From the NCBI RefSeq assembly GCF_000711225.1, contig NZ_JOMG01000002.1, forward strand, positions 632,501 through 696,500: a DNA stretch of 64,000 bases. Direction: 5' to 3'. This document shows positions 1 to 64,000 of this stretch, in pieces. The notes below the pieces were generated by a model. It saw nothing but the letters and a program-made list of their open reading frames with translations. It searched no databases and had not been told where the DNA came from. This DNA comes from Pelobacter seleniigenes DSM 18267. Its GTDB lineage: Bacteria; Desulfobacterota; Desulfuromonadia; Desulfuromonadales; Geopsychrobacteraceae. Position 1 is the first letter of the stretch. Each line of letters begins with the position of its first letter. The position numbers were made by a program, and so were the translations under genes.

Positions 1-2
1 CG

Positions 3-461
3 GAAAACTCCAACATTTTCATAAGGCTGCAGAACAGCCTGGTGCCTCACCGCCGCTTTAACCTGCTGGCCGACTATTCCATTCAGTGGAGTAAAAATCA
101 GGGCGAAGACTACTCACGCAGCGAAACCGGGCGGCTCCGGGCGCTCTGGATCCCGAGTGACACCCTGAGCCTGAGTGGCGAAATCAAGCTGCGGGGCAGC
201 GGCGCGGACAAGGATATTTTTTGGGAATACGGGGTCAGTTGGCTGCCGTTAAGAGACGGCACCCTGCAATGCAACATCAGTTTCGGCGAGGAAGAAGACC
301 GGGATGGCAATCGGACCCGGACCTTATCCCCCAACCTGAGCTGGGATATCACCGATTCCGCCACCCTGATCGTGCGCTATTCCCAAGGATATGAAGAATC
401 CAACAATGCTACGGAAAATTTCCAGACGGCACAGATAAACCTGAGAATTAACTATGACTGA
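3..461 (+). CDS. outer-membrane beta-barrel protein, C-terminal part (5' end outside window)
   Basis: The frame is open from the first bases of the window, so this is the last ~152 codons of a longer gene. The visible protein alternates polar and hydrophobic residues in short strands separated by Gly/Asp/Asn-rich turns and ends in INLRINYD, as in a beta-barrel outer-membrane protein; the last residue is not the usual Phe. It lies about 55 bp upstream of two lipoproteins and a large cytochrome cluster on the same strand, so it could be the porin sleeve of an electron conduit. That role is inferred from context. No CxxCH motif is present in the visible part, and no family could be named from the fragment. 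Confidence 0.6.
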   Translation, partial: ENSNIFIRLQNSLVPHRRFNLLADYSIQWSKNQGEDYSRSETGRLRALWIPSDTLSLSGEIKLRGSGADKDIFWEYGVSWLPLRDGTLQCNISFGEEEDRDGNRTRTLSPNLSWDITDSATLIVRYSQGYEESNNATENFQTAQINLRINYD

Positions 462-515
462 GACGTTTTTGCCTGCCGAGGTAAAGCACCAGGAAAGATC
501 TCAAGGGGAACCGAT

Positions 516-1097
516 ATGAAAAGAATCGAGAAGCAGTTGCAGTGGCTGGCGCTGGCGATTTGTCTGCTGAGCAGCGGGGGGTGCGCGGTCAACAGTGCGA
601 ACACTTATAAAAACAGCCTGATGAATTTCGGCGCGGTGCAAAGCGTGGCCGTCCTGCCGTTCCAGAACCTGACCGCTGACGACGATGCAGCTGAACGGGT
701 CAGGGATACATTCATGGGGATGCTGCTGGCCACCGAAGCCATGTATGTCCTTCCGCCTGGTGAAGTCGAGCGGGGCATTGAACGCTCCGGGGTCCGCACC
801 CCTTCGACACCGGCGGCGGACAAGGTCAAATCCATTGGTGAAATCCTGAAAGTGGATGCGGTCATCACCGGCGTGTTGCGCGAATATGGCCAGGTTCGGT
901 CCGGGCAGACCCAGGCCAACCTGATTTCCCTCAGCCTGCAGATGATGGAGGTCGAAACCGGCACGATTGTCTGGTCGGCCGCCTCGACCAAAGGCGGAAT
1001 CGACATGGCTGATCGCATGCTCGGCGGGGGTGGGGAGCCCATGAACGATGTGACCAAAGAAGCGATCAATGATCTCCTTGACCAGCTTTTCCAATAA
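516..1097 (+). CDS. outer-membrane lipoprotein with CsgG/PelC-like fold
   Basis: A 193-residue protein with a lipoprotein signal: a basic start, a hydrophobic stretch and a Cys at residue 23 (SSGGC). The mature part opens with a strand reading SVAVLPFQNLT, a pattern typical of CsgG, PelC and related periplasm-facing outer-membrane lipoproteins that form rings or secretion collars. It continues with alternating helices and strands (VDAVITGVLREYG, LSLQMMEVETGTIVW) of the same fold. The start is supported by AAGGGG seven bases upstream. Its 3' end overlaps the next lipoprotein gene by 29 bp, so the two are probably translationally coupled. The CsgG-like assignment is from motif pattern; the role in export or conduit assembly is inferred from the cytochrome genes downstream. 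Confidence 0.75.
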   Translation: MKRIEKQLQWLALAICLLSSGGCAVNSANTYKNSLMNFGAVQSVAVLPFQNLTADDDAAERVRDTFMGMLLATEAMYVLPPGEVERGIERSGVRTPSTPAADKVKSIGEILKVDAVITGVLREYGQVRSGQTQANLISLSLQMMEVETGTIVWSAASTKGGIDMADRMLGGGGEPMNDVTKEAINDLLDQLFQ

Positions 1098-2505
1098 ATT
1101 GCTCTGCTTTGCACTGGCCCTGTGGGGCTGCACCTTGGCCGGCTGCAGCGGCCTGCGGGGGAACCCTTTGCAGATGCCGCAGCTGGTTGCCACCAAGGCC
1201 TCTCCGCAACCGGCACTGGCCGGGCAAATTTTATGGCAGGCCGCGGTAACCGGGGGCGCGCAGCCACTCAGCTATGAGTTTCGCCTGCTGACTGAACACC
1301 GGCTGACCGTTGTCAAACGCGGGCCAGAAAACCAGTGGGCCTGGCTGCCGCGCAATCCCGGGGATTATCAAATCAGTGTCAAGGTTGAAGACGCTCATGG
1401 CACCAGCACGGTCAGCCCCTGGCAACCCTATCTGATCAAACCGGGCATCGAGCGCGGCAGCCGAATCGCTGTTCTGCCGATTGAAAATCTCAGTGGAGCC
1501 AAGGCGCCATTACAGCAGATCAGCGTTGCCTATACGGACATGTTGAAAGAAACGGGGTTGCAGCTGATGGGAACAGAGCAACTGGAAAACTTCATGTATC
1601 GCCACCGGATGCGCTATACCGGCGGCATCGGCGCCGAGATCTCTGCAGCCTTGCGCGATGAGGACCAGGTCGCGGCCGTCATGATCACCTCCCTGGAATC
1701 CTACGAGGATAGCATTCCCCCCAAAATCGCGCTGATCTCCAGATTGGTTTTGTGTCAAGACACCCCCCGGATAGCCTGGATTGACGGCGTTGGGCTCTCC
1801 GGCGCAGATCACCCGGGACTACTCAGTCTGGGGCGGATCGACCGGATTGAAGAGTTGCAGAAGAAAGCCCTCGCCACCTTGCGTGCGTCCTTTGAAAACT
1901 ATCTCGCCGGGGGCAGGAGCAGAGGGAAAAATACTGAAGAACAGCCGCCCCGTGATTACTATCGGGCCACGGACTTCTCTCCGGACAACAGCTATCGCCT
2001 TGCGATTGTGCCGTTTCTTAACCGTTACGCCCGCAAGAATGCAGGATTTGTCGTCCCGCTCCACCTGATCAACAGCCTTGCGAATCATGAGAACCTGGAT
2101 CTTATCGAACCCGGCTTGGTCCGCGAGCAGTTGCTGAAATACCGCTTGATCATGCAGGCAGGTCCGTCGCTGGCCATTGCCGATGCCCTGGCCCATAAGA
2201 GCACCCTCAATGCCGATCTGATCCTGTCCGGCTATGTCTTTGACTATCAGGATCAGTCGGGAACGCCGAAAATCGATTTTTCAACCCGGCTCTTCTCCGG
2301 CCCGGAACGAAAAATCATCTGGTGGTCAAGAAGTTATGCAGCAGGTGACGACGATGTTTATTTTTTCGACCTCGGCCGCTATCGCTCAGCCCATGTTCTG
2401 ACGGAAGACATGACTCGAGCCATCGGCCAGCTTTTATTTCCCCGTAAATATGACCGGGAACCTGACCCGACGGAACTTAACCCAACCGGGTATAACCAGC
2501 ACTGA
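1069..2505 (+). CDS. large lipoprotein with Ig-like domain and two CsgG/PelC-like segments
   Basis: A 478-residue protein with a lipobox (LAGC, Cys26). Residues ~45-125 look like an Ig/PKD-type beta domain (PLSYEFRLLTE, NPGDYQISVKVEDAHG). Two later segments begin with the CsgG/PelC-type strand: RIAVLPIENLS near residue 135 and RLAIVPFLNRY near residue 320. Each is followed by a segment ending in a strand such as ADLILSGYVFDY. The protein therefore looks like a double-CsgG-like lipoprotein fused to an Ig-like module. The start overlaps the upstream lipoprotein gene by 29 bp and the stop is 19 bp before the chaperone gene, so it is in the same operon. No closer family is recognised. Confidence 0.7.
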   Translation: MISLTSFSNKLLCFALALWGCTLAGCSGLRGNPLQMPQLVATKASPQPALAGQILWQAAVTGGAQPLSYEFRLLTEHRLTVVKRGPENQWAWLPRNPGDYQISVKVEDAHGTSTVSPWQPYLIKPGIERGSRIAVLPIENLSGAKAPLQQISVAYTDMLKETGLQLMGTEQLENFMYRHRMRYTGGIGAEISAALRDEDQVAAVMITSLESYEDSIPPKIALISRLVLCQDTPRIAWIDGVGLSGADHPGLLSLGRIDRIEELQKKALATLRASFENYLAGGRSRGKNTEEQPPRDYYRATDFSPDNSYRLAIVPFLNRYARKNAGFVVPLHLINSLANHENLDLIEPGLVREQLLKYRLIMQAGPSLAIADALAHKSTLNADLILSGYVFDYQDQSGTPKIDFSTRLFSGPERKIIWWSRSYAAGDDDVYFFDLGRYRSAHVLTEDMTRAIGQLLFPRKYDREPDPTELNPTGYNQH

Positions 2506-2524
2506 CGCTAAAGGAATCGGAACC

Positions 2525-4558
2525 ATGAAATTTTCAAAGCGCCTCACAGTATTATCCTTGTTCCTGCTCATCACTTCGGCGGCATCGGCAATGGCCTTTG
2601 CCGGAGCGGATCAGCACAGTGGCGGAATGTCCGTGGACGAACTTGGCCGCGACCTGGCCGTCGAGCTGCAAATCCCACTGTTTGACCCCTCTTTTGCGGA
2701 AACACCTGTGGCCAGCGTGCAGCAGCAGCCCGTTTTTCTGAAAGACCTGACCCCGGCGCTGGAACAATCCCAAAAAATCCTGTTCTGGAACCGGGACACC
2801 AGCCCCGCCGAACTGAGCAGGCAGTTCAAACAAGCGTTGGACGACCGGGTTAAAAGCAGCCAGACTCAGCCGGAGCAGCTGACCCTCTATGCCGCAACCG
2901 CTATTGAAAACGGCCAACTGCTACGAGTGAGCGTACCGCTGTTCTCGCCACTGTTTGCCGAAACCCCGGTTGCGCTGGTGAATGAAGTCCCGGTGACCGT
3001 GGCGGAGTTTTCCCAGGATCTGCAGTCCGTTCACAGTGAATTCTCCACGAACGAAACGGCAAGCAATGCAGACCAAAACATCCAGCAGCTCATGGAGCGC
3101 ATGATTGCCGTCAGACTGGTCGAACAGGAAGCCCGCAATATCGGTTTTGACCAGACCAGTCAGTTCCGCTCTCAGGCCACCGAGTTTGCACAAAAAAGCC
3201 TGCTTTATTCCCTGCTCAACAAGCAGGTGGAAGACCTCACCCTTGATGAGGCGCAGGTGAACGAGCTTTATGAAAAAATTTCCCTGCAGGGGAAATTCGC
3301 CAGCTTCCGCTTCCAGCAGGAAGCTGATGTCACTGCGCTTCAGAACGCCTATAAAGCAGGGGGTGATTTCGACACCCTGATCGCAGCAGCTGTGGCCAAA
3401 GGTCAGGCCGTCCCTGAACAGCAACAGGATTATATTCCGTTCAAAAATCTGCTCACCAATATCGCCGCGGAAGCGAGCAACATGGAGATCGGTGCGGTCA
3501 GCCAGATTTTCAGAAAAGCGGATGGCTTCCTGATCTTCAAACTGCTCGACAAAAAATTTATCGAAGACCCCAAAGCTCTTGAGTTCGCCAGAAACAATGT
3601 CTGGAAAAAGCAGACAGCGACCGCCGGTTCCGCATATATCGACAGCATCATCGCTGCCCATACCGAGTATGACACCGCGGCCATGGACAGCCTCGACTTC
3701 AGCAAAATCAAGACAGCCAATCCGGATATCAGCCTGGGGGATGCGTTGCAACCGCTCCTGACCGATCAACGCACTCTGGTCACGATCGACGAAGGAACGC
3801 CGGCCACCCTGACCGTCGCCGAGTTGGCTGAAAAGATCAAGGAGACCTATTTTCACGGCGTCGACACCGCCCTTGACGCCAAGGAAGCCAATCTCAAGAA
3901 AGAGGAGCTGCTTGAGGACATCCTGTTTCGTATCGTCGGAACGGCCGAAGCAGAGAAACTGGGGCTGCATGAAACCGCCGAGTACCGGCGCAAGATTGCC
4001 GAGTTCGAGCGCAAGACCCTGTTCGATATCTTCATGCAGAAAGTCATCACCCCTGAGGTTCGCCTGACCGAAGATGAGATCAAAGGCTACTATGACAGCC
4101 ATCTGCAGGATTACATGACCCCGGCCATGTTCAGGATCAAGAGTCTGCCTTTTTATTCCGAGCAGGACGCGCAAAGCGCCGCCGAAAAATTGCGCAGCGG
4201 CAGCGATTTCAAATGGGTGTCCGCCAATGCCGATGGCCTGGTCGCCGTACAGAACAAAGATCTGCTGCAATTTGACCGCAATATCCTCAGCCTGTCGTCA
4301 CTCCCGCAAAATCTGCAGCAACAGGCCGCGGCAACCAAACGCGGCGATACCCTGTTGTACGCCGATCCGAATAACTTTTTTTACGTCCTGTATTTTGAAG
4401 ACGTCTTCGCTGCCGAACCGCGTCCTTACCAGCAGGTGCGCAAGGAGCTTTTGAATATCGTTTATCAGAATAAAGTGAAAAAGACCCTTGACGAATGGGT
4501 TGCCAAGTTGAAAGACGCTTATGAAACCAGGATATTTCTTGCCGCGAAAAGCCACTGA
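2525..4558 (+). CDS. periplasmic SurA/PpiC-type peptidyl-prolyl isomerase/chaperone
   Basis: A 677-residue exported protein with a signal peptide at ~1-26 (ending SAMAFAG). It has SurA_N-like helical segments (e.g. QQLMERMIAVRLVEQEARNIGF) followed by parvulin-like strands and a second helical block (LLEDILFRIVGTAEAEKLGL). The N-terminus carries an imperfect duplication: a PLFxPxFAETPVAxV motif at about residues 51-64 and again at 138-152. The chosen start (ATG at 2525) has AAGGA nine bases upstream; an upstream in-frame codon would overlap the previous gene and lacks a signal peptide. Genes of this family fold or escort outer-membrane and heme proteins. Placement immediately before the 26-heme cytochrome suggests a dedicated chaperone, which is an inference. 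Confidence 0.8.
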   Translation: MKFSKRLTVLSLFLLITSAASAMAFAGADQHSGGMSVDELGRDLAVELQIPLFDPSFAETPVASVQQQPVFLKDLTPALEQSQKILFWNRDTSPAELSRQFKQALDDRVKSSQTQPEQLTLYAATAIENGQLLRVSVPLFSPLFAETPVALVNEVPVTVAEFSQDLQSVHSEFSTNETASNADQNIQQLMERMIAVRLVEQEARNIGFDQTSQFRSQATEFAQKSLLYSLLNKQVEDLTLDEAQVNELYEKISLQGKFASFRFQQEADVTALQNAYKAGGDFDTLIAAAVAKGQAVPEQQQDYIPFKNLLTNIAAEASNMEIGAVSQIFRKADGFLIFKLLDKKFIEDPKALEFARNNVWKKQTATAGSAYIDSIIAAHTEYDTAAMDSLDFSKIKTANPDISLGDALQPLLTDQRTLVTIDEGTPATLTVAELAEKIKETYFHGVDTALDAKEANLKKEELLEDILFRIVGTAEAEKLGLHETAEYRRKIAEFERKTLFDIFMQKVITPEVRLTEDEIKGYYDSHLQDYMTPAMFRIKSLPFYSEQDAQSAAEKLRSGSDFKWVSANADGLVAVQNKDLLQFDRNILSLSSLPQNLQQQAAATKRGDTLLYADPNNFFYVLYFEDVFAAEPRPYQQVRKELLNIVYQNKVKKTLDEWVAKLKDAYETRIFLAAKSH

Positions 4559-4613
4559 TCTGCAACTGCGAAGAGAACCGATTTTGCGAACCTGATCACT
4601 GTGAGGAATGTTT

Positions 4614-6596
4614 ATGTTTTATGGGTCTGGAAATAAAACAATGCGACCGGTCATCCTGTTGTTAGCGGGGATTGTCCTGCTAAGCCTGTTTGCCCCGGCA
4701 AGCGGCGAAGCGGCAAAACGCTCCTTCGGCAAAAAAGGCTGTATTGATTGTCACGGAGATTTTGCCAAACAATACCTGGCAAAGAAAAACGTTCATCCGG
4801 TGGTCAAAGAGCAGAAATGTGAAGAGTGCCACCTTCCTCATGGGATTGTTCCTAAACTGCTGCTGAAGGAATCGGGCAATAAAATCTGCCTGCTTTGTCA
4901 TAGTAAAGAGTCGATCGGCCTGGATCAGCCGGTTATCCATTCGGCGCTGAAAAATGGCAAATGCGAAACCTGCCACGACCCGCACGCTTCGGATAATCCC
5001 TTCCTGCTCAGCAGCGCCGGCAACGATATCTGCTTCAGTTGTCATCAGCAGGAACCGTTCAGCAAAAAAGTGGTCCATGGCATCATCAAGGAAGAGGGCT
5101 GCCTGGCCTGCCACAAAGCCCATGCTTCGGCTGAAGAAAATCTCCTGGTTGAAAAACCGCTTGAGCTGTGCCTCTCCTGTCACAGCAGCACGGAGAAAAG
5201 CTTTGCCAAAGCTCATGGCGGATACCCGGTCGAACAAAAAAGCTGTACCACCTGCCATGACCCGCATTCGTCCGACCAGGCCAATCTGCTTAAAAGCAGT
5301 GTCCACACACCGGTTGCAGAAATCGGTTGCGACGGCTGCCATGAATCGGCGACAGCCAAAGAGCCCTTTGCCCTGCTGGCCCAAGGCGCTGAACTGTGCC
5401 TGAACTGCCACGACAACGACAATCTGACCGGCGGGAAAAAGGTCGAACACGCGCCGTTCATGGCCGGAGACTGCCTGTCCTGTCATAACCCGCATACCTC
5501 CCCTTACCCGCAACTGCTGGTGGCGCAGGGCAACAAGCTGTGCTTTGAATGCCATGCCGAAAAGAACACCAAGCTGCAGTTTCCCCACGCCCCGGTCGAT
5601 TCCGAGCGCGGCTGTCTCTCTTGTCATCAGCCGCACGCCGCGGAATATGCCGGGCTGGTTTCGGCCCCGCCGGAAGGGGAGCTGTGCCTGACCTGCCATA
5701 CGGAGACCAAAAAGAATCTGGCAAAAATGCCTCAGCAGCACCAGCCGGTCGCGGACAACATGTGCACCAGCTGCCATAACCCGCATGGCTCCAACGGGGA
5801 ACATATCCTGTCTCGGCGTGCCGATCAGATCTGCTACGAATGTCATGTCGAAGCACAGGAAAACTTTACCCAGGCGGTGATTCATCAACCGGTGAAAAAT
5901 GGCAGCTGCCTGAGCTGTCACAACGGTCATGGCGGCGACAATCAGGCCTTTGTCAAAGTCCGAGGTGCCGACCTGTGCGCCGAATGTCACGACACCCTGC
6001 TGCAGCCGGGCGAAAAGGAAAACGAACACACGCCGTTTGCCGACCGGGAGTGCCAGACCTGCCACAACCCGCATGCCAGTCCGTTTGCCGGCATGTTGAC
6101 AGATAGTCAGACCACACTCTGCGGAACCTGTCACAGCGATCTGACCGATGCCCTCGCAAAAGCAGTCAGTCAGCACCAGCCGGTTGGACAGGGGCAGTGC
6201 AGCAGCTGTCACAACCCGCACAAATCGGCGCTGCCGAATCTGCTACTGGCCAGTGATAAAGACCTCTGCCTGGCCTGCCATAAAGAGATCAAAACCAAGA
6301 TGGAAGATGGACGCACCCATGCGCCGGCCGGACAGGATTGCATGACCTGCCACCGACCTCATTTTGCAGAGCTGACGCCGCTTTTGACCAAACCGCAAAA
6401 GGATCTCTGCGCCGAGTGTCATGAACTCACCGACCAGACTTTCCTCAGTAGCCATGCCGGGATTGCCGCTGAGGCCATCAACTGCGTGAATTGCCATAAT
6501 CCACATGCGTCCAAAGATCCGAAATACTTCAAGGATGTGATGCATGCGCCGTTTGCGGCCAGATCCTGTGAGCCATGTCACGTGGCCGGACAGTAA
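4614..6596 (+). CDS. 26-heme c-type cytochrome with tandem paired CxxCH repeats
   Basis: About 660 residues with an N-terminal signal (MRPVILLLAGIVLLSLF, cleaved near SGEAA), then 26 CxxCH heme-binding motifs from residue ~43 to the C-terminus. The motifs fall into 13 near-identical pairs of ~47 residues. In each repeat one motif is followed by N/D-P-H-A/T/G-S and the partner by a short linker ending in H-x-P-V/F, which likely supplies distal His ligands. This is the doubled-CxxCH architecture of extracellular and periplasmic multiheme cytochromes. The start at 4614 has AGGA six bases upstream; ATG at 4608 sits too close to that site, and ATG at 4641 begins right at the signal core. It is followed six bases later by a 16-heme paralogue. 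No cell-wall or lipid anchor is visible, so it is probably secreted or periplasmic. Confidence 0.93.
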   Translation: MFYGSGNKTMRPVILLLAGIVLLSLFAPASGEAAKRSFGKKGCIDCHGDFAKQYLAKKNVHPVVKEQKCEECHLPHGIVPKLLLKESGNKICLLCHSKESIGLDQPVIHSALKNGKCETCHDPHASDNPFLLSSAGNDICFSCHQQEPFSKKVVHGIIKEEGCLACHKAHASAEENLLVEKPLELCLSCHSSTEKSFAKAHGGYPVEQKSCTTCHDPHSSDQANLLKSSVHTPVAEIGCDGCHESATAKEPFALLAQGAELCLNCHDNDNLTGGKKVEHAPFMAGDCLSCHNPHTSPYPQLLVAQGNKLCFECHAEKNTKLQFPHAPVDSERGCLSCHQPHAAEYAGLVSAPPEGELCLTCHTETKKNLAKMPQQHQPVADNMCTSCHNPHGSNGEHILSRRADQICYECHVEAQENFTQAVIHQPVKNGSCLSCHNGHGGDNQAFVKVRGADLCAECHDTLLQPGEKENEHTPFADRECQTCHNPHASPFAGMLTDSQTTLCGTCHSDLTDALAKAVSQHQPVGQGQCSSCHNPHKSALPNLLLASDKDLCLACHKEIKTKMEDGRTHAPAGQDCMTCHRPHFAELTPLLTKPQKDLCAECHELTDQTFLSSHAGIAAEAINCVNCHNPHASKDPKYFKDVMHAPFAARSCEPCHVAGQ

Positions 6597-6602
6597 GGGG
6601 GT

Positions 6603-7883
6603 ATGATAAAGATGAAATCATTGCTGCTGATATTTTCCTGTGTTGCCATCCTCCTGACCTTGCCCGGTGGCGCCCTGGCCGAAGCGAAGAACCCCTTCAA
6701 CCTGGCTCCCGGAGCCAGGGGAAAGCTCTGTCTGAGTTGCCATGAGGGGTTCAAGAAGACGATGAACAAAAAGTTCATCCATACCCCCCTGGCGGAGGGT
6801 GATTGCACCGGCTGCCATAATCCCCACGCCGCCGACCATGGCAAGCTGCTGGCTGAAGATGCTACGCAGATCTGCTTCAGCTGTCATGACGGGCTGGTCC
6901 CGGTCAATGCCCGCAGTTCTCATCAGATCGTCAGTGAAGGCAAATGCGTGTCCTGCCATGACCCGCATGCCTCCGACAATAAAATGAATCTACTCCAGTC
7001 GGAAAACCAGCTCTGCTTCAGCTGCCACAAGGAGCTCGCTCAGAAAATCGCCCAAAACAAGGTGCCGCACTCTCCGGTCAGCGATGATTGTCTGACCTGT
7101 CACAGCCCCCATGCTTCGGCCGACAACCCCAGCCTGCTGCAGGCCAAAGCCCCGGAACTCTGCCTGCAGTGCCACGATGCAAGCAAAAAGACCTTCAAAA
7201 TCCAGCATGTCAATTATCCGGTGGAACAGGCCGATTGTACCTCCTGTCATAACCCGCACGGTTCCAATACCCAGGCCATGCTGTATGACAATGTTCATGA
7301 ACCGCTCAGTCAGCGCATGTGCAAGCAGTGTCATGAGGAACCGACCTCGGCAACGCCGTTTGCAACGCTCAAGAACAGCTTCGAACTCTGCCAGGGCTGC
7401 CATTACGACATGATGAACGATACCTTCAACAAGGATCGGATTCATTGGCCGGTGGTCGACCAGGTCGGTTGCCTGAACTGCCACACGCCCCATGCCTCGA
7501 GCGAAGCGAAACTGATGAAAGCTCCATTGAAACAGGTTTGCAACACCTGCCACAGCGATACCGTGGCCCGGCAGGAGCGCTCCCTGACCAAGCACCAGCC
7601 CATCGAGGATGGCGAATGCAGTACCTGTCATGCTCCGCACAGTTCAAACAATCCTTTTATTCTGAACGAAGGATCGGTGATCAACATCTGCGGACAGTGC
7701 CATGACTGGCAGACCCACTCGACGCACCCGATCGGTGCCGAAGTGACCGATCCGCGCAATCCGAACCTGACCCTGGACTGCCTGAGCTGTCACCGTACCC
7801 ACGGTACGGAATACCAGCACTTCATCTACAACGAGACGGTGAACGATCTGTGTGTGCAGTGCCATACCAAGTACCGGAGGTAA
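6603..7883 (+). CDS. 16-heme c-type cytochrome, paralogue of the 26-heme protein
   Basis: A 426-residue protein with a signal peptide (cleavage near GALAEA) and 16 CxxCH motifs in eight ~48-residue pairs. The CxxCH-NPH and HxPV signatures match the upstream 26-heme protein, so the two probably arose by duplication followed by gain or loss of repeat units. It ends LCVQCHTKYRR, and the neighbouring 5-heme protein ends with a similar LCVACHTKYKN, hinting at shared ancestry of the last repeat. A G-rich ribosome-binding stretch lies between the stop of the previous gene and this start; the ATG at 6612 is an alternative. It presumably carries electrons in the same conduit as its neighbours. Redox partners cannot be read from the sequence. 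Confidence 0.92.
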   Translation: MIKMKSLLLIFSCVAILLTLPGGALAEAKNPFNLAPGARGKLCLSCHEGFKKTMNKKFIHTPLAEGDCTGCHNPHAADHGKLLAEDATQICFSCHDGLVPVNARSSHQIVSEGKCVSCHDPHASDNKMNLLQSENQLCFSCHKELAQKIAQNKVPHSPVSDDCLTCHSPHASADNPSLLQAKAPELCLQCHDASKKTFKIQHVNYPVEQADCTSCHNPHGSNTQAMLYDNVHEPLSQRMCKQCHEEPTSATPFATLKNSFELCQGCHYDMMNDTFNKDRIHWPVVDQVGCLNCHTPHASSEAKLMKAPLKQVCNTCHSDTVARQERSLTKHQPIEDGECSTCHAPHSSNNPFILNEGSVINICGQCHDWQTHSTHPIGAEVTDPRNPNLTLDCLSCHRTHGTEYQHFIYNETVNDLCVQCHTKYRR

Positions 7884-7888
7884 GAGCG

Positions 7889-8788
7889 ATGAAAAGAATC
7901 CTGATCCTGATCCTGGTCCTGAGTGTCCTGACGCCAGCCTTACAGGCCGGCGCGGCTGGCCAGATCAAATTGAAATATGTCGGCAGCATTTACACCGATG
8001 CCGCCGGAGCAGCCCTGAACCATCCGGCCGGCGTCACCGTCACCAAGGACCTGCTGCTGGTCGCCGACAGCGGGGGGAAACGCGTGCTCAGCTATCGCTA
8101 TCAGCAAGGAGAGGTCAAACCGGACCAGGTCTATCCCCTGCCCGAGATGTTTCCCCTGATGGTCGAACCGGCGGGCAATGGTCAATTGTACGTGCTTGAT
8201 GGTCGGGCCAAGGCAATTTTCGTGCTCGACGCCAATGGCAAGGTCAAGGGCAAGTATCCGGCCAAGGGGCTGCCGGACACCAGCCGCATCATCCCGCGCA
8301 GCATCAGGTCCGGGAGTGACGGGACCCTGCTGGTGCTCGATATCTTTTCCGCTCGGGTGCTGATCTTCGCCGGGGACGGACAGTTCCTGCGCCAGTTGCC
8401 TTTTCCGGCCCTGGCCGGCGCGATTGCCGACCTGTGCATGGACCGCCAGGGGAACATTTACCTGCTCGACAGTGTCCAGGCTGCGCTCTGGGTCGCCCGC
8501 AGCGGTACCGACCAGTTTGCCCCCCTGACCGTGGGGATGAAAGAGAATATGAACTTTCCCACCAGCCTGGCGACGGACAATCTGGGCAACCTGCTGCTGG
8601 TCGACAAACATGGCAGCGGGCTGGCTATTGTCGGGACCGACGGAGCTTTCGCCGGCCGCCGGCTGAGCATGGGCTGGAGTGACAGCAACCTCTATTACCC
8701 GAGCCAGATCAGTATCAGTGACTCCGGGGATCTGTTCATCGCCGATACGGCCAACAACCGTATCCAGCATTTCAATATCTCCGAATAA
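7889..8788 (+). CDS. exported NHL-repeat six-bladed beta-propeller protein
   Basis: A 299-residue protein with a clear signal peptide (KRILILILVLSVLTPALQAGAAG) and repeated NHL-type blades, for example HPAGVTVTKDLLLVADSGGKRV near the start and GDLFIADTANNRIQHFN at the end. About six blades fit the length. The start is set by GGAGG eight bases upstream of ATG 7889; a longer frame from 7850 would run through the previous cytochrome's end. NHL propellers are protein- or ligand-binding scaffolds and recur beside multiheme cytochrome genes in Desulfuromonadales. Here it sits between the 16-heme and 5-heme cytochromes with gaps of 5 and 12 bp, so it is in the same transcript and may scaffold the complex. 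That role is inferred. Confidence 0.85.
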   Translation: MKRILILILVLSVLTPALQAGAAGQIKLKYVGSIYTDAAGAALNHPAGVTVTKDLLLVADSGGKRVLSYRYQQGEVKPDQVYPLPEMFPLMVEPAGNGQLYVLDGRAKAIFVLDANGKVKGKYPAKGLPDTSRIIPRSIRSGSDGTLLVLDIFSARVLIFAGDGQFLRQLPFPALAGAIADLCMDRQGNIYLLDSVQAALWVARSGTDQFAPLTVGMKENMNFPTSLATDNLGNLLLVDKHGSGLAIVGTDGAFAGRRLSMGWSDSNLYYPSQISISDSGDLFIADTANNRIQHFNISE

Positions 8789-8800
8789 GGACCTGGTGAC

Positions 8801-9808
8801 GTGAAGAAAGCTGCACCCACTCCAGCCGAAATAAGGCTTTCAACACCCTATAAAGTCATTGTTCCCGGTTTTATACTGGTGGCGCTGCTGCTCGCAGTGA
8901 TCGCGTTGACAGCCCCGGGCGGCGATCAGGCCACCGACGAACAATGCATCATGTGCCATGTCGACATTTATGACCGGGCGTTACGGGATCAATATATCCA
9001 CGCCCCGGTCTTTGAACGCCAATGCGCCATCTGCCACCTGGCCGAGGGGGCGGACCTCACGGTTTCCTCCGGTCAGCATGACGCATTGTTTTCCGGGACG
9101 GTCGTAAGCCAGGAGATTCTCTGGCGCAAAGCGCGGATTCTTCCGGCTGCGACCGTCCCGGTTAGCGATCACCTGGTCAGCCTGCCGCAGCTCCCACAGC
9201 AGACCAGCTACCGGTTTCGAATCTTGGTCAGTCCCGCGGCCAGATCCGCCAATGACTCCGTCTCCGCCAGCCTCTGGCTGGGCCTGAAAGCAGCGGATAC
9301 CAGCACGCTCGTCCTGCCCCAAAAAATCGATCTGGCCGCCGGTCTGGACAGCGAGATCGCCGCAGCAGTGACCTCGGCAGAGCTGTTTCGGGATGGGACA
9401 ACCCTTTATGTCTCCTGGCAGACAACGCTGCCGATGCATGGCTGGATCGAACTCCAGGAACTTAACGGAGTCGAGCTGGGCGCCCCCCTGGCCCAGACCA
9501 CGGACCAGCTGCAAAGCAGCGCCCATCCGGCCCTGCAGGATCCCGCCGAGCTGGCCATCAGCGTCTGTTACCGATGCCATGCCGAGGCCACTCTGGGAAC
9601 CTCGCACCCGGTCCGCCTCTACGGTGGCCGCGATGTCCGCATCCCGGACGATTTACCGACCGTCAACGGCATGCTCACCTGTGTCACCTGTCACAATCCG
9701 CACAGTGCACCGGGGGAGATGCTGGTCCGTGAAACGATCAAGACCAAACTCTGTGTCGCCTGTCACACCAAATACAAAAACAGCTCACCCGCCACCATGT
9801 TTCAATGA
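8801..9808 (+). CDS. membrane-anchored 5-heme c-type cytochrome
   Basis: A 335-residue protein starting at GTG. One transmembrane helix (residues ~20-38, VPGFILVALLLAVIALTAP) is not followed by an obvious cleavage site, so it is probably an inner-membrane anchor with a periplasmic domain. There are five CxxCH motifs: two close to the membrane (CIMCH near 49, CAICH near 75) and three at the C-terminus (CYRCH, CVTCH-NPH, CVACH). The ~170 residues between them hold no heme motif and look beta-rich (SYRFRILVSPAARS, GWIELQEL). This arrangement could pass electrons from the quinone pool or inner-membrane oxidases to the soluble multiheme proteins encoded just upstream. That direction of flow is inferred from context. 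Confidence 0.88.
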   Translation: MKKAAPTPAEIRLSTPYKVIVPGFILVALLLAVIALTAPGGDQATDEQCIMCHVDIYDRALRDQYIHAPVFERQCAICHLAEGADLTVSSGQHDALFSGTVVSQEILWRKARILPAATVPVSDHLVSLPQLPQQTSYRFRILVSPAARSANDSVSASLWLGLKAADTSTLVLPQKIDLAAGLDSEIAAAVTSAELFRDGTTLYVSWQTTLPMHGWIELQELNGVELGAPLAQTTDQLQSSAHPALQDPAELAISVCYRCHAEATLGTSHPVRLYGGRDVRIPDDLPTVNGMLTCVTCHNPHSAPGEMLVRETIKTKLCVACHTKYKNSSPATMFQ

Positions 9809-9820
9809 GTTCAAGGAGCA

Positions 9821-10381
9821 ATGATGACCAAGCACAGCTATAAAAGGAAACTACTCAATTTTTCCATCAAACGGGATATGCAGTTCAAAATGATCGGCAA
9901 AATTTTTCTGTTGCTGTTTATCTGCCTGCTGCTAAGCGGAATGATCTTCTACCAATTTGCCAATCAACAAGTGACCTCGTCATTCCAGATGTTCCATATC
10001 AAAGCCCGCAATTTTCTCGATTTCCTGCTGCCGGTCGTGCTCAGTTCCTTTGCCATCAGCCTGATCGCCGGAACCATCGCCAGTCTGTTCTTCCCCAAAC
10101 CGCTGGCCGGCGGCCTCTACCGGATCGAAAAAGACCTTGCGCAAATTCTGGAAGAGAAAGACTTAGCCATCCGCATCAAACTCCGCGGCGGGGACCAACT
10201 GATCCCGCTGGCAGAACAGATCAATACTCTGCTCGATGAAATGCAGATCGAGACCCGGGCCATCCGCACCGTGCAGAATCAGCTGCAACAATGGGTACTA
10301 TTACAGCAGGACCTGGGAGCGGATAATTTTAATCAGCTCAATGCCTGGATCAGCAAAAACAGCGGCACGTTCATCAGCTGA
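9821..10381 (+). CDS. two-helix membrane protein with HAMP-like domain and no output domain
   Basis: A 186-residue protein with two transmembrane helices (~25-47 and ~67-90). They are followed by a HAMP-like pair of amphipathic helices (KPLAGGLYRIEKDLAQILEEKDLAIRIKL ... LIPLAEQINTLLDEM, ~residues 92-145). The periplasmic loop is only ~20 residues, and no kinase, methyl-accepting or cyclase domain follows; the protein stops in a short coiled tail. It looks like the front end of a sensor. It lies 12 bp after the 5-heme cytochrome and is probably the last gene of that operon. A start at 9824 is equally possible, since AAGGAG precedes both. Function unknown; it may be a membrane adaptor or redox-responsive partner. 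Confidence 0.75.
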   Translation: MMTKHSYKRKLLNFSIKRDMQFKMIGKIFLLLFICLLLSGMIFYQFANQQVTSSFQMFHIKARNFLDFLLPVVLSSFAISLIAGTIASLFFPKPLAGGLYRIEKDLAQILEEKDLAIRIKLRGGDQLIPLAEQINTLLDEMQIETRAIRTVQNQLQQWVLLQQDLGADNFNQLNAWISKNSGTFIS

Positions 10382-10469
10382 AAAGCCGCCTGGTCAGCAA
10401 TGACCGGGGTTGGAACGGTGGAAATTCATTTGCGAAGGGGGGCTTTTCGGTTGCCGGCTGCGCGCCTGG

Positions 10470-11918
10470 TCAAGACTTCGCCGGCGGAGCCCATTGAACC
10501 GTGTTGCGGCCGATTTTTTTGGCTTTGTAGAGCAGTTCATCAGCGCGGCGCAAGCCGGCCGTCAGGTCTTCTTCCGCCGCGCCCAGTTGAGTCACCCCGA
10601 AGCTGCCGGTCACATTAAACTCCCCATGCGGACCGTAATGGACAGACTGCTGCAGAGCCTTGCGGATACTGCCGGCCATGGTCATCGCTCCGGTCAATTC
10701 CGTCGCGGGCAACACCAGCAAAAATTCTTCTCCGCCGAAACGACAGATGATATCGCTCTCCCGAGAGTTGTCTTTCAACAATCCGGCAACGGATTTCAGA
10801 ACCTTGTCGCCACTCTCGTGGCCGAAGTTATCGTTGATTTCTTTAAAATGATCAAGGTCGAGCAGAATCAGGGAGAGGGGCGCACCGCTGCGCCGGGATT
10901 TTTTAATCTCCAGGCGGGATTGCTCGAACACATAGCGCCGGTTGAACAACCCGGTCAGGGGGTCAGTGACCGCCTGCTGACGCAGCTCATTCTGAATCTC
11001 ATGCTGGCGGCGCTGATACTGGGTAATTCGAAAGGTCAAGAGCAGCAACACCACACTGACAAAAACGCCGAGCAGGGCAAAAGTCCAGGCACTCTCGCGC
11101 CAGCCACGAAGAATGGCATCTTCGGTTTTCGACACCCTGACCAGCAGGGGGTAACCTGCCAGTTTGCGCCCTGTGACCAGTTGTTTTCCATCGTTAGTGG
11201 CATGAAAACAGAAATCTTCGTCGGTTAACAAATGGGGGTCGCAGCCGGCGATCAGCTCCGCCATGGCCGGAGCTGGAACGACGTTGCCGCCAGCTGGAAT
11301 TTGCACATAGACATCCCCCTCCAACGAGGAGATGGTCAGTTGACTGTCCGCCCGGACAAAGAGCTTTTCGTATTGCTGATAAAAATATTTGACATCCAGG
11401 ATCGCGGCAAGGACCTGCTGCAGCCGTCCGTCACTGCCGCGGATCGCGCGGCTGATCCCGAAAATGGTCTGGTTCCTGTTGACGACCGATGGCTGCGGTT
11501 TGCCGATGTAGAGCCCGTTCAGAATCTGCTTCTGGTGGACAGTAAAGTAATCGCGACCACTGAGGTCCGGTTTTTTCCTGGAATTGTTCCAGTGCAGAAT
11601 CTGTCCGTTACGATCCAGATCGATCAAAGCCGTAAGGTAGGAATTCTTTTTCAGCAGGTCATTGATAACCCCTTTGACCTGCGGGGCGTCAAGCGAATTA
11701 GCCGGGGAAGTTACGGCAAGGTAATTTTCCAGACCGAGAAAGACCTGGTCCAGACCAAAAAAAGACCTTTCCAGATCCATTTCGACAAAGCTGAGCAGGT
11801 TGCCCATGGTGACCTGGGCTTCTTTCAGGATCACCTGTTTTTGCAAATGGAAATTGTAACCGATCAGAGACAGCGTCAGCACAATACCGAAAATCCCGAA
11901 AGTCCAGGTTTTTTTCAT
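10470..11918 (-). CDS. diguanylate cyclase with periplasmic cache-type sensor (GGDEF)
   Basis: A 482-residue membrane sensor: TM1 at ~8-25, a ~250-residue periplasmic region of dCache type (SLDAPQVKGVINDLLKKNSYLTALIDLDRNGQ, SGRDYFTVHQ), TM2 at ~280-300, a short coiled coil and a GGDEF domain. The catalytic motif is GGEEF and the inhibitory site RxxD (RESD) lies five residues ahead of it, so the enzyme is predicted active (2 GTP to c-di-GMP) and product-inhibited. The gene converges on the cytochrome operon with under 90 bp between stops. AAGGGG lies about ten bases before the ATG. The ligand is unknown; cache domains often sense small organic acids or amino acids. Confidence 0.92.
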   Translation of the reverse strand: MKKTWTFGIFGIVLTLSLIGYNFHLQKQVILKEAQVTMGNLLSFVEMDLERSFFGLDQVFLGLENYLAVTSPANSLDAPQVKGVINDLLKKNSYLTALIDLDRNGQILHWNNSRKKPDLSGRDYFTVHQKQILNGLYIGKPQPSVVNRNQTIFGISRAIRGSDGRLQQVLAAILDVKYFYQQYEKLFVRADSQLTISSLEGDVYVQIPAGGNVVPAPAMAELIAGCDPHLLTDEDFCFHATNDGKQLVTGRKLAGYPLLVRVSKTEDAILRGWRESAWTFALLGVFVSVVLLLLTFRITQYQRRQHEIQNELRQQAVTDPLTGLFNRRYVFEQSRLEIKKSRRSGAPLSLILLDLDHFKEINDNFGHESGDKVLKSVAGLLKDNSRESDIICRFGGEEFLLVLPATELTGAMTMAGSIRKALQQSVHYGPHGEFNVTGSFGVTQLGAAEEDLTAGLRRADELLYKAKKIGRNTVQWAPPAKS

Positions 11919-12088
11919 TGATCAGCTACCCCTTGTGTCTTCGTTGACAAGCCTGCAGATCAGTTTATCAAGAAATTCGAACCTGTGAAACCACTCTAAT
12001 ATTCAATTGAATACATCTCCTCTTTATTCATTTTTTATCCGTTCCGCCACGCCCGGAGCCAGCACACTGGCAGAAAACCCAGATCAGC

Positions 12089-12127
12089 AAAACAAAACAG
12101 CCCGGACCTGTGACAAGCCCGGGCTGT
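12089..12127 (-). terminator. rho-independent terminator after amtB
   Basis: Read on the minus strand, a perfect 9-bp stem (ACAGCCCGG / CCGGGCTGT, with a 13-base spacer) is followed by TTTGTTTTG. It lies 36 bp beyond the amtB stop codon. Confidence 0.8.
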
Positions 12128-12162
12128 GATCAAAAAAAGTGAAGAATCAGGCGGACAAAAAC

Positions 12163-13494
12163 CTAAGCCGCATTGACACCATGACTTGAAACGCCGGCCC
12201 GACCGCTGCTGACGCGTTGGAAGTCAGGGTAGGCTTCCATACCGATTTCAACCGAGTCGCAGCCAAGCATCTCTTCCTCTTCACTGACCCGGAGCCCGAC
12301 CGTATACTTCAGCACCAGCCAGACGATAGAGGTGGTTACGATCACGAAGGCACCGATGGAGACCACACCGATGAACTGGGTCACGAAGCTCGCTTCGGAG
12401 TTGGTGATCGGCACCGCCAGGGTGCCCCAGACCCCGCACACCAGGTGAACCGACAAGGCGCCGACCACGTCATCGATCTTGAGCTTATCGAAGAACGGTA
12501 CGGCCAACACCACCAGGATCCCGCCGACCGCGCCGATCAGGGTCGCGGCGCCCAGCGACGGGGTCGCCGGCCCGGCGGTGATCGACACCAGCCCGGCCAA
12601 CGCGCCGTTCAGGGCCATGGTCACGTCGACCTTTTTGTACATGATCTGCACCAGGATCATCGCGGCGATCATCCCGCCGCAGGCGGCCAGGTTGGTGTTG
12701 ACCATGACGTTGGACATTTCGATGGCGCTGGCGGCGTTGCCCAGGGCCAGCACCGAGCCGCCGTTAAACCCGTACCAGCCCATCCACAGGATGAAGGTGC
12801 CCAGGGTGGCCAGGGGGATGTTGGAACCGGGGAAGGGGTTGACCCGCCCGTCCTTGCCGTACTTGCCTTTGCGCGCACCGAGGATGATCGCCCCGGTCAG
12901 CGCGGCCCAGCCGCCCACCGAGTGGACCAGGGTCGACCCGGCGTAGTCGGTGAACCCCATCTCGGACAGCCAGCCGCCGCCCCACACCCAAGATCCCTGG
13001 ATCGGATAGATGACCCCGGTCAGCACCACGCAGAAGGCCAGGAACGACCACAGCTTGATCCGCTCGGCCACGCAGCCGGAGACCACCGAACAGGCCGCGC
13101 CGCAGAACACCATCTGGAAGAACCAGTCGGATGAGGCGGCGTAACCGGCGGCATAGTCGCCGGACAGGGCCGCGGCGTCATCCGGCCCCCAGAGCCCGAA
13201 ACTACCGATGAACCCGCCGTCCACCCCGGCGTACATCAGATTGTAGCCGATCAGGTAGAAGAGGATCCCGGCGATCCCGAACAGGGAAATATTCTTCAGA
13301 CAGATGGTGGCGACGTTCTTCGAGCGCACCAGACCGGATTCGAGCATGCCGAACCCAGCGGCCATCCACATCACCAGCACCCCCATGACCAGAAAGGAAA
13401 AGGTATTCAAAACATAGGACAGCTCGGCATCGGCTGCCAGGGCCAGGCTCGGGACGAGCAGAAGCGTCGCCAGGGTCAGGACCGTTTTTTTCAT
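12163..13494 (-). CDS. amtB: ammonium transporter AmtB
   Basis: A 443-residue Amt/Rh family channel. It begins with a cleavable-looking signal (KKTVLTLATLLLVPSLALAADA), followed by about 11 transmembrane helices and family landmarks such as GFGMLESGLVRSKN, DYAGSTLVHSVGGWAAL (conserved pore His region) and HLVCGVWGTLAVP. It conducts NH4+/NH3 inward across the inner membrane and is gated by the PII protein encoded immediately upstream. The start at 13494 has GGAG nine bases before it; a longer open frame to 13746 runs through glnK and is not real. The C-terminal tail needed for PII contact is present. Coexpression with glnK from a sigma-54-like promoter is inferred. Confidence 0.96.
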   Translation of the reverse strand: MKKTVLTLATLLLVPSLALAADAELSYVLNTFSFLVMGVLVMWMAAGFGMLESGLVRSKNVATICLKNISLFGIAGILFYLIGYNLMYAGVDGGFIGSFGLWGPDDAAALSGDYAAGYAASSDWFFQMVFCGAACSVVSGCVAERIKLWSFLAFCVVLTGVIYPIQGSWVWGGGWLSEMGFTDYAGSTLVHSVGGWAALTGAIILGARKGKYGKDGRVNPFPGSNIPLATLGTFILWMGWYGFNGGSVLALGNAASAIEMSNVMVNTNLAACGGMIAAMILVQIMYKKVDVTMALNGALAGLVSITAGPATPSLGAATLIGAVGGILVVLAVPFFDKLKIDDVVGALSVHLVCGVWGTLAVPITNSEASFVTQFIGVVSIGAFVIVTTSIVWLVLKYTVGLRVSEEEEMLGCDSVEIGMEAYPDFQRVSSGRAGVSSHGVNAA

Positions 13495-13549
13495 GGTGTG
13501 TATCTCCTTGTCTATATGAATAAAGTGTCTTTTGATGGTGAAGGGCGGA

Positions 13550-13918
<369 letters not shown>

Positions 13919-13963
13919 CTAAATGACCAGCGTAGCTGTTATGTTGTACATATCAACGTTCTA

Positions 13964-13981
13964 AAGCAGGCAGTATGCCAA
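13964..13981 (-). promoter_or_regulatory. candidate sigma-54 (-24/-12) promoter for glnK-amtB
   Basis: On the minus strand TTGGCATACTGCCTGCTT has the invariant GG and GC dinucleotides exactly ten bases apart, as in the TGGCAC-N5-TTGC consensus. It lies about 75 bases upstream of the glnK start. Sigma-54 control of glnK-amtB is well established in proteobacteria. Confidence 0.6.
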
Positions 13982-14146
13982 CTGATTCAAACCCCTATTT
14001 TTCAGCACCCAGAGCATCAATCCCTCCTCACCTGCCTATTTTTTAACCATAAACCCCACTCCCTGCTCAGAGATTACACAACCCCTTTAACCGATCAGAA
14101 TGTTATATATCCGCTATCTGCAGCGTCTCTCTCTATAAAAAATATA

Positions 14147-14166
14147 TCAATATATCGATATATTGA
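14147..14166. repeat. perfect 20-bp AT-rich palindrome
   Basis: The sequence centred on TATATCGATATA is a perfect 20-bp dyad in the glnK / TetR divergent intergenic region, about 30 bp upstream of the -35 box of the TetR-gene promoter. It could be an operator or simply a stem; no partner can be assigned. Confidence 0.5.
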
Positions 14167-14193
14167 CCTTCTATAGCAAGAAGCGCTCCATTC

Positions 14194-14222
14194 TTGACAT
14201 ATGTTTTAAACAAATGTTTAAT
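14194..14222 (+). promoter_or_regulatory. promoter of the TetR gene with operator-like dyad in the spacer
   Basis: TTGACA (14194-14199) and TTTAAT (14217-14222) are separated by 17 bp, a strong sigma-70-type match. The spacer coincides with an imperfect 19-bp dyad (14198-14216, CATATG...CAAATG, eight of nine pairs match), suggesting autorepression by the downstream TetR protein. Confidence 0.65.
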
Positions 14223-14303
14223 TGTTGGACATGTAACATTTTCGACAAGAAGATGTTCCCAGTTTTCAAACAGAAGTTTTATTTTAAGTCTGGAAAAAGC
14301 ACT

Positions 14304-14939
14304 ATGCCACGTATCAGTACCAAAAACCGTATTCTGAACTGTGCCGAACAATTATTCGCCCGGGAAGGCTTTCACAGCACTTCGCTCAGGATTCTTACCC
14401 ACAAGGCCGGAGTTAACCTGGCAGCGGTCAATTATCATTTCGGCTCCAAGGAAGCGCTGCTGCGGGCAGTTATCGAACGGCGCCTGGTTCCGTTGAATAA
14501 ACTGCGCCACGCCCGGCTGGAAGAGGTGCTTCAGGCGGCCGCAGGAAACCAGCAGCCCCCGCGTGCGCAAGATTTGCTGCGGGCATTCATTGAACCAACT
14601 CTGGAATTCCGTGATTTGAGTCCAGGTGCCGAGGATTTTCTGACCCTGATCAGCCGCTCCTGGAACGACCCCGATCAAACGGTCCGTAACTGTTTTATGG
14701 AATTGGTCCTGCCGATGTTTAAGTTCTTCTTCGCCAGCCTGCAGCAAGCCCTGCCGGATCTCCCCGTGGAGATCCTGCGGATCCGCATGCAGTTCCTGGT
14801 CGGAACCATGAGTATCATCATGTGCCGAGACAATAACTTCCAGGAGCAGCCAGAGGCTAGCGCCCCGCCCCTCAGCAGAGGACAACAGCTCGACCAATTG
14901 CTGAAATTCGTGTTAGCCGGATTGGAAGCTCCGCAATGA
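14304..14939 (+). CDS. TetR/AcrR family transcriptional regulator
   Basis: A 211-residue regulator. The N-terminal TetR helix-turn-helix is clear (ILNCAEQLFAREGFHSTSLRILTHKAGVNLAAVNYHFGSKEALL). The C-terminal ligand domain is helical and resembles the CecR/DUF1956 type (residues ~75-205). The frame stays open upstream to 14163, but that part is AT-rich, overlaps the promoter and lacks a ribosome site; ATG 14304 puts the HTH at the usual distance from the N-terminus. A promoter with a dyad in its spacer lies ~80 bp upstream, so autoregulation is likely. Targets are unknown; the next gene on the strand is a GNAT acetyltransferase beyond a palindromic element. Confidence 0.9.
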   Translation: MPRISTKNRILNCAEQLFAREGFHSTSLRILTHKAGVNLAAVNYHFGSKEALLRAVIERRLVPLNKLRHARLEEVLQAAAGNQQPPRAQDLLRAFIEPTLEFRDLSPGAEDFLTLISRSWNDPDQTVRNCFMELVLPMFKFFFASLQQALPDLPVEILRIRMQFLVGTMSIIMCRDNNFQEQPEASAPPLSRGQQLDQLLKFVLAGLEAPQ

Positions 14940-14974
14940 GCTGATAAACGGGTGCCTATGCCCCTTGTCACGAA

Positions 14975-15159
14975 TTAGTGCTCGTTTAAGCAACGCTGTA
15001 GTAAATAGTAAACTCGGGACTGTCCCCAGGGTCATCGGGGGCTGTCCCAAGAGTTTGCGAGCCATGAAACTGCAGTGGTTAGCACCGCAAAGACCTGGGA
15101 CAGCCCCCGTGCGGGGACAGTCCCGGTTTTGCTGCCATTGACTCTTAAACGAGCGCTAA
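14975..15159. repeat. 185-bp nested palindromic element (MITE/REP-like)
   Basis: Terminal inverted repeats of 16 bp (TTAGTGCTCGTTTAAG / CTTAAACGAGCGCTAA, 15 of 16 matched) enclose two further perfect pairs. GGGACTGTCCCC (15016-15027) pairs with 15113-15124. The 14-mer CGGGGGCTGTCCCA (15036-15049) pairs with 15096-15109. The whole can fold into one long stem. No ORF is present. It looks like a small non-autonomous mobile or REP-type element inserted between the TetR and GNAT genes. Confidence 0.8.
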
Positions 15160-15200
15160 TCCCCCTGTTACCTAAACCTTTGAGATAACAGCAACTGTTG

Positions 15201-15671
15201 ATGAACATTCAAATTTATCCTTATTCAACTGACCGTGCTGCTGAAATAGCTGATCTCTTCCATAGTGCCGTCCATGCCATCAATCCGGCGCTGTACTCTC
15301 CAGCAGAGCAGGAAGCCTGGGCTCCAACCCCGGTCGATTACGCTTTTTGGGAAGCGCGTCTGGCAATGAAAAAACCGCTTGTGGCCATCCACGACCAATG
15401 TGTTGCCGGATTCATCGAACTCGAACATTCCGGCCATATCGATTGTTTTTACGTTCACCCGGACTTTCAGCGCCAAGGGGTCGGCGGGCTTCTCTACAAG
15501 GCATTGGAACAGCAAGCTCAACAGCGCGCAATCAAGCTGCTGTTCGTCGAGGCCTCCCTGCTGGTAAAAGATTTTTTCCTGCAAAGGGGGTTTCAGGTGA
15601 TCAGTCAGAACCGCCTGGAGAGGAATGGAGAGGTGCTGATTAATTTCAGTATGGAAAAGAGATTGTGCTGA
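15201..15671 (+). CDS. GNAT family N-acetyltransferase
   Basis: A 156-residue protein with the GNAT acetyl-CoA binding core: IDCFYVHPDFQRQGVGGLLYKALEQQA (motif A with Q/RxxGxG/A, about residues 82-108), followed by LFVEASLLVKDFFLQRGF (motif B). Such enzymes transfer an acetyl group from acetyl-CoA to an amine; the substrate cannot be told from sequence. The ATG at 15201 is preferred over TTG at 15198. The ribosome site is weak (GAGATAA about 14 bases upstream). It is isolated between the palindromic element and the tandem repeat region. Confidence 0.85.
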   Translation: MNIQIYPYSTDRAAEIADLFHSAVHAINPALYSPAEQEAWAPTPVDYAFWEARLAMKKPLVAIHDQCVAGFIELEHSGHIDCFYVHPDFQRQGVGGLLYKALEQQAQQRAIKLLFVEASLLVKDFFLQRGFQVISQNRLERNGEVLINFSMEKRLC

Positions 15672-15707
15672 ATTTCTTGGCTGTGTATCTGGGATCGAAT
15701 CGTCGCG

Positions 15708-17262
15708 GCATGAGCCCCGCAAAAAGCAGACTTTTAGACGGGGAGACTTGTTGAGGTGGTTATTGGTGGTTCGTTTTTCTATAGGAAAAATTAGCAGCTT
15801 GATTGTTTCACCCCCATCCCGACCTTCGCAACGAATTCCATCAAATCATAAGACCAGCAGACCAGCCAATTTCGCAGCCCCTCGGTCCGCCAGTACGAGA
15901 AGCCCTGCTTCTCGTCGGGCGCATTCGACGACGGTTTGGCCAGTAACGGCCATGCTCCGTGATTAAATGCTCAGGTGACCAACCCTGCCGTACCAGCAGC
16001 GCCCAGCGAGACCTTGAATTTCCTCCGGAACGAACGCAAATCCCGAGCAATCAAAAGGCCGTTTTTTGCTTCCTTTTTATCGGCCTGGACAAAAAGGAAG
16101 GCGGCGGCGAGGCCGCGACCCCGCGGTCTTGATTTTGATTTTTAGGTGTTGGGATTTCTCTGCTGAACTGAAAAATCTCGTTGATCAACAAGCGAAACCG
16201 TCGGGTCTCGGCCCGACAGCCGACATACTTTTTTTTGATCGCAAAATAAAAGTATGCAAAAAAAACTCTTTTGATTTCTCGGGATGAGCAGCTTTGTCGG
16301 GTTTTATCCCTGAGAGGTGTAAAACCCTGCTTCGTGGCCAGGGATTGAAACGGTAATTTTTTCGCCCTTCGAAGCATTGCTATGTGGGGCATGAAGCGCC
16401 GCAGCATGAGCCCCGCAAAAAGCAGGCTTTTTGACGGGGCAACAAACAAAAGTGGTAATTGGGGCGTGTTTCGCTGTAGGTAAAATTGGCAGGTCAATTG
16501 TTTCACCCCCATCCCGACCTTCCCCCATCAGAGGGGGAAGGAGCAACGAATTCCATCAAACCATAAGACCAGCAGATCAACCAATTTCGCAGCCCCTCGG
16601 TCCGCCAGTACGAGAAGCCCAGCTTCTCGTCGGGCGCATTCGACGACGGTTTGGCCAGTAACGGCCATGCTCCGTGATTAAATGCTCAGGTGACCAACCC
16701 TGCCTTACCAGCAGCGCCCAGCGCAACCCTGAATTTCCTCCGGAACGAACGCCAATCCCGAGCAATCAAAAGGCCGTTTTTTGCTTCCTTTTTGTCGGCC
16801 TGGACAAAAAGAAAGGCGGCGGCGGGGCCGCGACCCCGCGGTCTTGATTTTGATTTTTAGGTATTGGGATTTTTCTGCTGAACTGAAAGGGCTCGTTGAT
16901 CAACAAGCGACACTGTCGGGTCTCGGCCCGACAGTCGACATACTTTTTTTTGATCGCAAAATAAAAGTATGCAAAAAAAACTCTTTTGATTTCTCGAGAT
17001 GAGCAGCCCTGTTGGCTGTTATCGGCGGGCTGTGTGGGATTCAGCTCCGTGGCCAGGGCTTGAGACGGTGACTTTTTTCGGCCTTCTAAGCATGGCTATG
17101 TGGGTCATGAAGCGTCGTAGCATGAGCCCCGCAAAAAGTAGACTTTTTGACGGGCCAACAAACAAAAGTGGTGATCAAGGCATGTTTCGCTGTAGGTAAA
17201 ATTGGCAGCTCAATTGTTTCACCCCCATCCCGACCTTCCCCCATCAGAGGGGGAAGGAGCGA
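15708..17262. repeat. tandem direct repeat (~0.7 kb unit, ~2.2 copies), non-coding and hairpin-rich
   Basis: Copy A runs from 15708 to 16403, copy B from 16404 to 17119, and a partial copy C from 17120 to about 17262. Periods are 696 and 716 bp; the 20-bp difference is explained mainly by a small stem-loop (CTTCCCCC/GAGGGGGAAG) present in B and C but not A. Each full copy contains hairpins at equivalent positions. Examples are ACGAGAAGC/GCTTCTCGT (15895-15915; 16610-16630), TTCCTTTTT-TC/GACAAAAA (16070-16099; 16785-16814), a GTCGGG/CCCGAC stem (16197-16220; 16912-16935) and CATACTTTT/AAAAGTATG (16224-16256). No frame encodes a convincing protein. The region between 15672 and 17360 holds nothing else recognisable. 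Confidence 0.85.
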
Positions 17263-17360
17263 AGTATTTTCTAACAGAACAGTTCACTTTTAAGAAATGT
17301 TCAGTTTAAAAACATAGCACTTTACTTGAACATCCGCCGGAATCGTCCAACTCCCCTGCA

Positions 17361-17585
17361 TCAGTAACCATGATTAATCACGCAATAAGGACAGTCCGCC
17401 TCATGCTCCATACAGTCGTTAAAAAGCAGCAACTCATCATTGTCATGCTTCATCTGTTGGGCATAGGCACGACAATAGGCTTCATGATCATGATGACTCC
17501 ATTCCCGGGACTCCTGCTGCATGACCGGACCGTAGCAACCGACCAGCGCCAGCATCAGGGAAAAACTTGCCAGCAACTTTTTCAT
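17361..17585 (-). CDS. small hypothetical lipoprotein
   Basis: A 74-residue product with a lipoprotein signal (KKLLASFSLMLALVGC, Cys17). The mature part is rich in His, Glu and Asp and has four further Cys, two of them as CPYC near the C-terminus. A good ribosome site (GGAGTAAGAGGG) abuts the start region. No homologue is recognised. The Cys/His content would suit metal binding or a disulfide-stabilised fold, which is speculative. The gene stands alone between the tandem repeats and the DraG-like gene. Confidence 0.65.
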   Translation of the reverse strand: MKKLLASFSLMLALVGCYGPVMQQESREWSHHDHEAYCRAYAQQMKHDNDELLLFNDCMEHEADCPYCVINHGY

Positions 17586-17707
17586 CCCTCTTACTCCTGC
17601 CAGACGGACACCTGCCCCTGCCTACCAGTGCCAGTTTCTGTTCAGACCATTTTACTGCTTAGGGCTCAGTACAAACAACCCGTCCGCAACAGTTTCCTGG
17701 CAGATCT

Positions 17708-18781
17708 TTAGAGCTGTTGGGCCAGGCGGCGGGCCAAGTCCAACAGTTCAGCGGAACCGTCCAGGCCGTCGATGAACCGTTGGGGAATACCGGTCAGACC
17801 GCATTGTGCTCCGACCAGGGCCCCGGTGAGCATGGCCCGGGCCTGGTTTTGCCCGCCACCGTTCACAGCATGCAGCACTGCGGCCTCAAAATCGTCCGCA
17901 AAGCGTGCCGCCAGATAGTAAGCGGCCGGCAGCTGATGATAAATGGCGCAGGGCATGCCATAGACGAGGGACACCTTCCAGGCCGGTTCGATACGAATCT
18001 CCGGGTCAATGGCGGCGGTGGCCATGGCCGCCGGCGAAAGCAAAGCATCGGGCGAGGCGAATCGGCCCACCCGCGGCGGATCGGGATCGCCAGGTTTGGG
18101 CGGTTGCAGATCGTCGCTGGTGACGGCATGGAAAGGCAGTTCCCCGCTCTTGACCAAACGCATCAGTTTTCCTGAAATATCCGGAGTCAACCCTTCGCCC
18201 TGCACCAGCTGGCCCAGCACAGCCCCAAAAGCGACAGTTAACGAGACGACGGTCTCATCGGTCTGGGTCAGAACGGTATTGGCGCCGATGGCTCGCGCCA
18301 GCTGACGTGGGTCAGCAGCATAGCGAACCGCAATGGCCAGGGTTCGCTCAATCGCTTCCGTGGTATCGGCATGCCCGCCGGTCTGCGACCAGGGCAGGCC
18401 TTGTTTGACCCGGCGGCGCCAGGCTTCCCGAATCGACTGGCTGGTATAGCCGCCCGGCCCGTTGACCGGGGTGCCGTCAAGTTGCGGAAACAGGTCTTCG
18501 TCCAGGCGGCGACAAAAATCCGCTTCATCATATTCGCCACAATCGACCAGAGACTGCACCATCATCCGCAGCAGATAACCGGCCTGGGACAGCTGGCCGG
18601 CTTTACAACCGGCATGATAACGGTGCGGTTGGGGGTCGGTATAGTCGCTGATCCAGGGACCATAATCTTTGCGCAGTTGCTCCAAGTCGTAATACCAATG
18701 CGGTCCAAGCGCCAGGGCATCACCGATAAAAGCACCAAGAATTGTTCCCTGAGCTCTATTTTCGAGGTCTTTCGTGTTCAT
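17708..18781 (-). CDS. ADP-ribosylglycohydrolase (DraG) family protein with lost metal motifs
   Basis: A 357-residue protein with the overall DraG/ARH pattern: GAFIGDALALGPHW at residues ~16-29 and a C-terminal AVNGGG...LTGALVGAQCG. The metal-binding signatures are not conserved. The family T-D-D-T after the first Gly-rich segment is replaced by S-Q-A-G (residues 65-68), and the G-G-D-x-D-T motif near the end by GGGQNQ (308-313). Active family members cleave ADP-ribose from proteins using two Mg/Mn ions held by these residues. This copy is therefore probably inactive as a hydrolase or works differently. It is 13 bp downstream of the C39-like peptidase gene on the same strand. Confidence 0.82.
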   Translation of the reverse strand: MNTKDLENRAQGTILGAFIGDALALGPHWYYDLEQLRKDYGPWISDYTDPQPHRYHAGCKAGQLSQAGYLLRMMVQSLVDCGEYDEADFCRRLDEDLFPQLDGTPVNGPGGYTSQSIREAWRRRVKQGLPWSQTGGHADTTEAIERTLAIAVRYAADPRQLARAIGANTVLTQTDETVVSLTVAFGAVLGQLVQGEGLTPDISGKLMRLVKSGELPFHAVTSDDLQPPKPGDPDPPRVGRFASPDALLSPAAMATAAIDPEIRIEPAWKVSLVYGMPCAIYHQLPAAYYLAARFADDFEAAVLHAVNGGGQNQARAMLTGALVGAQCGLTGIPQRFIDGLDGSAELLDLARRLAQQL

Positions 18782-18794
18782 AATTTCGTCCCTT

Positions 18795-19754
18795 TCATTT
18801 TATTTCACCGGCCAGAATTTCCTGGCGGGTTTGCAGAAAGCTCTCTTGCAAGAGTCCACCCAGAGCGATCGCCCGGTCAATAGCGGCCAGTGCCTGCTCC
18901 CGCTGTCCCGCCGCCGCAAGAACCACGGCCAGATTGTTCCACGCCTCACCGCTCGTGGAGTGCAACCTGGAGGCCTGGCGGAAGGCCGCTGCCGCGGCAG
19001 GCAGATCGGTTTGTGCGTAGCGACTGTTCCCCAGCCCCATCCAGGCCGCAAAACTGTCCGGCCATTGTTGCACAGCGGCCTGGTAGGCATGCGCTGCGGA
19101 CAGATTCCTGCCGGCCCGTTCCAAGCCGCTGGCCGCGTTTAGATAGACCTGTTCCTCCGCTGTTGCGGGCAACGTTCCGGCCGGAAGAACCAACAGCCCC
19201 CAATCCTGGCTCCGTGCCCAGGTCCGGGAGAATACCCCGGCGGAGAAAATCGCTTCGGCCTCTGTGCCGGAATGGAGAAAGATCTGATCAGCCGTCAAGT
19301 CATAGCCGATGACCACGGCATAGTGCCAATATGGCACCCAGGAGAATCCGAGGTTCAACAGCACCAGCACCGGGTGTCCGGCGGCCAGTTCCCGGAGTAA
19401 AGCATCCTGCCCCTGCAGGGGATAAGCCAGATACCCGTTTCTGCGCGCCGCAGCAACCAAGGCCGGTTGCAAAGTTCCCTTTCGCCCCGGTGAATAGACT
19501 TGCTCAGTGACTCGTGGCAGGACAACCTGTTCACCATTCCAGGCCAGCAACATGGCCAAAGCCGCCGGCCCGCACTGATATTCCTGCTGGGCAAAAAACG
19601 GGACGTCATGCAACAGAATGCGCGGTGGCAGGGATGATTGATCCGGAGATGGCAGAACCGCTGAACAGCCGTTCAGAAAAACCAGGGTGAGCACAATAAC
19701 CAGGCAGGAAAGCCCGCGCATTCCTGCCTGGTCAGGTAACTGCAAACGCAGCAT
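18795..19754 (-). CDS. PA2778-type C39-like cysteine peptidase lipoprotein with TPR repeats
   Basis: A 319-residue protein. The N-terminus has a lipoprotein signal (LVIVLTLVFLNGC). The peptidase half shows the papain/C39 catalytic pattern: Cys in QEYQCGPAALAMLL and His in WHYAVVIGYD, with the intervening GHPVLVLLNLG strand. The C-terminal ~130 residues form TPR helices (AAWMGLGNSRYAQTDLPAAAAAFRQA, AWNNLAVVLAAAGQ). This matches the PA2778 family. The start codon directly follows the TAA of the PA2779-type gene (TAAATG), so translation is coupled; an internal ATG at 19721, at the start of the signal core, is the alternative. Substrate unknown. Confidence 0.85.
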   Translation of the reverse strand: MLRLQLPDQAGMRGLSCLVIVLTLVFLNGCSAVLPSPDQSSLPPRILLHDVPFFAQQEYQCGPAALAMLLAWNGEQVVLPRVTEQVYSPGRKGTLQPALVAAARRNGYLAYPLQGQDALLRELAAGHPVLVLLNLGFSWVPYWHYAVVIGYDLTADQIFLHSGTEAEAIFSAGVFSRTWARSQDWGLLVLPAGTLPATAEEQVYLNAASGLERAGRNLSAAHAYQAAVQQWPDSFAAWMGLGNSRYAQTDLPAAAAAFRQASRLHSTSGEAWNNLAVVLAAAGQREQALAAIDRAIALGGLLQESFLQTRQEILAGEIK

Positions 19755-20171
19755 TTAACGGATGGGACGGGTAAACGGGAAGACCTTGGTCAACCCCAGG
19801 ATATCGGTCACCAGCAGCAGCACAAATACAAACACCGCGGCACCGACAATGGTGCCGAACCCGGCCCCGGCCGGCAGGTTGTCGATATCGGCAGCAATCC
19901 GGTTAACCTCGTCATCGGTCAGGCTGGCGACGCGTCGGGCGACTTCCTCGGGGGCTACTCCTTGGGCGCTCATCGCCTGCCGCACATCGTCCCGCGCCAA
20001 AAAGTTCTGCACCCGGTCACGGGCGGCTGTTGCGGCCTGAGCAGAGAGAATCGTTTCGGTGCTGATCATTCCCGCCTGGGCCGATTGCGGGCTGAAATCA
20101 ATGAACACAAATGACAGTATCAGCATTGCACAGAGCGGTTTAGCAATAAAATCGGGAAGATACTTTTTCAT
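19755..20171 (-). CDS. PA2779 family membrane protein, partner of PA2778-type peptidase
   Basis: A 138-residue protein with an N-terminal hydrophobic signal (~8-32) and the PA2779 family core: ARDRVQNFLARDDVRQAMSAQGV, a segment EVARRVASLTDDEVNRIA, and a C-terminal transmembrane helix (IVGAAVFVFVLLLVTDILG) with a short basic tail. The start at 20171 is fixed by AGAGGAG eight bases upstream. It is the first gene of a two- or three-gene operon with the PA2778-type peptidase and the DraG-like protein. The pair is conserved in many proteobacteria without a defined function; the small protein may be the substrate or regulator of the peptidase (inference). Confidence 0.85.
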   Translation of the reverse strand: MKKYLPDFIAKPLCAMLILSFVFIDFSPQSAQAGMISTETILSAQAATAARDRVQNFLARDDVRQAMSAQGVAPEEVARRVASLTDDEVNRIAADIDNLPAGAGFGTIVGAAVFVFVLLLVTDILGLTKVFPFTRPIR

Positions 20172-20494
20172 CACACTACTCCTCTGAATTCTCATGCAGG
20201 TTTTGGAATCTACTGAAATAACTCTGACTGCAGTCAAGTTTAGCGGAAATTATCCAGAGCACAATCGCCCGGACGGTTTAACGGTAACCCCGCTCCTGCC
20301 CTGCCCGGCATTGAAGACCCCAAAAAACGGGGCGAGCTATCGATGGAAAAGACCCGCAAGCAGGAACAAAAACCGCGCTGCGGAACATAACGAAATGAAT
20401 TGTAAAATCGGAAAACCAGAGCGGACAAAGAGGGATGAACCGTAGAGATGCAGCAGGGGAAAGTTCGGCGCAAGCGGCTGGGGAAGCCCGCCCT
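20172..20494. other. intergenic region without recognisable gene
   Basis: Between the start of the PA2779 gene and the stop of the CecR-like regulator, both on the minus strand. It presumably holds the promoter of the PA2779-PA2778-DraG operon; TTGACT on the minus strand near 20230 is a possible -35 box, but no good -10 follows. CCCC(A)6CGGGG near 20320 could form a weak hairpin. No supported coding frame. Confidence 0.4.
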
Positions 20495-21151
20495 TCAGGC
20501 CGAAGCTTTTATGCCGGCCAGGACAAATCGATGAATCCGCTCGGCCAGAGCCCGCACATCCTGATCCTTGGTCGGCGGCGGATATGCGAGACGCTCCAGG
20601 ACCGGCCGGCCCACTTCCTGCTGGACACAAAGCAGGATGACCATATTGGCCAGTTCAGCAACCTGGCTGTCTTCCTGATCCTTGTGCTTCAGGGCCATGA
20701 CAATTCGAACCAGTTCATGGCGGACTTTTTTGAAGACCAACTCGATCAACTCTTCCATGGCAAAGGAGGGGTTGGCAAATTCCCGGATAAACAGGCGGGA
20801 TAGATAAGGATGCTCGCGACGCCTCACCAGCACCGTGCGCAAGGCAAAATTGAGCCAGTTCAACAAAGCGCCTTCCGGATCGGTCGAGCCGTCGAAGCTG
20901 GGAACCGACTCCTCCTGCAGCAGCTGGATATGGGGCTGAATCAACGCTTCTCGATACAGCTCCTGCTTACTGCCGAAATAATACTTAACCGCGCCCAGAT
21001 TGACCTCGGCAGCCTTGCAGATATCGCGCAGTCCGACCCCGTCATAGCCAAACTCTGCAAAAGCATGGCCTGCTTCGCTGAGCAATCTGGTCCGGGTTTC
21101 GACGGCATCGCGCCGAAGCGGAGCAATTCTTGGAGTGCGTTTTTTCTTCAC
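20495..21151 (-). CDS. TetR family regulator, CecR (YbiH)-like
   Basis: A 218-residue regulator with the TetR HTH (LLSEAGHAFAEFGYDGVGLRDICKAAEVNLGAVKYYFGSKQELYREAL) and a DUF1956/CecR-like C-terminal domain (LIREFANPSFAMEELIE, LANMVILLCVQQEVGRPVLER). In Escherichia coli CecR controls the ybhGFSR exporter genes. Here the regulator is transcribed divergently from exactly that set of genes, which supports the assignment. A strong minus-strand promoter (TTGACA-17 bp-TATAAA) lies 38 bp upstream of its start. Probable function: repress the exporter until an inducing drug or metabolite binds (inference from family). Confidence 0.9.
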   Translation of the reverse strand: MKKKRTPRIAPLRRDAVETRTRLLSEAGHAFAEFGYDGVGLRDICKAAEVNLGAVKYYFGSKQELYREALIQPHIQLLQEESVPSFDGSTDPEGALLNWLNFALRTVLVRRREHPYLSRLFIREFANPSFAMEELIELVFKKVRHELVRIVMALKHKDQEDSQVAELANMVILLCVQQEVGRPVLERLAYPPPTKDQDVRALAERIHRFVLAGIKASA

Positions 21152-21188
21152 GGAGCAATCTTTCGTTAAAATCAGCCGAGACAGTTAT

Positions 21189-21217
21189 TTTATACGATCG
21201 TTTGACTTATCTGTCAA
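21189..21217 (-). promoter_or_regulatory. promoter of the CecR-like regulator
   Basis: On the minus strand TTGACA (21212-21217) and TATAAA (21189-21194) are 17 bp apart. The spacer contains the dyad ACGATCGT and the region overlaps the inverted repeat TTGAC-N6-GTCAA (21202-21217), likely operator material for autoregulation. Confidence 0.75.
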
Positions 21218-21229
21218 CAATAGGCTACA

Positions 21230-21257
21230 TTGCCACGAATTGATACGGGTGTATAAT
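21230..21257 (+). promoter_or_regulatory. promoter of the YbhGFSR-type exporter operon
   Basis: TTGCCA (21230-21235) and a perfect TATAAT (21252-21257) are 16 bp apart, 55 bp before the membrane-fusion gene. It is back-to-back with the regulator's promoter, so one operator region could control both. Confidence 0.7.
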
Positions 21258-21312
21258 ATAAATTTCAACCCGGGTAATCTTTGACTCCTTTTTATTTTTC
21301 AGGACCTGAACA

Positions 21313-22323
21313 ATGAAAAAAAAGCCGTTGCTCATAGTTATTGTGCTGCTCGTTGTCGCTGCCGGGCTGGCGACCCGCTGGTGGCTGAACCAGGAAGAGA
21401 ACGCAGCGGGCCCATTGACCCTTTACGGCAATGTGGAAATTCGCGATGCCCAGCTGGTCTTTAACGAACAGGAAATTGTCTCCGCCATCTATGTTGACGA
21501 AGGGGATAAAGTCGTTGCCGGACAGGAACTGGCCCGGTTGCGCTCCAATTTATTGGCCAGCAAGCTCAGCGAGGCGCAAGCCCAGAGTAAAGCTCTGCAA
21601 GAGCTGGTCCGCAAGCTGGAAAACGGGACCAGGCCGCAAGAAATCAAACAGGCTCGCGCGGCCGTTGATGCCGCAGCAATCAAAATCGCCATCGCTGAAA
21701 AAAATCTGCAGCGGCTCAAGCAAACCGTGACGGTTGGCGGAACCAGCAAACAATCCGTGGATGACGCCCAGGCAGCCCTGGATGAATTGATTGCCCAGAA
21801 AAAGATTCAGGATCAGGCGCTGGAACTGGCCTTGCAAGGCCCCAGAACAGAGGACATAGCCCAAGCCAAAGCCCAGTTGACAGCTGGCCAGGCCCAGGTC
21901 GCCTATCTTCAGGAACGCCTGGCGGATACCGTCCTCAAAGCACCGACCCCGGGGATTATTCAAAGCCGGATTTTAGAAGTCGGCGAAATGGCCGGGCCTT
22001 CAAAACCGGCCTTCATCCTTGCCCTGACTGACCCGAAATGGATCCGCGCCTATGTTTCAGAGCCAGAACTGGGACAGGTCAAACCGGGGATGCAAGCGGA
22101 GATCAGCGCGGACAGCTGGCCGGACCGGAAATTCACCGGTCAGGTCGGATTTATCTCCCCAGCCGCCGAGTTTACTCCCCAGGCCATAGAAACCAGCGAC
22201 CTGCGCACCAAGCTGGTTTACGAAACCCGGATTCTGGTGAACGATCCGGAGAACGAATTGCGCCTGGGCATGCCGGTAACGGTCACGTTCCCCCAACCCC
22301 GCACCGCGTCGACGACGCATTAA
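21313..22323 (+). CDS. ybhG: HlyD-family membrane fusion protein (YbhG-like)
   Basis: A 336-residue periplasmic adaptor with an N-terminal membrane anchor (~5-24), a biotinyl-lipoyl-like half (YGNVEIRDAQLVFNEQEIVSAIYVDEGDKVVAGQELARL) and a long alpha-helical hairpin (residues ~75-200, many Ala/Gln/Lys heptads). It closes with the second lipoyl half (VLKAPTPGIIQSRILEVGEM) and a beta-barrel domain (YVSEPELGQVKPGMQAEI). It links the inner-membrane ABC transporter encoded downstream to an outer-membrane channel, which is not encoded here. It is the first gene of a four-gene operon, with a promoter ~55 bp upstream. Confidence 0.9.
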   Translation: MKKKPLLIVIVLLVVAAGLATRWWLNQEENAAGPLTLYGNVEIRDAQLVFNEQEIVSAIYVDEGDKVVAGQELARLRSNLLASKLSEAQAQSKALQELVRKLENGTRPQEIKQARAAVDAAAIKIAIAEKNLQRLKQTVTVGGTSKQSVDDAQAALDELIAQKKIQDQALELALQGPRTEDIAQAKAQLTAGQAQVAYLQERLADTVLKAPTPGIIQSRILEVGEMAGPSKPAFILALTDPKWIRAYVSEPELGQVKPGMQAEISADSWPDRKFTGQVGFISPAAEFTPQAIETSDLRTKLVYETRILVNDPENELRLGMPVTVTFPQPRTASTTH

Positions 22324-22341
22324 TGAAAGAGCTGTTTTCCA

Positions 22342-24141
22342 GTGGAAGAGAACAACAAAGGGATCGATGATCATCATGCCACCGAGCGCATTGTTTTGGA
22401 GGCGACTCGACTCAGCAAGCAGTTTTCCCCAAAAAAACAGCCCGTGGTGCATGCTCTGCGAGAGATTTCCCTGCAGGTTCAGGCAGGCCGAATAACCGGG
22501 CTGGTCGGCCCGGATGGGGCCGGCAAGACCACCTTGCTGAGGATTGCCGCAGGTCTGCTCAAACCAACCGCCGGCCGGGTGACCGTCCTCGGCCTGGACA
22601 GCACTGAGCAATCGCTGCAGATTCAGAGCCGGGTCGGTTACATGCCGCAACAGTTCGGCCTCTATCAGGATCTCACCGTGCAGGAGAATCTCGACCTTTT
22701 TTCCGACCTGCAGGGTGTCCCGGGGCGAATTCGCCATGAGCGCCACGCCAGGCTGCTGGAGATGACCGACCTGGCGTCCTTCACCGCCCGCCGCGCCGGA
22801 AAACTCTCCGGCGGGATGAAGCAGAAACTTGGCTTAGCCTGCTCCCTGATCAAATCGCCGCAAATGCTCTTACTCGACGAACCGACCGTTGGCGTTGATC
22901 CCGTGTCGCGCCGGGATCTCTGGCAAATCATCGCCCAGTTGGTGAACGAGGAAGGGATCGGAGTTCTGGTTGCCACCTCCTATCTGGATGAAGCGGAGCA
23001 ATGCCAACAGGTCGTGGTCCTGCAAAACGGCACCATTGTCGCCCAGGACGAACCGGAGCAGTTCCGCGCCAAAATGCGCGGCCGGGTCTATCGCTTCGCC
23101 CCCAACCAGGTTGCCGAAACCAGGGCGTTGCAGACCACACTGGCAGGGACTGCTGAGGTTATCGATGCGACCATCCGCTCCGGCCGGGTCCGTTGTGTCA
23201 TCGACGCTGAGTTTACACGCCCCATCGCAGAGCTGATCCCGCGGTCCAGCTACCAGGAGGTCAGCATCAGCGAACCGTCCTTTGAAGATGCTTTCATGGC
23301 CCTGGCCCAGCGTCCGGAGGTCAGGTTTCTGCCCGAGCAGCCGGCAGTCTCCCAGACCCGCGCAGATGAAGTTGTGGTCCAGGTCCACAACCTGAAAAAG
23401 ACTTTCGGCAGCTTTACGGCTGTCCAGGGAATCAGTTTCGAGGTCCAGCGGGGACAGATCTTTGGCCTGCTCGGCCCCAACGGCGCAGGCAAAACCACTA
23501 CCTTTCGAATGCTCTGCGGCCTGACCAGCATCAGCGACGGTGAGATCAGCGTGGCTGGTCACAATCTGCGTAAGTCGCGCGCCCGCGCCCGCGCCAACCT
23601 GGGCTATATGGCGCAGGCCTTTTCCCTCTACCGGCAGCTGAGCGTCACCGACAATCTGAAATTTTACGGTAAGGCTTACGGACTGTACGGTAAACGGCTA
23701 CAGGAACGTATGGCCTGGGCACTGGAGGAATTCGAACTGCAGGAACGCCGTGACACGCCGGCCGGAGACCTGCCCGGCGGTTTCAAACAGCGCCTGGCCA
23801 TGGCCACCGCCATGCTTCACGAACCGGCGCTGTTATTTCTGGACGAACCGACCTCGGGTGCCGACCCGCTGGCCCGGCGCGAATTCTGGTTGCGCATCAA
23901 CGGCTTTGCCCAACAGGGCGTCACCGTGATCGTCACCACCCACTTTATGGAAGAGGCTGAATACTGCGACCATATGCTGATCATGTCCCACGGCACCGAA
24001 CTGGCCCAGGGGACACCGGCCGATATCCGTCGCCTGGCCCGCAGCCAGGACAATCCCGACCCGACCATTGAAGATGCCTTTATCGCCCTGGCCGAGGGGA
24101 CGGCCTCCCCCGCGGGGCTGTCCGGAGGTCGTCATGAATGA
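22342..24141 (+). CDS. ybhF: ABC exporter ATP-binding protein with two nucleotide-binding domains (YbhF-like)
   Basis: A 599-residue protein carrying two complete ABC ATPases. Domain 1 has Walker A GPDGAGKT (residues 56-63), signature LSGGMKQKL and Walker B LLLDEPTVGVDP. Domain 2 has Walker A GPNGAGKT near residue 377, signature LPGGFKQRL near 476 (Pro in place of the usual Ser) and Walker B LLFLDEPTSGADP. The duplicated layout is that of YbhF. It starts at GTG 22342, 18 bp after the fusion-protein gene, and its end overlaps the start of the first permease gene by 8 bp. It powers export by the two ABC-2 permeases; the substrate cannot be read from sequence (drugs and cations are reported for the E. 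coli system). Confidence 0.92.
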   Translation: MEENNKGIDDHHATERIVLEATRLSKQFSPKKQPVVHALREISLQVQAGRITGLVGPDGAGKTTLLRIAAGLLKPTAGRVTVLGLDSTEQSLQIQSRVGYMPQQFGLYQDLTVQENLDLFSDLQGVPGRIRHERHARLLEMTDLASFTARRAGKLSGGMKQKLGLACSLIKSPQMLLLDEPTVGVDPVSRRDLWQIIAQLVNEEGIGVLVATSYLDEAEQCQQVVVLQNGTIVAQDEPEQFRAKMRGRVYRFAPNQVAETRALQTTLAGTAEVIDATIRSGRVRCVIDAEFTRPIAELIPRSSYQEVSISEPSFEDAFMALAQRPEVRFLPEQPAVSQTRADEVVVQVHNLKKTFGSFTAVQGISFEVQRGQIFGLLGPNGAGKTTTFRMLCGLTSISDGEISVAGHNLRKSRARARANLGYMAQAFSLYRQLSVTDNLKFYGKAYGLYGKRLQERMAWALEEFELQERRDTPAGDLPGGFKQRLAMATAMLHEPALLFLDEPTSGADPLARREFWLRINGFAQQGVTVIVTTHFMEEAEYCDHMLIMSHGTELAQGTPADIRRLARSQDNPDPTIEDAFIALAEGTASPAGLSGGRHE

Positions 24142-25264
24142 GCTGGCCCTGGCGCTGATGCGCCTGCGCGGCTTTTTACGCAAAGAGATTCTGCAGATCA
24201 AGCGCGATCCGAGCAGCATTCTGCTGGCCCTGGTGATGCCCCTGATCCTGTTGTTTCTGTTCGGCTACGGCGTTTCCCTCAATCCAACCCAGGTTCCGGT
24301 GGCGGTTGTCGCAACCGACCCGGCCCCGCAGGCCCGCGACCTGGTCGCCCGTTTCACCCTGTCGCCATTCTTCCAGCCGCAGACTGTCAAAACCATGGCC
24401 GAGGCGGAAACCCTGCTCAGGACCGGTCAGGTCGACGGCATCATCCATATCCGCAACAATTTTACCAGCGACCTGATCAATGCCGGTCAGTCGCCGGTCC
24501 AGGTGATCGTCAATGGCGTGGATGCCAACCGGGCTCAGTTGATTCTGGGGTATACCCGGGGTACCGTGCAGAAATGGTATCAGCTCCGCCAGGCCCATGG
24601 TGAACAGCTCCAGCTCGGCGGGGTAAACGTTCAGTCCCAGGTTCGTTTCAACAGAGCCCACGAAAGCCGAAATTTCCTGGTGCCCGGCCTGATCGCCCTG
24701 ATTATGACCCTGATCGGCACCCTGCTGACCGCGCTGGTCATTGCCCGCGAATGGGAGCGCGGCACCATGGAGGCGATTTTAGTGACGCCGCTGCGACTCT
24801 CCGAACTGCTGTTGGGAAAACTGATCCCCTACTACATCCTGGGCATTCTCGGTTTATTGATCTCCGTCGCCGGTGGCCTGTGGATTTTTGAGGTGCCCTT
24901 TCGCGGGTCGTTCCTCCTGCTGTTCTTTTTGAGCTCGTTATTTCTGATCGCCTCCCTCGGCTTCGGATTAGCCATTTCCGCCACGGTGCGGGTACAATTC
25001 GTGGCCGCCCAGATTTCCATTCTGGCAGGTTTTCTGCCCGCGTTTTTCCTGTCCGGCATGCTCTTCGATCTGGACAGCACACCGCTGGTTATTCAATGGG
25101 TCAGCCATATCATCCCGGCCCGCTATTTTGTGGAAATCAGCCATACCCTGTTTCTGGCCGGTAATATCGGCGCGGTCCTCTGGCCGGCCGGCACGGCCCT
25201 GGGGATCATGGCAACGGTTCTGCTGTTGTTGGCGCGGCGTAAACTCAGTAAACGCCTGGAGTAA
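24134..25264 (+). CDS. ybhS: ABC-2 type permease (YbhS-like)
   Basis: A 376-residue inner-membrane protein: one N-terminal helix (ILLALVMPLILLFLFGYGVS), a ~130-residue extracytoplasmic domain, then five further helices including the ABC-2 signature region (IAREWERGTMEAILVTPLRLSELLLGKLIPYYILG). The start at 24134 has GGAGG six bases upstream and overlaps the ATPase gene's stop (ATGAATGA). It is one half of a probable heterodimer with the next gene. The in-frame extension to 24068 lies within the ATPase gene and is rejected. Confidence 0.92.
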   Translation: MNELALALMRLRGFLRKEILQIKRDPSSILLALVMPLILLFLFGYGVSLNPTQVPVAVVATDPAPQARDLVARFTLSPFFQPQTVKTMAEAETLLRTGQVDGIIHIRNNFTSDLINAGQSPVQVIVNGVDANRAQLILGYTRGTVQKWYQLRQAHGEQLQLGGVNVQSQVRFNRAHESRNFLVPGLIALIMTLIGTLLTALVIAREWERGTMEAILVTPLRLSELLLGKLIPYYILGILGLLISVAGGLWIFEVPFRGSFLLLFFLSSLFLIASLGFGLAISATVRVQFVAAQISILAGFLPAFFLSGMLFDLDSTPLVIQWVSHIIPARYFVEISHTLFLAGNIGAVLWPAGTALGIMATVLLLLARRKLSKRLE

Positions 25265-25269
25265 TAATC

Positions 25270-26388
25270 ATGACCGTTCTCCGTCGCATCGCCGCTTTGA
25301 TCGGCAAAGAATTCATGGTGATTCTGCGTGACCCCAAGAGCCGCTTTGTGGTAATCGGCCCGCCGATCATCCAGTTTTTCCTGTTCGGTTATGCCGCCAC
25401 TTTCGATGTCACACAGGTCCGTTATGCGGTGCTGGATCAGGACCGCACTTCCCTGTCGCGGGAACTGATCGCCGATTTCTCGGGCTCGGACAATTTCCGC
25501 CTGGTCCGCTATCTGAACGGAGTGCAGGAGATCGACCCAGCCATCGATGCCCAGGAAGCGCGCATGGTGATTCATATCGAGGAGCATTTCAGCGATAAGC
25601 TGCTGCGCGGCGAACAGCCGGAGGTGCAGATCATTCTCGACGGGCGTAACTCCAATGTCGCTTCGGTGGCCCTCGGCTATGCGGAAAATATCGTCAGCCG
25701 CTTCAACCAGCAGCACGCTACCGGGGCGGTCGCTGCCAATACCAAGATGATCGATCTGAATCAGCGCGCCTGGTTCAATTCCAACCTGATCAGCCGCTGG
25801 TATATCGTCGCGCCGTTGGGGGGGATGATCAGCATGGTGGTGGTGATGATTCTGACCAGCCTCTCGGTTGCCCGGGAACGGGAGTTTGGCACCTTCGACC
25901 AGTTGCTGGTCGCGCCCTTTACCCCCGGCGAGATCCTGCTGGCCAAATCATTACCGGGGATCGTCTTCGGCATCATCGATTCAGGACTGCTCGCTGCCGG
26001 CGGGGTCTGGTGGTTCGGGGTGCCGTTCCGGGGGAGTGTGATTGCCCTGTTCCTGGTCCTGACCCTGTTCATGTTCTCCATTGTCGGGGTCGGCCTGCTG
26101 GTATCATCCCTTTCCATGACCATGCAGCAGGCCCTGCTCGGCTCCTTCTCCTTTATTATGCCGTCGGTGATCCTCTCCGGCTTTACCACCCCGGTGGAAA
26201 ACATGCCCCACTGGCTGCAGATCGGCACTTTGGCCAACCCGCTGCGCTATGTGGTCACGGCTCTGCGTTGGATTTTCCTGGAAGGTGCCGGACTCAAAGA
26301 GATCTGGCCATTGCTTTGGCCGCTGCTGATCATCGCCCTGTTGACCCTGCCGCCGGCGGCCTGGCTGTTCCGCCATCGGGTCGATTGA
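25270..26388 (+). CDS. ybhR: ABC-2 type permease (YbhR-like)
   Basis: A 372-residue paralogue of the preceding permease with the same topology: an N-terminal helix, a large periplasmic domain (ADFSGSDNFRLVRYLNGVQE), then five helices with the signature VAREREFGTFDQLLVAPFTPGEILLAKSLPG. It starts five bases after the previous stop and is the last gene of the exporter operon. It converges on a minus-strand dehydrogenase gene ending 30 bp downstream; no strong terminator is seen between them. Confidence 0.92.
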   Translation: MTVLRRIAALIGKEFMVILRDPKSRFVVIGPPIIQFFLFGYAATFDVTQVRYAVLDQDRTSLSRELIADFSGSDNFRLVRYLNGVQEIDPAIDAQEARMVIHIEEHFSDKLLRGEQPEVQIILDGRNSNVASVALGYAENIVSRFNQQHATGAVAANTKMIDLNQRAWFNSNLISRWYIVAPLGGMISMVVVMILTSLSVAREREFGTFDQLLVAPFTPGEILLAKSLPGIVFGIIDSGLLAAGGVWWFGVPFRGSVIALFLVLTLFMFSIVGVGLLVSSLSMTMQQALLGSFSFIMPSVILSGFTTPVENMPHWLQIGTLANPLRYVVTALRWIFLEGAGLKEIWPLLWPLLIIALLTLPPAAWLFRHRVD

Positions 26389-26418
26389 AAGAAACCTGTG
26401 CCGCTGCTGAATCGGCGT

Positions 26419-27369
26419 TTACGGCTGCCGCTGATAGAGGATGGGTTCACCGATTTGCAGGCGTTTCAGGTTGGCGGAAACCCCTTGAAAAATACCGCTG
26501 AGAGAGGTGTCGGTGATACCACCGATGTGCGGAGTAGCGATAACGGGATAGTCGAAGATAGGATCGTTCGGATCAGGTGGTTCCTGCCAGAAGACATCCA
26601 GACCAGCCCCGCCCAGGGTCCCGTTCTGCAGGGCTTCCAGCAATGCTTCGCGCTCGACGACCCCGCCGCGACCGAGGTTGACCAGCATGGAGCCGGGACG
26701 CATCGCGGCAAAAGCCGCCCGGTTGAACAGACCGTGGGTGACCGGGGTATCCGGCAAACAGAGCACCACCATATCCGCCTCGGCCAGCAATTGCGGCAGG
26801 TCGGCCAGACCGCCAACCCAGTCCAGACCGTAACGTGCGGCGAATTCGGGATCAGGCCGTGACTTGATCCCGATGGTGCGGACGTCGAAGCCGGCCAGTT
26901 TTCTCAGCAAGGCCTGGCCAAGATCGCCAAGACCGACCAGACCGATGTTTTTCCCCTGCAAGGTGCCGCCCATGGGTCGACCGAGCCGGCCAGCCTGCAG
27001 TACCGCGGGGATTTCCCAGGCCTTGCGCAGCAGGCCGAGGAGCAGGTAGATCCCCAGTTCGGCAACGGAATCGGCATTTCCTGAAGCGCCAGACGGCACG
27101 TTGGCGACCATGATGCCGCGTGCCCGCGCCGCCGCAATGTCCACCCCCTCCAACCCGGTCCCCATCTGCTGGATCAGTTGCAAGCGGTCGGCGCTGGCCA
27201 GCAACGCCGCATCGACCCGGCACATGGTCGGAATCAGCACCTCGTAGCCGGCCAGGCTGTCGATGTAGTAATCGCCAGTTGCGGTAAAGTGCAGATCCGG
27301 ATGAGCCGCTCTGAATTTATTGAGGATTCCGCCCCAGGCCTGTTCCGGGGCGGCAAATAAAACCTTCAT
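26419..27369 (-). CDS. D-isomer-specific 2-hydroxyacid dehydrogenase
   Basis: A 316-residue NAD(P)-dependent oxidoreductase. The nucleotide-binding fold shows NIGLVGLGDLGQALL. The catalytic triad is visible as Arg in VNLGRGGVVERE, Glu in DVFWQEPPD and His in ATPHIGGITD. It interconverts a 2-keto acid and a D-2-hydroxy acid. Nearby genes for glycerate and sugar-acid metabolism make glyoxylate, hydroxypyruvate or a related keto acid plausible, but the substrate is not determined. It is the distal gene of a minus-strand run including an aldo/keto reductase and pyruvate kinase, with ~60-95 bp gaps. Confidence 0.9.
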   Translation of the reverse strand: MKVLFAAPEQAWGGILNKFRAAHPDLHFTATGDYYIDSLAGYEVLIPTMCRVDAALLASADRLQLIQQMGTGLEGVDIAAARARGIMVANVPSGASGNADSVAELGIYLLLGLLRKAWEIPAVLQAGRLGRPMGGTLQGKNIGLVGLGDLGQALLRKLAGFDVRTIGIKSRPDPEFAARYGLDWVGGLADLPQLLAEADMVVLCLPDTPVTHGLFNRAAFAAMRPGSMLVNLGRGGVVEREALLEALQNGTLGGAGLDVFWQEPPDPNDPIFDYPVIATPHIGGITDTSLSGIFQGVSANLKRLQIGEPILYQRQP

Positions 27370-27429
27370 CCGCTATCATCCCCCTGTTGCTGACGGAGCA
27401 TTTGCTCCGTGTCCTGTTATCCGGATAGT

Positions 27430-28287
27430 TTACACGATATCCAGGGGAACGGGACGATTGGGTGCCGGAAATGCCTGATCGAGCCGCTGCAGCTGTTCTC
27501 TGCTCAGGACAATGTCCGCAGCAGCGGCGTTTTGGGTCACATGGTGCAGGCTGGCCGCTTTCGGAATGGCCAGAATATCGTCCTGACGAATACACCAGGC
27601 CAGCAGGATCTGGAACGGATCGGCGTTGTGCTCTGCCGCAACCTGCCGTAAGGTGGCATCGGTAACGAGATTGCGCCGCAGCTGGCCAGCCTGGGCCAAC
27701 GGGCAGTAGGCCATCACCGGCATATGGTTCTGACGTTGCCAGGGGAGCAAGTCATACTCGATCCCGCGGGAGCCAAGATGATACAGAACCTGGTTGACGG
27801 CACAGCTCTCCGCGCCGGGCTCGCTCAGCAACTCGCGCATGTCGTCATCATCCAGATTGGACACGCCCCAACGCTTGATCTTGCCCGCCCGGATCAATTC
27901 TTCCATGCCGCGAACCGTTTCGGCATAAGGGACCTGCCCGCGCCAATGGAGCAGATACAAGTCCAGGCAATCAATCCCGAGCCGCTTGAGGCTCGACTCG
28001 CAACTGCTGATCAGGTGACTGCCGCCGGCATTGTGCGGCAACACTTTGGAGACCAGAAAAACCCGGTCCCTGATCCCTTTGATCGCCTTGCCGACCAAAA
28101 CCTCGGAACGCCCGTTGCCATACATCTCGGCAGTATCGATCAAGGTCATGCCCAGGTCAATGCCCTGCCGCAAGGTGGAGATTTCTTCCGCTTCGGCCGC
28201 GCTATCGTCCCCCATGTACCAGGTTCCCTGCCCCAGCCGCGGCAATGCCGTTCCATCCGGCAAAATCACGGTCTTTTCAATACTCAT
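27430..28287 (-). CDS. aldo/keto reductase
   Basis: A 285-residue NADPH-dependent reductase of the AKR superfamily. The catalytic tetrad is visible: Asp and Tyr in DTAEMYGNGRSE, Lys in VSKVLPHN and His in LYLLHWRG. NADP-binding elements are near the C-terminus (LAIPKAASLHHVTQNAAA). The start at 28287 has GGAAGAGGA just upstream; a longer frame to 28362 lacks a ribosome site. It lies between pyruvate kinase and a hydroxyacid dehydrogenase. Substrate unknown; small aldehydes or keto sugars are usual. Confidence 0.92.
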   Translation of the reverse strand: MSIEKTVILPDGTALPRLGQGTWYMGDDSAAEAEEISTLRQGIDLGMTLIDTAEMYGNGRSEVLVGKAIKGIRDRVFLVSKVLPHNAGGSHLISSCESSLKRLGIDCLDLYLLHWRGQVPYAETVRGMEELIRAGKIKRWGVSNLDDDDMRELLSEPGAESCAVNQVLYHLGSRGIEYDLLPWQRQNHMPVMAYCPLAQAGQLRRNLVTDATLRQVAAEHNADPFQILLAWCIRQDDILAIPKAASLHHVTQNAAAADIVLSREQLQRLDQAFPAPNRPVPLDIV

Positions 28288-28383
28288 GAGTCCTCTTCCT
28301 TTTCCCTGCCGACGGTTTCCCTGCACACACGCCGGGGTTTCCCCTGGCGTCTTGCTTTCCAATTAGTGGTAGGCAAAGCCCGG

Positions 28384-29817
28384 TTATTCGTCGCTGCTGA
28401 GTTCATGAACTTTCAGCAGGTTGGTCGAGCCGGCCCTGGAAACCGGGCTGCCCATGGTGATCACGGTGATATCCCCGCACTCCAGGACCCCGGCCGTTAG
28501 AGCCGCTTTCTCCACGGCAAGAATCTGCTGCTCGGTGGTGTTCTGATTGCCGACACAGATCGCCCTGACCCCCGAATAAAGGGCCATTCTTCTTTTCACC
28601 CGGGGATCCGGGGTCATGGCATAGATTGGCAGATTGGGGCGATATTTGGACACCAGCGCCGCTGTTCTGCCGGTCTGGGTAAAGGCCAGAATCGCCTTGG
28701 CACCGACATTCTCAGCGATCTGGCAAGCCCCCTGGCCAATCGCTTCGGTCATGGGCTGTTGCACCTGTCCGGCGGTCGCCAAATGGGCGCTGCTGTGGAG
28801 ATACTGATGACTCTTTTCCACGTCACAGGCGACCCGATCCATGACCCGCACCGCCTCCACCGGGTACTTGCCGGCAGCGGTCTCCCCGGAGAGCATGATG
28901 GCATCGGTCCCATCAAGGATCGCGTTGGCAACATCCGAAGTTTCCGCCCGGGTCGGCCGGGGGTTGTTGATCATGCTTTCCAGCATCTGGGTCGCGGTAA
29001 TAACCGGTTTACCGACCGCGTTACACTTCTGAATGATCCGCTTCTGGATCAGCGGCACCTTTTCCGGGCTGAGTTCAACCCCAAGATCACCGCGGGCAAC
29101 CATAACGGCATCGGTGACTTCGAGAATCGCGTCGAAGGCTTCGACGGCTTCGGGCTTCTCGATTTTGGAGACGACTTTCGGCGCGAAGGGCTTATCTTTG
29201 AGCAGCTCTTTCAGGTATTCAACATCCGCCGCGGCACGGACAAAGGAGAGCGCAATATAGTCGACTTCCTGCTCGGTGCAGAAAGCCAGATCCTCCAGGT
29301 CCTTTTCCGTCAATGCCGGAGCGGAAACTTTTGCGCCCGGCAGGTTGATCCCTTTGCGGTCTTTCAGTTTCCCGCCGGTCACCACTCGGCAGCGCACGTC
29401 CTGCCCTTCGGTGCCCAGCACTTCGAGATCCATCAGACCGTCATCGAGCAGAATCCGATCGCCGGGTTTGACATCCTGGGGCAGATTCTCATAGATGGTC
29501 GGGATAATGTTCCCCTCCCCTTCCACCGTAGAGGTGGTGACGATAACTTCACTGCCGCTGACCAGTTCCATAGAGCCGTTTTTCATCAGCCCGGTTCTGA
29601 TCTTGGGTCCCTGCAAGTCGCCAAGAATGGCGACCGCCTTGCCGGCCTGGGCGGAAATCTTGCGGATGCGGGTGATCAGCTCCAGTTTGTTCTGATGATC
29701 ACCATGGGAAAAATTCAAGCGGAACACATCAACACCAGCCTCGATAAGTGCGCTGAGCTGCTCTTCCTGCTCACTGGCTGGACCGAGGGTTGCAACGATT
29801 TTTGTACGACGAAACAT
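28384..29817 (-). CDS. pyk: pyruvate kinase
   Basis: A 477-residue enzyme of the usual length for bacterial type I/II pyruvate kinase. Landmarks are KIVATLGPAS at the N-terminus, RLNFSHGDH, GDLQGPKIR, VSKIEKPEAVEAFD (catalytic Lys), MVARGDLGVEL and ATQMLESMINNPRPTRAE. A C-terminal allosteric domain is present (AILAFTQTGRTAALVSKYRP). It converts phosphoenolpyruvate and ADP to pyruvate and ATP. AGGAGA lies upstream of the start. It is downstream of, but separated by 222 bp from, the sugar-acid operon, whose glycerate kinase supplies its pathway with phosphoglycerate. Confidence 0.97.
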   Translation of the reverse strand: MFRRTKIVATLGPASEQEEQLSALIEAGVDVFRLNFSHGDHQNKLELITRIRKISAQAGKAVAILGDLQGPKIRTGLMKNGSMELVSGSEVIVTTSTVEGEGNIIPTIYENLPQDVKPGDRILLDDGLMDLEVLGTEGQDVRCRVVTGGKLKDRKGINLPGAKVSAPALTEKDLEDLAFCTEQEVDYIALSFVRAAADVEYLKELLKDKPFAPKVVSKIEKPEAVEAFDAILEVTDAVMVARGDLGVELSPEKVPLIQKRIIQKCNAVGKPVITATQMLESMINNPRPTRAETSDVANAILDGTDAIMLSGETAAGKYPVEAVRVMDRVACDVEKSHQYLHSSAHLATAGQVQQPMTEAIGQGACQIAENVGAKAILAFTQTGRTAALVSKYRPNLPIYAMTPDPRVKRRMALYSGVRAICVGNQNTTEQQILAVEKAALTAGVLECGDITVITMGSPVSRAGSTNLLKVHELSSDE

Positions 29818-30039
29818 ATTCTTTTCTCCTGTCTTTTTTGCTCTAAGCCAACGGCTTTGTATTTAATTATTGGATGATAACCGTCGCTGCCTTATTGAAA
29901 CCGGCAGTTGGACACTCCGTTTCTGTTATTATTGCCTCAACCTCCCGCGGCAGTCCATCCAGGCAAGCCTGCAGTGGGCAATGTTTTCAGCGGATGTTCC
30001 ATTAGATGACGGCTCGGTCAGCAAACGTTCAACCCTCTG

Positions 30040-31050
30040 CTAGAGCGCCTTGATTTCACTCCAGATCTTGTCATCGACAAAAATACCCTGTTCGGCATGA
30101 GCGGCCCGGAACCGCAATACCCCCTCTCCCGGAACCGCCGCCCCGTTCGATCCGGCCAGGGGCGGAGAACTCTTCAGGTGGCCGATGCTGCGCAGGAGAT
30201 GTTCCTCAAAAGTCTCCGCAGAGGATAATTTGCGCGGATCGATCAGGATCATCACCTGAGAAGCCCCGCCACAACTGCCCATCCCTTTGCAATCAAGTTC
30301 GGCGGCACCGCTGCCGTCAGTCAGCGCAGCCGCCAGGATATCCAGCATGAAAGAGAACCCAGATCCCTTCCAGAAGCCGATGGGCATGACCCGGCGCGAG
30401 TCAATAATGGTTGCCGGATCGTAGGAGACCTGCCCTTCCTGATCGAACCCGCCCGGAAATGGCAGGGTTTCCCCGGCCAATTGCATAACCCCGAGTTTGC
30501 CGAAGGAATATTGCGATAGCGCCATGTCGAACAGAATCGGGAAAGTCCCGGCGGCCCGGGGCACGGCCAGGACAAAGGGGTTATTCCCCAAGCGACTGTC
30601 TTTGGCTCCCCAGGGCGGCATGACCGACTCGGTATTGGTCCACATCACGCTGACGAACCCGCGCTGGGCAGCCGCCAGGGCATAGGTTCCCCCGCGCATC
30701 CAGTGAGTGGTGTTTTTCAGGCCGATCATGGCGAGGCCATGCGCCTGCGCCAGTGCCATCCCCTGCTCCACGGCATACAGGGCATTCAGAATGCCCGGCC
30801 CCATATTGCCATCGTAAATGCGGATCGGGCCGAACTCCTTGATCAGCGTCGGCTCGGCAGCGGGATCGACCCAGCCGTTATCCAGATATTCCGCGAAGCG
30901 GGGAACCCGATTGGTCCCATGGGAATAAACGCCGTCGTTGGTGGTTTCCGTATGAATACGGGCACAGGTTGCAGCCTTGTCCGGGGACATGCCGTGGGCA
31001 ATAAAAGCCCGGCTGATTTCCCCTTGAATCTCGTCAAAAGACAGTCTCAT
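30040..31050 (-). CDS. dlgD: 2,3-diketo-L-gulonate reductase / Ldh2-family dehydrogenase
   Basis: A 336-residue member of the malate/L-lactate dehydrogenase (Ldh2) superfamily. It closely resembles E. coli YiaK/DlgD in the segments GVYSHGTNRVPRF, HWMRGGTYALAAAQRG, VMPPWGAKDSRLG, MPIGFWKGSG and the C-terminal VDDKIWSEIKAL. DlgD reduces 2,3-diketo-L-gulonate (3-dehydro-L-gulonate) with NAD(P)H. The start at 31050 has GAGAGG seven bases upstream; the open frame to 31122 adds no recognised sequence. It is the last gene of the sugar-acid operon, 90 bp after glycerate kinase. The exact sugar acid is uncertain. Confidence 0.85.
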   Translation of the reverse strand: MRLSFDEIQGEISRAFIAHGMSPDKAATCARIHTETTNDGVYSHGTNRVPRFAEYLDNGWVDPAAEPTLIKEFGPIRIYDGNMGPGILNALYAVEQGMALAQAHGLAMIGLKNTTHWMRGGTYALAAAQRGFVSVMWTNTESVMPPWGAKDSRLGNNPFVLAVPRAAGTFPILFDMALSQYSFGKLGVMQLAGETLPFPGGFDQEGQVSYDPATIIDSRRVMPIGFWKGSGFSFMLDILAAALTDGSGAAELDCKGMGSCGGASQVMILIDPRKLSSAETFEEHLLRSIGHLKSSPPLAGSNGAAVPGEGVLRFRAAHAEQGIFVDDKIWSEIKAL

Positions 31051-31140
31051 ACTCAGCCTCTCTATCCCTACCACGTCGTTGGGGACACCCGAACCGGCGC
31101 ATCGGCAGGATAGCGCTATCAAGATGAATAGAAAATCGGG

Positions 31141-32274
31141 TCAGAATTGGCAAGCCATGACAGCGGCAACATTTCTGGCCGTAGTCCGCAGGTTGGTCCG
31201 GACATTGGCCAGGGCCTCCTCCAGGCTGCAGGGGCCGGGCACAATGCTGAACAGGGCGCTGATGCCGTGCTCCAGAACCGCCTCCGCGCCTTCCCCCAGG
31301 CAGCCGGCAAAACCGAGCACCGGGATCTGCCGCTGCGCTGCAACTCTGGCCACCCCGATGGGCGCCTTGCCGTAAACGGTCTGCCCGTCGATACGCCCTT
31401 CCCCGGTAATCACCAGGTCGGCGTCGCTGACGGCCTCGGCCAACCCGATCGCTTCGATGACGATCTCCACCCCGGGGCGCAGGTCGGCCGGCAAAAAGCC
31501 GAGCAGGGCCGCGCCCATGCCGCCGGCCGCTCCGGCGCCGGGCCGCTGTTCAATATCCCGGTCCAGATCGCGACGGATCAGTGCGGCGAAGTGTCCCAGG
31601 TTGCGGTCGAGCTGTTCGACCATCTCCGGGGTCGCGCCTTTCTGCGGGCCGAACACGGCCGAAGCGCCGCGCGGGCCGGTCAGGGGATTGTCGACATCGC
31701 AGGCGACCTGGATTCGGCACTCCTTGAGCCGTTCGTCCAGTTCGCTGACATCGATCCGTGCCAGCTCGGCAAGGCTGCCGCCGCCATAACCGATCTGCTG
31801 CTCATCGGCATCGAGAAGGCGGGCTCCCAGGGCCTGCAGCATCCCGGCACCGCCGTCATTGGTGGCGCTGCCGCCGATGCCGATAATGAAATCGCGCAAC
31901 CCCTGGTCAAGGGCATGGCGGATCAGTTCGCCGGTCCCGTAGCTGGTGGTCAGCAAGGGGTTGCGGCGGGCCGGCGGGACCAGGTCAAGGCCGCTGGCCG
32001 CGGCCATTTCGATGACCGCGGTACCATTGTCGCCACTGCGCCCGTAAAAGGCCTCCACCTGATCGCCCAACGGGCCGGTGACGGTCAGCTTGATCAGGTC
32101 GCCGTCGGTGGCGGCGACCAGGGCGGCCACGGTGCCTTCACCGCCGTCGGCGATGGGCAACTTGACGTACTCAGCTTCGGGATAGATGTCACGGAAGCCG
32201 GCTTCGATCTCGCTGGCGACGTCCTGGGAGGACAGGCTCTCTTTGAATGAATCAGGGGCGATGATTATTTTCAT
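31141..32274 (-). CDS. garK: glycerate 2-kinase (GarK/GlxK family)
   Basis: A 377-residue kinase of the GlxK/GarK family. The N-terminus reads [19 protein letters not shown]; the family segment [11 protein letters not shown] and the glycine-rich [16 protein letters not shown] are intact, as is [10 protein letters not shown]. It phosphorylates D-glycerate to 2-phosphoglycerate, which enters lower glycolysis. The gene lies 15 bp after a hydroxyacid dehydrogenase and downstream of the tartronate semialdehyde reductase, the classical route from glucarate or glyoxylate to glycerate. Confidence 0.95.
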
Positions 32275-32289
32275 TGTCTCAAATCTCTT

Positions 32290-33237
32290 TTATTCCACCG
32301 GGGTTACAAGCCTGCCGGTGTGAAAAAATGAACGTAAATTCTCCAGCACAAGGTCTTCCATGGCGCGAAATGTTTCCCGGGTGCTCCCGGCGATATGCGG
32401 CAGCAGCACAACATTGTCCAGCTCAACCAGCTGCTTCGGGACCAACGGTTCTTTTTCGAACACATCCAGGGCCGCGCCGCCGATAGTGCCCTGCTGCAAA
32501 GCCTTGATCAGGGCGGATTCATCCACCACCGAGCCGCGGGCCACATTGACCAGGTAGCTGTTGGGGCCGAGCGCGGTAAGGATGGACGCGGAAATCAGTT
32601 TGTCGGTTTCGGCTCCGCCGGGAGTCGCAACAACCAGGAAATCGGCCCATTCGGCCAAGTCCGCAAGGGACGGTTCATAACGCCAGGGGAGGTCGGTTCT
32701 GGCCGAGCGGTTATGATAACGAATCGCCATGGAGAACCCGGTGGCCCGCCGCGCAATAGCCGCGCCGATGCGTCCCAAGCCGACGATCCCGAGCTTTTTA
32801 CCGAAGATACTGGTGGTCAGGGGATAGGGCTGCTGTGGCCAGCACGCGTTGCGGACAAAACCATCTGCTTTAATGAGCTCTCGGGCAACGGCAATCAGCG
32901 CGCCGAAAGCCAGGTCGGCAACACACTCGGTCACCACCCCCGGCGTATTGCTGACCAGAATATTGTTGCGCCGGGCGGCGCCAATATCGATATGCTCGTA
33001 GCCAACGCCACGGGTCGCCACCAACTGCAGGCCGGGTAGAAACGACAGCAAGCTGGTATCGACCTTTTTTCTAGCCGCGGTGACCAGCGCGGAAAAGCGG
33101 GCGCCGTGCTGACGCAGGATCGTTTCAGGATCGTTCTGCTCCCACAGCCTCAAAACTTTGTATTCTTCAGCCAATTGACGATTGCCCTGCGGAGTCAGAC
33201 TGGCAATTTGGAGGATCTCGACCGGTTTCGAATTCAT
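32290..33237 (-). CDS. D-2-hydroxyacid dehydrogenase (glyoxylate/hydroxypyruvate reductase-like)
   Basis: A 315-residue dehydrogenase with the Rossmann motif KLGIVGLGRIGAAIARR and the catalytic Arg (VNVARGSVVDE), Glu (DVFEKEPL) and His (LLPHIAGSTRE). Within the operon it most likely reduces hydroxypyruvate or glyoxylate to glycerate or glycolate. ATG 33237 is chosen because the upstream ten codons are not conserved in type; neither start has a strong ribosome site. It sits between garR (83 bp upstream) and garK (15 bp downstream). Confidence 0.9.
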   Translation of the reverse strand: MNSKPVEILQIASLTPQGNRQLAEEYKVLRLWEQNDPETILRQHGARFSALVTAARKKVDTSLLSFLPGLQLVATRGVGYEHIDIGAARRNNILVSNTPGVVTECVADLAFGALIAVARELIKADGFVRNACWPQQPYPLTTSIFGKKLGIVGLGRIGAAIARRATGFSMAIRYHNRSARTDLPWRYEPSLADLAEWADFLVVATPGGAETDKLISASILTALGPNSYLVNVARGSVVDESALIKALQQGTIGGAALDVFEKEPLVPKQLVELDNVVLLPHIAGSTRETFRAMEDLVLENLRSFFHTGRLVTPVE

Positions 33238-33320
33238 ATCATGTGTAAACCCGGAAAAAGCAAACAAGCAGATGCGCCACAGCTGCGGCGCATCTGCTCA
33301 GCTATGATAAAGCCAGATTG

Positions 33321-34205
33321 TTAGCGTTTGACTTCGACCTTGGCGAGTTTTTCATAATGACGGATCAGGGCGCCGTGATCGAGGCCGTCCATGCCGTCCA
33401 CTTTCATGGCCTGCATCATTTCCATCACCGCCGAGGTCAGCTGCACCGGAACGCCGACTTCATGGGCGGTATCCAGGGCATTGGCCAAATCTTTGATGTG
33501 CAGGTTGATGCGGAAACCCGGATCGAACTTGCGATCCATCACCAGCGGGGCTTTGGCATCCAGCACCGTGCTGCCGGCCAGGCCGCCGCGAATGGCCTGG
33601 TAGACCAGCTCAGGTTCAACCCCGGCCTTGGTGGCCAGCACCAACGCTTCGCTCATGGCGGCGATGTTCAGCGCCACGATCATCTGGTTGGCCAGTTTGG
33701 TGACGTTGCCGGCACCGATCTTGCCGGTGTAGACCACCGACCCGGCCATGGCTTTCATGATGTCGTAGTTTTTGTCAAAAACTTCTTTGTCTCCGCCGAC
33801 CATCACCGACAGGGTGCCGTCGATGGCTTTGGGTTCGCCGCCGGAGACCGGGGCGTCGAGCATGGCGACGTCTTTCTTGGCCAGGGCTGCAGCGACTTCG
33901 CGACTGGCCAGCGGGGCGATGGAGCTCATGTCAATAACGACGCTGCCCGGTTTGGCGCCTTCGATGACACCGCCTTCGCCCAGCACCACGGTTTTGACCT
34001 GCGGTGAGTTGGGCAGCATGGTGATGATGACGTCGCTTTGCTCGGCCACGGCTTTGGCGCTGGGGGCACTGGTCGCACCGGCGGCGACGACCTCTTCGAC
34101 AGCGGCGCTGTTCAGGTCGCAGACCACCAGTTTGTAGCCGGCTTTAAGCAGGTTTTTGCTCATGGGTTTGCCCATGATGCCGAGTCCGATAAATCCGATT
34201 TGCAT
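33321..34205 (-). CDS. garR: 2-hydroxy-3-oxopropionate (tartronate semialdehyde) reductase
   Basis: A 294-residue beta-hydroxyacid dehydrogenase. Visible landmarks are the NAD(P) fold IGFIGLGIMGKPM, the substrate-binding LDAPVSGGEPKA and the catalytic Lys segment GAGNVTKLANQM. It reduces tartronate semialdehyde to D-glycerate, the step before glycerate kinase. Family members also act on 3-hydroxyisobutyrate; the adjacent garK decides in favour of GarR. An AAGGAGA-type ribosome site precedes the start, 51 bp after the DapA-family gene. Confidence 0.93.
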   Translation of the reverse strand: MQIGFIGLGIMGKPMSKNLLKAGYKLVVCDLNSAAVEEVVAAGATSAPSAKAVAEQSDVIITMLPNSPQVKTVVLGEGGVIEGAKPGSVVIDMSSIAPLASREVAAALAKKDVAMLDAPVSGGEPKAIDGTLSVMVGGDKEVFDKNYDIMKAMAGSVVYTGKIGAGNVTKLANQMIVALNIAAMSEALVLATKAGVEPELVYQAIRGGLAGSTVLDAKAPLVMDRKFDPGFRINLHIKDLANALDTAHEVGVPVQLTSAVMEMMQAMKVDGMDGLDHGALIRHYEKLAKVEVKR

Positions 34206-34256
34206 GCTATCTCTCCTTGTCTTTCCTGTTGAGTTTCGATGTGCTGCCGGTCGTTT

Positions 34257-35162
34257 TCAGACCAGCTTCTTGGCGCCCAGGCTGTCCAGGTGCTGCTGCA
34301 GGGCGGTCATCACCTCCGGGGTGCTGCGGGTGTTGGGCAGAATCGGTTCGCCCATGTCAAAGCCGAGCAGGCGCATGTAGTCCTTGGTCACCACCGGGAA
34401 GCTGGACAGGCCGTAGGCCATCCGCATCGGGGCCAGTTGGTACTGGGCTTCCAGGGCACCGGCCAGATCCCCGGCCATGAATTTGTCGTAGATGGAGACC
34501 ACCAGTTCCGGGACGATGTTGGCCGAGGAGGCCACGGTCCCGACCCCGCCGTAGGCGAGGGTGCTCAGAATCAGGATGTCGCGCCCGGCGATGACTTTGA
34601 AGTCCTTGCCTTTGTTGCGGGTGCGGCGGATGAATTCAGCGGTCAGGGTCATGTCGCCGCTGCTCTCTTTGACGCCGACGATGTTGGGCACCTCGCTGAG
34701 CCGTTCGAGCAGCCCGGCGGAGATCCCGCAGCGCATCCGGTCGGGGTTGTTGTAGAGCAGCACCGGCAGGTCGGTGGCTTCGGCCACGGTTTTGAAGTGG
34801 CGGTACATTTCATCGTCGTTGGGACCGATGAACATGGGGTGCAGCACGCTGATGGCGTCGACCTTCATGGCTGCGGCTTTTTTGGCCCAGGCGACACATT
34901 CACGGGTGGTAATGTTGCCGATGCCGAAGTAGACCGGGACCCGCCCTGCGGCCTGATCGACGATGATGCGGGTGGCGCGTTCCTGCTGCTCGGGGTCAAG
35001 CCCGTAGAACTCACCGTTGCTGCCCATGGCCAGGATGCCGTGAATGCCGCCGGTGATGATATGCTCGACGATCTGACGTTGAACCGGCTCGTTGACCCGT
35101 TCCTGGGCGTCGGTCGGGGTCACGATCGGGGGGATCACCCCCTTGATAAAACTGGTGTCCAT
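34257..35162 (-). CDS. DapA/NAL-family lyase (sugar-acid aldolase or dehydratase)
   Basis: A 301-residue class I lyase of the dihydrodipicolinate synthase family. The Schiff-base Lys lies in VGVKESSGD and the catalytic Tyr in LLYNNPDRMRCGI; the N-terminal GVIPPIVTP and GSNGEFYGLD are typical. The start at 35162 has AAGGA about nine bases upstream. True DapA is unlikely because the neighbours are sugar-acid genes: with garR and garK downstream it more likely cleaves or dehydrates a 2-keto-3-deoxy sugar acid to pyruvate plus an aldehyde such as tartronate semialdehyde. The exact substrate is unresolved. It is the first intact gene of the operon, downstream of a decayed transporter gene. Confidence 0.88.
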   Translation of the reverse strand: MDTSFIKGVIPPIVTPTDAQERVNEPVQRQIVEHIITGGIHGILAMGSNGEFYGLDPEQQERATRIIVDQAAGRVPVYFGIGNITTRECVAWAKKAAAMKVDAISVLHPMFIGPNDDEMYRHFKTVAEATDLPVLLYNNPDRMRCGISAGLLERLSEVPNIVGVKESSGDMTLTAEFIRRTRNKGKDFKVIAGRDILILSTLAYGGVGTVASSANIVPELVVSIYDKFMAGDLAGALEAQYQLAPMRMAYGLSSFPVVTKDYMRLLGFDMGEPILPNTRSTPEVMTALQQHLDSLGAKKLV

Positions 35163-35202
35163 CTGGTTATCCTTCCAAAATAAATTAAATAAGTGGGGAA
35201 GC

Positions 35203-35755
35203 CTAGCCCGCAACAGGCAGGTTTCCGTTCTTCGGATTGCTGATCACCATGAAATAGAAAAAGATTCCGGTAATGACCAGAAAGAATAAACTGTCCGGGC
35301 TGGTGACAACCACATCAACTGCTTCTGAGAGAACAGCTTCTTCCTACGGAGCAACTCCGCCCGGAGAGCTGACCCGCCCGCACTCAACACCGCGTTGTTC
35401 TAAAACTGGAGCATAGCAAGATGCCCCTGGAAACAGTATCCTGAATGCCGACCTTAATCTTGCCAGGGAGCCGTCATCACACTGTCATAAGTCAATGCCC
35501 CCAGCGTATAGCCGTCGGGGCGTGCCTTCATGACCAGGGTCAGGCCGGTCGCGCTCATTCCCGCCTTCAATATTCTCAACACGAATGGGCTGCCCCAGTC
35601 CTTTTTCAGCAATCGTACTAATTTTACGACCAACACCATCAGCACCGCTGCCCGCCCATCAGGGCATAATCATACGGATGTCACGGTTTGGTCAGGAAAC
35701 GGCAGAAGCAACAGAAACAGTTCACAGAAACGAGAAAAATCAAAGTGAAAAACAT
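35203..35755 (-). pseudogene. decayed tripartite tricarboxylate transporter (TctC/Bug) binding-protein gene
   Basis: On the minus strand a signal-peptide-like start at 35755 runs 24 codons to a stop. In another frame RDIRMIMP, a TGA, then AGSGADGVGRKISTIAEKG and LGQPIRVENIEGG follow. A third frame continues with MSATGLTLVMKARPDGYTLG and ends APWQD-stop at 35454. Joined, these give the first ~100 residues of a Bug/TctC solute-binding protein with at least three lesions, one of them a likely one-base loss in a G run near 35558. The remaining ~200 residues are missing. A further fragment (35203-35340) encodes one hydrophobic helix (LFFLVITGIFFYFMVI), perhaps the end of a permease gene. Confidence 0.8.
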
Positions 35756-35815
35756 TATTTTCCATTATATTCTATATCGTTCCGCCTTTTCTAAAAAGGG
35801 TTACGCTGAGGGTAT

Positions 35816-35830
35816 TTGGTATCCAGACAA
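35816..35830. promoter_or_regulatory. second candidate TTGGTAT operator box
   Basis: TTGGTATCCAGACAA repeats the TTGGTAT half-site of the promoter operator 55 bp away and lies inside the wider inverted repeat GGTATT-N12-AATACC (35811-35834), just downstream of the expected transcription start of the sugar-acid operon. Confidence 0.35.
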
Positions 35831-35864
35831 TACCCCTAAAAAAACAGGAACGAGACTTGGATAC

Positions 35865-35892
35865 AGTATATTGGTATTATCAAAACTGTCAA
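35865..35892 (-). promoter_or_regulatory. promoter and operator of the sugar-acid operon
   Basis: On the minus strand TTGACA (35887-35892) and TATACT (35865-35870) are 16 bp apart. The spacer holds the 13-bp near-palindrome TTGATAATACCAA (35871-35883), of the TTGGTA-N-TACCAA kind bound by FadR/FCD-type GntR regulators such as ExuR/UxuR. The divergent GntR gene is the obvious candidate repressor. Transcription would run through the decayed tctC-like gene into the DapA-family gene. Confidence 0.65.
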
Positions 35893-36004
35893 TACATAAT
35901 ATGAATTTACACTTTATTTTTAGGTCCTTTCCGCGTATAGTATAGCTATTGAATATTTTGCCAAGACACCCTAGAATACCCGTTTATTTTTGAGGGAGAA
36001 GCTA

Positions 36005-36724
36005 ATGGGAACACCAAGAGTGTCCTTGACCGACAAAGTCATAAAATCGCTACAGAGTGACATTAAAGCAGGTCGCTATTCACCCGGAATGAGATTACCC
36101 ACCGAACCGACCCTGACCAAACAATTCGGAGTCAGCAGAACGGTGGTACGGGAGGCGATTGCCGCTCTGAAGGCGGCCGGCATCCTGGAATCGCGGCAGG
36201 GCGCAGGTGTCTATGTGCTGACCCCGCCAGCGGATGAAAACAAGATAACTCTGTTTACTGCCGACTATGCCGACCTCTCGGACATTCTTGAAGTCCTTGA
36301 ATTGCGTATGGCCGTCGAGATTGAAGCTGCCGGTCTGGCCGCCAGCCGTCGAACCACCGCTCAGCAAATGAAATTGTTTGAAACCCTGAAGACCATGCAG
36401 AATTCCATAGAGGCCGGACACTCTGCGGACAAAGCCGATTACGAATTCCACAAAGCGATTGCAGCGGCGACTAACAACGCCCGCTATGTCGAGTTCTTCA
36501 ATTTTCTGGCTGACAAGATTATCCCCAGATCACGCTTGTATAAAAATGAAATGGCCCCGGAAAAGCTGCGCTCCTACCTGGAAGAAATCCTCAAGCAACA
36601 TCACGCGATTTATGAAGCGATTGCCGCAAAAGATGAAGACCAGGCCCGTAACACCATGCGCAATCATCTGATGACCAGCAGAAATCTTTACCAGGCCCTG
36701 CTGATGGAAAATTCCGCCAATTGA
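36005..36724 (+). CDS. GntR-family (FadR/FCD subfamily) transcriptional regulator
   Basis: A 239-residue regulator. The winged HTH occupies ~5-75 (KVIKSLQSDIKAGRYSPGMRLPTEPTLTKQFGVSRTVVREAIAAL). The helical FCD ligand domain follows (~90-230) with metal-ligand-type residues in EIEAAGLAASRR, YEFHKAIAAATNN and QHHAIYEAI. FCD proteins of this kind respond to sugar acids or organic acids. It is divergent from the DapA-GarR-GarK operon and likely controls it through the TTGGTA-type operators in between. ATG 36005 has GAGGGAG upstream; TTG 35990 is rejected. Confidence 0.93.
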   Translation: MGTPRVSLTDKVIKSLQSDIKAGRYSPGMRLPTEPTLTKQFGVSRTVVREAIAALKAAGILESRQGAGVYVLTPPADENKITLFTADYADLSDILEVLELRMAVEIEAAGLAASRRTTAQQMKLFETLKTMQNSIEAGHSADKADYEFHKAIAAATNNARYVEFFNFLADKIIPRSRLYKNEMAPEKLRSYLEEILKQHHAIYEAIAAKDEDQARNTMRNHLMTSRNLYQALLMENSAN

Positions 36725-36763
36725 ACTCCTGATTGGTGGCACCCCTTCCTGCGCTGCCCGCTT

Positions 36764-36798
36764 AAAAAAACGCCCGGCTAACTCAAGCCGGGCGTTTT
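36764..36798. terminator. bidirectional rho-independent terminator
   Basis: AAAACGCCCGGC (36767-36778) and GCCGGGCGTTTT (36787-36798) form a 12-bp stem with an 8-base loop, T-rich on the plus side and, by its A-rich flank (36764-36770), on the minus side. It separates the converging gntR and aldo/keto reductase genes. Confidence 0.9.
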
Positions 36799-36809
36799 CG
36801 GTCTGCCGC

Positions 36810-37856
36810 TCAATCCCGGTATTCTTCCCTTAACTGGCGCCGTCGATACTCTCCCTGCCGCTCCAGCATCCAGCCGGGATACTCACGGGGCAGCTCGCTG
36901 ATCTCCGCCAAGGCCTCAAGCTCAGAGGCTGAGAGCTGCACATCAACAGCAGCCAGGTTGTCGTCAAGCTGGTCGCGTCTTTTCGCGCCGATAATGACAC
37001 TGGTCACATGCGACTGATGAAGCAGCCAGGCGAGGGCGATACGAGCGACCGAACAACCCTTCTCTTCGGCCATGGTCCGCATCAGGTCGATAATCGGGTA
37101 AGCCCGTTCCAGTTCCACCGGCGGAAAATCAAAGGTGGTCCTGCGGCTGCCCGCTTCGGTCTGCTGCTTGGGGCCGTATTTCCCGCTCAACAAGCCACCG
37201 GCCAGGGGGCTCCAGACCAGCAGCCCGACCCCTTCGCTGTTCAGCATGGGCACGATCTCCCGCTCCAGGTCGCGCCCGGCAATGGTGTAATAGGCCTGCA
37301 GCGATGCGAAGCGGGTCATTCCCAGCCGGTCGGCAATACCGAGCCCTTTCATGATTTGCCATGCGGCCCAGTTGGAGACGCCGACATAACGAACCAGGCC
37401 TTGCTGAAGCAGGGTTTCCAGAGCGCGAACCGCCTCCTCCAGCGGCGTAGCCGGATCGAAGCCATGAATCTGATAGAGATCGACATAATCCAGTTGCAGC
37501 CGTTTCAGACTGGCCTTGATCCCATCCAGGATATGCCCCCGCGAGGCTCCGCGATCATTGGGCCCGGGCCCCATCTCGCTGAATACTTTGGTGGCAACAA
37601 CAACCTCCTCACGCTTGACCCGCAGGTTCTTCAAGGCCTGCCCAGTCATTTTTTCAGCCAGCCCATGCGCGTAGACATCGGCCGTATCGATAAAATTGAT
37701 ACCCGCCTCCAGGGAACGGCCGATCAAGGCATCGGCCTCTTTTTGCTGCAACGACCCGATCTGCCCCCAGATCCCCTCGCTGCCACCAAAAGTCATGGTT
37801 CCCAGGCATAGTTCAGAAACAAAAAGTCCACTCTGTCCTAATCGTTTGTAACGCAT
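36810..37856 (-). CDS. aldo/keto reductase (YajO/Gre3-like, Tas-type)
   Basis: A 348-residue NADPH-dependent aldo/keto reductase. It has Asp/Tyr in DTADVYAHG, Lys in VATKVFSEMG and His in YQIHGFDP. Further landmarks are SLQAYYTIAGRDLEREIVP, VWSPLAGGLLSGKYGP and the NADP-binding VIIGAKRRDQLDDNL. This is the layout of larger AKRs such as YajO and YghZ. The start at 37856 has AAGGAGA about eight bases upstream; the open frame to 37967 is not supported. It stands alone, bounded by a terminator. Natural substrate unknown. Confidence 0.92.
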   Translation of the reverse strand: MRYKRLGQSGLFVSELCLGTMTFGGSEGIWGQIGSLQQKEADALIGRSLEAGINFIDTADVYAHGLAEKMTGQALKNLRVKREEVVVATKVFSEMGPGPNDRGASRGHILDGIKASLKRLQLDYVDLYQIHGFDPATPLEEAVRALETLLQQGLVRYVGVSNWAAWQIMKGLGIADRLGMTRFASLQAYYTIAGRDLEREIVPMLNSEGVGLLVWSPLAGGLLSGKYGPKQQTEAGSRRTTFDFPPVELERAYPIIDLMRTMAEEKGCSVARIALAWLLHQSHVTSVIIGAKRRDQLDDNLAAVDVQLSASELEALAEISELPREYPGWMLERQGEYRRRQLREEYRD

Positions 37857-38166
37857 AAGAGTATCTCCTTGGTTTGTTAAGTCGTTCAGGGCCATAGCAA
37901 ATGGGCTCGCCTCCTGGTCACCGACTGAACCCGCAAACGAGCGGTCCGAGGCAACCGGAGTTGGCAATTGCCGAGCTGACGCAGGTTCCAGCGCCCTGAA
38001 AAAACAGTATCACCGGAACAGAAAAATGAAAGACCGGGCGGAAGATTTGTGCTGTCGCATCTGCAGGCCCGGGAAAGAAGTGATGTTTTCAGGTATACTC
38101 GTGAAACATTTTTGCGCCCAGCAACAGACCGCCAAGGCTCAACTCTTAATCAGAAGGAAGAACGGA
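37857..38166. other. intergenic region between divergent genes
   Basis: Holds the promoters of the minus-strand aldo/keto reductase and the plus-strand small membrane protein. TATACT at 38094-38099 is a possible -10 for the latter without a good -35. The open frame that extends upstream from 38167 is not supported by a ribosome site. Confidence 0.4.
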
Positions 38167-38535
38167 ATGCCCGAGGACCCGATTATCGTCAACCTGCCCA
38201 ACGACCCGCAGCTCAAATCGGCAAAAACAATCACCACGATTGTTTACGCCCTGCAGGCGGCTTCCTTTTTCTCCGGCGGCGCGACCCTGCTTGCCGCCGT
38301 AGTCATCAATTACGTCAAGCGGGACGATGTCCGCGGGACCTGGCTTGAGTCCCATTTTCGTTGGCAGATCAGAACCTTCTGGTTCAGCCTGCTGTGGTCT
38401 GTGTTGGGTTATTTGACCTTTGTTGCCGTCATCGGCTATTTCATTCTGGTTGCTAACATGGTCTGGCTGATTTACCGAATTGCCAAGGGTTGGCTGGACC
38501 TGTCAAACGACAAAGAGATGTACCGGCGATTTTAA
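38167..38535 (+). CDS. small membrane protein (DUF4870/Tic20-like)
   Basis: A 122-residue protein with about three hydrophobic helices: TIVYALQAASFFSGGATLLAAVVINYVK, FWFSLLWSVLGYLTFVAVIGYFILVAN and a final amphipathic stretch VWLIYRIAKGWLDLS. Between the first two is a segment with Arg/Glu/His residues (DDVRGTWLESHFRWQIRTF) typical of DUF4870-type proteins. AAGGAAG lies just before ATG 38167. Function unknown. The next gene, another membrane protein, follows after 32 bp. Confidence 0.8.
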   Translation: MPEDPIIVNLPNDPQLKSAKTITTIVYALQAASFFSGGATLLAAVVINYVKRDDVRGTWLESHFRWQIRTFWFSLLWSVLGYLTFVAVIGYFILVANMVWLIYRIAKGWLDLSNDKEMYRRF

Positions 38536-38567
38536 CCTTCAACCACACCCGACCGGAGAACCACACC

Positions 38568-39191
38568 ATGCAGAATCCTTCCGGTAGCACCGGCAAAATC
38601 CTGCTTTGGACAGGCATTTTTTTCACGGCCCTGCTCTGGTCCGCTATCAACCCCCGCGACCGCCTGACCTGGCTGTTGGAGGTTGCCCCGGCGCTGCTGG
38701 CGATTCTGGTACTGGCGCTGAGCTACTCCCGCTTCAGACTGACCCCCTTGACCTACTGGCTGATTCTGCTGCACAGCGTCATCCTGATGATCGGCGGTCA
38801 TTATACCTATGCCGAGGTCCCGGTTTTCAACTGGCTGCGGGATTATTTCGACTTGGCCCGCAACAACTACGACAAGGTCGGCCATTTGGCCCAAGGATTT
38901 ATCCCGGCCATAATCGCCAGGGAAATTCTGCTCCGCAAACAGGTGGTTAATGGCCGTCGCTGGCTGAATGTCCTCATCGTCTGTATCTGTCTGGCGATCA
39001 GTGCCTGCTATGAATTGATCGAATGGTGGGTGGCGCTGCTGTCGGGAGAAGCTGCGGACGCTTTTCTCGGTACCCAGGGGGACCTCTGGGATACCCAGTC
39101 AGACATGGCCCTGGCGCTGCTCGGGTCTATTCTGGCCTTGCTGCTGCTAACCGGAACCCATGACCGGCAACTGAGCAAAATCGGCGAATAA
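38568..39191 (+). CDS. YjdF/DUF2238 family inner-membrane protein
   Basis: A 207-residue polytopic membrane protein of the DUF2238 (YjdF) family. It has six predicted helices and the family landmarks HSVILMIGGHYTYAEVPVFNWL, NNYDKVGHLAQGF and CYELIEWW...DAFLGTQGDLWDTQSDM, which are rich in conserved acidic, His and Trp residues in the membrane. ATG 38568 is set by CCGGAGA upstream. Biochemical role unknown. It probably forms a two-gene unit with the preceding small membrane protein. Confidence 0.9.
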   Translation: MQNPSGSTGKILLWTGIFFTALLWSAINPRDRLTWLLEVAPALLAILVLALSYSRFRLTPLTYWLILLHSVILMIGGHYTYAEVPVFNWLRDYFDLARNNYDKVGHLAQGFIPAIIAREILLRKQVVNGRRWLNVLIVCICLAISACYELIEWWVALLSGEAADAFLGTQGDLWDTQSDMALALLGSILALLLLTGTHDRQLSKIGE

Positions 39192-39323
39192 ACCACCAAA
39201 GTGGCGACTTGCGTTTGTCCCCAGTGCTAATGAACCACCACCCCGGCGGACTCATTTATTGTTGTGGATGGCCCGGAACAGGCAGATCTTCCCCGGCTGG
39301 AAGGGAAAAATCCCACTAACCGA

Positions 39324-40067
39324 TCAAACCGATTCCTTATTCAGCAAGGATTTTATCTTGGCCACATAATTGCGGGTTTCCTGCGGCATATTGTCCAACC
39401 CATGTCGATCGACATTCCCCTGCCCCCAGTTGTACGCAGCCAGGGCATGATCCAAGTCACCGGCATACTTGTCCAGGAGCTGTTTCAGATAACGACTGCC
39501 GCCGAGCAGGTTTTCATGAGCGTTGAAACTGTCACGGACCCCGAGCTCTTTGGCCGTATCCGGCATGAGCTGCATCAGCCCCTGGGCACCGACCGGAGAT
39601 ACGGCATCAGCCTGATAACCGCTTTCCGCCGTGACCACCGAACGGATCAAGTCAGGGGCAAGGCTGAGGCTCGCAGCGACCCGATCGATCAATTGGTCGA
39701 TATCGTCCTTGCCCAGTTGCCCGGCTGAATGGGATGCCGCCTGCGGAGAAGAATAATACTTGTCAATGATTTGACTTTGCCGCGAAGCGAGCAGGCTCAT
39801 ATCGCCGCCGAACAGATCCCCCGGAAACAGCTCATCGGCAGTCTGCTCTTCCTCATCAGCAAAGATATTCTGCAGCATCTGCAATTGGCTCAAGCGTGCT
39901 GATGCAATCAATTGTCGCGACTTTTCCTGCAATGATTCCGGCTTGTTAGACGCATCCTCAAGGAGCTTTTCAAAAATCTCCCGGTGCAGATCATTCACCC
40001 CTGTGGTTCGTTTATGCGCTGTGGGCGCGCCGCTCAAAGCCAGGGCCTTGACAGTGTCAATACTCAT
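39324..40067 (-). CDS. lytic transglycosylase (SLT domain) without visible signal peptide
   Basis: A 247-residue protein. The C-terminal ~140 residues are an SLT lysozyme-like domain: catalytic Glu in VVTAESGYQADAVSPVGAQG, followed by LMQLMPDTAKELGV, ENLLGGSRYLKQLLDKY and AAYNWGQGNVDRHG. Such enzymes cleave peptidoglycan to 1,6-anhydro-muropeptides. The N-terminal ~100 residues are polar and helical with no hydrophobic signal, so the export route is unclear. Some flagellar and secretion-associated transglycosylases likewise lack a Sec signal. It has no obvious operon partners. Confidence 0.88.
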   Translation of the reverse strand: MSIDTVKALALSGAPTAHKRTTGVNDLHREIFEKLLEDASNKPESLQEKSRQLIASARLSQLQMLQNIFADEEEQTADELFPGDLFGGDMSLLASRQSQIIDKYYSSPQAASHSAGQLGKDDIDQLIDRVAASLSLAPDLIRSVVTAESGYQADAVSPVGAQGLMQLMPDTAKELGVRDSFNAHENLLGGSRYLKQLLDKYAGDLDHALAAYNWGQGNVDRHGLDNMPQETRNYVAKIKSLLNKESV

Positions 40068-40294
40068 TTCTCATCTCCTGCGCCGTGTCAACCAAGCCGT
40101 TCTTCGGCTCCACGGCTTTTGAAACAAGCAAAAATCGAACCAAGCCAAGTTTCTTGACTCGGCCGCTTGTTTTTTGAATGATTTTCTTTTACAACTGCGG
40201 GTTCATCATCAGCTCCTGCGATGCAATCGGGAGAACTTGAACAAGGGCAGCAAGATGAAGGAATGGGTGTTCCTACACCCTGGCAGGAGAGATC

Positions 40295-41065
40295 ATGCAG
40301 GCAACGGAGAACAAACTTTTCCAGCGGATTCGCAAACAGGTCGGCAAAGCGATCGGTGATTTTCAGTTGATTGAAGACGGTGACCGAATTGCCGTGGCGG
40401 TTTCAGGGGGAAAGGATTCTTACACCCTGCTGCATGTCCTGGAAGCACTGCGCAAAAAAGCCCCGATCAAATATGAGCTGATTGCGGTCAATTTTGACGC
40501 CGGCTTTCCGGGTTATCGCAAGGAGGTCATTGAACAGCACCTGCGCGAAAACAACTTTACCTACCGCATGGAAAAGACCGACAGCTATCGAATCATTGAA
40601 GAAAAACTGCGCCCGGGCTCGTCCTATTGTGCCTTTTGCGCCCGTCTGCGCCGGGGTGTGCTCTATACCGTGGCCGAACAGCTCGGCTGCAATAAAATCG
40701 CTCTTGGCCATCATCTTGACGATGTCATTGAAACCCTGCTGCTTAACCAATTCTATGTTGGCACCCTGGCAGCCATGAGTGCCAAGCTCAAAGCGGATAA
40801 CGGCCTGCATACCGTCATCCGCCCCATGGTCTATGTCGAAGAAAAGGATATTCGCGAGTACAGCACACTGCGCGAATTCCCGATCATTCATTGCGGCTGC
40901 CCGGCAGCGGCAACCGAGGACCAGCAACGCCAGCGGATGAAACAGCTGATCAATGACTTAAGCCGGGATATTCCGCAAATCCGCAACAGCATGCTGGCAG
41001 CGGTCGGCAACGTCCTGCCCCGTCACCTGCTTGACAGCAACCTGCTGAAGAAGGAACAACCCTGA
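40295..41065 (+). CDS. ttcA: tRNA 2-thiocytidine biosynthesis protein TtcA
   Basis: A 256-residue ATP-dependent sulfurtransferase. The PP-loop SGGKDS is at 37-42. The iron-sulfur/catalytic Cys pair C112-x-x-C115 (CAFC) and the later CGC (200-202) match the TtcA pattern; GHHLDDVIETLLLN is also diagnostic. It thiolates C32 of certain tRNAs. AGGAGAG precedes the start. It converges on the receiver/DnaJ gene with 43 bp between stops. Confidence 0.94.
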   Translation: MQATENKLFQRIRKQVGKAIGDFQLIEDGDRIAVAVSGGKDSYTLLHVLEALRKKAPIKYELIAVNFDAGFPGYRKEVIEQHLRENNFTYRMEKTDSYRIIEEKLRPGSSYCAFCARLRRGVLYTVAEQLGCNKIALGHHLDDVIETLLLNQFYVGTLAAMSAKLKADNGLHTVIRPMVYVEEKDIREYSTLREFPIIHCGCPAAATEDQQRQRMKQLINDLSRDIPQIRNSMLAAVGNVLPRHLLDSNLLKKEQP

Positions 41066-41108
41066 CTTCCAGACCGGGACGACCTTCCCCGGGATTTAAG
41101 TCCTGCGG

Positions 41109-42992
41109 CTAGTCTTTGTTGAGAAATTTCTTGAACAGGCCTTTTTGCGGCACCTGTTCCCGACGCAGATTGATCAGACGCAGTTCTCGCAACGCCTCGG
41201 TGCAATTGGGATTGGCCTGGACCGCCATCTCAAAAGATTTTTCCGCCTGGCGCTCTTTTTTCTGCGCCTGGTAGACATGTCCCAGGTACAGATGGGTCAG
41301 GTCACTCTCTGGATTCAATTCCCGGGAGGCCAGCAGAACTTCCAGGGCTTGGGTCTGGGCCTCCTCATTTTCCGGTGCTGACTTGAACAGGGCCCAGGCG
41401 AAACTGGTCATGTACTCCGGTTCTTCCGGGCTTAACTCCAAAGCCCGTTTAAGGGATTTGGCGGCAGCGCCAAAACGCCGGATTCGCAGCAGCGCGCGCC
41501 CTTCCTGGAACGCGCCTTCGGCTTCGATCACCTGGTTGATATCGAGTTTTTTCTTGGGACCGTGTTTCAGCTCTTCAAGGTATTTAGTCCGCGCCTCCGG
41601 GTCGCTCAAGACCGTGTAGGCCTGGGTGATATACTGAAACATTTCATTAATCTTGGTACTCATCTCGCGCGACAGGCCGCTCCCGAGGTAGCGGTCGGGA
41701 TGGTATTCCTTGGCCAGCCGGTAATAGGCGCGGCGCGCCTCAGCGGTACTCCCCTCCCGGCTGATCCCCAGAGCCGTAAAATAATCCGAGCCCATCACCT
41801 GTTTGTAATCTTCGAGGATCTTATGGCGCAGCTCCGAGTCGATGGAGCCGGGCTTCACTTCCTGCGGGATATCCTCCATGGACAACGCTTCCGGAGTCGA
41901 CTGCCGCTCAAGCATCTCCGAAATCATCAGCGCCGCCAGAATTCGCTGCACCTCACGGCGCGCCAGCGGATGCTCTTCGAGAATGGAGCCAAGGGTTCGC
42001 ACCCCCAGGCACGACTTGAACAGGGCCGTCCCGCGCTTGCTCAGCTCAATATCCTGAAAGCGATACTTGGGATCGGTGGCCTGCTTGATATAGTCGCCAC
42101 GATAGGGGTAGAGGAAATCATCCAGTTGCTCATTGGTCCAGTAGCGCTCGATGCCATGCATAATCAAGGCTGCCGGCGACAATTTGATCCGCGTCACATG
42201 TCTTTTGAAATCCCGGGCCGGAGTCAGCTGCCAGGTCCCGCTCCGCCAGGCGAAGGTCGAGAGCAATTTTTCGGTCACCTGGTGGGTCAAAACCGTCTGT
42301 AGCTCCTGCGGGGTCAGCACTCCCATCTCGATCAGGACCGTACCCTGCAGCCGCCCCGTCTCGCGGCTCTTTTCGACCGATTGATCGCAGTCGACCTGCG
42401 TGAGGCGGCCATCCTTAACCAGCATCCGCCCGAGGCATTCACTGAGCATATTGGAACGGACAAAAATCGGATAACCATCCTTGATATAGATGATTTTTTT
42501 TGCCTGGCCGCGTTGGAGTTCGAGCAGTCCGGTGATTTTTTCCATATAGAAACGGTGCAGTAACAGCGGCAGGGTAAAATCCCCAAGGGCTTGCTCCTGG
42601 CCGATCCCTTCATCCGGTTTCGGCGCAAAGGCCCGCTCCAGTAACTTCTGCAGGTCGATCCCGGTAAAGGGTTTAAACAGGAAATCATCGGCTCCGTAAT
42701 CCGCTTTGGCAGCTTGCTGCTGGGCTTCATCCAGCGGGGTCCCGGTGATCATGGCGACCATTAAATCCCGGGTCTGGTCATGTTTACGCAACGCCCGACA
42801 AATGTTCGGCCCGGAAATTTCTGGCATATTCATTTCGATCAGGACCAGGTCGAATTCCTCAGTCAGCAGTTTGCGCAGCCCCTCCCCTCCCCGTTCAGCG
42901 GTTTCAACCTGATTTCCTGCCGCGGACAGGGCCTGCTGCAGGAAGTACCTCATATCCCGGTCGTCGTCGATAATCAGTATGTGCTTATTCAT
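41109..42992 (-). CDS. receiver-PATAN(DUF4388)-DnaJ-TPR fusion protein with Glu at the phosphorylation site
   Basis: A 627-residue cytosolic protein. Residues 1-122 form a receiver domain: the acidic cluster D9-D11, Thr83 and Lys107 are present, but the phospho-acceptor position in LVLIEMNMPE is Glu53 instead of Asp. Residues ~135-260 match DUF4388/PATAN, followed by a second, related-looking segment. A J-domain occupies ~401-475 (DYFTALGISREGS, HPD at 431-433, YTVLSDPEARTKYLEEL) and TPR-like helices ~490-610. The J-domain implies DnaK recruitment. The start overlaps the glnE stop by 8 bp (ATGAATAA), so the two are coupled. The role is unknown; the Glu may mimic a permanently phosphorylated state. 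Confidence 0.88.
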   Translation of the reverse strand: MNKHILIIDDDRDMRYFLQQALSAAGNQVETAERGGEGLRKLLTEEFDLVLIEMNMPEISGPNICRALRKHDQTRDLMVAMITGTPLDEAQQQAAKADYGADDFLFKPFTGIDLQKLLERAFAPKPDEGIGQEQALGDFTLPLLLHRFYMEKITGLLELQRGQAKKIIYIKDGYPIFVRSNMLSECLGRMLVKDGRLTQVDCDQSVEKSRETGRLQGTVLIEMGVLTPQELQTVLTHQVTEKLLSTFAWRSGTWQLTPARDFKRHVTRIKLSPAALIMHGIERYWTNEQLDDFLYPYRGDYIKQATDPKYRFQDIELSKRGTALFKSCLGVRTLGSILEEHPLARREVQRILAALMISEMLERQSTPEALSMEDIPQEVKPGSIDSELRHKILEDYKQVMGSDYFTALGISREGSTAEARRAYYRLAKEYHPDRYLGSGLSREMSTKINEMFQYITQAYTVLSDPEARTKYLEELKHGPKKKLDINQVIEAEGAFQEGRALLRIRRFGAAAKSLKRALELSPEEPEYMTSFAWALFKSAPENEEAQTQALEVLLASRELNPESDLTHLYLGHVYQAQKKERQAEKSFEMAVQANPNCTEALRELRLINLRREQVPQKGLFKKFLNKD

Positions 42993-45900
42993 GTGTCCCG
43001 CTCTCACCAACATGTGGATTCAGATATTTTTCCAGCAGTGCCCGGATATCTTCGGTCACGGCCTGGTATTGGTCAAGAAACTCCTGTTCCGGTTTGCGGC
43101 CGGTCTCACCGTAACCGAGGCTGAGGGCAACTTTGCGAAATTCCCTGGTCTGGGTTGAAAGCTCATTGATCGATTGATCATGCAACAGCCGCAAGCGGTT
43201 TTCCAAACGGCGCAGAAACCGATAGCCGTTGATCAGCCCCTCGGCATCGGCCCGCGGCAGAAGCTGCTGATCGGCCAGCCCTTCAAGCACGCGAATGGTG
43301 TCCTGTTTTCTCAACTCGGGGTGGGCCCCGCCATACTGCAGCTGCAGGTACTGGGTAACGAATTCGACATCAACCATGCCGCCCCGCCCGGTCTTGATAT
43401 TAAACAGGCCGCCCCCTTCTTTGGCAATCTCCTGCTCCATCCGGCCGCGCAGCCGATAAATCTCCTCTTGCAGGTTCTCCGGCAGCGGCCGGTCAAAGGT
43501 CAGTTCACTGATCGTCTGCTGCACCTGCTGACAGAAATCGTCCGGTCCGCAGACCGTCCGGGCCTTGGTCATAGCCTGACGTTCCCAAGGCTGGGCAGAT
43601 TCCTGGTGGTAACGGCGAAAGGCCGCAAGGCTGGTCACCAACGGGCCCTGATTGCCCGATGGCCGCAGCCGGGTATCGATCTTGTAGACAAAGCCTTCCC
43701 GGGTCACCAGAGTCAGAATGGTGATAATGCGCTGCGCCAACTTGGCAAAATATTCATGATTACTGATCTGCCGAAACTTGTCCCGGTTGGTTCCGGCGAC
43801 GGGGCGGGTGGTGCCCTCCCCTTCGTAAATAAAAATGATATCGAGATCCGAATGATAATTCAGTTCCAGACCGCCCAGTTTCCCCATGCCGACAATGGCA
43901 AAAGCGGACTCCCGAGTCGACTCAACGGGTTCCTGGTCAGGAAACGGCGCACCGAAGCGCCCGGCCAGTTCCTGCCTGGCCAGGACACAGGAATGTTCCA
44001 GGCAGGCCTCCGCCAGCCAGGACAGCTGCCAGGTGGCAACCCCCTGCTTCATCTGACCATGGAGATCATTGAGGGCGATACGCAGGAATTCGGCATTGCG
44101 GAACCGGCGCAACATGTCCAGCCGCTGTTCGAAATCTTCCGCCAGCGCCAGCTCATCGGCCAGCTCCGAGCTTAGCTGGGAGCGCGTCTTAATGCCCTCG
44201 GAGTGGGACTGGGAGACCATGCTGTCGAGCAGTTCAGGACGCTGGATGAAGATCCGCGACAACAGCTGACTCGACCCGAACAAGGCAATCAGCAGCTTGA
44301 CCGTGGCCGGGTTTTCAATCAGCAGGGCGAAGAAGGAATCGCGGGCCCGGATGACATTGAGAAAGGTCTCCAGATTGTTCAACGCCTGATCCGGATTCGG
44401 CGATTCGAGCAGTTCGTTCATCAGCAGCGGCGCCAGTTTTTCCAGGCTGCGCCGCCCCCGCCGGGTCAAGCGTTTATGCGGATCGCCGTCACGCAGGTAT
44501 TGCAGGCTGGCAAAGGCCGCGTCCGGGTTACTGAAGCCCTTTTCTTCCAGGATATCCTTGACCAAATCGGGATCGGCGGCACGATCGAAAATGACATGGA
44601 CTTCCGGCCGCACTGGTTGGCCTTCTTCAACGCTGGAATGGAACAGATCCCTGAACCTGGCGCCGACCGCCTGGCGATGCCGCAGCAGTTGCGCCGCAAA
44701 CTCCTCGCCGTTGGCAAAGCCGCAGCGCCGGGCCAGAACTTCCCTGTCGCGGCGGGCCGCCGGCAGCAGGTGGGTCTGCTGTTCCTGGACGATCTGAATC
44801 CGATGCTCGACCATGCGCAGAAACCGATAGGCCGCATCGAGGGCCTGGCGGTCCTCGGCCGAGACCAGGTCCTCCGCGGCGAGCAGGTTCAGCACCTGCA
44901 GGGAATTGCGGAGCTGCAACTGCGGCCGGGTGCCGGCATTGACCAGTTGATGGGCCTGAATAAAGAATTCGATTTCCCTGATCCCGCCGTTGCCGAGCTT
45001 GAGATTGCGCTCAGGTTCATTTTCCCGTCCCAGGCTGGCGTTGATCTTCTGCTTCATGAGCATGATATCCTCGATCATGCCGAAATCGAGGTAACGCCGG
45101 TAAACGAATGGCTTGAGGCGACGCAGCAGTTCCGTACCGAGCTTGATCGAACCGGCCACCGGGCGGGCCTTGATCATGGCCGCTCGCTCCCAACTCTGCC
45201 CCCAGGACTCATAGTAAACTTCCGCGCCATTCAGGGAGATGGCCAGGTCGCCGTTGTTACCGTCGGGACGCAGCCGGGTATCGACCCGGAAGACGAAACC
45301 GTCCTCAGTCACCTGATGGAGAGCCCGGGTCAGCAGCTCCGCCAATTTGACAAAGTAGCGGTGCAGACTGATCCGTTCCTCACGGCGACCGCCTTCGGTC
45401 TCGCCGTGGGTGGAGGAATAACAATAGATCAGATCGATATCCGAAGAAAAATTCAGCTCGTTGCCGCCGAATTTGCCCATCCCGAGGATGGTCATTTCCG
45501 CAATCCGGGTGGTCCCGTCTTCATCACTTTCGATGGGACAACCGTACTCCTCCTGCAACTGCCGGTCGCAGACCTCATAGGCGCGCTGCAGACTGGCGGC
45601 CGCCAACCCGGAGAGTTCGGCCATGGTCTCTTCCAGGAGGGCCAAGCCACACAAGTCCCGGGCGCCGATGCGCAGAACCTGTGCTGCTTTGTAATGGCGC
45701 AGCCCTTTCTGCAGGGTTGCAAAATCGCTATTCAGGGGGATCTGATCACGCAGATCCGCCAGCATTTGCGCTTCGCTGACGGCTTGATCGATGGCACGCT
45801 GAGAGAACAGTGAGTTGAAGTACTTCTGCTCCCGGCACAGAATTCCGGCCAGAAACGGAGAACCGCCAAGTAGCGTAAGCAGCTGGCGGCGTCCTTCGGA

Positions 45901-46176
45901 ACAGCTCAAAACAGCAACCAGCCGGGAGCGGTCAACGACATTGAACAGCCGCTCCAGCAGGTTCAACGCATAATCCGGATCGGCCGCGACAAAAACCTGC
46001 TTGACCACCCCGGCCAGCAGATCGAGATCCTCCAGCCGTTGTTGAATCAGCTCGAGATTGGCACAGGCCCGCTCCCCCTGCAACAGGGCAAAGCTGTCCA
46101 GCCAGGCGACCAGCGCGGGTCTGTCCTCCTTCAGCAGTTGCAGCTTTTCCCTTATGGCCTGCAGTTCAGGACCCAT
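42985..46176 (-). CDS. glnE: bifunctional glutamine synthetase adenylyltransferase/deadenylylase
   Basis: A 1063-residue two-headed nucleotidyltransferase. Each half has a catalytic signature: GMGKFGGNELNFSSDIDLIY in the N-terminal half (deadenylylase) and GMGKLGGLELNYHSDLDIIF in the C-terminal half (adenylylase), each followed by a VDTRLRP or IDTRLRP segment. It controls glutamine synthetase activity in response to PII and glutamine. GAGGTG precedes the start. It lies 12 bp downstream of mtnA and overlaps the receiver/DnaJ gene. Length is somewhat above the E. coli protein but normal for the family. Confidence 0.97.
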   Translation of the reverse strand: MGPELQAIREKLQLLKEDRPALVAWLDSFALLQGERACANLELIQQRLEDLDLLAGVVKQVFVAADPDYALNLLERLFNVVDRSRLVAVLSCSEGRRQLLTLLGGSPFLAGILCREQKYFNSLFSQRAIDQAVSEAQMLADLRDQIPLNSDFATLQKGLRHYKAAQVLRIGARDLCGLALLEETMAELSGLAAASLQRAYEVCDRQLQEEYGCPIESDEDGTTRIAEMTILGMGKFGGNELNFSSDIDLIYCYSSTHGETEGGRREERISLHRYFVKLAELLTRALHQVTEDGFVFRVDTRLRPDGNNGDLAISLNGAEVYYESWGQSWERAAMIKARPVAGSIKLGTELLRRLKPFVYRRYLDFGMIEDIMLMKQKINASLGRENEPERNLKLGNGGIREIEFFIQAHQLVNAGTRPQLQLRNSLQVLNLLAAEDLVSAEDRQALDAAYRFLRMVEHRIQIVQEQQTHLLPAARRDREVLARRCGFANGEEFAAQLLRHRQAVGARFRDLFHSSVEEGQPVRPEVHVIFDRAADPDLVKDILEEKGFSNPDAAFASLQYLRDGDPHKRLTRRGRRSLEKLAPLLMNELLESPNPDQALNNLETFLNVIRARDSFFALLIENPATVKLLIALFGSSQLLSRIFIQRPELLDSMVSQSHSEGIKTRSQLSSELADELALAEDFEQRLDMLRRFRNAEFLRIALNDLHGQMKQGVATWQLSWLAEACLEHSCVLARQELAGRFGAPFPDQEPVESTRESAFAIVGMGKLGGLELNYHSDLDIIFIYEGEGTTRPVAGTNRDKFRQISNHEYFAKLAQRIITILTLVTREGFVYKIDTRLRPSGNQGPLVTSLAAFRRYHQESAQPWERQAMTKARTVCGPDDFCQQVQQTISELTFDRPLPENLQEEIYRLRGRMEQEIAKEGGGLFNIKTGRGGMVDVEFVTQYLQLQYGGAHPELRKQDTIRVLEGLADQQLLPRADAEGLINGYRFLRRLENRLRLLHDQSINELSTQTREFRKVALSLGYGETGRKPEQEFLDQYQAVTEDIRALLEKYLNPHVGESGTHE

Positions 46177-46188
46177 TGCACCTCTTTT

Positions 46189-47256
46189 TTAATTACGGTT
46201 GACCATTTCTGCCAAGTGTTTATCGTATTGCCCTTTGGCGACGCCATGTTCGGTAATGATGGCGCTGATCAGCCGATGGGGGGTCACATCAAAGGCCGGA
46301 TTGCGAACCTTGACGCCGTCCGGCGCGAGTTGGATGTCTTTCATATGAGTGACTTCCCGGCTGTGGCGTTCCTCAATGGGAATCTGCGAGCCGTCGCTCA
46401 AGCTCAGATCGATGGTTGAAACCGGCGCGGCCACATAGAAGGGGATATTGTGCTCTTTGGCCAGCACCGCAACCGTATAGGTGCCTATTTTATTGGCCAC
46501 ATCACCATTGGCGGCAATGCGGTCGGCACCGACGATGACGCAGTCGATTTCGCCTTTGCTCATCAGGTAGCCAGCCATATTGTCGCAAATCAGGGTCACG
46601 GGAATGTTTTCTTTCTGCAGCTCCCAGGCGGTCAGTCGGGCCCCCTGCAGAAACGGCCGAGTCTCATCGGCCAGCACGGAAATCCGCTTACCGGCAGCCA
46701 CCGCCGCCCGAATCACCCCAAGGGCGGTCCCATACCCGGCTGTGGCCAGGGCACCGGCATTACAGTGGGTCAGGACCCTGGCGCCGTCAGGGAGCAGGAC
46801 CTCGCCGTGTCGCCCCATCTTCCGGTTCAGCATCTCATCTTCCTGGTTAATGGCCAGGGCTTCGTACTCGAGACCGATCTTCAACTCGTTAACACTGCGA
46901 TCCAGGTTGGCATGGGCGAACCGCTTCATCCGATCCAGCGCCCAGAACAAATTGACCGCCGTCGGCCGGGTGGCAGCCAGAACTTCGCATATCGCCTCGA
47001 ACTGACGATAAAATTCCGCGCTGTCCTCGGTGTCGATATCGCGCGCGCCGAACCAGGCCCCGATAGCAGCAGCCACTCCGATGGCCGGCGCGCCGCGCAC
47101 CACCATATCGCGAATCGCCGTGGCAACCTCCTGGTAGGTACTATAGTTCAGCCAGACTTCCTCGCTCGGCAACAGGCGCTGATCAAGCATCTGGCACTGC
47201 CCGGCCACAAAGCGCAGCGGCCTGATGACACTGGTATCAATGGGGCATGAAGACAT
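46189..47256 (-). CDS. mtnA: S-methyl-5-thioribose-1-phosphate isomerase
   Basis: A 355-residue member of the MtnA/eIF2B-related family. Conserved segments are [15 protein letters not shown], the catalytic Cys region [17 protein letters not shown] and the catalytic Asp region [20 protein letters not shown]. It isomerises methylthioribose-1-phosphate to the ribulose form in the methionine salvage pathway. No other mtn gene is in the window; the gene sits between gatB (~100 bp upstream) and glnE. In some bacteria MtnA acts with other salvage branches, so the full pathway cannot be assumed. Confidence 0.95.
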
Positions 47257-47357
47257 AGGTTCCGTCCTTTTTCCTGTTCGTTAGGTCACTATTTGCAAAA
47301 TACAATAACCGGGTTGCGAAAGCTTCGAAATTATATCGACTTGAGGAAGATTCCCGT

Positions 47358-48791
47358 TCAGCCCAGCTTTTGTTTTAACAACTGATTGGCCAGGCCCGGA
47401 TTGGCCTTGCCTTTGCTGGCTTTCATCACCTGGCCGACGAAAAAGCCCATCAATTTATCTTTTCCCGCCCGATATTCGGCGACCTCGGCGGGATTGGCCG
47501 CGATCACTTCATCGATCAGCGCTTCGATGGCGCCACTGTCCGAAACCTGTTTGAGCCCCTTCTCCTCAATGATCTGATCGGCCGGGCGCCCCGATTGCCA
47601 GACTTCATCAAAGACGGTTTTGGCGATTTTCCCGGAGATGGTTTTATCGTCAATCCGCTTGAGGATGCCGGCCAGCAATTCCGGCGTCAGCGGGCATTCC
47701 GTGATGGCGATATTGTTATCCTTCAGGGCGCCAAGGACTTCGCTCATCACCCAGTTGGAGCAGAGTTTCGGATTATCATGCAACACCACCAGGGCATCAA
47801 AATATTCGGCCACCGGCCGCTCCGCGGACAACACCCCGGCGTCGTAGGCGGGCAGCCCCAGTTCCTCCTGATAACGCTTGATCTTGGCAGCGGGCATCTC
47901 CGGCAGTTCACTGTTCACCTGCGCGATCCATTCGGCGGAAACTTCCAGCGGCAGCAGATCGGGATCGGGGAAGTAGCGGTAATCGTGCGCCTCCTCTTTG
48001 CCACGCATGGAACGGGTCATCCCGCTGTCGGCGTCGAACAGGCGCGTTTCCTGGATAATCTTGCCGCCGTCCTCAATCACTTCGATCTGGCGCTCGACCT
48101 CATATTCGATGGCCTGCTTAATAAAACGGAATGAGTTGAGATTTTTCAGCTCGGCACGGGTGCCAAATTCCTGCTGACCCCAGGGGCGGATCGACACGTT
48201 GGCGTCGCAGCGGAACGAACCTTCCTCCATGTTGCCGTCACAAACGCCCAAATAGACCACGGTCTGATGGAGCTGGCGGAGATAGGCGATGGCCTCATCG
48301 GCACTGCGCATGTCCGGTTCGGAGACCACTTCCAGCAGCGGGGTACAGGCCCGGTTGAGGTCGACGGAGGAACTGCTGCTGTCGGTATGGAGCAGTTTTC
48401 CCGCATCCTCTTCCATATGGATCCGGGTGATCCCAACCCGTTTGGGACCCAGCTCTTCCGTCTCGATATCAAGCCAGCCATGCTCGCAGATCGGCAGCTC
48501 AAACTGGGAGATCTGATAGCCTTTGGGCAAATCCGGATAAAAATAATTTTTCCGGGCAAACACCGAGCGCGGGGCGATCTGGCAATTGGTTGCCAAACCC
48601 GCCCGGATGGCGTATTCAACCACCTGTCGGTTGAGGACCGGCAACGCCCCGGGCAGGCCCAGGCAAACCGGGCAGGTCTGGGAATTGGGGGACTGGCCGA
48701 ACGCAGTTGAACAGCCACAGAAGATTTTGCTCTTGGTGGTGAGCTGAACATGGACTTCCAGCCCGATGACAACTTCGTATTTCGAATTCAT
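47358..48791 (-). CDS. gatB: aspartyl/glutamyl-tRNA amidotransferase subunit B
   Basis: A 477-residue GatB of normal length. It starts [14 protein letters not shown] and has the Zn-binding Cys pattern ([17 protein letters not shown]), the kinase-like segment [13 protein letters not shown], and a C-terminal tRNA-binding YqeY-like helical tail ([17 protein letters not shown]). With GatA and GatC it converts Glu-tRNA(Gln) and Asp-tRNA(Asn) to the amidated forms. ATG 48791 is the conserved start; a longer frame to 48932 overlaps gatA and is rejected. Confidence 0.97.
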
Positions 48792-48849
48792 TTCACAACC
48801 TTGTCGTGTCTCAAAAGATGGCAACAGCGCATGCGCCCGGTCCTGTTCG

Positions 48850-50310
48850 TCAGCCCAGTTCGGGAACCCGGCCGCCCCAATCGGTCGCTTCTTCAAAAGC
48901 GTAAGCCGCCTGCAGGATGTCCGCCTCGGCAAAGGGCTGCCCGATCAGCTGCAGGCCGATGGGCAAACCTTCACTGCTCACACCGCACGGCAGACTGAGT
49001 GCGCAGGTCCCGGCCAGGTTGACCGGAATGGTGAAAATGTCGGACAGGTACATCTGCAACGGGTCGTTGACCTTTTCGCCGATTTTGAACGCCGGGGTCG
49101 GTGCAACCGGGGTCAGCAGCAGGTCAACCTGGGCAAAAGCATTCAAAAAGTCCTGGCGCACCAGCGTCCGTACCTTCTGTGCTTTGAGGTAATAGGCATC
49201 GTAATAACCGGAGGACAGGGCATAGGTTCCGAGCATGATCCGGCGTTTGACTTCGGCGCCGAAACCAGCAGCCCGGGTCTCCTGATACATGCCGATCAGC
49301 CCCTGCCCCGAATCCTTTCTGGCTCCGAAGCGCACTCCGTCATAACGGGCCAGGTTACTGGAGGCTTCCGCAGTGGCGATCAGGTAGTAACAGGCCACCG
49401 AATAATCGGTGTGGGGCAGGCTGACCTCAACGATCTCCGCGCCCAGGCCGCGATAGACCTCAATCGCTTCGGCAACGGCCCGTTTGACATCGGGGTCGAG
49501 CCCCTCGATAAAGTATTCCCGGGGCAGACCGATCTTTTTCCCGGCCACTCCGTTCTTGAGGGTGGCGAGATAATCGGGAACCGGACAGTCGACGGACGTC
49601 GAATCCGCGGAGTCATAGCCGGCGATGGCCCCCAGCAGCAGAGCACAGTCCTCAACCGAGCCGGCCAGCGGGCCAACCTGATCGAGGGACGAAGCGTACG
49701 CGATCACCCCGTAGCGGGAGACCCGCCCATAGGTCGGTTTGAGGCCGACCACGCCACAGTGAGACGCGGGCTGGCGAATGGACCCGCCGGTATCCGTGCC
49801 CAGCGCGGCAACCACCTGCCGGGCCGCGACCGCGGCGGCACTGCCGCCCGATGACCCGCCGGGAATCCGCTCCAGGTCCCAGGGGTTTTTGACCGGTCCG
49901 GCGGCGCTGTTCTCATTGGAACTGCCCATGGCAAATTCATCCATGTTCAGCTTGCCGACAATAACCGCCCCCTGGGCAGTCAGCCGAGCCACGGCTGTAG
50001 CCGTATAGGGGGAAACGTAGTTAGCTAGGATCTTCGAGCCGCAGGTGGTCGGCAAATCGGTGACGTTGAAAATATCCTTGACCGCCAAAGGAATCCCGAG
50101 CAAGGGAGCAGTCTCGCCACCGGCGATCCGCCGATCGGCTTCAGCCGCGGCCACGAGCGCCTCTTCTGCGCAGACCGTGATAAAAGCATTCAGCTGTTCA
50201 TCGGTCGCCTCAACCCGCTCCAGGCAGGCCCGGGTCAACTCGACCGCCGTCACCCGCCCGGCCTGCAGTTCCCGGCGCATCTCTGCAATAGTCATTTGTT
50301 CAAAAGCCAT
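48850..50310 (-). CDS. gatA: aspartyl/glutamyl-tRNA amidotransferase subunit A
   Basis: A 486-residue amidase-signature enzyme. The Ser-cisSer-Lys triad regions are visible: Lys in [12 protein letters not shown], and Ser-rich [15 protein letters not shown] with [14 protein letters not shown]. It releases ammonia from glutamine or asparagine for GatB. A 7-bp hairpin (GAGCCGT/ACGGCTC, 50321-50342) lies just ahead of its CCGGAG ribosome site, in the 76-bp gap after gatC, and might tune translation. It precedes gatB by 58 bp. Confidence 0.97.
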
Positions 50311-50386
50311 AACAACTCCGGAGCCGTCATCAACAACGGCTCTGCTTTGTGGTGAAATCAGTTATTCCATCAGGCCGCCAGGCCAC

Positions 50387-50674
50387 TTATTCGATGACTT
50401 TCGGTACCTTGAAACAGTCACCGTCCGCACGGGGCGCATTCTGCAAGGCCCGCTCAATGCCAATCGACGCCTTGACCTCATCGGCGCGGAAGGCATTGGC
50501 CATGGGGACGGCATGGGCCGTCGGTTCAATTCCATCGGTATTCAGTTCATTCAACTTGTCAACATAGCCCAGGATGGCGTCCATCTGCCCGGTCATCAGC
50601 TCCAGCTCTTCCGGCTCCAGGGTCAGACGCGCCAGGCGGGCGACATATTCAACATCTTGGCGACTAATCTTCAT
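50387..50674 (-). CDS. gatC: aspartyl/glutamyl-tRNA amidotransferase subunit C
   Basis: A 95-residue GatC of standard length: VEYVARLARLTLEPEELELMTGQMDAILGYVDKLNELNTDGIEPT, then the conserved R-A-D-E segment and a C-terminal FKVPKVIE. It clamps GatA to GatB. ATG 50674 is preceded by GAGGACC; codons back to 50707 are not conserved. It is the first gene of the gatCAB set. The 188-bp gap upstream contains a strong stem (GGCTGCTC/GAGCAGCC near 50737-50767), perhaps the mrp terminator or a leader element. Confidence 0.93.
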   Translation of the reverse strand: MKISRQDVEYVARLARLTLEPEELELMTGQMDAILGYVDKLNELNTDGIEPTAHAVPMANAFRADEVKASIGIERALQNAPRADGDCFKVPKVIE

Positions 50675-50862
50675 GCGGTCCTCAACGTCCCTGCGTGGTG
50701 TTGTCAATTTCAGCTACTGCCTGTGGCAATCCCCGACTGGCTGCTCCGGCAGGAAGGCGGAGAGCAGCCGGGGAATACGGATTTCCCGTGTCTTTCCAAG
50801 GGGCCTCAGCAGCTCCCTAGAAATAGCATCTTAAACGCTTGCAAGCAAGAGTCCGGCGCGCC

Positions 50863-51732
50863 TCAGTCGGCCGCACAATAATCGCACACCGCCTTTGCAA
50901 CCGTGCGCAATGCTTCACTGTTGGCAGAATCCGGATGGGCCAGCAGGTGAGGCTGCCCGGCATCGCCGCCGATGACCACCAACGGCTCAAAGGGGATCTC
51001 GGCGAGCAGCTTGATTCCGGTCTTCTCAGCCAGTTTCTGGGCTCCGCCGCGCTTGAAAATATCCGATTTACCGCCGCAATGAGGGCAGATAAAACCGCTC
51101 ATATTCTCGACCAGGCCGACCACCGGCAATTTCAGTTCGCGGCAGAAACTGAGGGATTTTTCCACATCGGTCAGCGCCACGTCCTGCGGTGTGGTGACCA
51201 CCACCGCAGCCGCGCGGGAACCGAGCAGCTGGACAGCGCTCAAGGGCTCATCACCGGTCCCGGGCGGGCAGTCGAGAAGCAGGTAGTCGAGCTCACCCCA
51301 GACAACATCGGACAGCAGCTGCTGGATAGCGCCATGTTTCATCGGTCCACGCATGATCGTCGCGTCACCGGTGGACTCGAGCAGAAAACCGATGGACATG
51401 ACCTTCAGGTCGCCGGTTTCGAGCGGATAAATACCGTTCTCATCCGCGTTCGGGTGTTGCCCCTCAAGGCCGAACATCTTGGGAATGCTCGGGCCGTGCA
51501 GATCGATATCGAGCAAACCGACCTTGTTCCCCTGCTGGGCCAAAGCCAGGGCCAGGTTGACGGCAGTGGTGCTTTTCCCGACGCCGCCCTTCCCGGACAT
51601 GACGACGATCTTGTGCTTGACACCGCACATTCTCCGGTCCAGGGCCTGGCGCATCTGGGATTGTTGATCGTTGGCCTGCCCTGGCTGTTTGACCGAGCAG
51701 GAGCTGTCGCTACAACTGTCACAACTACTCAT
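50863..51732 (-). CDS. mrp: Mrp/NBP35-family iron-sulfur cluster carrier ATPase
   Basis: A 289-residue P-loop ATPase of the Mrp/ApbC/NBP35 group. The deviant Walker A SGKGGVGKST is at 46-55, with the downstream signature GLLDIDLHGPSIPKMFG. The C-terminal CPHC (in FICPHCGGKSD) likely binds a bridging 4Fe-4S cluster. The N-terminus carries an extra Cys set (CDSCSDSSC) resembling the NBP35 N-terminal cluster site. It delivers Fe-S clusters to apoproteins. Placed 21 bp downstream of the receiver/SARP gene. Confidence 0.93.
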   Translation of the reverse strand: MSSCDSCSDSSCSVKQPGQANDQQSQMRQALDRRMCGVKHKIVVMSGKGGVGKSTTAVNLALALAQQGNKVGLLDIDLHGPSIPKMFGLEGQHPNADENGIYPLETGDLKVMSIGFLLESTGDATIMRGPMKHGAIQQLLSDVVWGELDYLLLDCPPGTGDEPLSAVQLLGSRAAAVVVTTPQDVALTDVEKSLSFCRELKLPVVGLVENMSGFICPHCGGKSDIFKRGGAQKLAEKTGIKLLAEIPFEPLVVIGGDAGQPHLLAHPDSANSEALRTVAKAVCDYCAAD

Positions 51733-51753
51733 GGTTCTCCACTCTCCTTTAAT

Positions 51754-54700
51754 TCAGATATCATCTTCGGCGGGCACCCATTGCCCTTCCAAAGATTCGA
51801 TCAGCTCAGCAATCTCCTCGGGATCATAATCCTCCTCCTGGAGTGCTTTGCTATATAACGCCAAAAGATTTGTGGCTGCCCGGTGATCGTGCTGCCGCCG
51901 ATAAAGCTGCAAAAGGCGGCGCACGATGGAATCCCGGGTCGGATCAATGACCAGCCCCTGTTGCAGGATCGCGATCGCTTCGTCGTACTTGCGGCGCTCC
52001 TGCAGCAGCCGAGCGAGGCTGCTGATCTGTTCCAGCCGCAGCTGGGTCAGGTGATCACGCAGTAATGCCAGGTTACCGCCCAGGTCATGCCCGGACAGGA
52101 ATTCCCCGGTCCAGAGCTGGGCCATTTTCCAGAAGGCGTGCTCGGCCTGCAAAAAATGTTCGCGTTGCAAATGGTAACGCGCCTGCTCCATGAACTCGGC
52201 AAACCGTACCGTGTCGATGCGGGCGTTCCTGAGCGAAAGCAGTCCTTTTTCCAAAATCAGGTAGTCCCGCCGGATTCGTTGTCCAAAAGCCCCTTCCAGC
52301 GCCTTGCGCAGCCGTGAATGGGCGGTATCAAAACTGTTGCGGGCCTTGGAAGGGGGGCTGTCCGGCCACAGCATCGCCATAATCGATTCGATGCTGAGAG
52401 TCTGCCCCGGGGCCGCAACCAAGAGGGCGAAAATCTGCCGGGAGGCCTGGCCGATCTCACCCAGATCGAAGCTTTGCTGTTGCAATTGGATGCGAAACTG
52501 ACCCAGGCACTTCACTTCCAGCAACGGGCACAGCAGGATTGCCGGGTCCGGACTGAATGCCTGGCCGGCAAACTCCGCCAGCAGGGGCTCGAGCAGATCC
52601 CGCTCAGCCCGACTTTCCAGTAACCCCGCCAAGGCTTCCAACAGCTCCGGGATCAGCCCCCAGAAAAAGGCGCAGTCCTGACGCCGCTGAAACTCCAGGA
52701 AAAACCGCAGCTGCTCCCGCGCCTGTTCCCGCCGCCCAAGTTTGCACTGGATTGCGGCCTGCCAGGCATGCAGCCCGGGGCGAATCCGCTCTTCCCCACA
52801 GCGTTGCGACTCTGCCAGGCCTTCGTTCAATAATTTTTCCGCGGTGGGAAACCGCTCCCCGGCAGCGCAGGTCAGCGCCGCAAACAGCAGGTTTTCAATC
52901 CGGTACAGCGGGCCTCCGGCCTGTTCACGCAGGCACAGGGCCGTAGCCGAGTCTCTCTCCGCCGCATCGTGCTGCCCGGCCAGGGCATGAAGCCAGCCGC
53001 GCAGTTGCAGCAAACGACTTAACTGATGACTGTGGCTGGAACCCTTGCTGTTCAGCAGCGCAGTGTCCACCAGCTCTGCGGCATGCTCTTTTTCACCACA
53101 GGCCAGCAACAGCATGGCCTGATAATAATTGAGCAACGGCCCGATGGCAGAGCGCTGCATCTGCCCCGGACTGAGCTGCGAACGAAGGATCTCCCGCTGT
53201 CTGGAAAATCCGCCGGCATCGCCATGCCCATGGAGCAGCGAACAACCGATCAAACCCAGCAGTTGGCAGGCTGAAAACCGTTCCAGATTCTCCCGGTGCC
53301 CGGCCTGGTGCTCCAAGGCAGTGGCAACGACCCGGTAACGCCCCTGCCAGAGGGCCTGCATGCCCCGCAACACGGCAAATTCGATTTGCTGCTCACTCAA
53401 ACACAATTGCTGGGCTTCGGCCAGACCGATGCTGGCCAGGCTGTCAACGGTGTCCAGCCGCCCGGCAAAAAATAATTCCGCCAGACCCAGTGCGTAGGTG
53501 ATTTTCAGACGTTCAACCGCGGCACAGCTGTCACTATAGGCGGCATACAACTTTCTGAAATCCTCCAGTCGCCCCTGCCAGCGTTCAAAACAACCATCCA
53601 CAGCCAGGGAAAGCATCACCTGGACGGTCGCCGTCAGCAGCATGCCACGAGAATCCTCAGCCGATGCAAAACGCTGATAGGCCAACTCCAGCCAGTCCAC
53701 CGCCTCATTTGAAAAAGCATGCAGCTCCGTGATTCCGCGGAACAGCGCCAGCCAACTGTCGGCGGCGGTCAGGTCGGCAGGGATCGCGCTGATTAAGGGG
53801 CCGATCTCGCGCTGATAGCGGCTGTCCACCAGGGCCAGACCGAACTGGCTGAGCATCTGTGCCATGGCGGAAAAGTCGCGCGCCTCCAGCAGACAGTTCA
53901 GGGCTGCATCAAAACGGCCTTCGAGCCGGTACCATTCGGCCGCCGCCTGGTAAACCAGCTGGCGTTCCGCGGCCGTCAGATCCAACTCGGCCTTTTCACG
54001 CAAGAAAGCCCTGGTCCCGGGCTTGATGAGCAAAACCGTTTCTTTTTCGACAGTGGCAGTCAGCACCAGCCCGTGCCGCTGCAGATAATCGATAACCGCC
54101 CGAATATCAGTAATTTCACTCAGACTCTGGGCCAACCGAACCGGCACCGATTCCAGCAACGCCAGCTTCAGCACCGTCCGCCGCCAGGGCAAAGGGAATT
54201 CGGTCGTCAAGGTTTCGAAGAACCGGCGATCATCCAGTTCATGGGGATCGGCCAGATCTTCAGCCAGGCGCAGCAACATGCTCCGGTCCTGTTCCCTGAG
54301 CTGACCATCACCGGTAATCATCAGGCCGCTGAGCCAGCGCAGGCGCGCCGAGTGATCCTGCAGTTGCTGTTCCAGCTGCTGCTGATTGCTGCGACTGCGG
54401 CGTTCGTCAGCACACATCCGCAGCATCACTTTAACCCTGGCCAGCATTTCCACATTGCTGATCGGCTGAGAAATAAAGTCGTAGGCGCCGACATCAAGCC
54501 CTTCGGCGCGCATCGTCGGCGAGGCAAGATGAGCGGTGATCAGAACCAGCGGGATCTCGGCGGTCTGCGGTTGCTGACGCAACCTGCGACACATCTCCAA
54601 TCCACTCATCTCCGGCATCTGCACATCGATGAAGGCCCCGTCGACCGCTTCCCGCGCACAGATGGCCAGCCCCTCCCGGGCACTGCGGGCGGTCAGGACC

Positions 54701-54810
54701 CGCACCCGGGGCAGGTCGATTTCAATGATTTTAGCCAACAGCAACAGGTTGGTCTGGTTATCATCGACCAGCAACAGGGTAAATTGTTCCAGGGGCTCCG
54801 TCTGCATCAT
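51754..54810 (-). CDS. response regulator with TPR region and SARP-type (wHTH-BTAD) DNA-binding output
   Basis: A 1018-residue protein. Residues ~10-130 form a receiver domain with D16, D17 and the phospho-acceptor Asp62 (FIDVQMPE). After a coiled coil come winged-helix-like and long TPR/MalT-like helical repeats (~170-760, e.g. LVYQAAAEWYRLEGRFDAALNCLLEA). The C-terminal ~250 residues match an OmpR-type winged helix (VKCLGQFRIQL ... QIFALLVAAPGQTLSIESIMAMLWPDSPPSKARNSFDTAHSRLRKAL) plus a bacterial transcriptional activator domain. It resembles LuxR/MalT and AfsR-type activators but has no STAND ATPase; the receiver takes that place. Neighbouring genes are housekeeping, so targets are unknown. 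No cognate kinase is adjacent. Confidence 0.88.
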   Translation of the reverse strand: MMQTEPLEQFTLLLVDDNQTNLLLLAKIIEIDLPRVRVLTARSAREGLAICAREAVDGAFIDVQMPEMSGLEMCRRLRQQPQTAEIPLVLITAHLASPTMRAEGLDVGAYDFISQPISNVEMLARVKVMLRMCADERRSRSNQQQLEQQLQDHSARLRWLSGLMITGDGQLREQDRSMLLRLAEDLADPHELDDRRFFETLTTEFPLPWRRTVLKLALLESVPVRLAQSLSEITDIRAVIDYLQRHGLVLTATVEKETVLLIKPGTRAFLREKAELDLTAAERQLVYQAAAEWYRLEGRFDAALNCLLEARDFSAMAQMLSQFGLALVDSRYQREIGPLISAIPADLTAADSWLALFRGITELHAFSNEAVDWLELAYQRFASAEDSRGMLLTATVQVMLSLAVDGCFERWQGRLEDFRKLYAAYSDSCAAVERLKITYALGLAELFFAGRLDTVDSLASIGLAEAQQLCLSEQQIEFAVLRGMQALWQGRYRVVATALEHQAGHRENLERFSACQLLGLIGCSLLHGHGDAGGFSRQREILRSQLSPGQMQRSAIGPLLNYYQAMLLLACGEKEHAAELVDTALLNSKGSSHSHQLSRLLQLRGWLHALAGQHDAAERDSATALCLREQAGGPLYRIENLLFAALTCAAGERFPTAEKLLNEGLAESQRCGEERIRPGLHAWQAAIQCKLGRREQAREQLRFFLEFQRRQDCAFFWGLIPELLEALAGLLESRAERDLLEPLLAEFAGQAFSPDPAILLCPLLEVKCLGQFRIQLQQQSFDLGEIGQASRQIFALLVAAPGQTLSIESIMAMLWPDSPPSKARNSFDTAHSRLRKALEGAFGQRIRRDYLILEKGLLSLRNARIDTVRFAEFMEQARYHLQREHFLQAEHAFWKMAQLWTGEFLSGHDLGGNLALLRDHLTQLRLEQISSLARLLQERRKYDEAIAILQQGLVIDPTRDSIVRRLLQLYRRQHDHRAATNLLALYSKALQEEDYDPEEIAELIESLEGQWVPAEDDI

Positions 54811-54819
54811 GATAACCGT

Positions 54820-57090
54820 TTACACCGGGATCAGCCCGGCAAACTTGAGCAACAGCTTCTTGGATCCGACTGAATTGAAATAAACGATAACCTTCTGTTT
54901 GTCGCCATCACCTTCCAGCCGGCGCACCGTCCCGATCCCGAACTTGATATGCCGCACCCGGGTTCCCAACCGCAATCCGGCCGGGCCTTCATCAGTGGCA
55001 GACTCGGTCGCGCCCCGGTGCGGTGGTTGAGGAGCGGCGATCGACACGGCAAGGTCCTGGTTTTCATCCCAGACCTCCGTTTCCTCCTGGCCGCTCATCA
55101 GATCCGCCAAGGAGGACAGATTATGAGCAGCCGCTGTTTTTGTCGCCGGGGCGGCTTCCTCCCCTCGTCCCTTGATCAGCTGGCCCGGAATTTCGGTCAG
55201 GAAGCGGCTGGGGGGATTGAACTGCCAGGTGCCATAAACCCGCCGACGCCGGGCATGGGACAGGTACAGACGCTGCATGGCACGGGTCATACCGACATAG
55301 CAGAGGCGCCGTTCCTCGGCCAGTTCTTCCCCCATGGCACCGGAGCGGGAGTGGGGGAACAGCCCCTCTTCCATCCCGGTCATGAAAACGATGGGGAACT
55401 CCAGACCTTTGGCGGAATGCAGGGTCATCAGGGTCACCCGCTGCTGGGAGTCGTCATGCTGTTCCAGGTCAGTGATCAACGCGATCTGCTCCAGGTAATC
55501 TTGTACGCTGCCGCCAGCGGTGGCATGTTCTTCCATCCCCGCCAGCAGCTGCTCCAGATTTTCCAGCCGACCTTTGGCCTCCTGGCGACCTTCCGCGGTC
55601 AGGGCATTCTGGGCTTCCTCCTGCAGGGCCGGTCCGTAACCGGAATCATGGATCAACTCCGCCATCAGTTGCGGATACGGCAGCCGTTGCAGACGCTCCG
55701 TGAAACTGTCGAGCAAGGCCAGGAATTCTCCCACCCGCTTTGCCGCTGCACCTTTCAGGATCTGCTCCTGGAGAGCCAGCCGACAGGCGGCCAGAAAGTT
55801 GCCGGCTTGTTCTTCATAGGCGGCAATGCGCTCGATGGTGGTGTTGCCGATACCGCGGGCCGGGACATTGATGATCCGCCGCACGGCCAGGGAATCCTGG
55901 GGATTGATCAGCACCCGCAGGTAGGAGAGGACGTCCTTGACTTCGAGCCGGGCATAGAACTTGACCCCGCCGAACATGACATAAGGAATCCGCCCGGCCC
56001 GCAAGGCTTCTTCCAAAGCCCGGGACTGGGCATTGGTGCGATAGAACACGGCCATCTCCCGTAACCCATGGCCGGCCCGCTGCAATTCAGCGATTTCAGC
56101 GGCAACAAACCGGGCCTCTTCGAAGTCATCGGGAGCGGTCTCGACATGCAGCAGTTCACCTGGCGGATTTTCCGTCCAGAGCTGCTTCTCCCGGCGGTCC
56201 GGGTTACACCCGACCACCGCTCCGGCGGCCTCCAGAATGGTGCGGGTCGAGCGGTAATTCTGCTCCAGTCGAATCACGCTCGCGGTCGGAAAATCGATAT
56301 CAAACCCGAGGATATTGCCGACTTCGGCGCCGCGCCACCGATAAATGGACTGGTCATCATCGCCGACCACGCAGAGCGCCGTCTCCGGCCGGGTCAGCAA
56401 CTGCATGAGTCGATACTGAACCCGGTTGGTGTCCTGGAACTCATCGATCAGGACATGGCGGAAACGTTGCTGCCAGCGCTCTCTGACCTCCGGGAATTCC
56501 TCGAGCAGCCGCACGGTCAACAGCAGCAGATCACCGAAATCGACAGCATTAGCGGCTTTCAGTTTATGCTGATATTGCGCATAGAGCTCGGCGACCAGCC
56601 GTTCGTCTGGATGCAGGTTGCCGTATTCGGTCGGCCCGATCCCGCTGTTTTTGGCACTGTCGATGGCGGCTGCAGCGGCGCGTGGTTTGAGGACCTTTTC
56701 AGAAATCTGCTGATCCTTAAGCAGTTCGCGCAGCAGGCGCAGCTGATCCTGATCGTCATAAATCAAAAAATCCCGTCCAAAGCCGAGATGATGAATTTCC
56801 TGACGTAAAATCCGCACGCAACTGGCGTGGAAGGTGGCCACCCAGGGCAGCTCTGAAGAACCGAGCAGCGCTTCCAGCCGTTCCCGCATTTCATTGGCCG
56901 CCTTGTTGGTAAAGGTCACGGCCATGATCTGCCAGGGGGCGACTCCTCGCTCGCGGATCAGGTAGGCAACCCGGTGGGTCAGAGCCCTGGTCTTCCCGGA
57001 ACCGGCTCCGGCCAGCAGCAACAGCGGACCATCCTGATGCAGGACCGCCTGTCGTTGAGGCTCATTCAAGCCGGCCAGTAAATCAGTCAT
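54820..57090 (-). CDS. pcrA: UvrD/PcrA-type superfamily 1 DNA helicase
   Basis: A 756-residue 3'-5' helicase. Motif Q/I is LNEPQRQAVLHQDGPLLLLAGAGSGKT (Walker A at 28-34). Further motifs are TFTNKAANEMRER, VLIDEFQDTNRVQ (II), VVGDDDQSIYRWRGA (III), LEQNYRST (IV), TLHSAKGLEFPIVF (V) and RRLCYVGMTRAMQRLYL (VI). The C-terminal RVRHIKFGIGTVRRLEG is the PcrA/UvrD Tudor-like RNA polymerase contact. It works in repair and conflict resolution. The start overlaps the clc stop by 8 bp (ATGACTGA). Confidence 0.95.
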   Translation of the reverse strand: MTDLLAGLNEPQRQAVLHQDGPLLLLAGAGSGKTRALTHRVAYLIRERGVAPWQIMAVTFTNKAANEMRERLEALLGSSELPWVATFHASCVRILRQEIHHLGFGRDFLIYDDQDQLRLLRELLKDQQISEKVLKPRAAAAAIDSAKNSGIGPTEYGNLHPDERLVAELYAQYQHKLKAANAVDFGDLLLLTVRLLEEFPEVRERWQQRFRHVLIDEFQDTNRVQYRLMQLLTRPETALCVVGDDDQSIYRWRGAEVGNILGFDIDFPTASVIRLEQNYRSTRTILEAAGAVVGCNPDRREKQLWTENPPGELLHVETAPDDFEEARFVAAEIAELQRAGHGLREMAVFYRTNAQSRALEEALRAGRIPYVMFGGVKFYARLEVKDVLSYLRVLINPQDSLAVRRIINVPARGIGNTTIERIAAYEEQAGNFLAACRLALQEQILKGAAAKRVGEFLALLDSFTERLQRLPYPQLMAELIHDSGYGPALQEEAQNALTAEGRQEAKGRLENLEQLLAGMEEHATAGGSVQDYLEQIALITDLEQHDDSQQRVTLMTLHSAKGLEFPIVFMTGMEEGLFPHSRSGAMGEELAEERRLCYVGMTRAMQRLYLSHARRRRVYGTWQFNPPSRFLTEIPGQLIKGRGEEAAPATKTAAAHNLSSLADLMSGQEETEVWDENQDLAVSIAAPQPPHRGATESATDEGPAGLRLGTRVRHIKFGIGTVRRLEGDGDKQKVIVYFNSVGSKKLLLKFAGLIPV

Positions 57091-58888
57091 CCTCTTCCCC
57101 CAGCGTCCGGCTCATCAGGGCTCGGTTATAAGCTGAAATCATGTCGCGACGGGAGATAATCCCGTAGAGCTTGCGGTGAGTCTCCCGGTCCACCACGGGC
57201 AGCTGCTCGATATTGCGATAACCGATTCTGCGCATGGCGGTATCGAGGTCCTCCTCCGCATGCACCGTCACCACTTCCGTGGTCGCCAGCTCCTTGACGA
57301 CAACCAGATCCATCAGTTCTTTTTCGAAAACCACCCCGAGGAAATCCTGCACCGAGATAATCCCGGTCAGTTCTCCCTTTTCGTTGACCAGGGGAAAATT
57401 GGTATGATGGGTCTTCTGAATGAAGCGCGCAAATTCTCCCAGGGTCATACTTTCCGGGATACTTTCGACCCGGGTCAGCATAACATCACCGACCGCCAGG
57501 CTCTTCATGATATTACGCTCTTTCCCGGCTTCCAGATCAATGCCGATCTGGCTTAGCTCAGCAGTTTCCAGGCTGTCTTTTTTCAGTTTGCGGGCAAAGG
57601 TCGTGCCGATAACGCAGGTCAGCATAATTGGGATAATGACTTCGTAGCTGTCGGTGGTTTCAAAAAGCAGAAAAATGGCGGTCATCGGCGAATGGGTCGC
57701 CGCCGCCAGGAACGCCCCCATACCGACCAGCGCATAGGCGCCACCGGACAGCCCGGCCCCAGGGAAGACCAACTCCAGAATATGACCGAAGGCTCCCCCG
57801 GCCACCGCACCGAGAAACAGGCAGGGTGCGAACATGCCGCCGGGCAGCCCGGAGCCGAGGGTGATGGATGTGGCCACCATTTTGGCAGCGACCAACACCA
57901 GCAGCAGATACCAGGAATGGCCCCCATGGAGCACCGCGCTGATGAATTCGTACCCGTTACCGAACACCTGGGGCAGAAAAATGCCGATCACCCCGACGCT
58001 CAGCCCGCCCAGGACCGGTTTGCTCAACTGCGGCACTTTAAGTGCGGTGATCATGTTCTTGATGCGACTGTTCACATCGATAAAACCGGCGGCAAGACCG
58101 CCGATAACAAAACCCAGCAGCACATAGAGGGCAAGTTCCCAGAAGCTGTGCAGAAAAAAGGTCGGGGTCACCACTTCCGAGACGTTACCGAGCAAGGCCC
58201 GGGATACGACCGTGGCCATGCCGCTGGAAATAACGATGGACGTGAAGCTGGCCAGTTCAAAGGACGACAACAGGACGATTTCGGTGGCGAAAAACACCCC
58301 GGCGATCGGGGCGTTAAAGGTCGCTGCGACCCCGGCCGCAGCACCGCAGGCGACCAGCACTTTCAGCCGATTCCCGCTCATTTTGAACAGTTTCCCGAAC
58401 TGGCTGCCGATGGTGCCACCGATCACGGCGATCGGTCCTTCCTGCCCGGCGCTGCCACCGGTACCCAGGGTAATCGCGGAGCCAAGACCCTTGGTAAACA
58501 ACGGTCTGAGCGGTAGCTTGGCACCTTTCAGGTTGACCTTGACCAGAAAGGCTGAGAAGCCACCCCGCAGGTCTTTTTTGAACAACACCCAGAGCGGAAT
58601 CACCAACAGGCCGCCGATAGCGGGCAGAAACATCACCAGAATCCGCTGCAAGGACCAGTGATCCAACGAAATGTCAAAGAGTTCAAAGGTCTGCTCGAAG
58701 ATCAGCCAATGAATCAGTTCGATGGTTTTCCGGAAAAAATAGTTGCCCAAACCGCCCAGGATACCGATCAAAACCGCAAGAATGATCAGAAAGGTATTTT
58801 CACTGATTTTGAGATGACCCAGAATTTTCAGAAAGAGTTTTTGCACGCGGCGAGCGGGAAGATAATTTTTCAATACCTGAGATGACAC
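57083..58888 (-). CDS. ClC-family chloride channel/transporter with C-terminal CBS pair
   Basis: A 601-residue protein. About ten to eleven membrane helices carry ClC signatures: GSAGQEGPIAVIGG with the gating Glu (GxEGP) and LPGGMFAPCLFLGA (GxFxP). The first GSGIP-like motif is poorly conserved (KKDLRGGFSA). The C-terminal ~150 residues are two CBS domains (VESIPESMTLGEFARFIQKT ... FPLVNEKGELTGIISVQDF and TVHAEEDLDTAMRRIG ... GIISRRDMI) that usually bind adenine nucleotides. It may be a Cl-/H+ antiporter or a channel; sequence alone does not decide. The start is GTG 58888. It is the first gene of the run leading to pcrA. Confidence 0.93.
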   Translation of the reverse strand: MSSQVLKNYLPARRVQKLFLKILGHLKISENTFLIILAVLIGILGGLGNYFFRKTIELIHWLIFEQTFELFDISLDHWSLQRILVMFLPAIGGLLVIPLWVLFKKDLRGGFSAFLVKVNLKGAKLPLRPLFTKGLGSAITLGTGGSAGQEGPIAVIGGTIGSQFGKLFKMSGNRLKVLVACGAAAGVAATFNAPIAGVFFATEIVLLSSFELASFTSIVISSGMATVVSRALLGNVSEVVTPTFFLHSFWELALYVLLGFVIGGLAAGFIDVNSRIKNMITALKVPQLSKPVLGGLSVGVIGIFLPQVFGNGYEFISAVLHGGHSWYLLLVLVAAKMVATSITLGSGLPGGMFAPCLFLGAVAGGAFGHILELVFPGAGLSGGAYALVGMGAFLAAATHSPMTAIFLLFETTDSYEVIIPIMLTCVIGTTFARKLKKDSLETAELSQIGIDLEAGKERNIMKSLAVGDVMLTRVESIPESMTLGEFARFIQKTHHTNFPLVNEKGELTGIISVQDFLGVVFEKELMDLVVVKELATTEVVTVHAEEDLDTAMRRIGYRNIEQLPVVDRETHRKLYGIISRRDMISAYNRALMSRTLGEEDD

Positions 58889-58940
58889 AACTTTGGCCTA
58901 ACGTTTAATTGACTGCCTCGGCAGGCAGCGGTGTTTCGGA

Positions 58941-58971
58941 TAAAAACAAACCGCCCCGGCAACCGGCGGGG
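58941..58971 (-). terminator. probable terminator of the citrate lyase operon
   Basis: On the minus strand a GC-rich stem (CCCCG...CGGGG, 8-base loop) is followed by CGGTTTGTTTTTA. It lies ~165 bp beyond the citG stop and just ahead of the clc gene. The 248-bp gap 58889-59136 otherwise holds no recognisable gene. Confidence 0.55.
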
Positions 58972-59136
58972 ACAGGTCTGGATAAGAATTTTGAATTCAA
59001 ACGAATTATACTAAACCCAAATATCCCACGAGGCAACACCACAAAAAACAATATGATTATTTTTTAGCGGGCTGCGGCAACGCAACATGAACAGCCGGGA
59101 AGGCTGCCCCGGCAAAGGAGAAGGGATTTGCAGTCG

Positions 59137-59952
59137 TCAGGCGCTGTGCTGCAGGTAGGCCGCATAGCCCAGCCCGACCCCGAGCAGGTCAGCCACCCCG
59201 CCCATGGTCAGGTTGCGCTGTCGGAACGCGGCATCCATCTGGCGCAGCAGGGGAACCGGATCGTGCCCCGCCACCAGACAGCGGCGCAGTTGCAGCCCAC
59301 TCTGTTGTAAATAAGCGATGCCGGAATCCCCGCAACGGTGGCGGGCGGTCGAATCGTCGACCCGCAGCATCAGCTCCGCCAGCGCCAGATAAAAGCCGCG
59401 ACCGTTGTCCAGCCCACCCTGGTCTAAAGCCGGCAGCACAATATCAAACACCCCCGGCAACCCGCCAAGTGCCTCAGCGACGATTCCGGCCTGAGGATGC
59501 TGCTTTCGCACCGTTTCCCCATGACTGCAAGGCGGCTGCGGCCGGCGGGCAAAGAATTCGCCGGCGGTCACTTTTACGGCGGCCTGCAACGCCACAGGGT
59601 TACGCAGGTCGCAGCGCGCAGCGGCCATCAGCAGCAGACCGGTCAAGAAGATCCCGCCGCGATGGCAATTGGTGCCAAGTTCCTGCAACATGCGCCGTTC
59701 GGCCCGCTGCCCGATCAGGACCGGGTCGCCAGAACCGCTTGGAGCCGCCAGCGCGGCACAGAGTTCACGCAGATATTGACGCAGCAAGACGATGGAACGC
59801 GCCATCAGGAGTAAGGACAAATCCGGGTGGGAACCGTTATTGCGCAGATCGACCAGGCCGGGTTTCGGGGTCAGATACAGCTCAGCCTTGAGCCCGTCGA
59901 TAAGCGACTCGGCCAACGCCTGCAGTTGTAAAGGGTTCGAGCAATTCTTCAA
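59137..59952 (-). CDS. citG: triphosphoribosyl-dephospho-CoA synthase
   Basis: A 271-residue CitG/MdcB-family protein. Diagnostic segments are LYLTPKPGLVDLRNNGSHPDLSL, the mid-region TNCHRGGIFLTGLLLMAA and the C-terminal MGGVADLLGVGLGYAAYL. It makes 2'-(5''-triphosphoribosyl)-3'-dephospho-CoA, precursor of the citrate lyase prosthetic group, from ATP and dephospho-CoA. It overlaps citX by 71 bp in a different frame; a later TTG start would shorten the overlap, but the N-terminal helix looks genuine. Last gene of the operon. Confidence 0.93.
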   Translation of the reverse strand: MKNCSNPLQLQALAESLIDGLKAELYLTPKPGLVDLRNNGSHPDLSLLLMARSIVLLRQYLRELCAALAAPSGSGDPVLIGQRAERRMLQELGTNCHRGGIFLTGLLLMAAARCDLRNPVALQAAVKVTAGEFFARRPQPPCSHGETVRKQHPQAGIVAEALGGLPGVFDIVLPALDQGGLDNGRGFYLALAELMLRVDDSTARHRCGDSGIAYLQQSGLQLRRCLVAGHDPVPLLRQMDAAFRQRNLTMGGVADLLGVGLGYAAYLQHSA

Positions 59953-60424
59953 AGCGCTCTTTCACCTGCATGGGAGTATGGCGACGGGTGCGGATGCATT
60001 CCCGCGCCGGGGCGGCGCAGACCAGACAGGAACGTTGCGGCAGGCCGAGGCGCTGCCGATCGTACACCGTGCCGTCCGCGGCATAGACATCAAAATCGAG
60101 CAACCGCGCAAAATCGCGATAGTCCTCGATCCGGCAGCATTGCATTTTGACATCGACCGGGTCCCCTGCTGAAGCATATAAGACCCATGGGCCAAGAGCA
60201 TCAACATCAAACAGTTCCAGGCTCGGCGCAAGCGCATTGCAGAGCTGTTCCTGTCCCCAGCCGAACAGCGCTTCGCTGCCCGCCGGCCGCTTGTCGCAAC
60301 CGGGCACATTCAGCGCCAACTGAATGATGCTGCCGCCCGCAAGCGTCGCCAGCAGCTTCTGCAGCTCCTCATCGCGACGCTCACGGGCAGTCAGGATATC
60401 ATTCTTTAACTTTGCGTACTGCAT
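59882..60424 (-). CDS. citX: holo-citrate lyase acyl-carrier synthase (phosphoribosyl-dephospho-CoA transferase)
   Basis: A 180-residue CitX. It has the family segments NVPGCDKRPAGSEALFGWG, ARLLDFDVYAADG and RSCLVCAAPARECIRTRRHT (Cys/Arg/His-rich). It transfers the prosthetic group onto the Ser of CitD. Its start lies within the end of citF (26-bp overlap) and its own end overlaps citG by 71 bp, so the three are tightly coupled. The position order citF-citX-citG matches many fermentative citrate lyase operons. Confidence 0.92.
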   Translation of the reverse strand: MQYAKLKNDILTARERRDEELQKLLATLAGGSIIQLALNVPGCDKRPAGSEALFGWGQEQLCNALAPSLELFDVDALGPWVLYASAGDPVDVKMQCCRIEDYRDFARLLDFDVYAADGTVYDRQRLGLPQRSCLVCAAPARECIRTRRHTPMQVKERFEELLEPFTTAGVGRVAYRRAQG

Positions 60425-61937
60425 CGATTATTGTGCCATCACGATATTCGATCAGGGCAACGACATCATCCGTGAATTCGACCGGTTTCGGCTCGCCGGT
60501 GATGCGGGTCGCCAATTTTCTCAAATCGTGGATATCCATCACCGGAACCTTGCGTTTCTCCAGTTCCTTTCTCAGGTCGGCCTGATGCTCGTTCACCGCA
60601 ATGCCGCGTTCGGTGACTATCACATCAATGGTTTCGCCCGGGGTGGTAACGGTCGTGACCGCGTCGCGGATAATCGGCAGCCGCCCGCGAATCAGTGGAG
60701 CGGTGATAATCGACAACTTGGCGCCAGCAGCGGCATCACTGTGCCCACCGGTATTGTGCAGCAGGTAGCCGTTTGACTCGGTATTGACATTAACGTTGAA
60801 GTCTACGTCAACCTCAGTGGCTCCCAGGATAACGCAGTCGAGCATATTGACGACCGCGCCGGCATTATAGGGATTGGCATACAGGTCCGCGCTCATCTCC
60901 AGGTGATTTGGATTACGCCCGATGGAAGCGACCGCTTTCAGATCGAAACACTGGACATCGAACAACGCACGGAACAGCCCCTGTTCGAGCATATCGACGA
61001 AATAACCGGTAATCCCGCCGCAGCCGAAGCTGCCCTTGATCTGCCCGGCACTCATCAGTTGTTTGACCCGATCCGCCACCGCCAGGGAGATCCCCCCGGA
61101 GCCGGTCTGGAAGGCAAAACCGTCTTTCAGCAGCCCGGAGGCCTCAATCACCTGGGACGCATATTTAGCAATCTGCAGGCCGACCGGATCACGGGTGATT
61201 CGGGTGGTGGTTGAAACGATCTTATTGGGATCGCCCAGGGAATCGACGACCACGACATGATCGACCAGGGACATGGGAATCGATACCGGCACCACCGGAT
61301 AAGGCTGGAGGTTGTCGGTGACGGCAACCACATGCTTGGCGTACTGGGCATCGGTATGGGCATAGCCCAGACTGCCGCAGGCCGAGGGCCCGAAGTACCC
61401 GTTCATATTGCCGAACTCGTCACAGGTCGGAGCCGCGATAAAGGCGACATCGACGGTCACATCCCCGGAGATCACCGAGCGGGCCCGGCCGCCATGGGTA
61501 CGTACGGTAATCGGGCAATGCAACTCCCCTTTGGAAGCCATTTCGCCGATGAGACCGTTAACACCGGTTTCAATGGCGGTAATGACACCTTTTTGGATGT
61601 AAGGAATCAGCTCCGCATGCACCGGGTGAACCGAGCTTGAAGCGATGGTGATATCCCGAATGCCCATAGCGTCGATCTCTTTGACCACCATATTCAGCAA
61701 TGCGTCACCGTTGCGCAAGTGATGGTGGGTCGCAATGCATTGGCCGCTTTTCAGACCGGAGGCCTCAATGGCTTCACGCAGACTCCCGAGCAGCTTCTTG
61801 TCCCCCGGGTTGACCCGCCGCAGCGGTCGACTGGCATGGTCGGAGGTTTTCTTATAACTGAAGGGGTCCTGATACGGGACAACTGTTTTCCCGGCAAAGG
61901 ACTCCGGGAGCTGACGTCCCAAACTATTTACGGCCAT
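60399..61937 (-). CDS. citF: citrate lyase alpha subunit (citrate:acetyl-ACP transferase)
   Basis: A 512-residue CitF of standard length. The family N-terminus is present (SLREAIEASGLKSGQCIATHHHLRNGDALLN), as are GPSACGSLGYAHTDAQYA and the C-terminal DVIVTERGIAVNEHQADL. It exchanges acetyl for citryl on the acyl carrier protein. The gene overlaps citE by 14 bp and citX by 26 bp. Together with CitD and CitE it forms the lyase that splits citrate to acetate and oxaloacetate. Confidence 0.96.
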   Translation of the reverse strand: MAVNSLGRQLPESFAGKTVVPYQDPFSYKKTSDHASRPLRRVNPGDKKLLGSLREAIEASGLKSGQCIATHHHLRNGDALLNMVVKEIDAMGIRDITIASSSVHPVHAELIPYIQKGVITAIETGVNGLIGEMASKGELHCPITVRTHGGRARSVISGDVTVDVAFIAAPTCDEFGNMNGYFGPSACGSLGYAHTDAQYAKHVVAVTDNLQPYPVVPVSIPMSLVDHVVVVDSLGDPNKIVSTTTRITRDPVGLQIAKYASQVIEASGLLKDGFAFQTGSGGISLAVADRVKQLMSAGQIKGSFGCGGITGYFVDMLEQGLFRALFDVQCFDLKAVASIGRNPNHLEMSADLYANPYNAGAVVNMLDCVILGATEVDVDFNVNVNTESNGYLLHNTGGHSDAAAGAKLSIITAPLIRGRLPIIRDAVTTVTTPGETIDVIVTERGIAVNEHQADLRKELEKRKVPVMDIHDLRKLATRITGEPKPVEFTDDVVALIEYRDGTIIDAVRKVKE

Positions 61938-62844
61938 AGATCACCTCTTCATCCAATTCAATATCAACCAGACCGTGCGCCTGGGCAGTTTTCAAAGTCT
62001 TGACGGCACGAATAACCACCGGCGCGTCGATCATCTTGCCGGCCAGCGAGATAACCCCGGTCCCCATTTCCCGGGCGCGCTGAATGGCATCGATCACCTG
62101 CAGTGCGTAGTCGATCTGCTCCTGCTTGGGAACAAAGACTTCGTGGACAACTTCGATCTGGCGGGGATTGACCAGCGATTTCCCGCTGAAGCCGAGGACC
62201 TTGATCAACTCGGTCTCCTTGCGCAGCGCATCCATATCCGTGGCATCCGGAAAGATGGTGTCAATGGCCTGAATACCGGCGGCCTTGCAGGCCCAGACGA
62301 TCCGGGTCCGCGCGGCGAACAGTTCCTCGCCGCCTTTGGTTCTTTCAATCTCCAGGCTGGCGGTATAATCCTCGGCACCGAAAGCCAGCCCGAGGAGCCG
62401 CGATGAACTCTTGGCGGTCTTGATACAGTTGATGACCCCTTCGGCCGTTTCGATGGAGGGCAGGATTTTGAAGTGCCCGATGGGTAGCCCCAGTTCCTCC
62501 TCATACTCGGTCAAAATGGTGTCAAGCTGCTCGACATATTCCGGCTTGTCAGCTTCGGGCAGGCGAATACCGTCGGTCATGGCCGGCAGGATGGCATCGA
62601 GATCCTGCTTCCACCACTTGGTTTTGAGACTGTTGATCCGCACCAGGATCTTCCGGTTGTGGTTCTGGTAGGTCTCCAGGAAGTTTTTGACCAGGACCCT
62701 CGCGGCGTCCTTCTCACTATAAGGCACCGAATCTTCCAAATCGATCATGACACAGTCGCTCTGGAACATCGGCACGTTCTGCAGCATGGAAGGCATGTTG
62801 CCTGGCACATACAACAGCGATCTCATTAATTCAAAATCAGCCAT
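61924..62844 (-). CDS. citE: citrate lyase beta subunit (citryl-ACP lyase)
   Basis: A 306-residue HpcH/HpaI-type lyase: MRSLLYVPGNMPSML, the metal-site MIDLEDSVP, a GHFKILPSIETAEG strand with the conserved Glu, GLAFGAEDYTASL and SGKSLVNPRQIEVVHEVF. It cleaves citryl-ACP to oxaloacetate and acetyl-ACP. ATG 62844 is preferred because AGGAGG is then ten bases upstream; ATG 62853 overlaps the PPC gene stop and touches that ribosome site. The end overlaps citF by 14 bp. Confidence 0.95.
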   Translation of the reverse strand: MADFELMRSLLYVPGNMPSMLQNVPMFQSDCVMIDLEDSVPYSEKDAARVLVKNFLETYQNHNRKILVRINSLKTKWWKQDLDAILPAMTDGIRLPEADKPEYVEQLDTILTEYEEELGLPIGHFKILPSIETAEGVINCIKTAKSSSRLLGLAFGAEDYTASLEIERTKGGEELFAARTRIVWACKAAGIQAIDTIFPDATDMDALRKETELIKVLGFSGKSLVNPRQIEVVHEVFVPKQEQIDYALQVIDAIQRAREMGTGVISLAGKMIDAPVVIRAVKTLKTAQAHGLVDIELDEEVIYGRK

Positions 62845-62849
62845 GGCAA

Positions 62850-63320
62850 TCATTCCTCCTCAATGTAAATGGTCGGGGTTCCGGATGTCTTCGAAATATG
62901 CCGCTCGATCCCATCGATGATCATCTCGGTAAACAGAATTTCGCAACTGGCAAAGACTTCCGCATCAAACAGATGTCCGCCGATCACCTCCCCGGAGCTT
63001 TTGCCGAGCATAATATGGGCATGACAGTCCACCTTGCCATTGTCGCTGGAAATCAGGTTGCCTTCCAGATCCAGCAGTTCCAGCGGCCCTTCGATATGAT
63101 GCTGGCGCATGCGCGGCTCGGTAATCGGCCGTTTGGCGCCGGACTTGATCCCGCGGAAATGGGCGTTGACCACCGACCCGACCGCAGACACGATCACTCC
63201 GTTTTTCACCTCTTCCTGCTCGGCAAACAGAATCAGCCGCTCGACGATCTTCTGTCCCGGCTCGATCTTGATAATAAAGCGGCGACCCTGCTCCCAGGTT
63301 TTACACCAGACTCCGTTCAT
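62850..63320 (-). CDS. PPC/DUF296-domain protein inserted in the citrate lyase operon
   Basis: A 156-residue protein that is almost entirely one PPC (DUF296) domain: FIIKIEPGQKIVERLILFAEQ, NGVIVSAVGSVVNAHF, then DCHAHIMLGKSSGEVIGGHLFDAEVFASCEILFTEM. The HAH...GGH pattern is family-typical. In plants the domain accompanies AT-hooks; bacterial versions are stand-alone trimers of unclear function. It has no AT-hook. It starts 2 bp after citD (AGGAAGGGG ribosome site) and abuts citE, so it is cotranslated with lyase subunits. It is not part of the known lyase complex; a regulatory or cofactor-binding role is a guess. Confidence 0.88.
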   Translation of the reverse strand: MNGVWCKTWEQGRRFIIKIEPGQKIVERLILFAEQEEVKNGVIVSAVGSVVNAHFRGIKSGAKRPITEPRMRQHHIEGPLELLDLEGNLISSDNGKVDCHAHIMLGKSSGEVIGGHLFDAEVFASCEILFTEMIIDGIERHISKTSGTPTIYIEEE

Positions 63321-63322
63321 GT

Positions 63323-63598
63323 TCAGGCCCCTTCCTGGCTGCTGGCTCTTCTGATCGCCGTTTCCAGGCGGGCGGCAATCGCGTAATCGAGGGCGCCCCG
63401 GTCACTGATCTTGATATGCCCACCGGTCACTGACAAGTCGGCCAGAACTTTTTCGACCTGACGTTTGATCAGGTGCTCAAACTGTTTTTTTACCGTTGAA
63501 TCTATTTCTATGCGCAGGTCATCAGCAGGCTCTAAAAAAACCATCAGGTCACTCGACTGCATTGTCCCTGCCTGAGCTTTTCGTGCGATCTCCATCAA
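63323..63598 (-). CDS. citD: citrate lyase acyl carrier protein (gamma subunit)
   Basis: A 91-residue CitD. The prosthetic-group attachment Ser lies at about position 15 in AGTMQSSD, matching AGTLESGD of other CitD proteins. The body (DSTVKKQFEHLIKRQVEKVLADL ... KISDRGALDYAIAARLETAIRRA) is typical. It carries the acetyl/citryl group between CitF and CitE. The start overlaps the citC stop (ATGA). Confidence 0.95.
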   Translation of the reverse strand: MMEIARKAQAGTMQSSDLMVFLEPADDLRIEIDSTVKKQFEHLIKRQVEKVLADLSVTGGHIKISDRGALDYAIAARLETAIRRASSQEGA

Positions 63599-64000
63599 TG
63601 TCTCCTCTGGTAATTCTTCAATGTTTGCAATAGCTCCCGCGCCTGGACCGAACGGAGAAAATTCAGCGTCGTTGCAGGCACAAGCTCTTTCAACGTCTCA
63701 AAAGCTTCACTTTTCAGGGCCTCGCGCACCCGGAACGCGCTGATCGGCTGGTCACCCCGCGCAACCCGGTCCAACTGCACTGTCTCAACATTATACAGGG
63801 CTAAAACCTTATGCATAGTCTCACTGTAAATACGCGTCGTCCGACAGTAGGGTTCGGTCCCGATGAAGCGTTTTTCGATGTTGAAAAAAGGCGCAATATG
63901 CCTCCCGAACAGCTCCAAGTCAACTTCCATCTGAATCAGCTGCTGGTCATCGTCCCGCTTGAGGAAGTAGCCGGGAAAGGTCACCTGACTGATCGCATAG
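63595..64000 (-). CDS. citC: citrate lyase ligase, C-terminal part (gene continues beyond window)
   Basis: About 135 C-terminal residues, open to the window edge (the in-frame GTG at 63984 is internal). Segments FNIEKRFIGTEPYCRTTRIYSETM and ISAFRVREALKSEAFETLKELVPATTLNFL match the nucleotidyltransferase-like C-terminal domain of citrate (pro-3S)-lyase ligase, which acetylates the CitD prosthetic group with acetate and ATP. The HxGH active-site motif expected earlier in the protein is outside the window. It is the most upstream cit gene visible; operon promoter and regulator are not in view. Confidence 0.92.
   Translation of the reverse strand, partial: YAISQVTFPGYFLKRDDDQQLIQMEVDLELFGRHIAPFFNIEKRFIGTEPYCRTTRIYSETMHKVLALYNVETVQLDRVARGDQPISAFRVREALKSEAFETLKELVPATTLNFLRSVQARELLQTLKNYQRRH

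Follow-up and report, generated by a model that had tools for sequence, protein, structure and literature searches.

A dispersed, paired repeat in Pelobacter seleniigenes with a covarying pseudoknot core predicted to hold a triple helix

A hairpin-rich tandem repeat of about 0.7 kb lies in a 64,000-nt stretch of the Pelobacter seleniigenes DSM 18267 genome (contig NZ_JOMG01000002.1, positions 632,501 to 696,500; this whole stretch is referred to as the window) and raises the question of whether it specifies a structured RNA, and if so on which strand. A preliminary description had recognized two full copies and a partial third with hairpins at matching places, and had tentatively suggested a minus-strand RNA under structural constraint. 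We find the copies as described: full copies B (15828-16542) and C (16543-17258) stand in tandem, 715 nt apart and 96% identical across their first 300 nt, and a partial upstream copy (15697-15827) comprises the tail of the unit only, without a core, its BoxC-like hairpin being truncated (15809-15827). The hairpins, too, were found at the positions given for them. The repeat is flanked by a GNAT-like gene (15198-15671, plus strand) and an ADP-ribosylglycohydrolase-like gene (17708-18781, minus strand), both named from their translations. Further upstream, between TetR-like and GNAT-like genes, nested inverted repeats with arms of 17, 21 and 24 nt and GGGACTGTCCC-like blocks occupy 14974-15160.

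Each 715-nt unit contains a core of approximately 80 nt twice, in opposite orientations, a plus-strand core being followed 59 nt further on by a minus-strand core, which gives four cores in the window. Searched with our core model R1, these are core 1 (16053-16132, plus, 85.5 bits), core 2 (16192-16272, minus, 85.0 bits), core 3 (16768-16847, plus, 92.1 bits) and core 4 (16907-16987, minus, 77.5 bits); the next best R1 matches in the window have an E value of 0.9. In core 1, the 5' strand of stem S1 (AGGCCG, 16056-16061) is followed by loop L1 (TTTTTT, 16062-16067) and by hairpin S2, whose 5' arm starts at 16069 and whose 3' arm ends at 16100, with the 3' strand of S1 (CGGCCT) at 16081-16086. 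A second pseudoknot follows, formed of SA (16101-16104/16113-16116) and SB (16107-16112/16119-16124). Core 3 has the same parts on the same strand (S1 16771-16776/16796-16801, L1 16777-16782, S2 16784-16815, second pseudoknot from 16816). The T-loop, S2 and second pseudoknot are present in core 2, and no clear S1 was seen by eye in the subtype to which cores 2 and 4 belong. Upstream of core 1 lies an arm (15866-16052, plus, with a hairpin at 15895-15915) that is conserved among copies in the own genome, and its counterpart upstream of core 3 spans 16581-16767 (plus, hairpin 16610-16630). A hairpin repeat resembling by eye the purine-motif BoxC/TM repeats of PMC4666352 lies between the units (16504-16541) and again at 17220-17257; short matches to it are scattered over the own genome and its relatives. 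On balance, we read the tandem repeat as a small tandem cluster of an element that is otherwise dispersed and occurs in pairs, the core being its functional portion.

We screened an alignment of 63 sequences from the own genome and relatives (A1) for covarying columns, without a preset structure. The screen yielded hairpin S2, the two overlapping 3' stems SA and SB, and correlations between loop and stem. Two columns ahead of the hairpin correlate with both sides of the stem, T going with T-A and C with C-G, as expected of a third strand parallel to the purine strand. Over 22 named pairs of A1, 96.6% of cells were paired, compared to 74.6% after shuffling, and 266 cells were double-changed, compared to 82.7; when the partner was slid by 1-3 columns, pairing dropped to 45-56%. 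A covariation check on more copies, as the preliminary description had called for, put the structure far above chance: pairing exceeded both the shuffled and the slid-partner background, and double changes exceeded the shuffled one. These shuffles ignore relatedness, which the slid-partner and register controls take into account, and the slid-partner controls favor a structure derived from the same sequences. In alignment A4, S2 was 98.0% paired with 10 of 12 pairs double-changed, and SB was 99.5% paired with 4 of 6 double-changed.

Stem S1 joins the hairpin loop to the segment 5' of L1, so that the elements succeed one another as S1-L1-S2-S1'-S2', as in classical H-type pseudoknots with a triplex loop. 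Runs of at least four Watson-Crick pairs in S1 were present in 80% of 76, 65% of 20, 87% of 117 and 43% of 56 distinct cores in four sets, against 31%, 19%, 34% and 13% in shuffled controls; in no set did any of 300 shuffles come up to the real figure, and the H-type arrangement was found in all four sets taken as groups. SA was fully paired in 77% of 151 parsed sequences compared to 20% (at most 30%) after shuffling, its outer pairs occurring as GCGG/CCGC, TCGG/CCGA, GCGC/GCGC, TCGC/GCGA, GCGT/ACGC and CCGC/GCGG; the parse took 151 of 263 rows, the other 112 having SB below 5/6 or being merged duplicates. On the columns of A4, SA was 56.1% paired over few cells with letters, and since most of these columns are gaps, SA rests on A1 and the sequence parse. 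Because SA and SB overlap, they form either a second pseudoknot or alternatives; together they would leave a tight 2-nt loop over SA, and alternatives they may be. By eye, SA and SB are absent from some of the far matches. Collectively, covariation shows a core predicted to fold into an H-type pseudoknot with a mirroring pyrimidine loop and with overlapping stems SA and SB 3' of the pseudoknot, and we hold this structure with great confidence.

The pyrimidine loop L1 mirrors the purine strand of S2, such that each loop base would form a T.A-T or C.G-C triple. The count on which we rely comprises 140 distinct rows, after removal of every row that matched a loop-fixing search pattern (1 from A1, 54 from A3 and 22 from A4). 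Here 82 of 87 stem G's stand opposite a loop C and 665 of 679 stem A's opposite a T; conversely, 82 of 84 loop C's stand opposite a G. At all other registers from -4 to +4, C was opposite G in only 0-36 of 40-235 cells. A count over 158 distinct rows (58 from A1, 21 from A3, 79 from A4), in which pattern-matching rows were removed from A3 only, gave 100 of 105 G's opposite C and 755 of 769 A's opposite T; shuffling the loops among these rows gave a mean of 0.21 and a maximum of 0.36. In rows with two C's in the loop (L125, L352), both places were matched. The loop-fixing pattern, used for a scan of one genome per species, sets L1 and part of S2 and leaves S1, the lower stem, SA and SB free, and the R1 model was trained on T-rich L1. 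Four stem-only patterns that leave the loop free were run on viral contigs: the predicted loop was found in 8/9, 0/1, 19/31 and 9/20 distinct hits with a stem extension of at least 3 bp, in 0/0, 0/4, 8/17 and 1/10 with an extension of 2, and in 1/2, 0/7, 2/27 and 4/74 with an extension of 0-1. A reversed-sequence control stood at 396 versus 8, the loci used having been selected previously. Like intrastrand triplex repeats (PIT/TM), the core also carries three consecutive triplex-capable stretches on one strand. To judge from these alignments, the mirror register is triple-helix covariation. One viral contig (L352) holds several core-like paralogs, whose loops with one or two C's are matched in the stem.

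We then asked which strand bears the constraint. Read in core orientation, the four lower-stem pairs left free in 112 proteobacterial cores show 33 G-T against 3 A-C, a single T-G position contributing 25 of the G-T cases, and over S2 plus SB the ratios are 24:9 (A1), 39:11 (A3) and 12:6 (A4). This excess indicates that the constrained strand follows the core and is not the minus strand throughout; wobble pairing in the alignments thus shows a constraint borne by one strand, that of core orientation. RNA is the reading we favor as the simplest for this asymmetry, not a proven one, and the covariation and strand bias are equally compatible with folding of single-stranded DNA. We think it more likely than not that the core acts as RNA rather than as single-stranded DNA.

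Of the earlier proposal, the structural constraint is strongly supported by covariation, and the assignment to the minus strand did not hold. That assignment had been drawn from four differences between stems of the two copies, at 16079/16794 (A/G), 16097/16812 (G/A), 16199/16914 (C/T) and 16220/16935 (C/T). All four exist, and each gives A-C on the plus strand and G-T on the minus strand in one copy. The two stems concerned sit in core copies of opposite orientation, however, and in core orientation the differences split into two G-U (minus cores) and two A-C (plus cores). A fifth difference that had been overlooked (16110/16825, A/G, in a second stem of the plus core) is A-C and makes the ratio 2:3, so the four-of-four signal within the window looks like a coincidence. 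For the same reason, an RNA from the minus strand only was rejected. A minus-strand promoter had been expected near 17300; a scan of 15600-17400 returned none on that strand (1.3 expected) and a single weak site on the plus strand.

Terminator-like sites numbered 11 in 15600-17400 against 2.8 expected, by consensus match only. The two longest (10 pairs) are found at cores 1 and 3, in sense orientation and at the junction of SB with a T-rich tail: a hairpin with tail at 16108-16141 (plus), overlapping SB of core 1, and its core 3 counterpart at 16823-16856 (plus), both consensus matches only. In copies from Paraburkholderia and Methylomonas, no T-rich tail was seen by eye after SB, and termination may therefore be a role of some copies only. 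In six viral contigs (L369, L370, L402, L422, L458, L478), the core comes, by eye, directly after a terminator-like hairpin, which might tie it to transcript ends. As for neighboring genes, the orientations of the upstream and downstream gene relative to the core at proteobacterial loci were same/same in 32 cases, same/opposite in 25, opposite/opposite in 30 and opposite/same in 11, the last class (divergent genes) being the sole one that seems depleted by crude gene calls. The gene caller was judged crude because cores fell inside called ORFs, many of them probably spurious (29 proteobacterial, 25 in the window's order, 6 far and 4 viral). A role for the core as a 3'-UTR in sense to the upstream gene was considered and rejected, orientation to flanking genes being nearly random by these calls.

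The core is not confined to this locus. In the own genome the core model matches at 33 places and BLAST aligns parts of the unit at 46; BLAST with the unit matched parts in 31 of 41 genomes, the own genome included, and under strict filters the model matched 21 genomes in a phylum sample of 297, weaker phylum matches often lacking SA and SB by eye. Relatives of the core occur in the window's phylum, in Beta- and Gammaproteobacteria and in viral contigs. A pattern scan of a one-genome-per-species collection (84,980 genomes) matched at least 120 stretches; the 80 of these that were listed are mostly from Beta- and Gammaproteobacteria, with two from Desulfobacterota, four from Selenomonadales/Selenomonas and one Clostridia record. 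Core model matches range from 2 to at least 145 per genome in 13 genomes with named loci, no more than 150 candidates having been scored. On plasmids, at least 330 places (an undercount) were found in 21 Burkholderiaceae plasmid records, two of which, when inspected, had almost no annotation; plasmid BLAST with the window's unit gave no match. Other genomes contain arrays that repeat about every 500 or 640 nt (L109, L113).

Rfam gave no match at the window's cores at gathering score, TwoAYGGAY (RF01731) and Bp1_684 (RF02421) included, and no family spans the whole core in the loci scanned. Two GGA hairpins precede cores in some Gammaproteobacteria. There, TwoAYGGAY, which belongs to one Rfam clan with RsmW (RF02809), lies just upstream of some cores: it reaches gathering score upstream of the cores in both arms of L167 and in L203, where the match ends before the core, and falls just below threshold in L131 (42.8 of 43 bits). 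The matches in L167 and L131 are partial, covering model positions 45-113 (L167) and 46-112 (L131) of 168; in L130 a gathering-score match lies away from the core, and RsmW in L173 is far under threshold. Members of this clan bind CsrA-type proteins. Bp1_684 gave one gathering-score match among 26 different loci scanned, in Paraburkholderia (L135). Starting within the S2 3' arm, on the same strand, the match extends downstream, so that the core's 3' side is overlapped in core sense by this Burkholderia sRNA family; RF02421 was rejected as the whole answer, since only the downstream part is covered. Detection of an sRNA of this family by RT-PCR is described in one report (PMC3521395), where oligo-dT priming makes the support weak.

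Close neighbors among the cores form pairs. In the own genome nine are convergent (gaps of 54-61 nt), eight divergent (gaps of 267-513 nt) and one tandem. In three Methylomonas genomes and one Methylococcaceae genome, 30 of 38 neighbors within 2.5 kb are divergent, that is outward-facing, 2 are convergent and 6 tandem, counted from 120 of 133 matches in genomes that had been reached via pattern hits, one of which (L182) lies in a segment analyzed here (L517). The Methylomonas segments analyzed were hand-picked from the matches listed, mostly for larger gaps, and their divergent pairs mostly enclose one or two ORFs of their own, some of them short (L526, L534); one Methylococcaceae pair (L533) has only about 440 nt between cores. 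Pfam matched six of ten such cargo proteins: Mrr_cat plus Peptidase_M78, DUF1152, HNH, DUF2971, SLFN_AlbA_2 and NYN. PADLOC matched four of ten, nine of which are shared with the Pfam set: the DUF2971 protein as PDC-S31 (9e-42), the Mrr/M78 protein as CapP (3.6e-19), and, weakly, the HNH protein and that of L521. Judged by these domain matches, a few cargo proteins are likely to be defense-flavored, the others only possibly so. In Atopomonas hussainii, a 391-aa transposase-like ORF (IS481-like by eye) lies between divergent cores (L188, 4982-6157).

Comparison between species indicates that the enclosed segments differ where the arms are shared. Between M. fluvii (L515) and Methylomonas sp. 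SURF-1 (L524), three parts align collinearly: the left flank (148 nt, 87%), the arms (337 and 150 nt, 87%), and the end of the right arm together with the adjoining flank (477 nt, 84%). No alignment was obtained for the stretch enclosed by the arms, which contains one ORF running in from the arm in the former and two others, of 187 and 170 aa, in the latter. Upstream of ureA in a second comparison (L519 and L525), the right arm and gene match (650 nt, 88%) and the ORFs between the arms differ; the outer left flank did not align. The Methylomonas urease genes in L525 (ureC-like and ureA-like by eye) are surrounded by several cores. At one Paraburkholderia site, a pair of about 620 nt is present in six records and absent from P. 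phymatum, its inner segment is by eye inverted between two groups, and one core is interrupted by an IS5-family transposase insertion. Tandem GCGCTGGCATCCGCG-type repeats just outside the pair (L487, L488) vary in number among strains.

Multiple copies and inverted pairs are also what would be expected of a DNA-level mobile element, the folded strand being the transposon end for a Y1 (RAYT-like) or other transposase and the pairs being REPIN-like or MITE-like. This alternative, which we regard as rather unlikely, accommodates the empty orthologous site in P. phymatum (gain elsewhere or loss there) and a Y1_Tnp gene that is cargo between outward cores at one locus common to two Methylomonas genomes (L173, L527). 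Against it, none of 30 Y1_Tnp loci (of more than 150 matches in the window's order and own genome) had a core nearby, and Y1_Tnp matches are absent from genomes in which the core model matches 42, 11 and 7 times; a RAYT partner was rejected on these grounds except in Methylomonas, whose one shared locus fits. No clear target-site duplication was seen by eye in 15 Methylomonas pairs out of 18, the ends, defined in our own way, being unsettable in the other 3. Y1 elements make no target-site duplications, and we know of no triplex pseudoknot from Y1 ends.

A DNA repeat that merely folds into an intrastrand triplex (PIT/TM type), stalls replication and raises genome instability, its pseudoknot pairs being incidental, appears improbable. 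Such potential single-strand triplexes, the pyrimidine motif included, are abundant in bacteria (PMC4666352), and inner segments do invert or differ between species. A triplex alone, however, needs none of the stems S1, SA and SB, which covary two-sidedly, and the wobble is strand-specific. That the cores are related hairpin copies without constraint, by chance or shared ancestry, can be dismissed: many rows are related and the shuffles ignore this, but slid-partner controls drop to background, the mirror register holds at 0.94-0.98 and fails one step off, and the pattern reappears, with C at several different places, in more than one phylum and in viral contigs.

If the core acts as RNA, a transcript passing it in the sense direction would acquire a compact knot, possibly resistant to nuclease or polymerase. 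Outward pairs would then act as borders at which transcripts coming out of the enclosed segment are terminated, protected or insulated, a border or 3'-end role that we consider plausible, if a little short of an even chance. Arms shared by many copies would be homologous sites at which ordinary recombination could invert central segments and swap cargo; for the arms as such a recombination platform, we see the chances as evenly balanced. More tentative is the suggestion that these pairs make up a categorically new class, namely gene cassettes that can be exchanged and whose borders are RNA triple-helix pseudoknots, paired and facing outward.

H-type pseudoknots with a major-groove triplex are found in telomerase RNA and in the SAM-II and preQ1-II riboswitches, which share with the core the topology and a U-rich L1 in the deep groove of S2. 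Those are single RNA genes or riboswitches, whereas the core is a dispersed, paired repeat with tens to more than 100 copies per genome. REP/REPIN elements with RAYT, bcr1 and BOX are multi-copy intergenic hairpin elements with inverted pairs; they differ from the core in structure and size, and the core was not tied to RAYT genes where tested. In pdif modules, exchangeable genes lie between paired Xer sites; the core pairs may likewise bracket exchangeable genes, with structured arms of about 300 nt in place of Xer sites.

Among published elements, the intrastrand triplex repeat comes closest. Holder et al. (2015; PMC4666352) surveyed 5246 genomes and plasmids for triplex motifs of every class, with counts, and investigated a G/C purine motif; the word pseudoknot is absent from the main text, and their database may contain these core sequences. 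Like the core, PIT/TM repeats are dispersed and able to fold a triplex within one strand (PMC4666352), but the motif characterized there is G/C-rich purine, whereas the core has a pyrimidine motif inside an H-type pseudoknot and a second pseudoknot 3' of it. The cores, with their T/A-rich pyrimidine motif, do not by eye follow the TMECO/BoxC pattern CCCTCNCCC-N3-6-GGGNGAGGG-N3-GGGNGAGGG; the purine-motif repeat that does resemble BoxC (TMECO) by eye lies elsewhere within the 715-nt unit. Genome papers on Geobacter and Pelobacter report multicopy sequences, and the core element may be among them. No description of it was found by title or opening of the abstract in the open-access literature searched.

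Few natural triple helices are supported by covariation, and to our knowledge no dispersed bacterial family of them is known. Through its many natural variants with exchanged single triples and pseudoknot pairs, the core family gives a direct way to test whether triplexes form in cells. If the cassette reading is true, any transcript leaving a cassette, in whichever direction, would end in a knot, and cargo such as defense-like genes and transposases could be swapped through the shared arms at fixed chromosomal sites, in many Proteobacteria and in other groups. Should the pairs indeed border exchangeable genes, they would provide a new way to find mobile cargo, defense genes for example.
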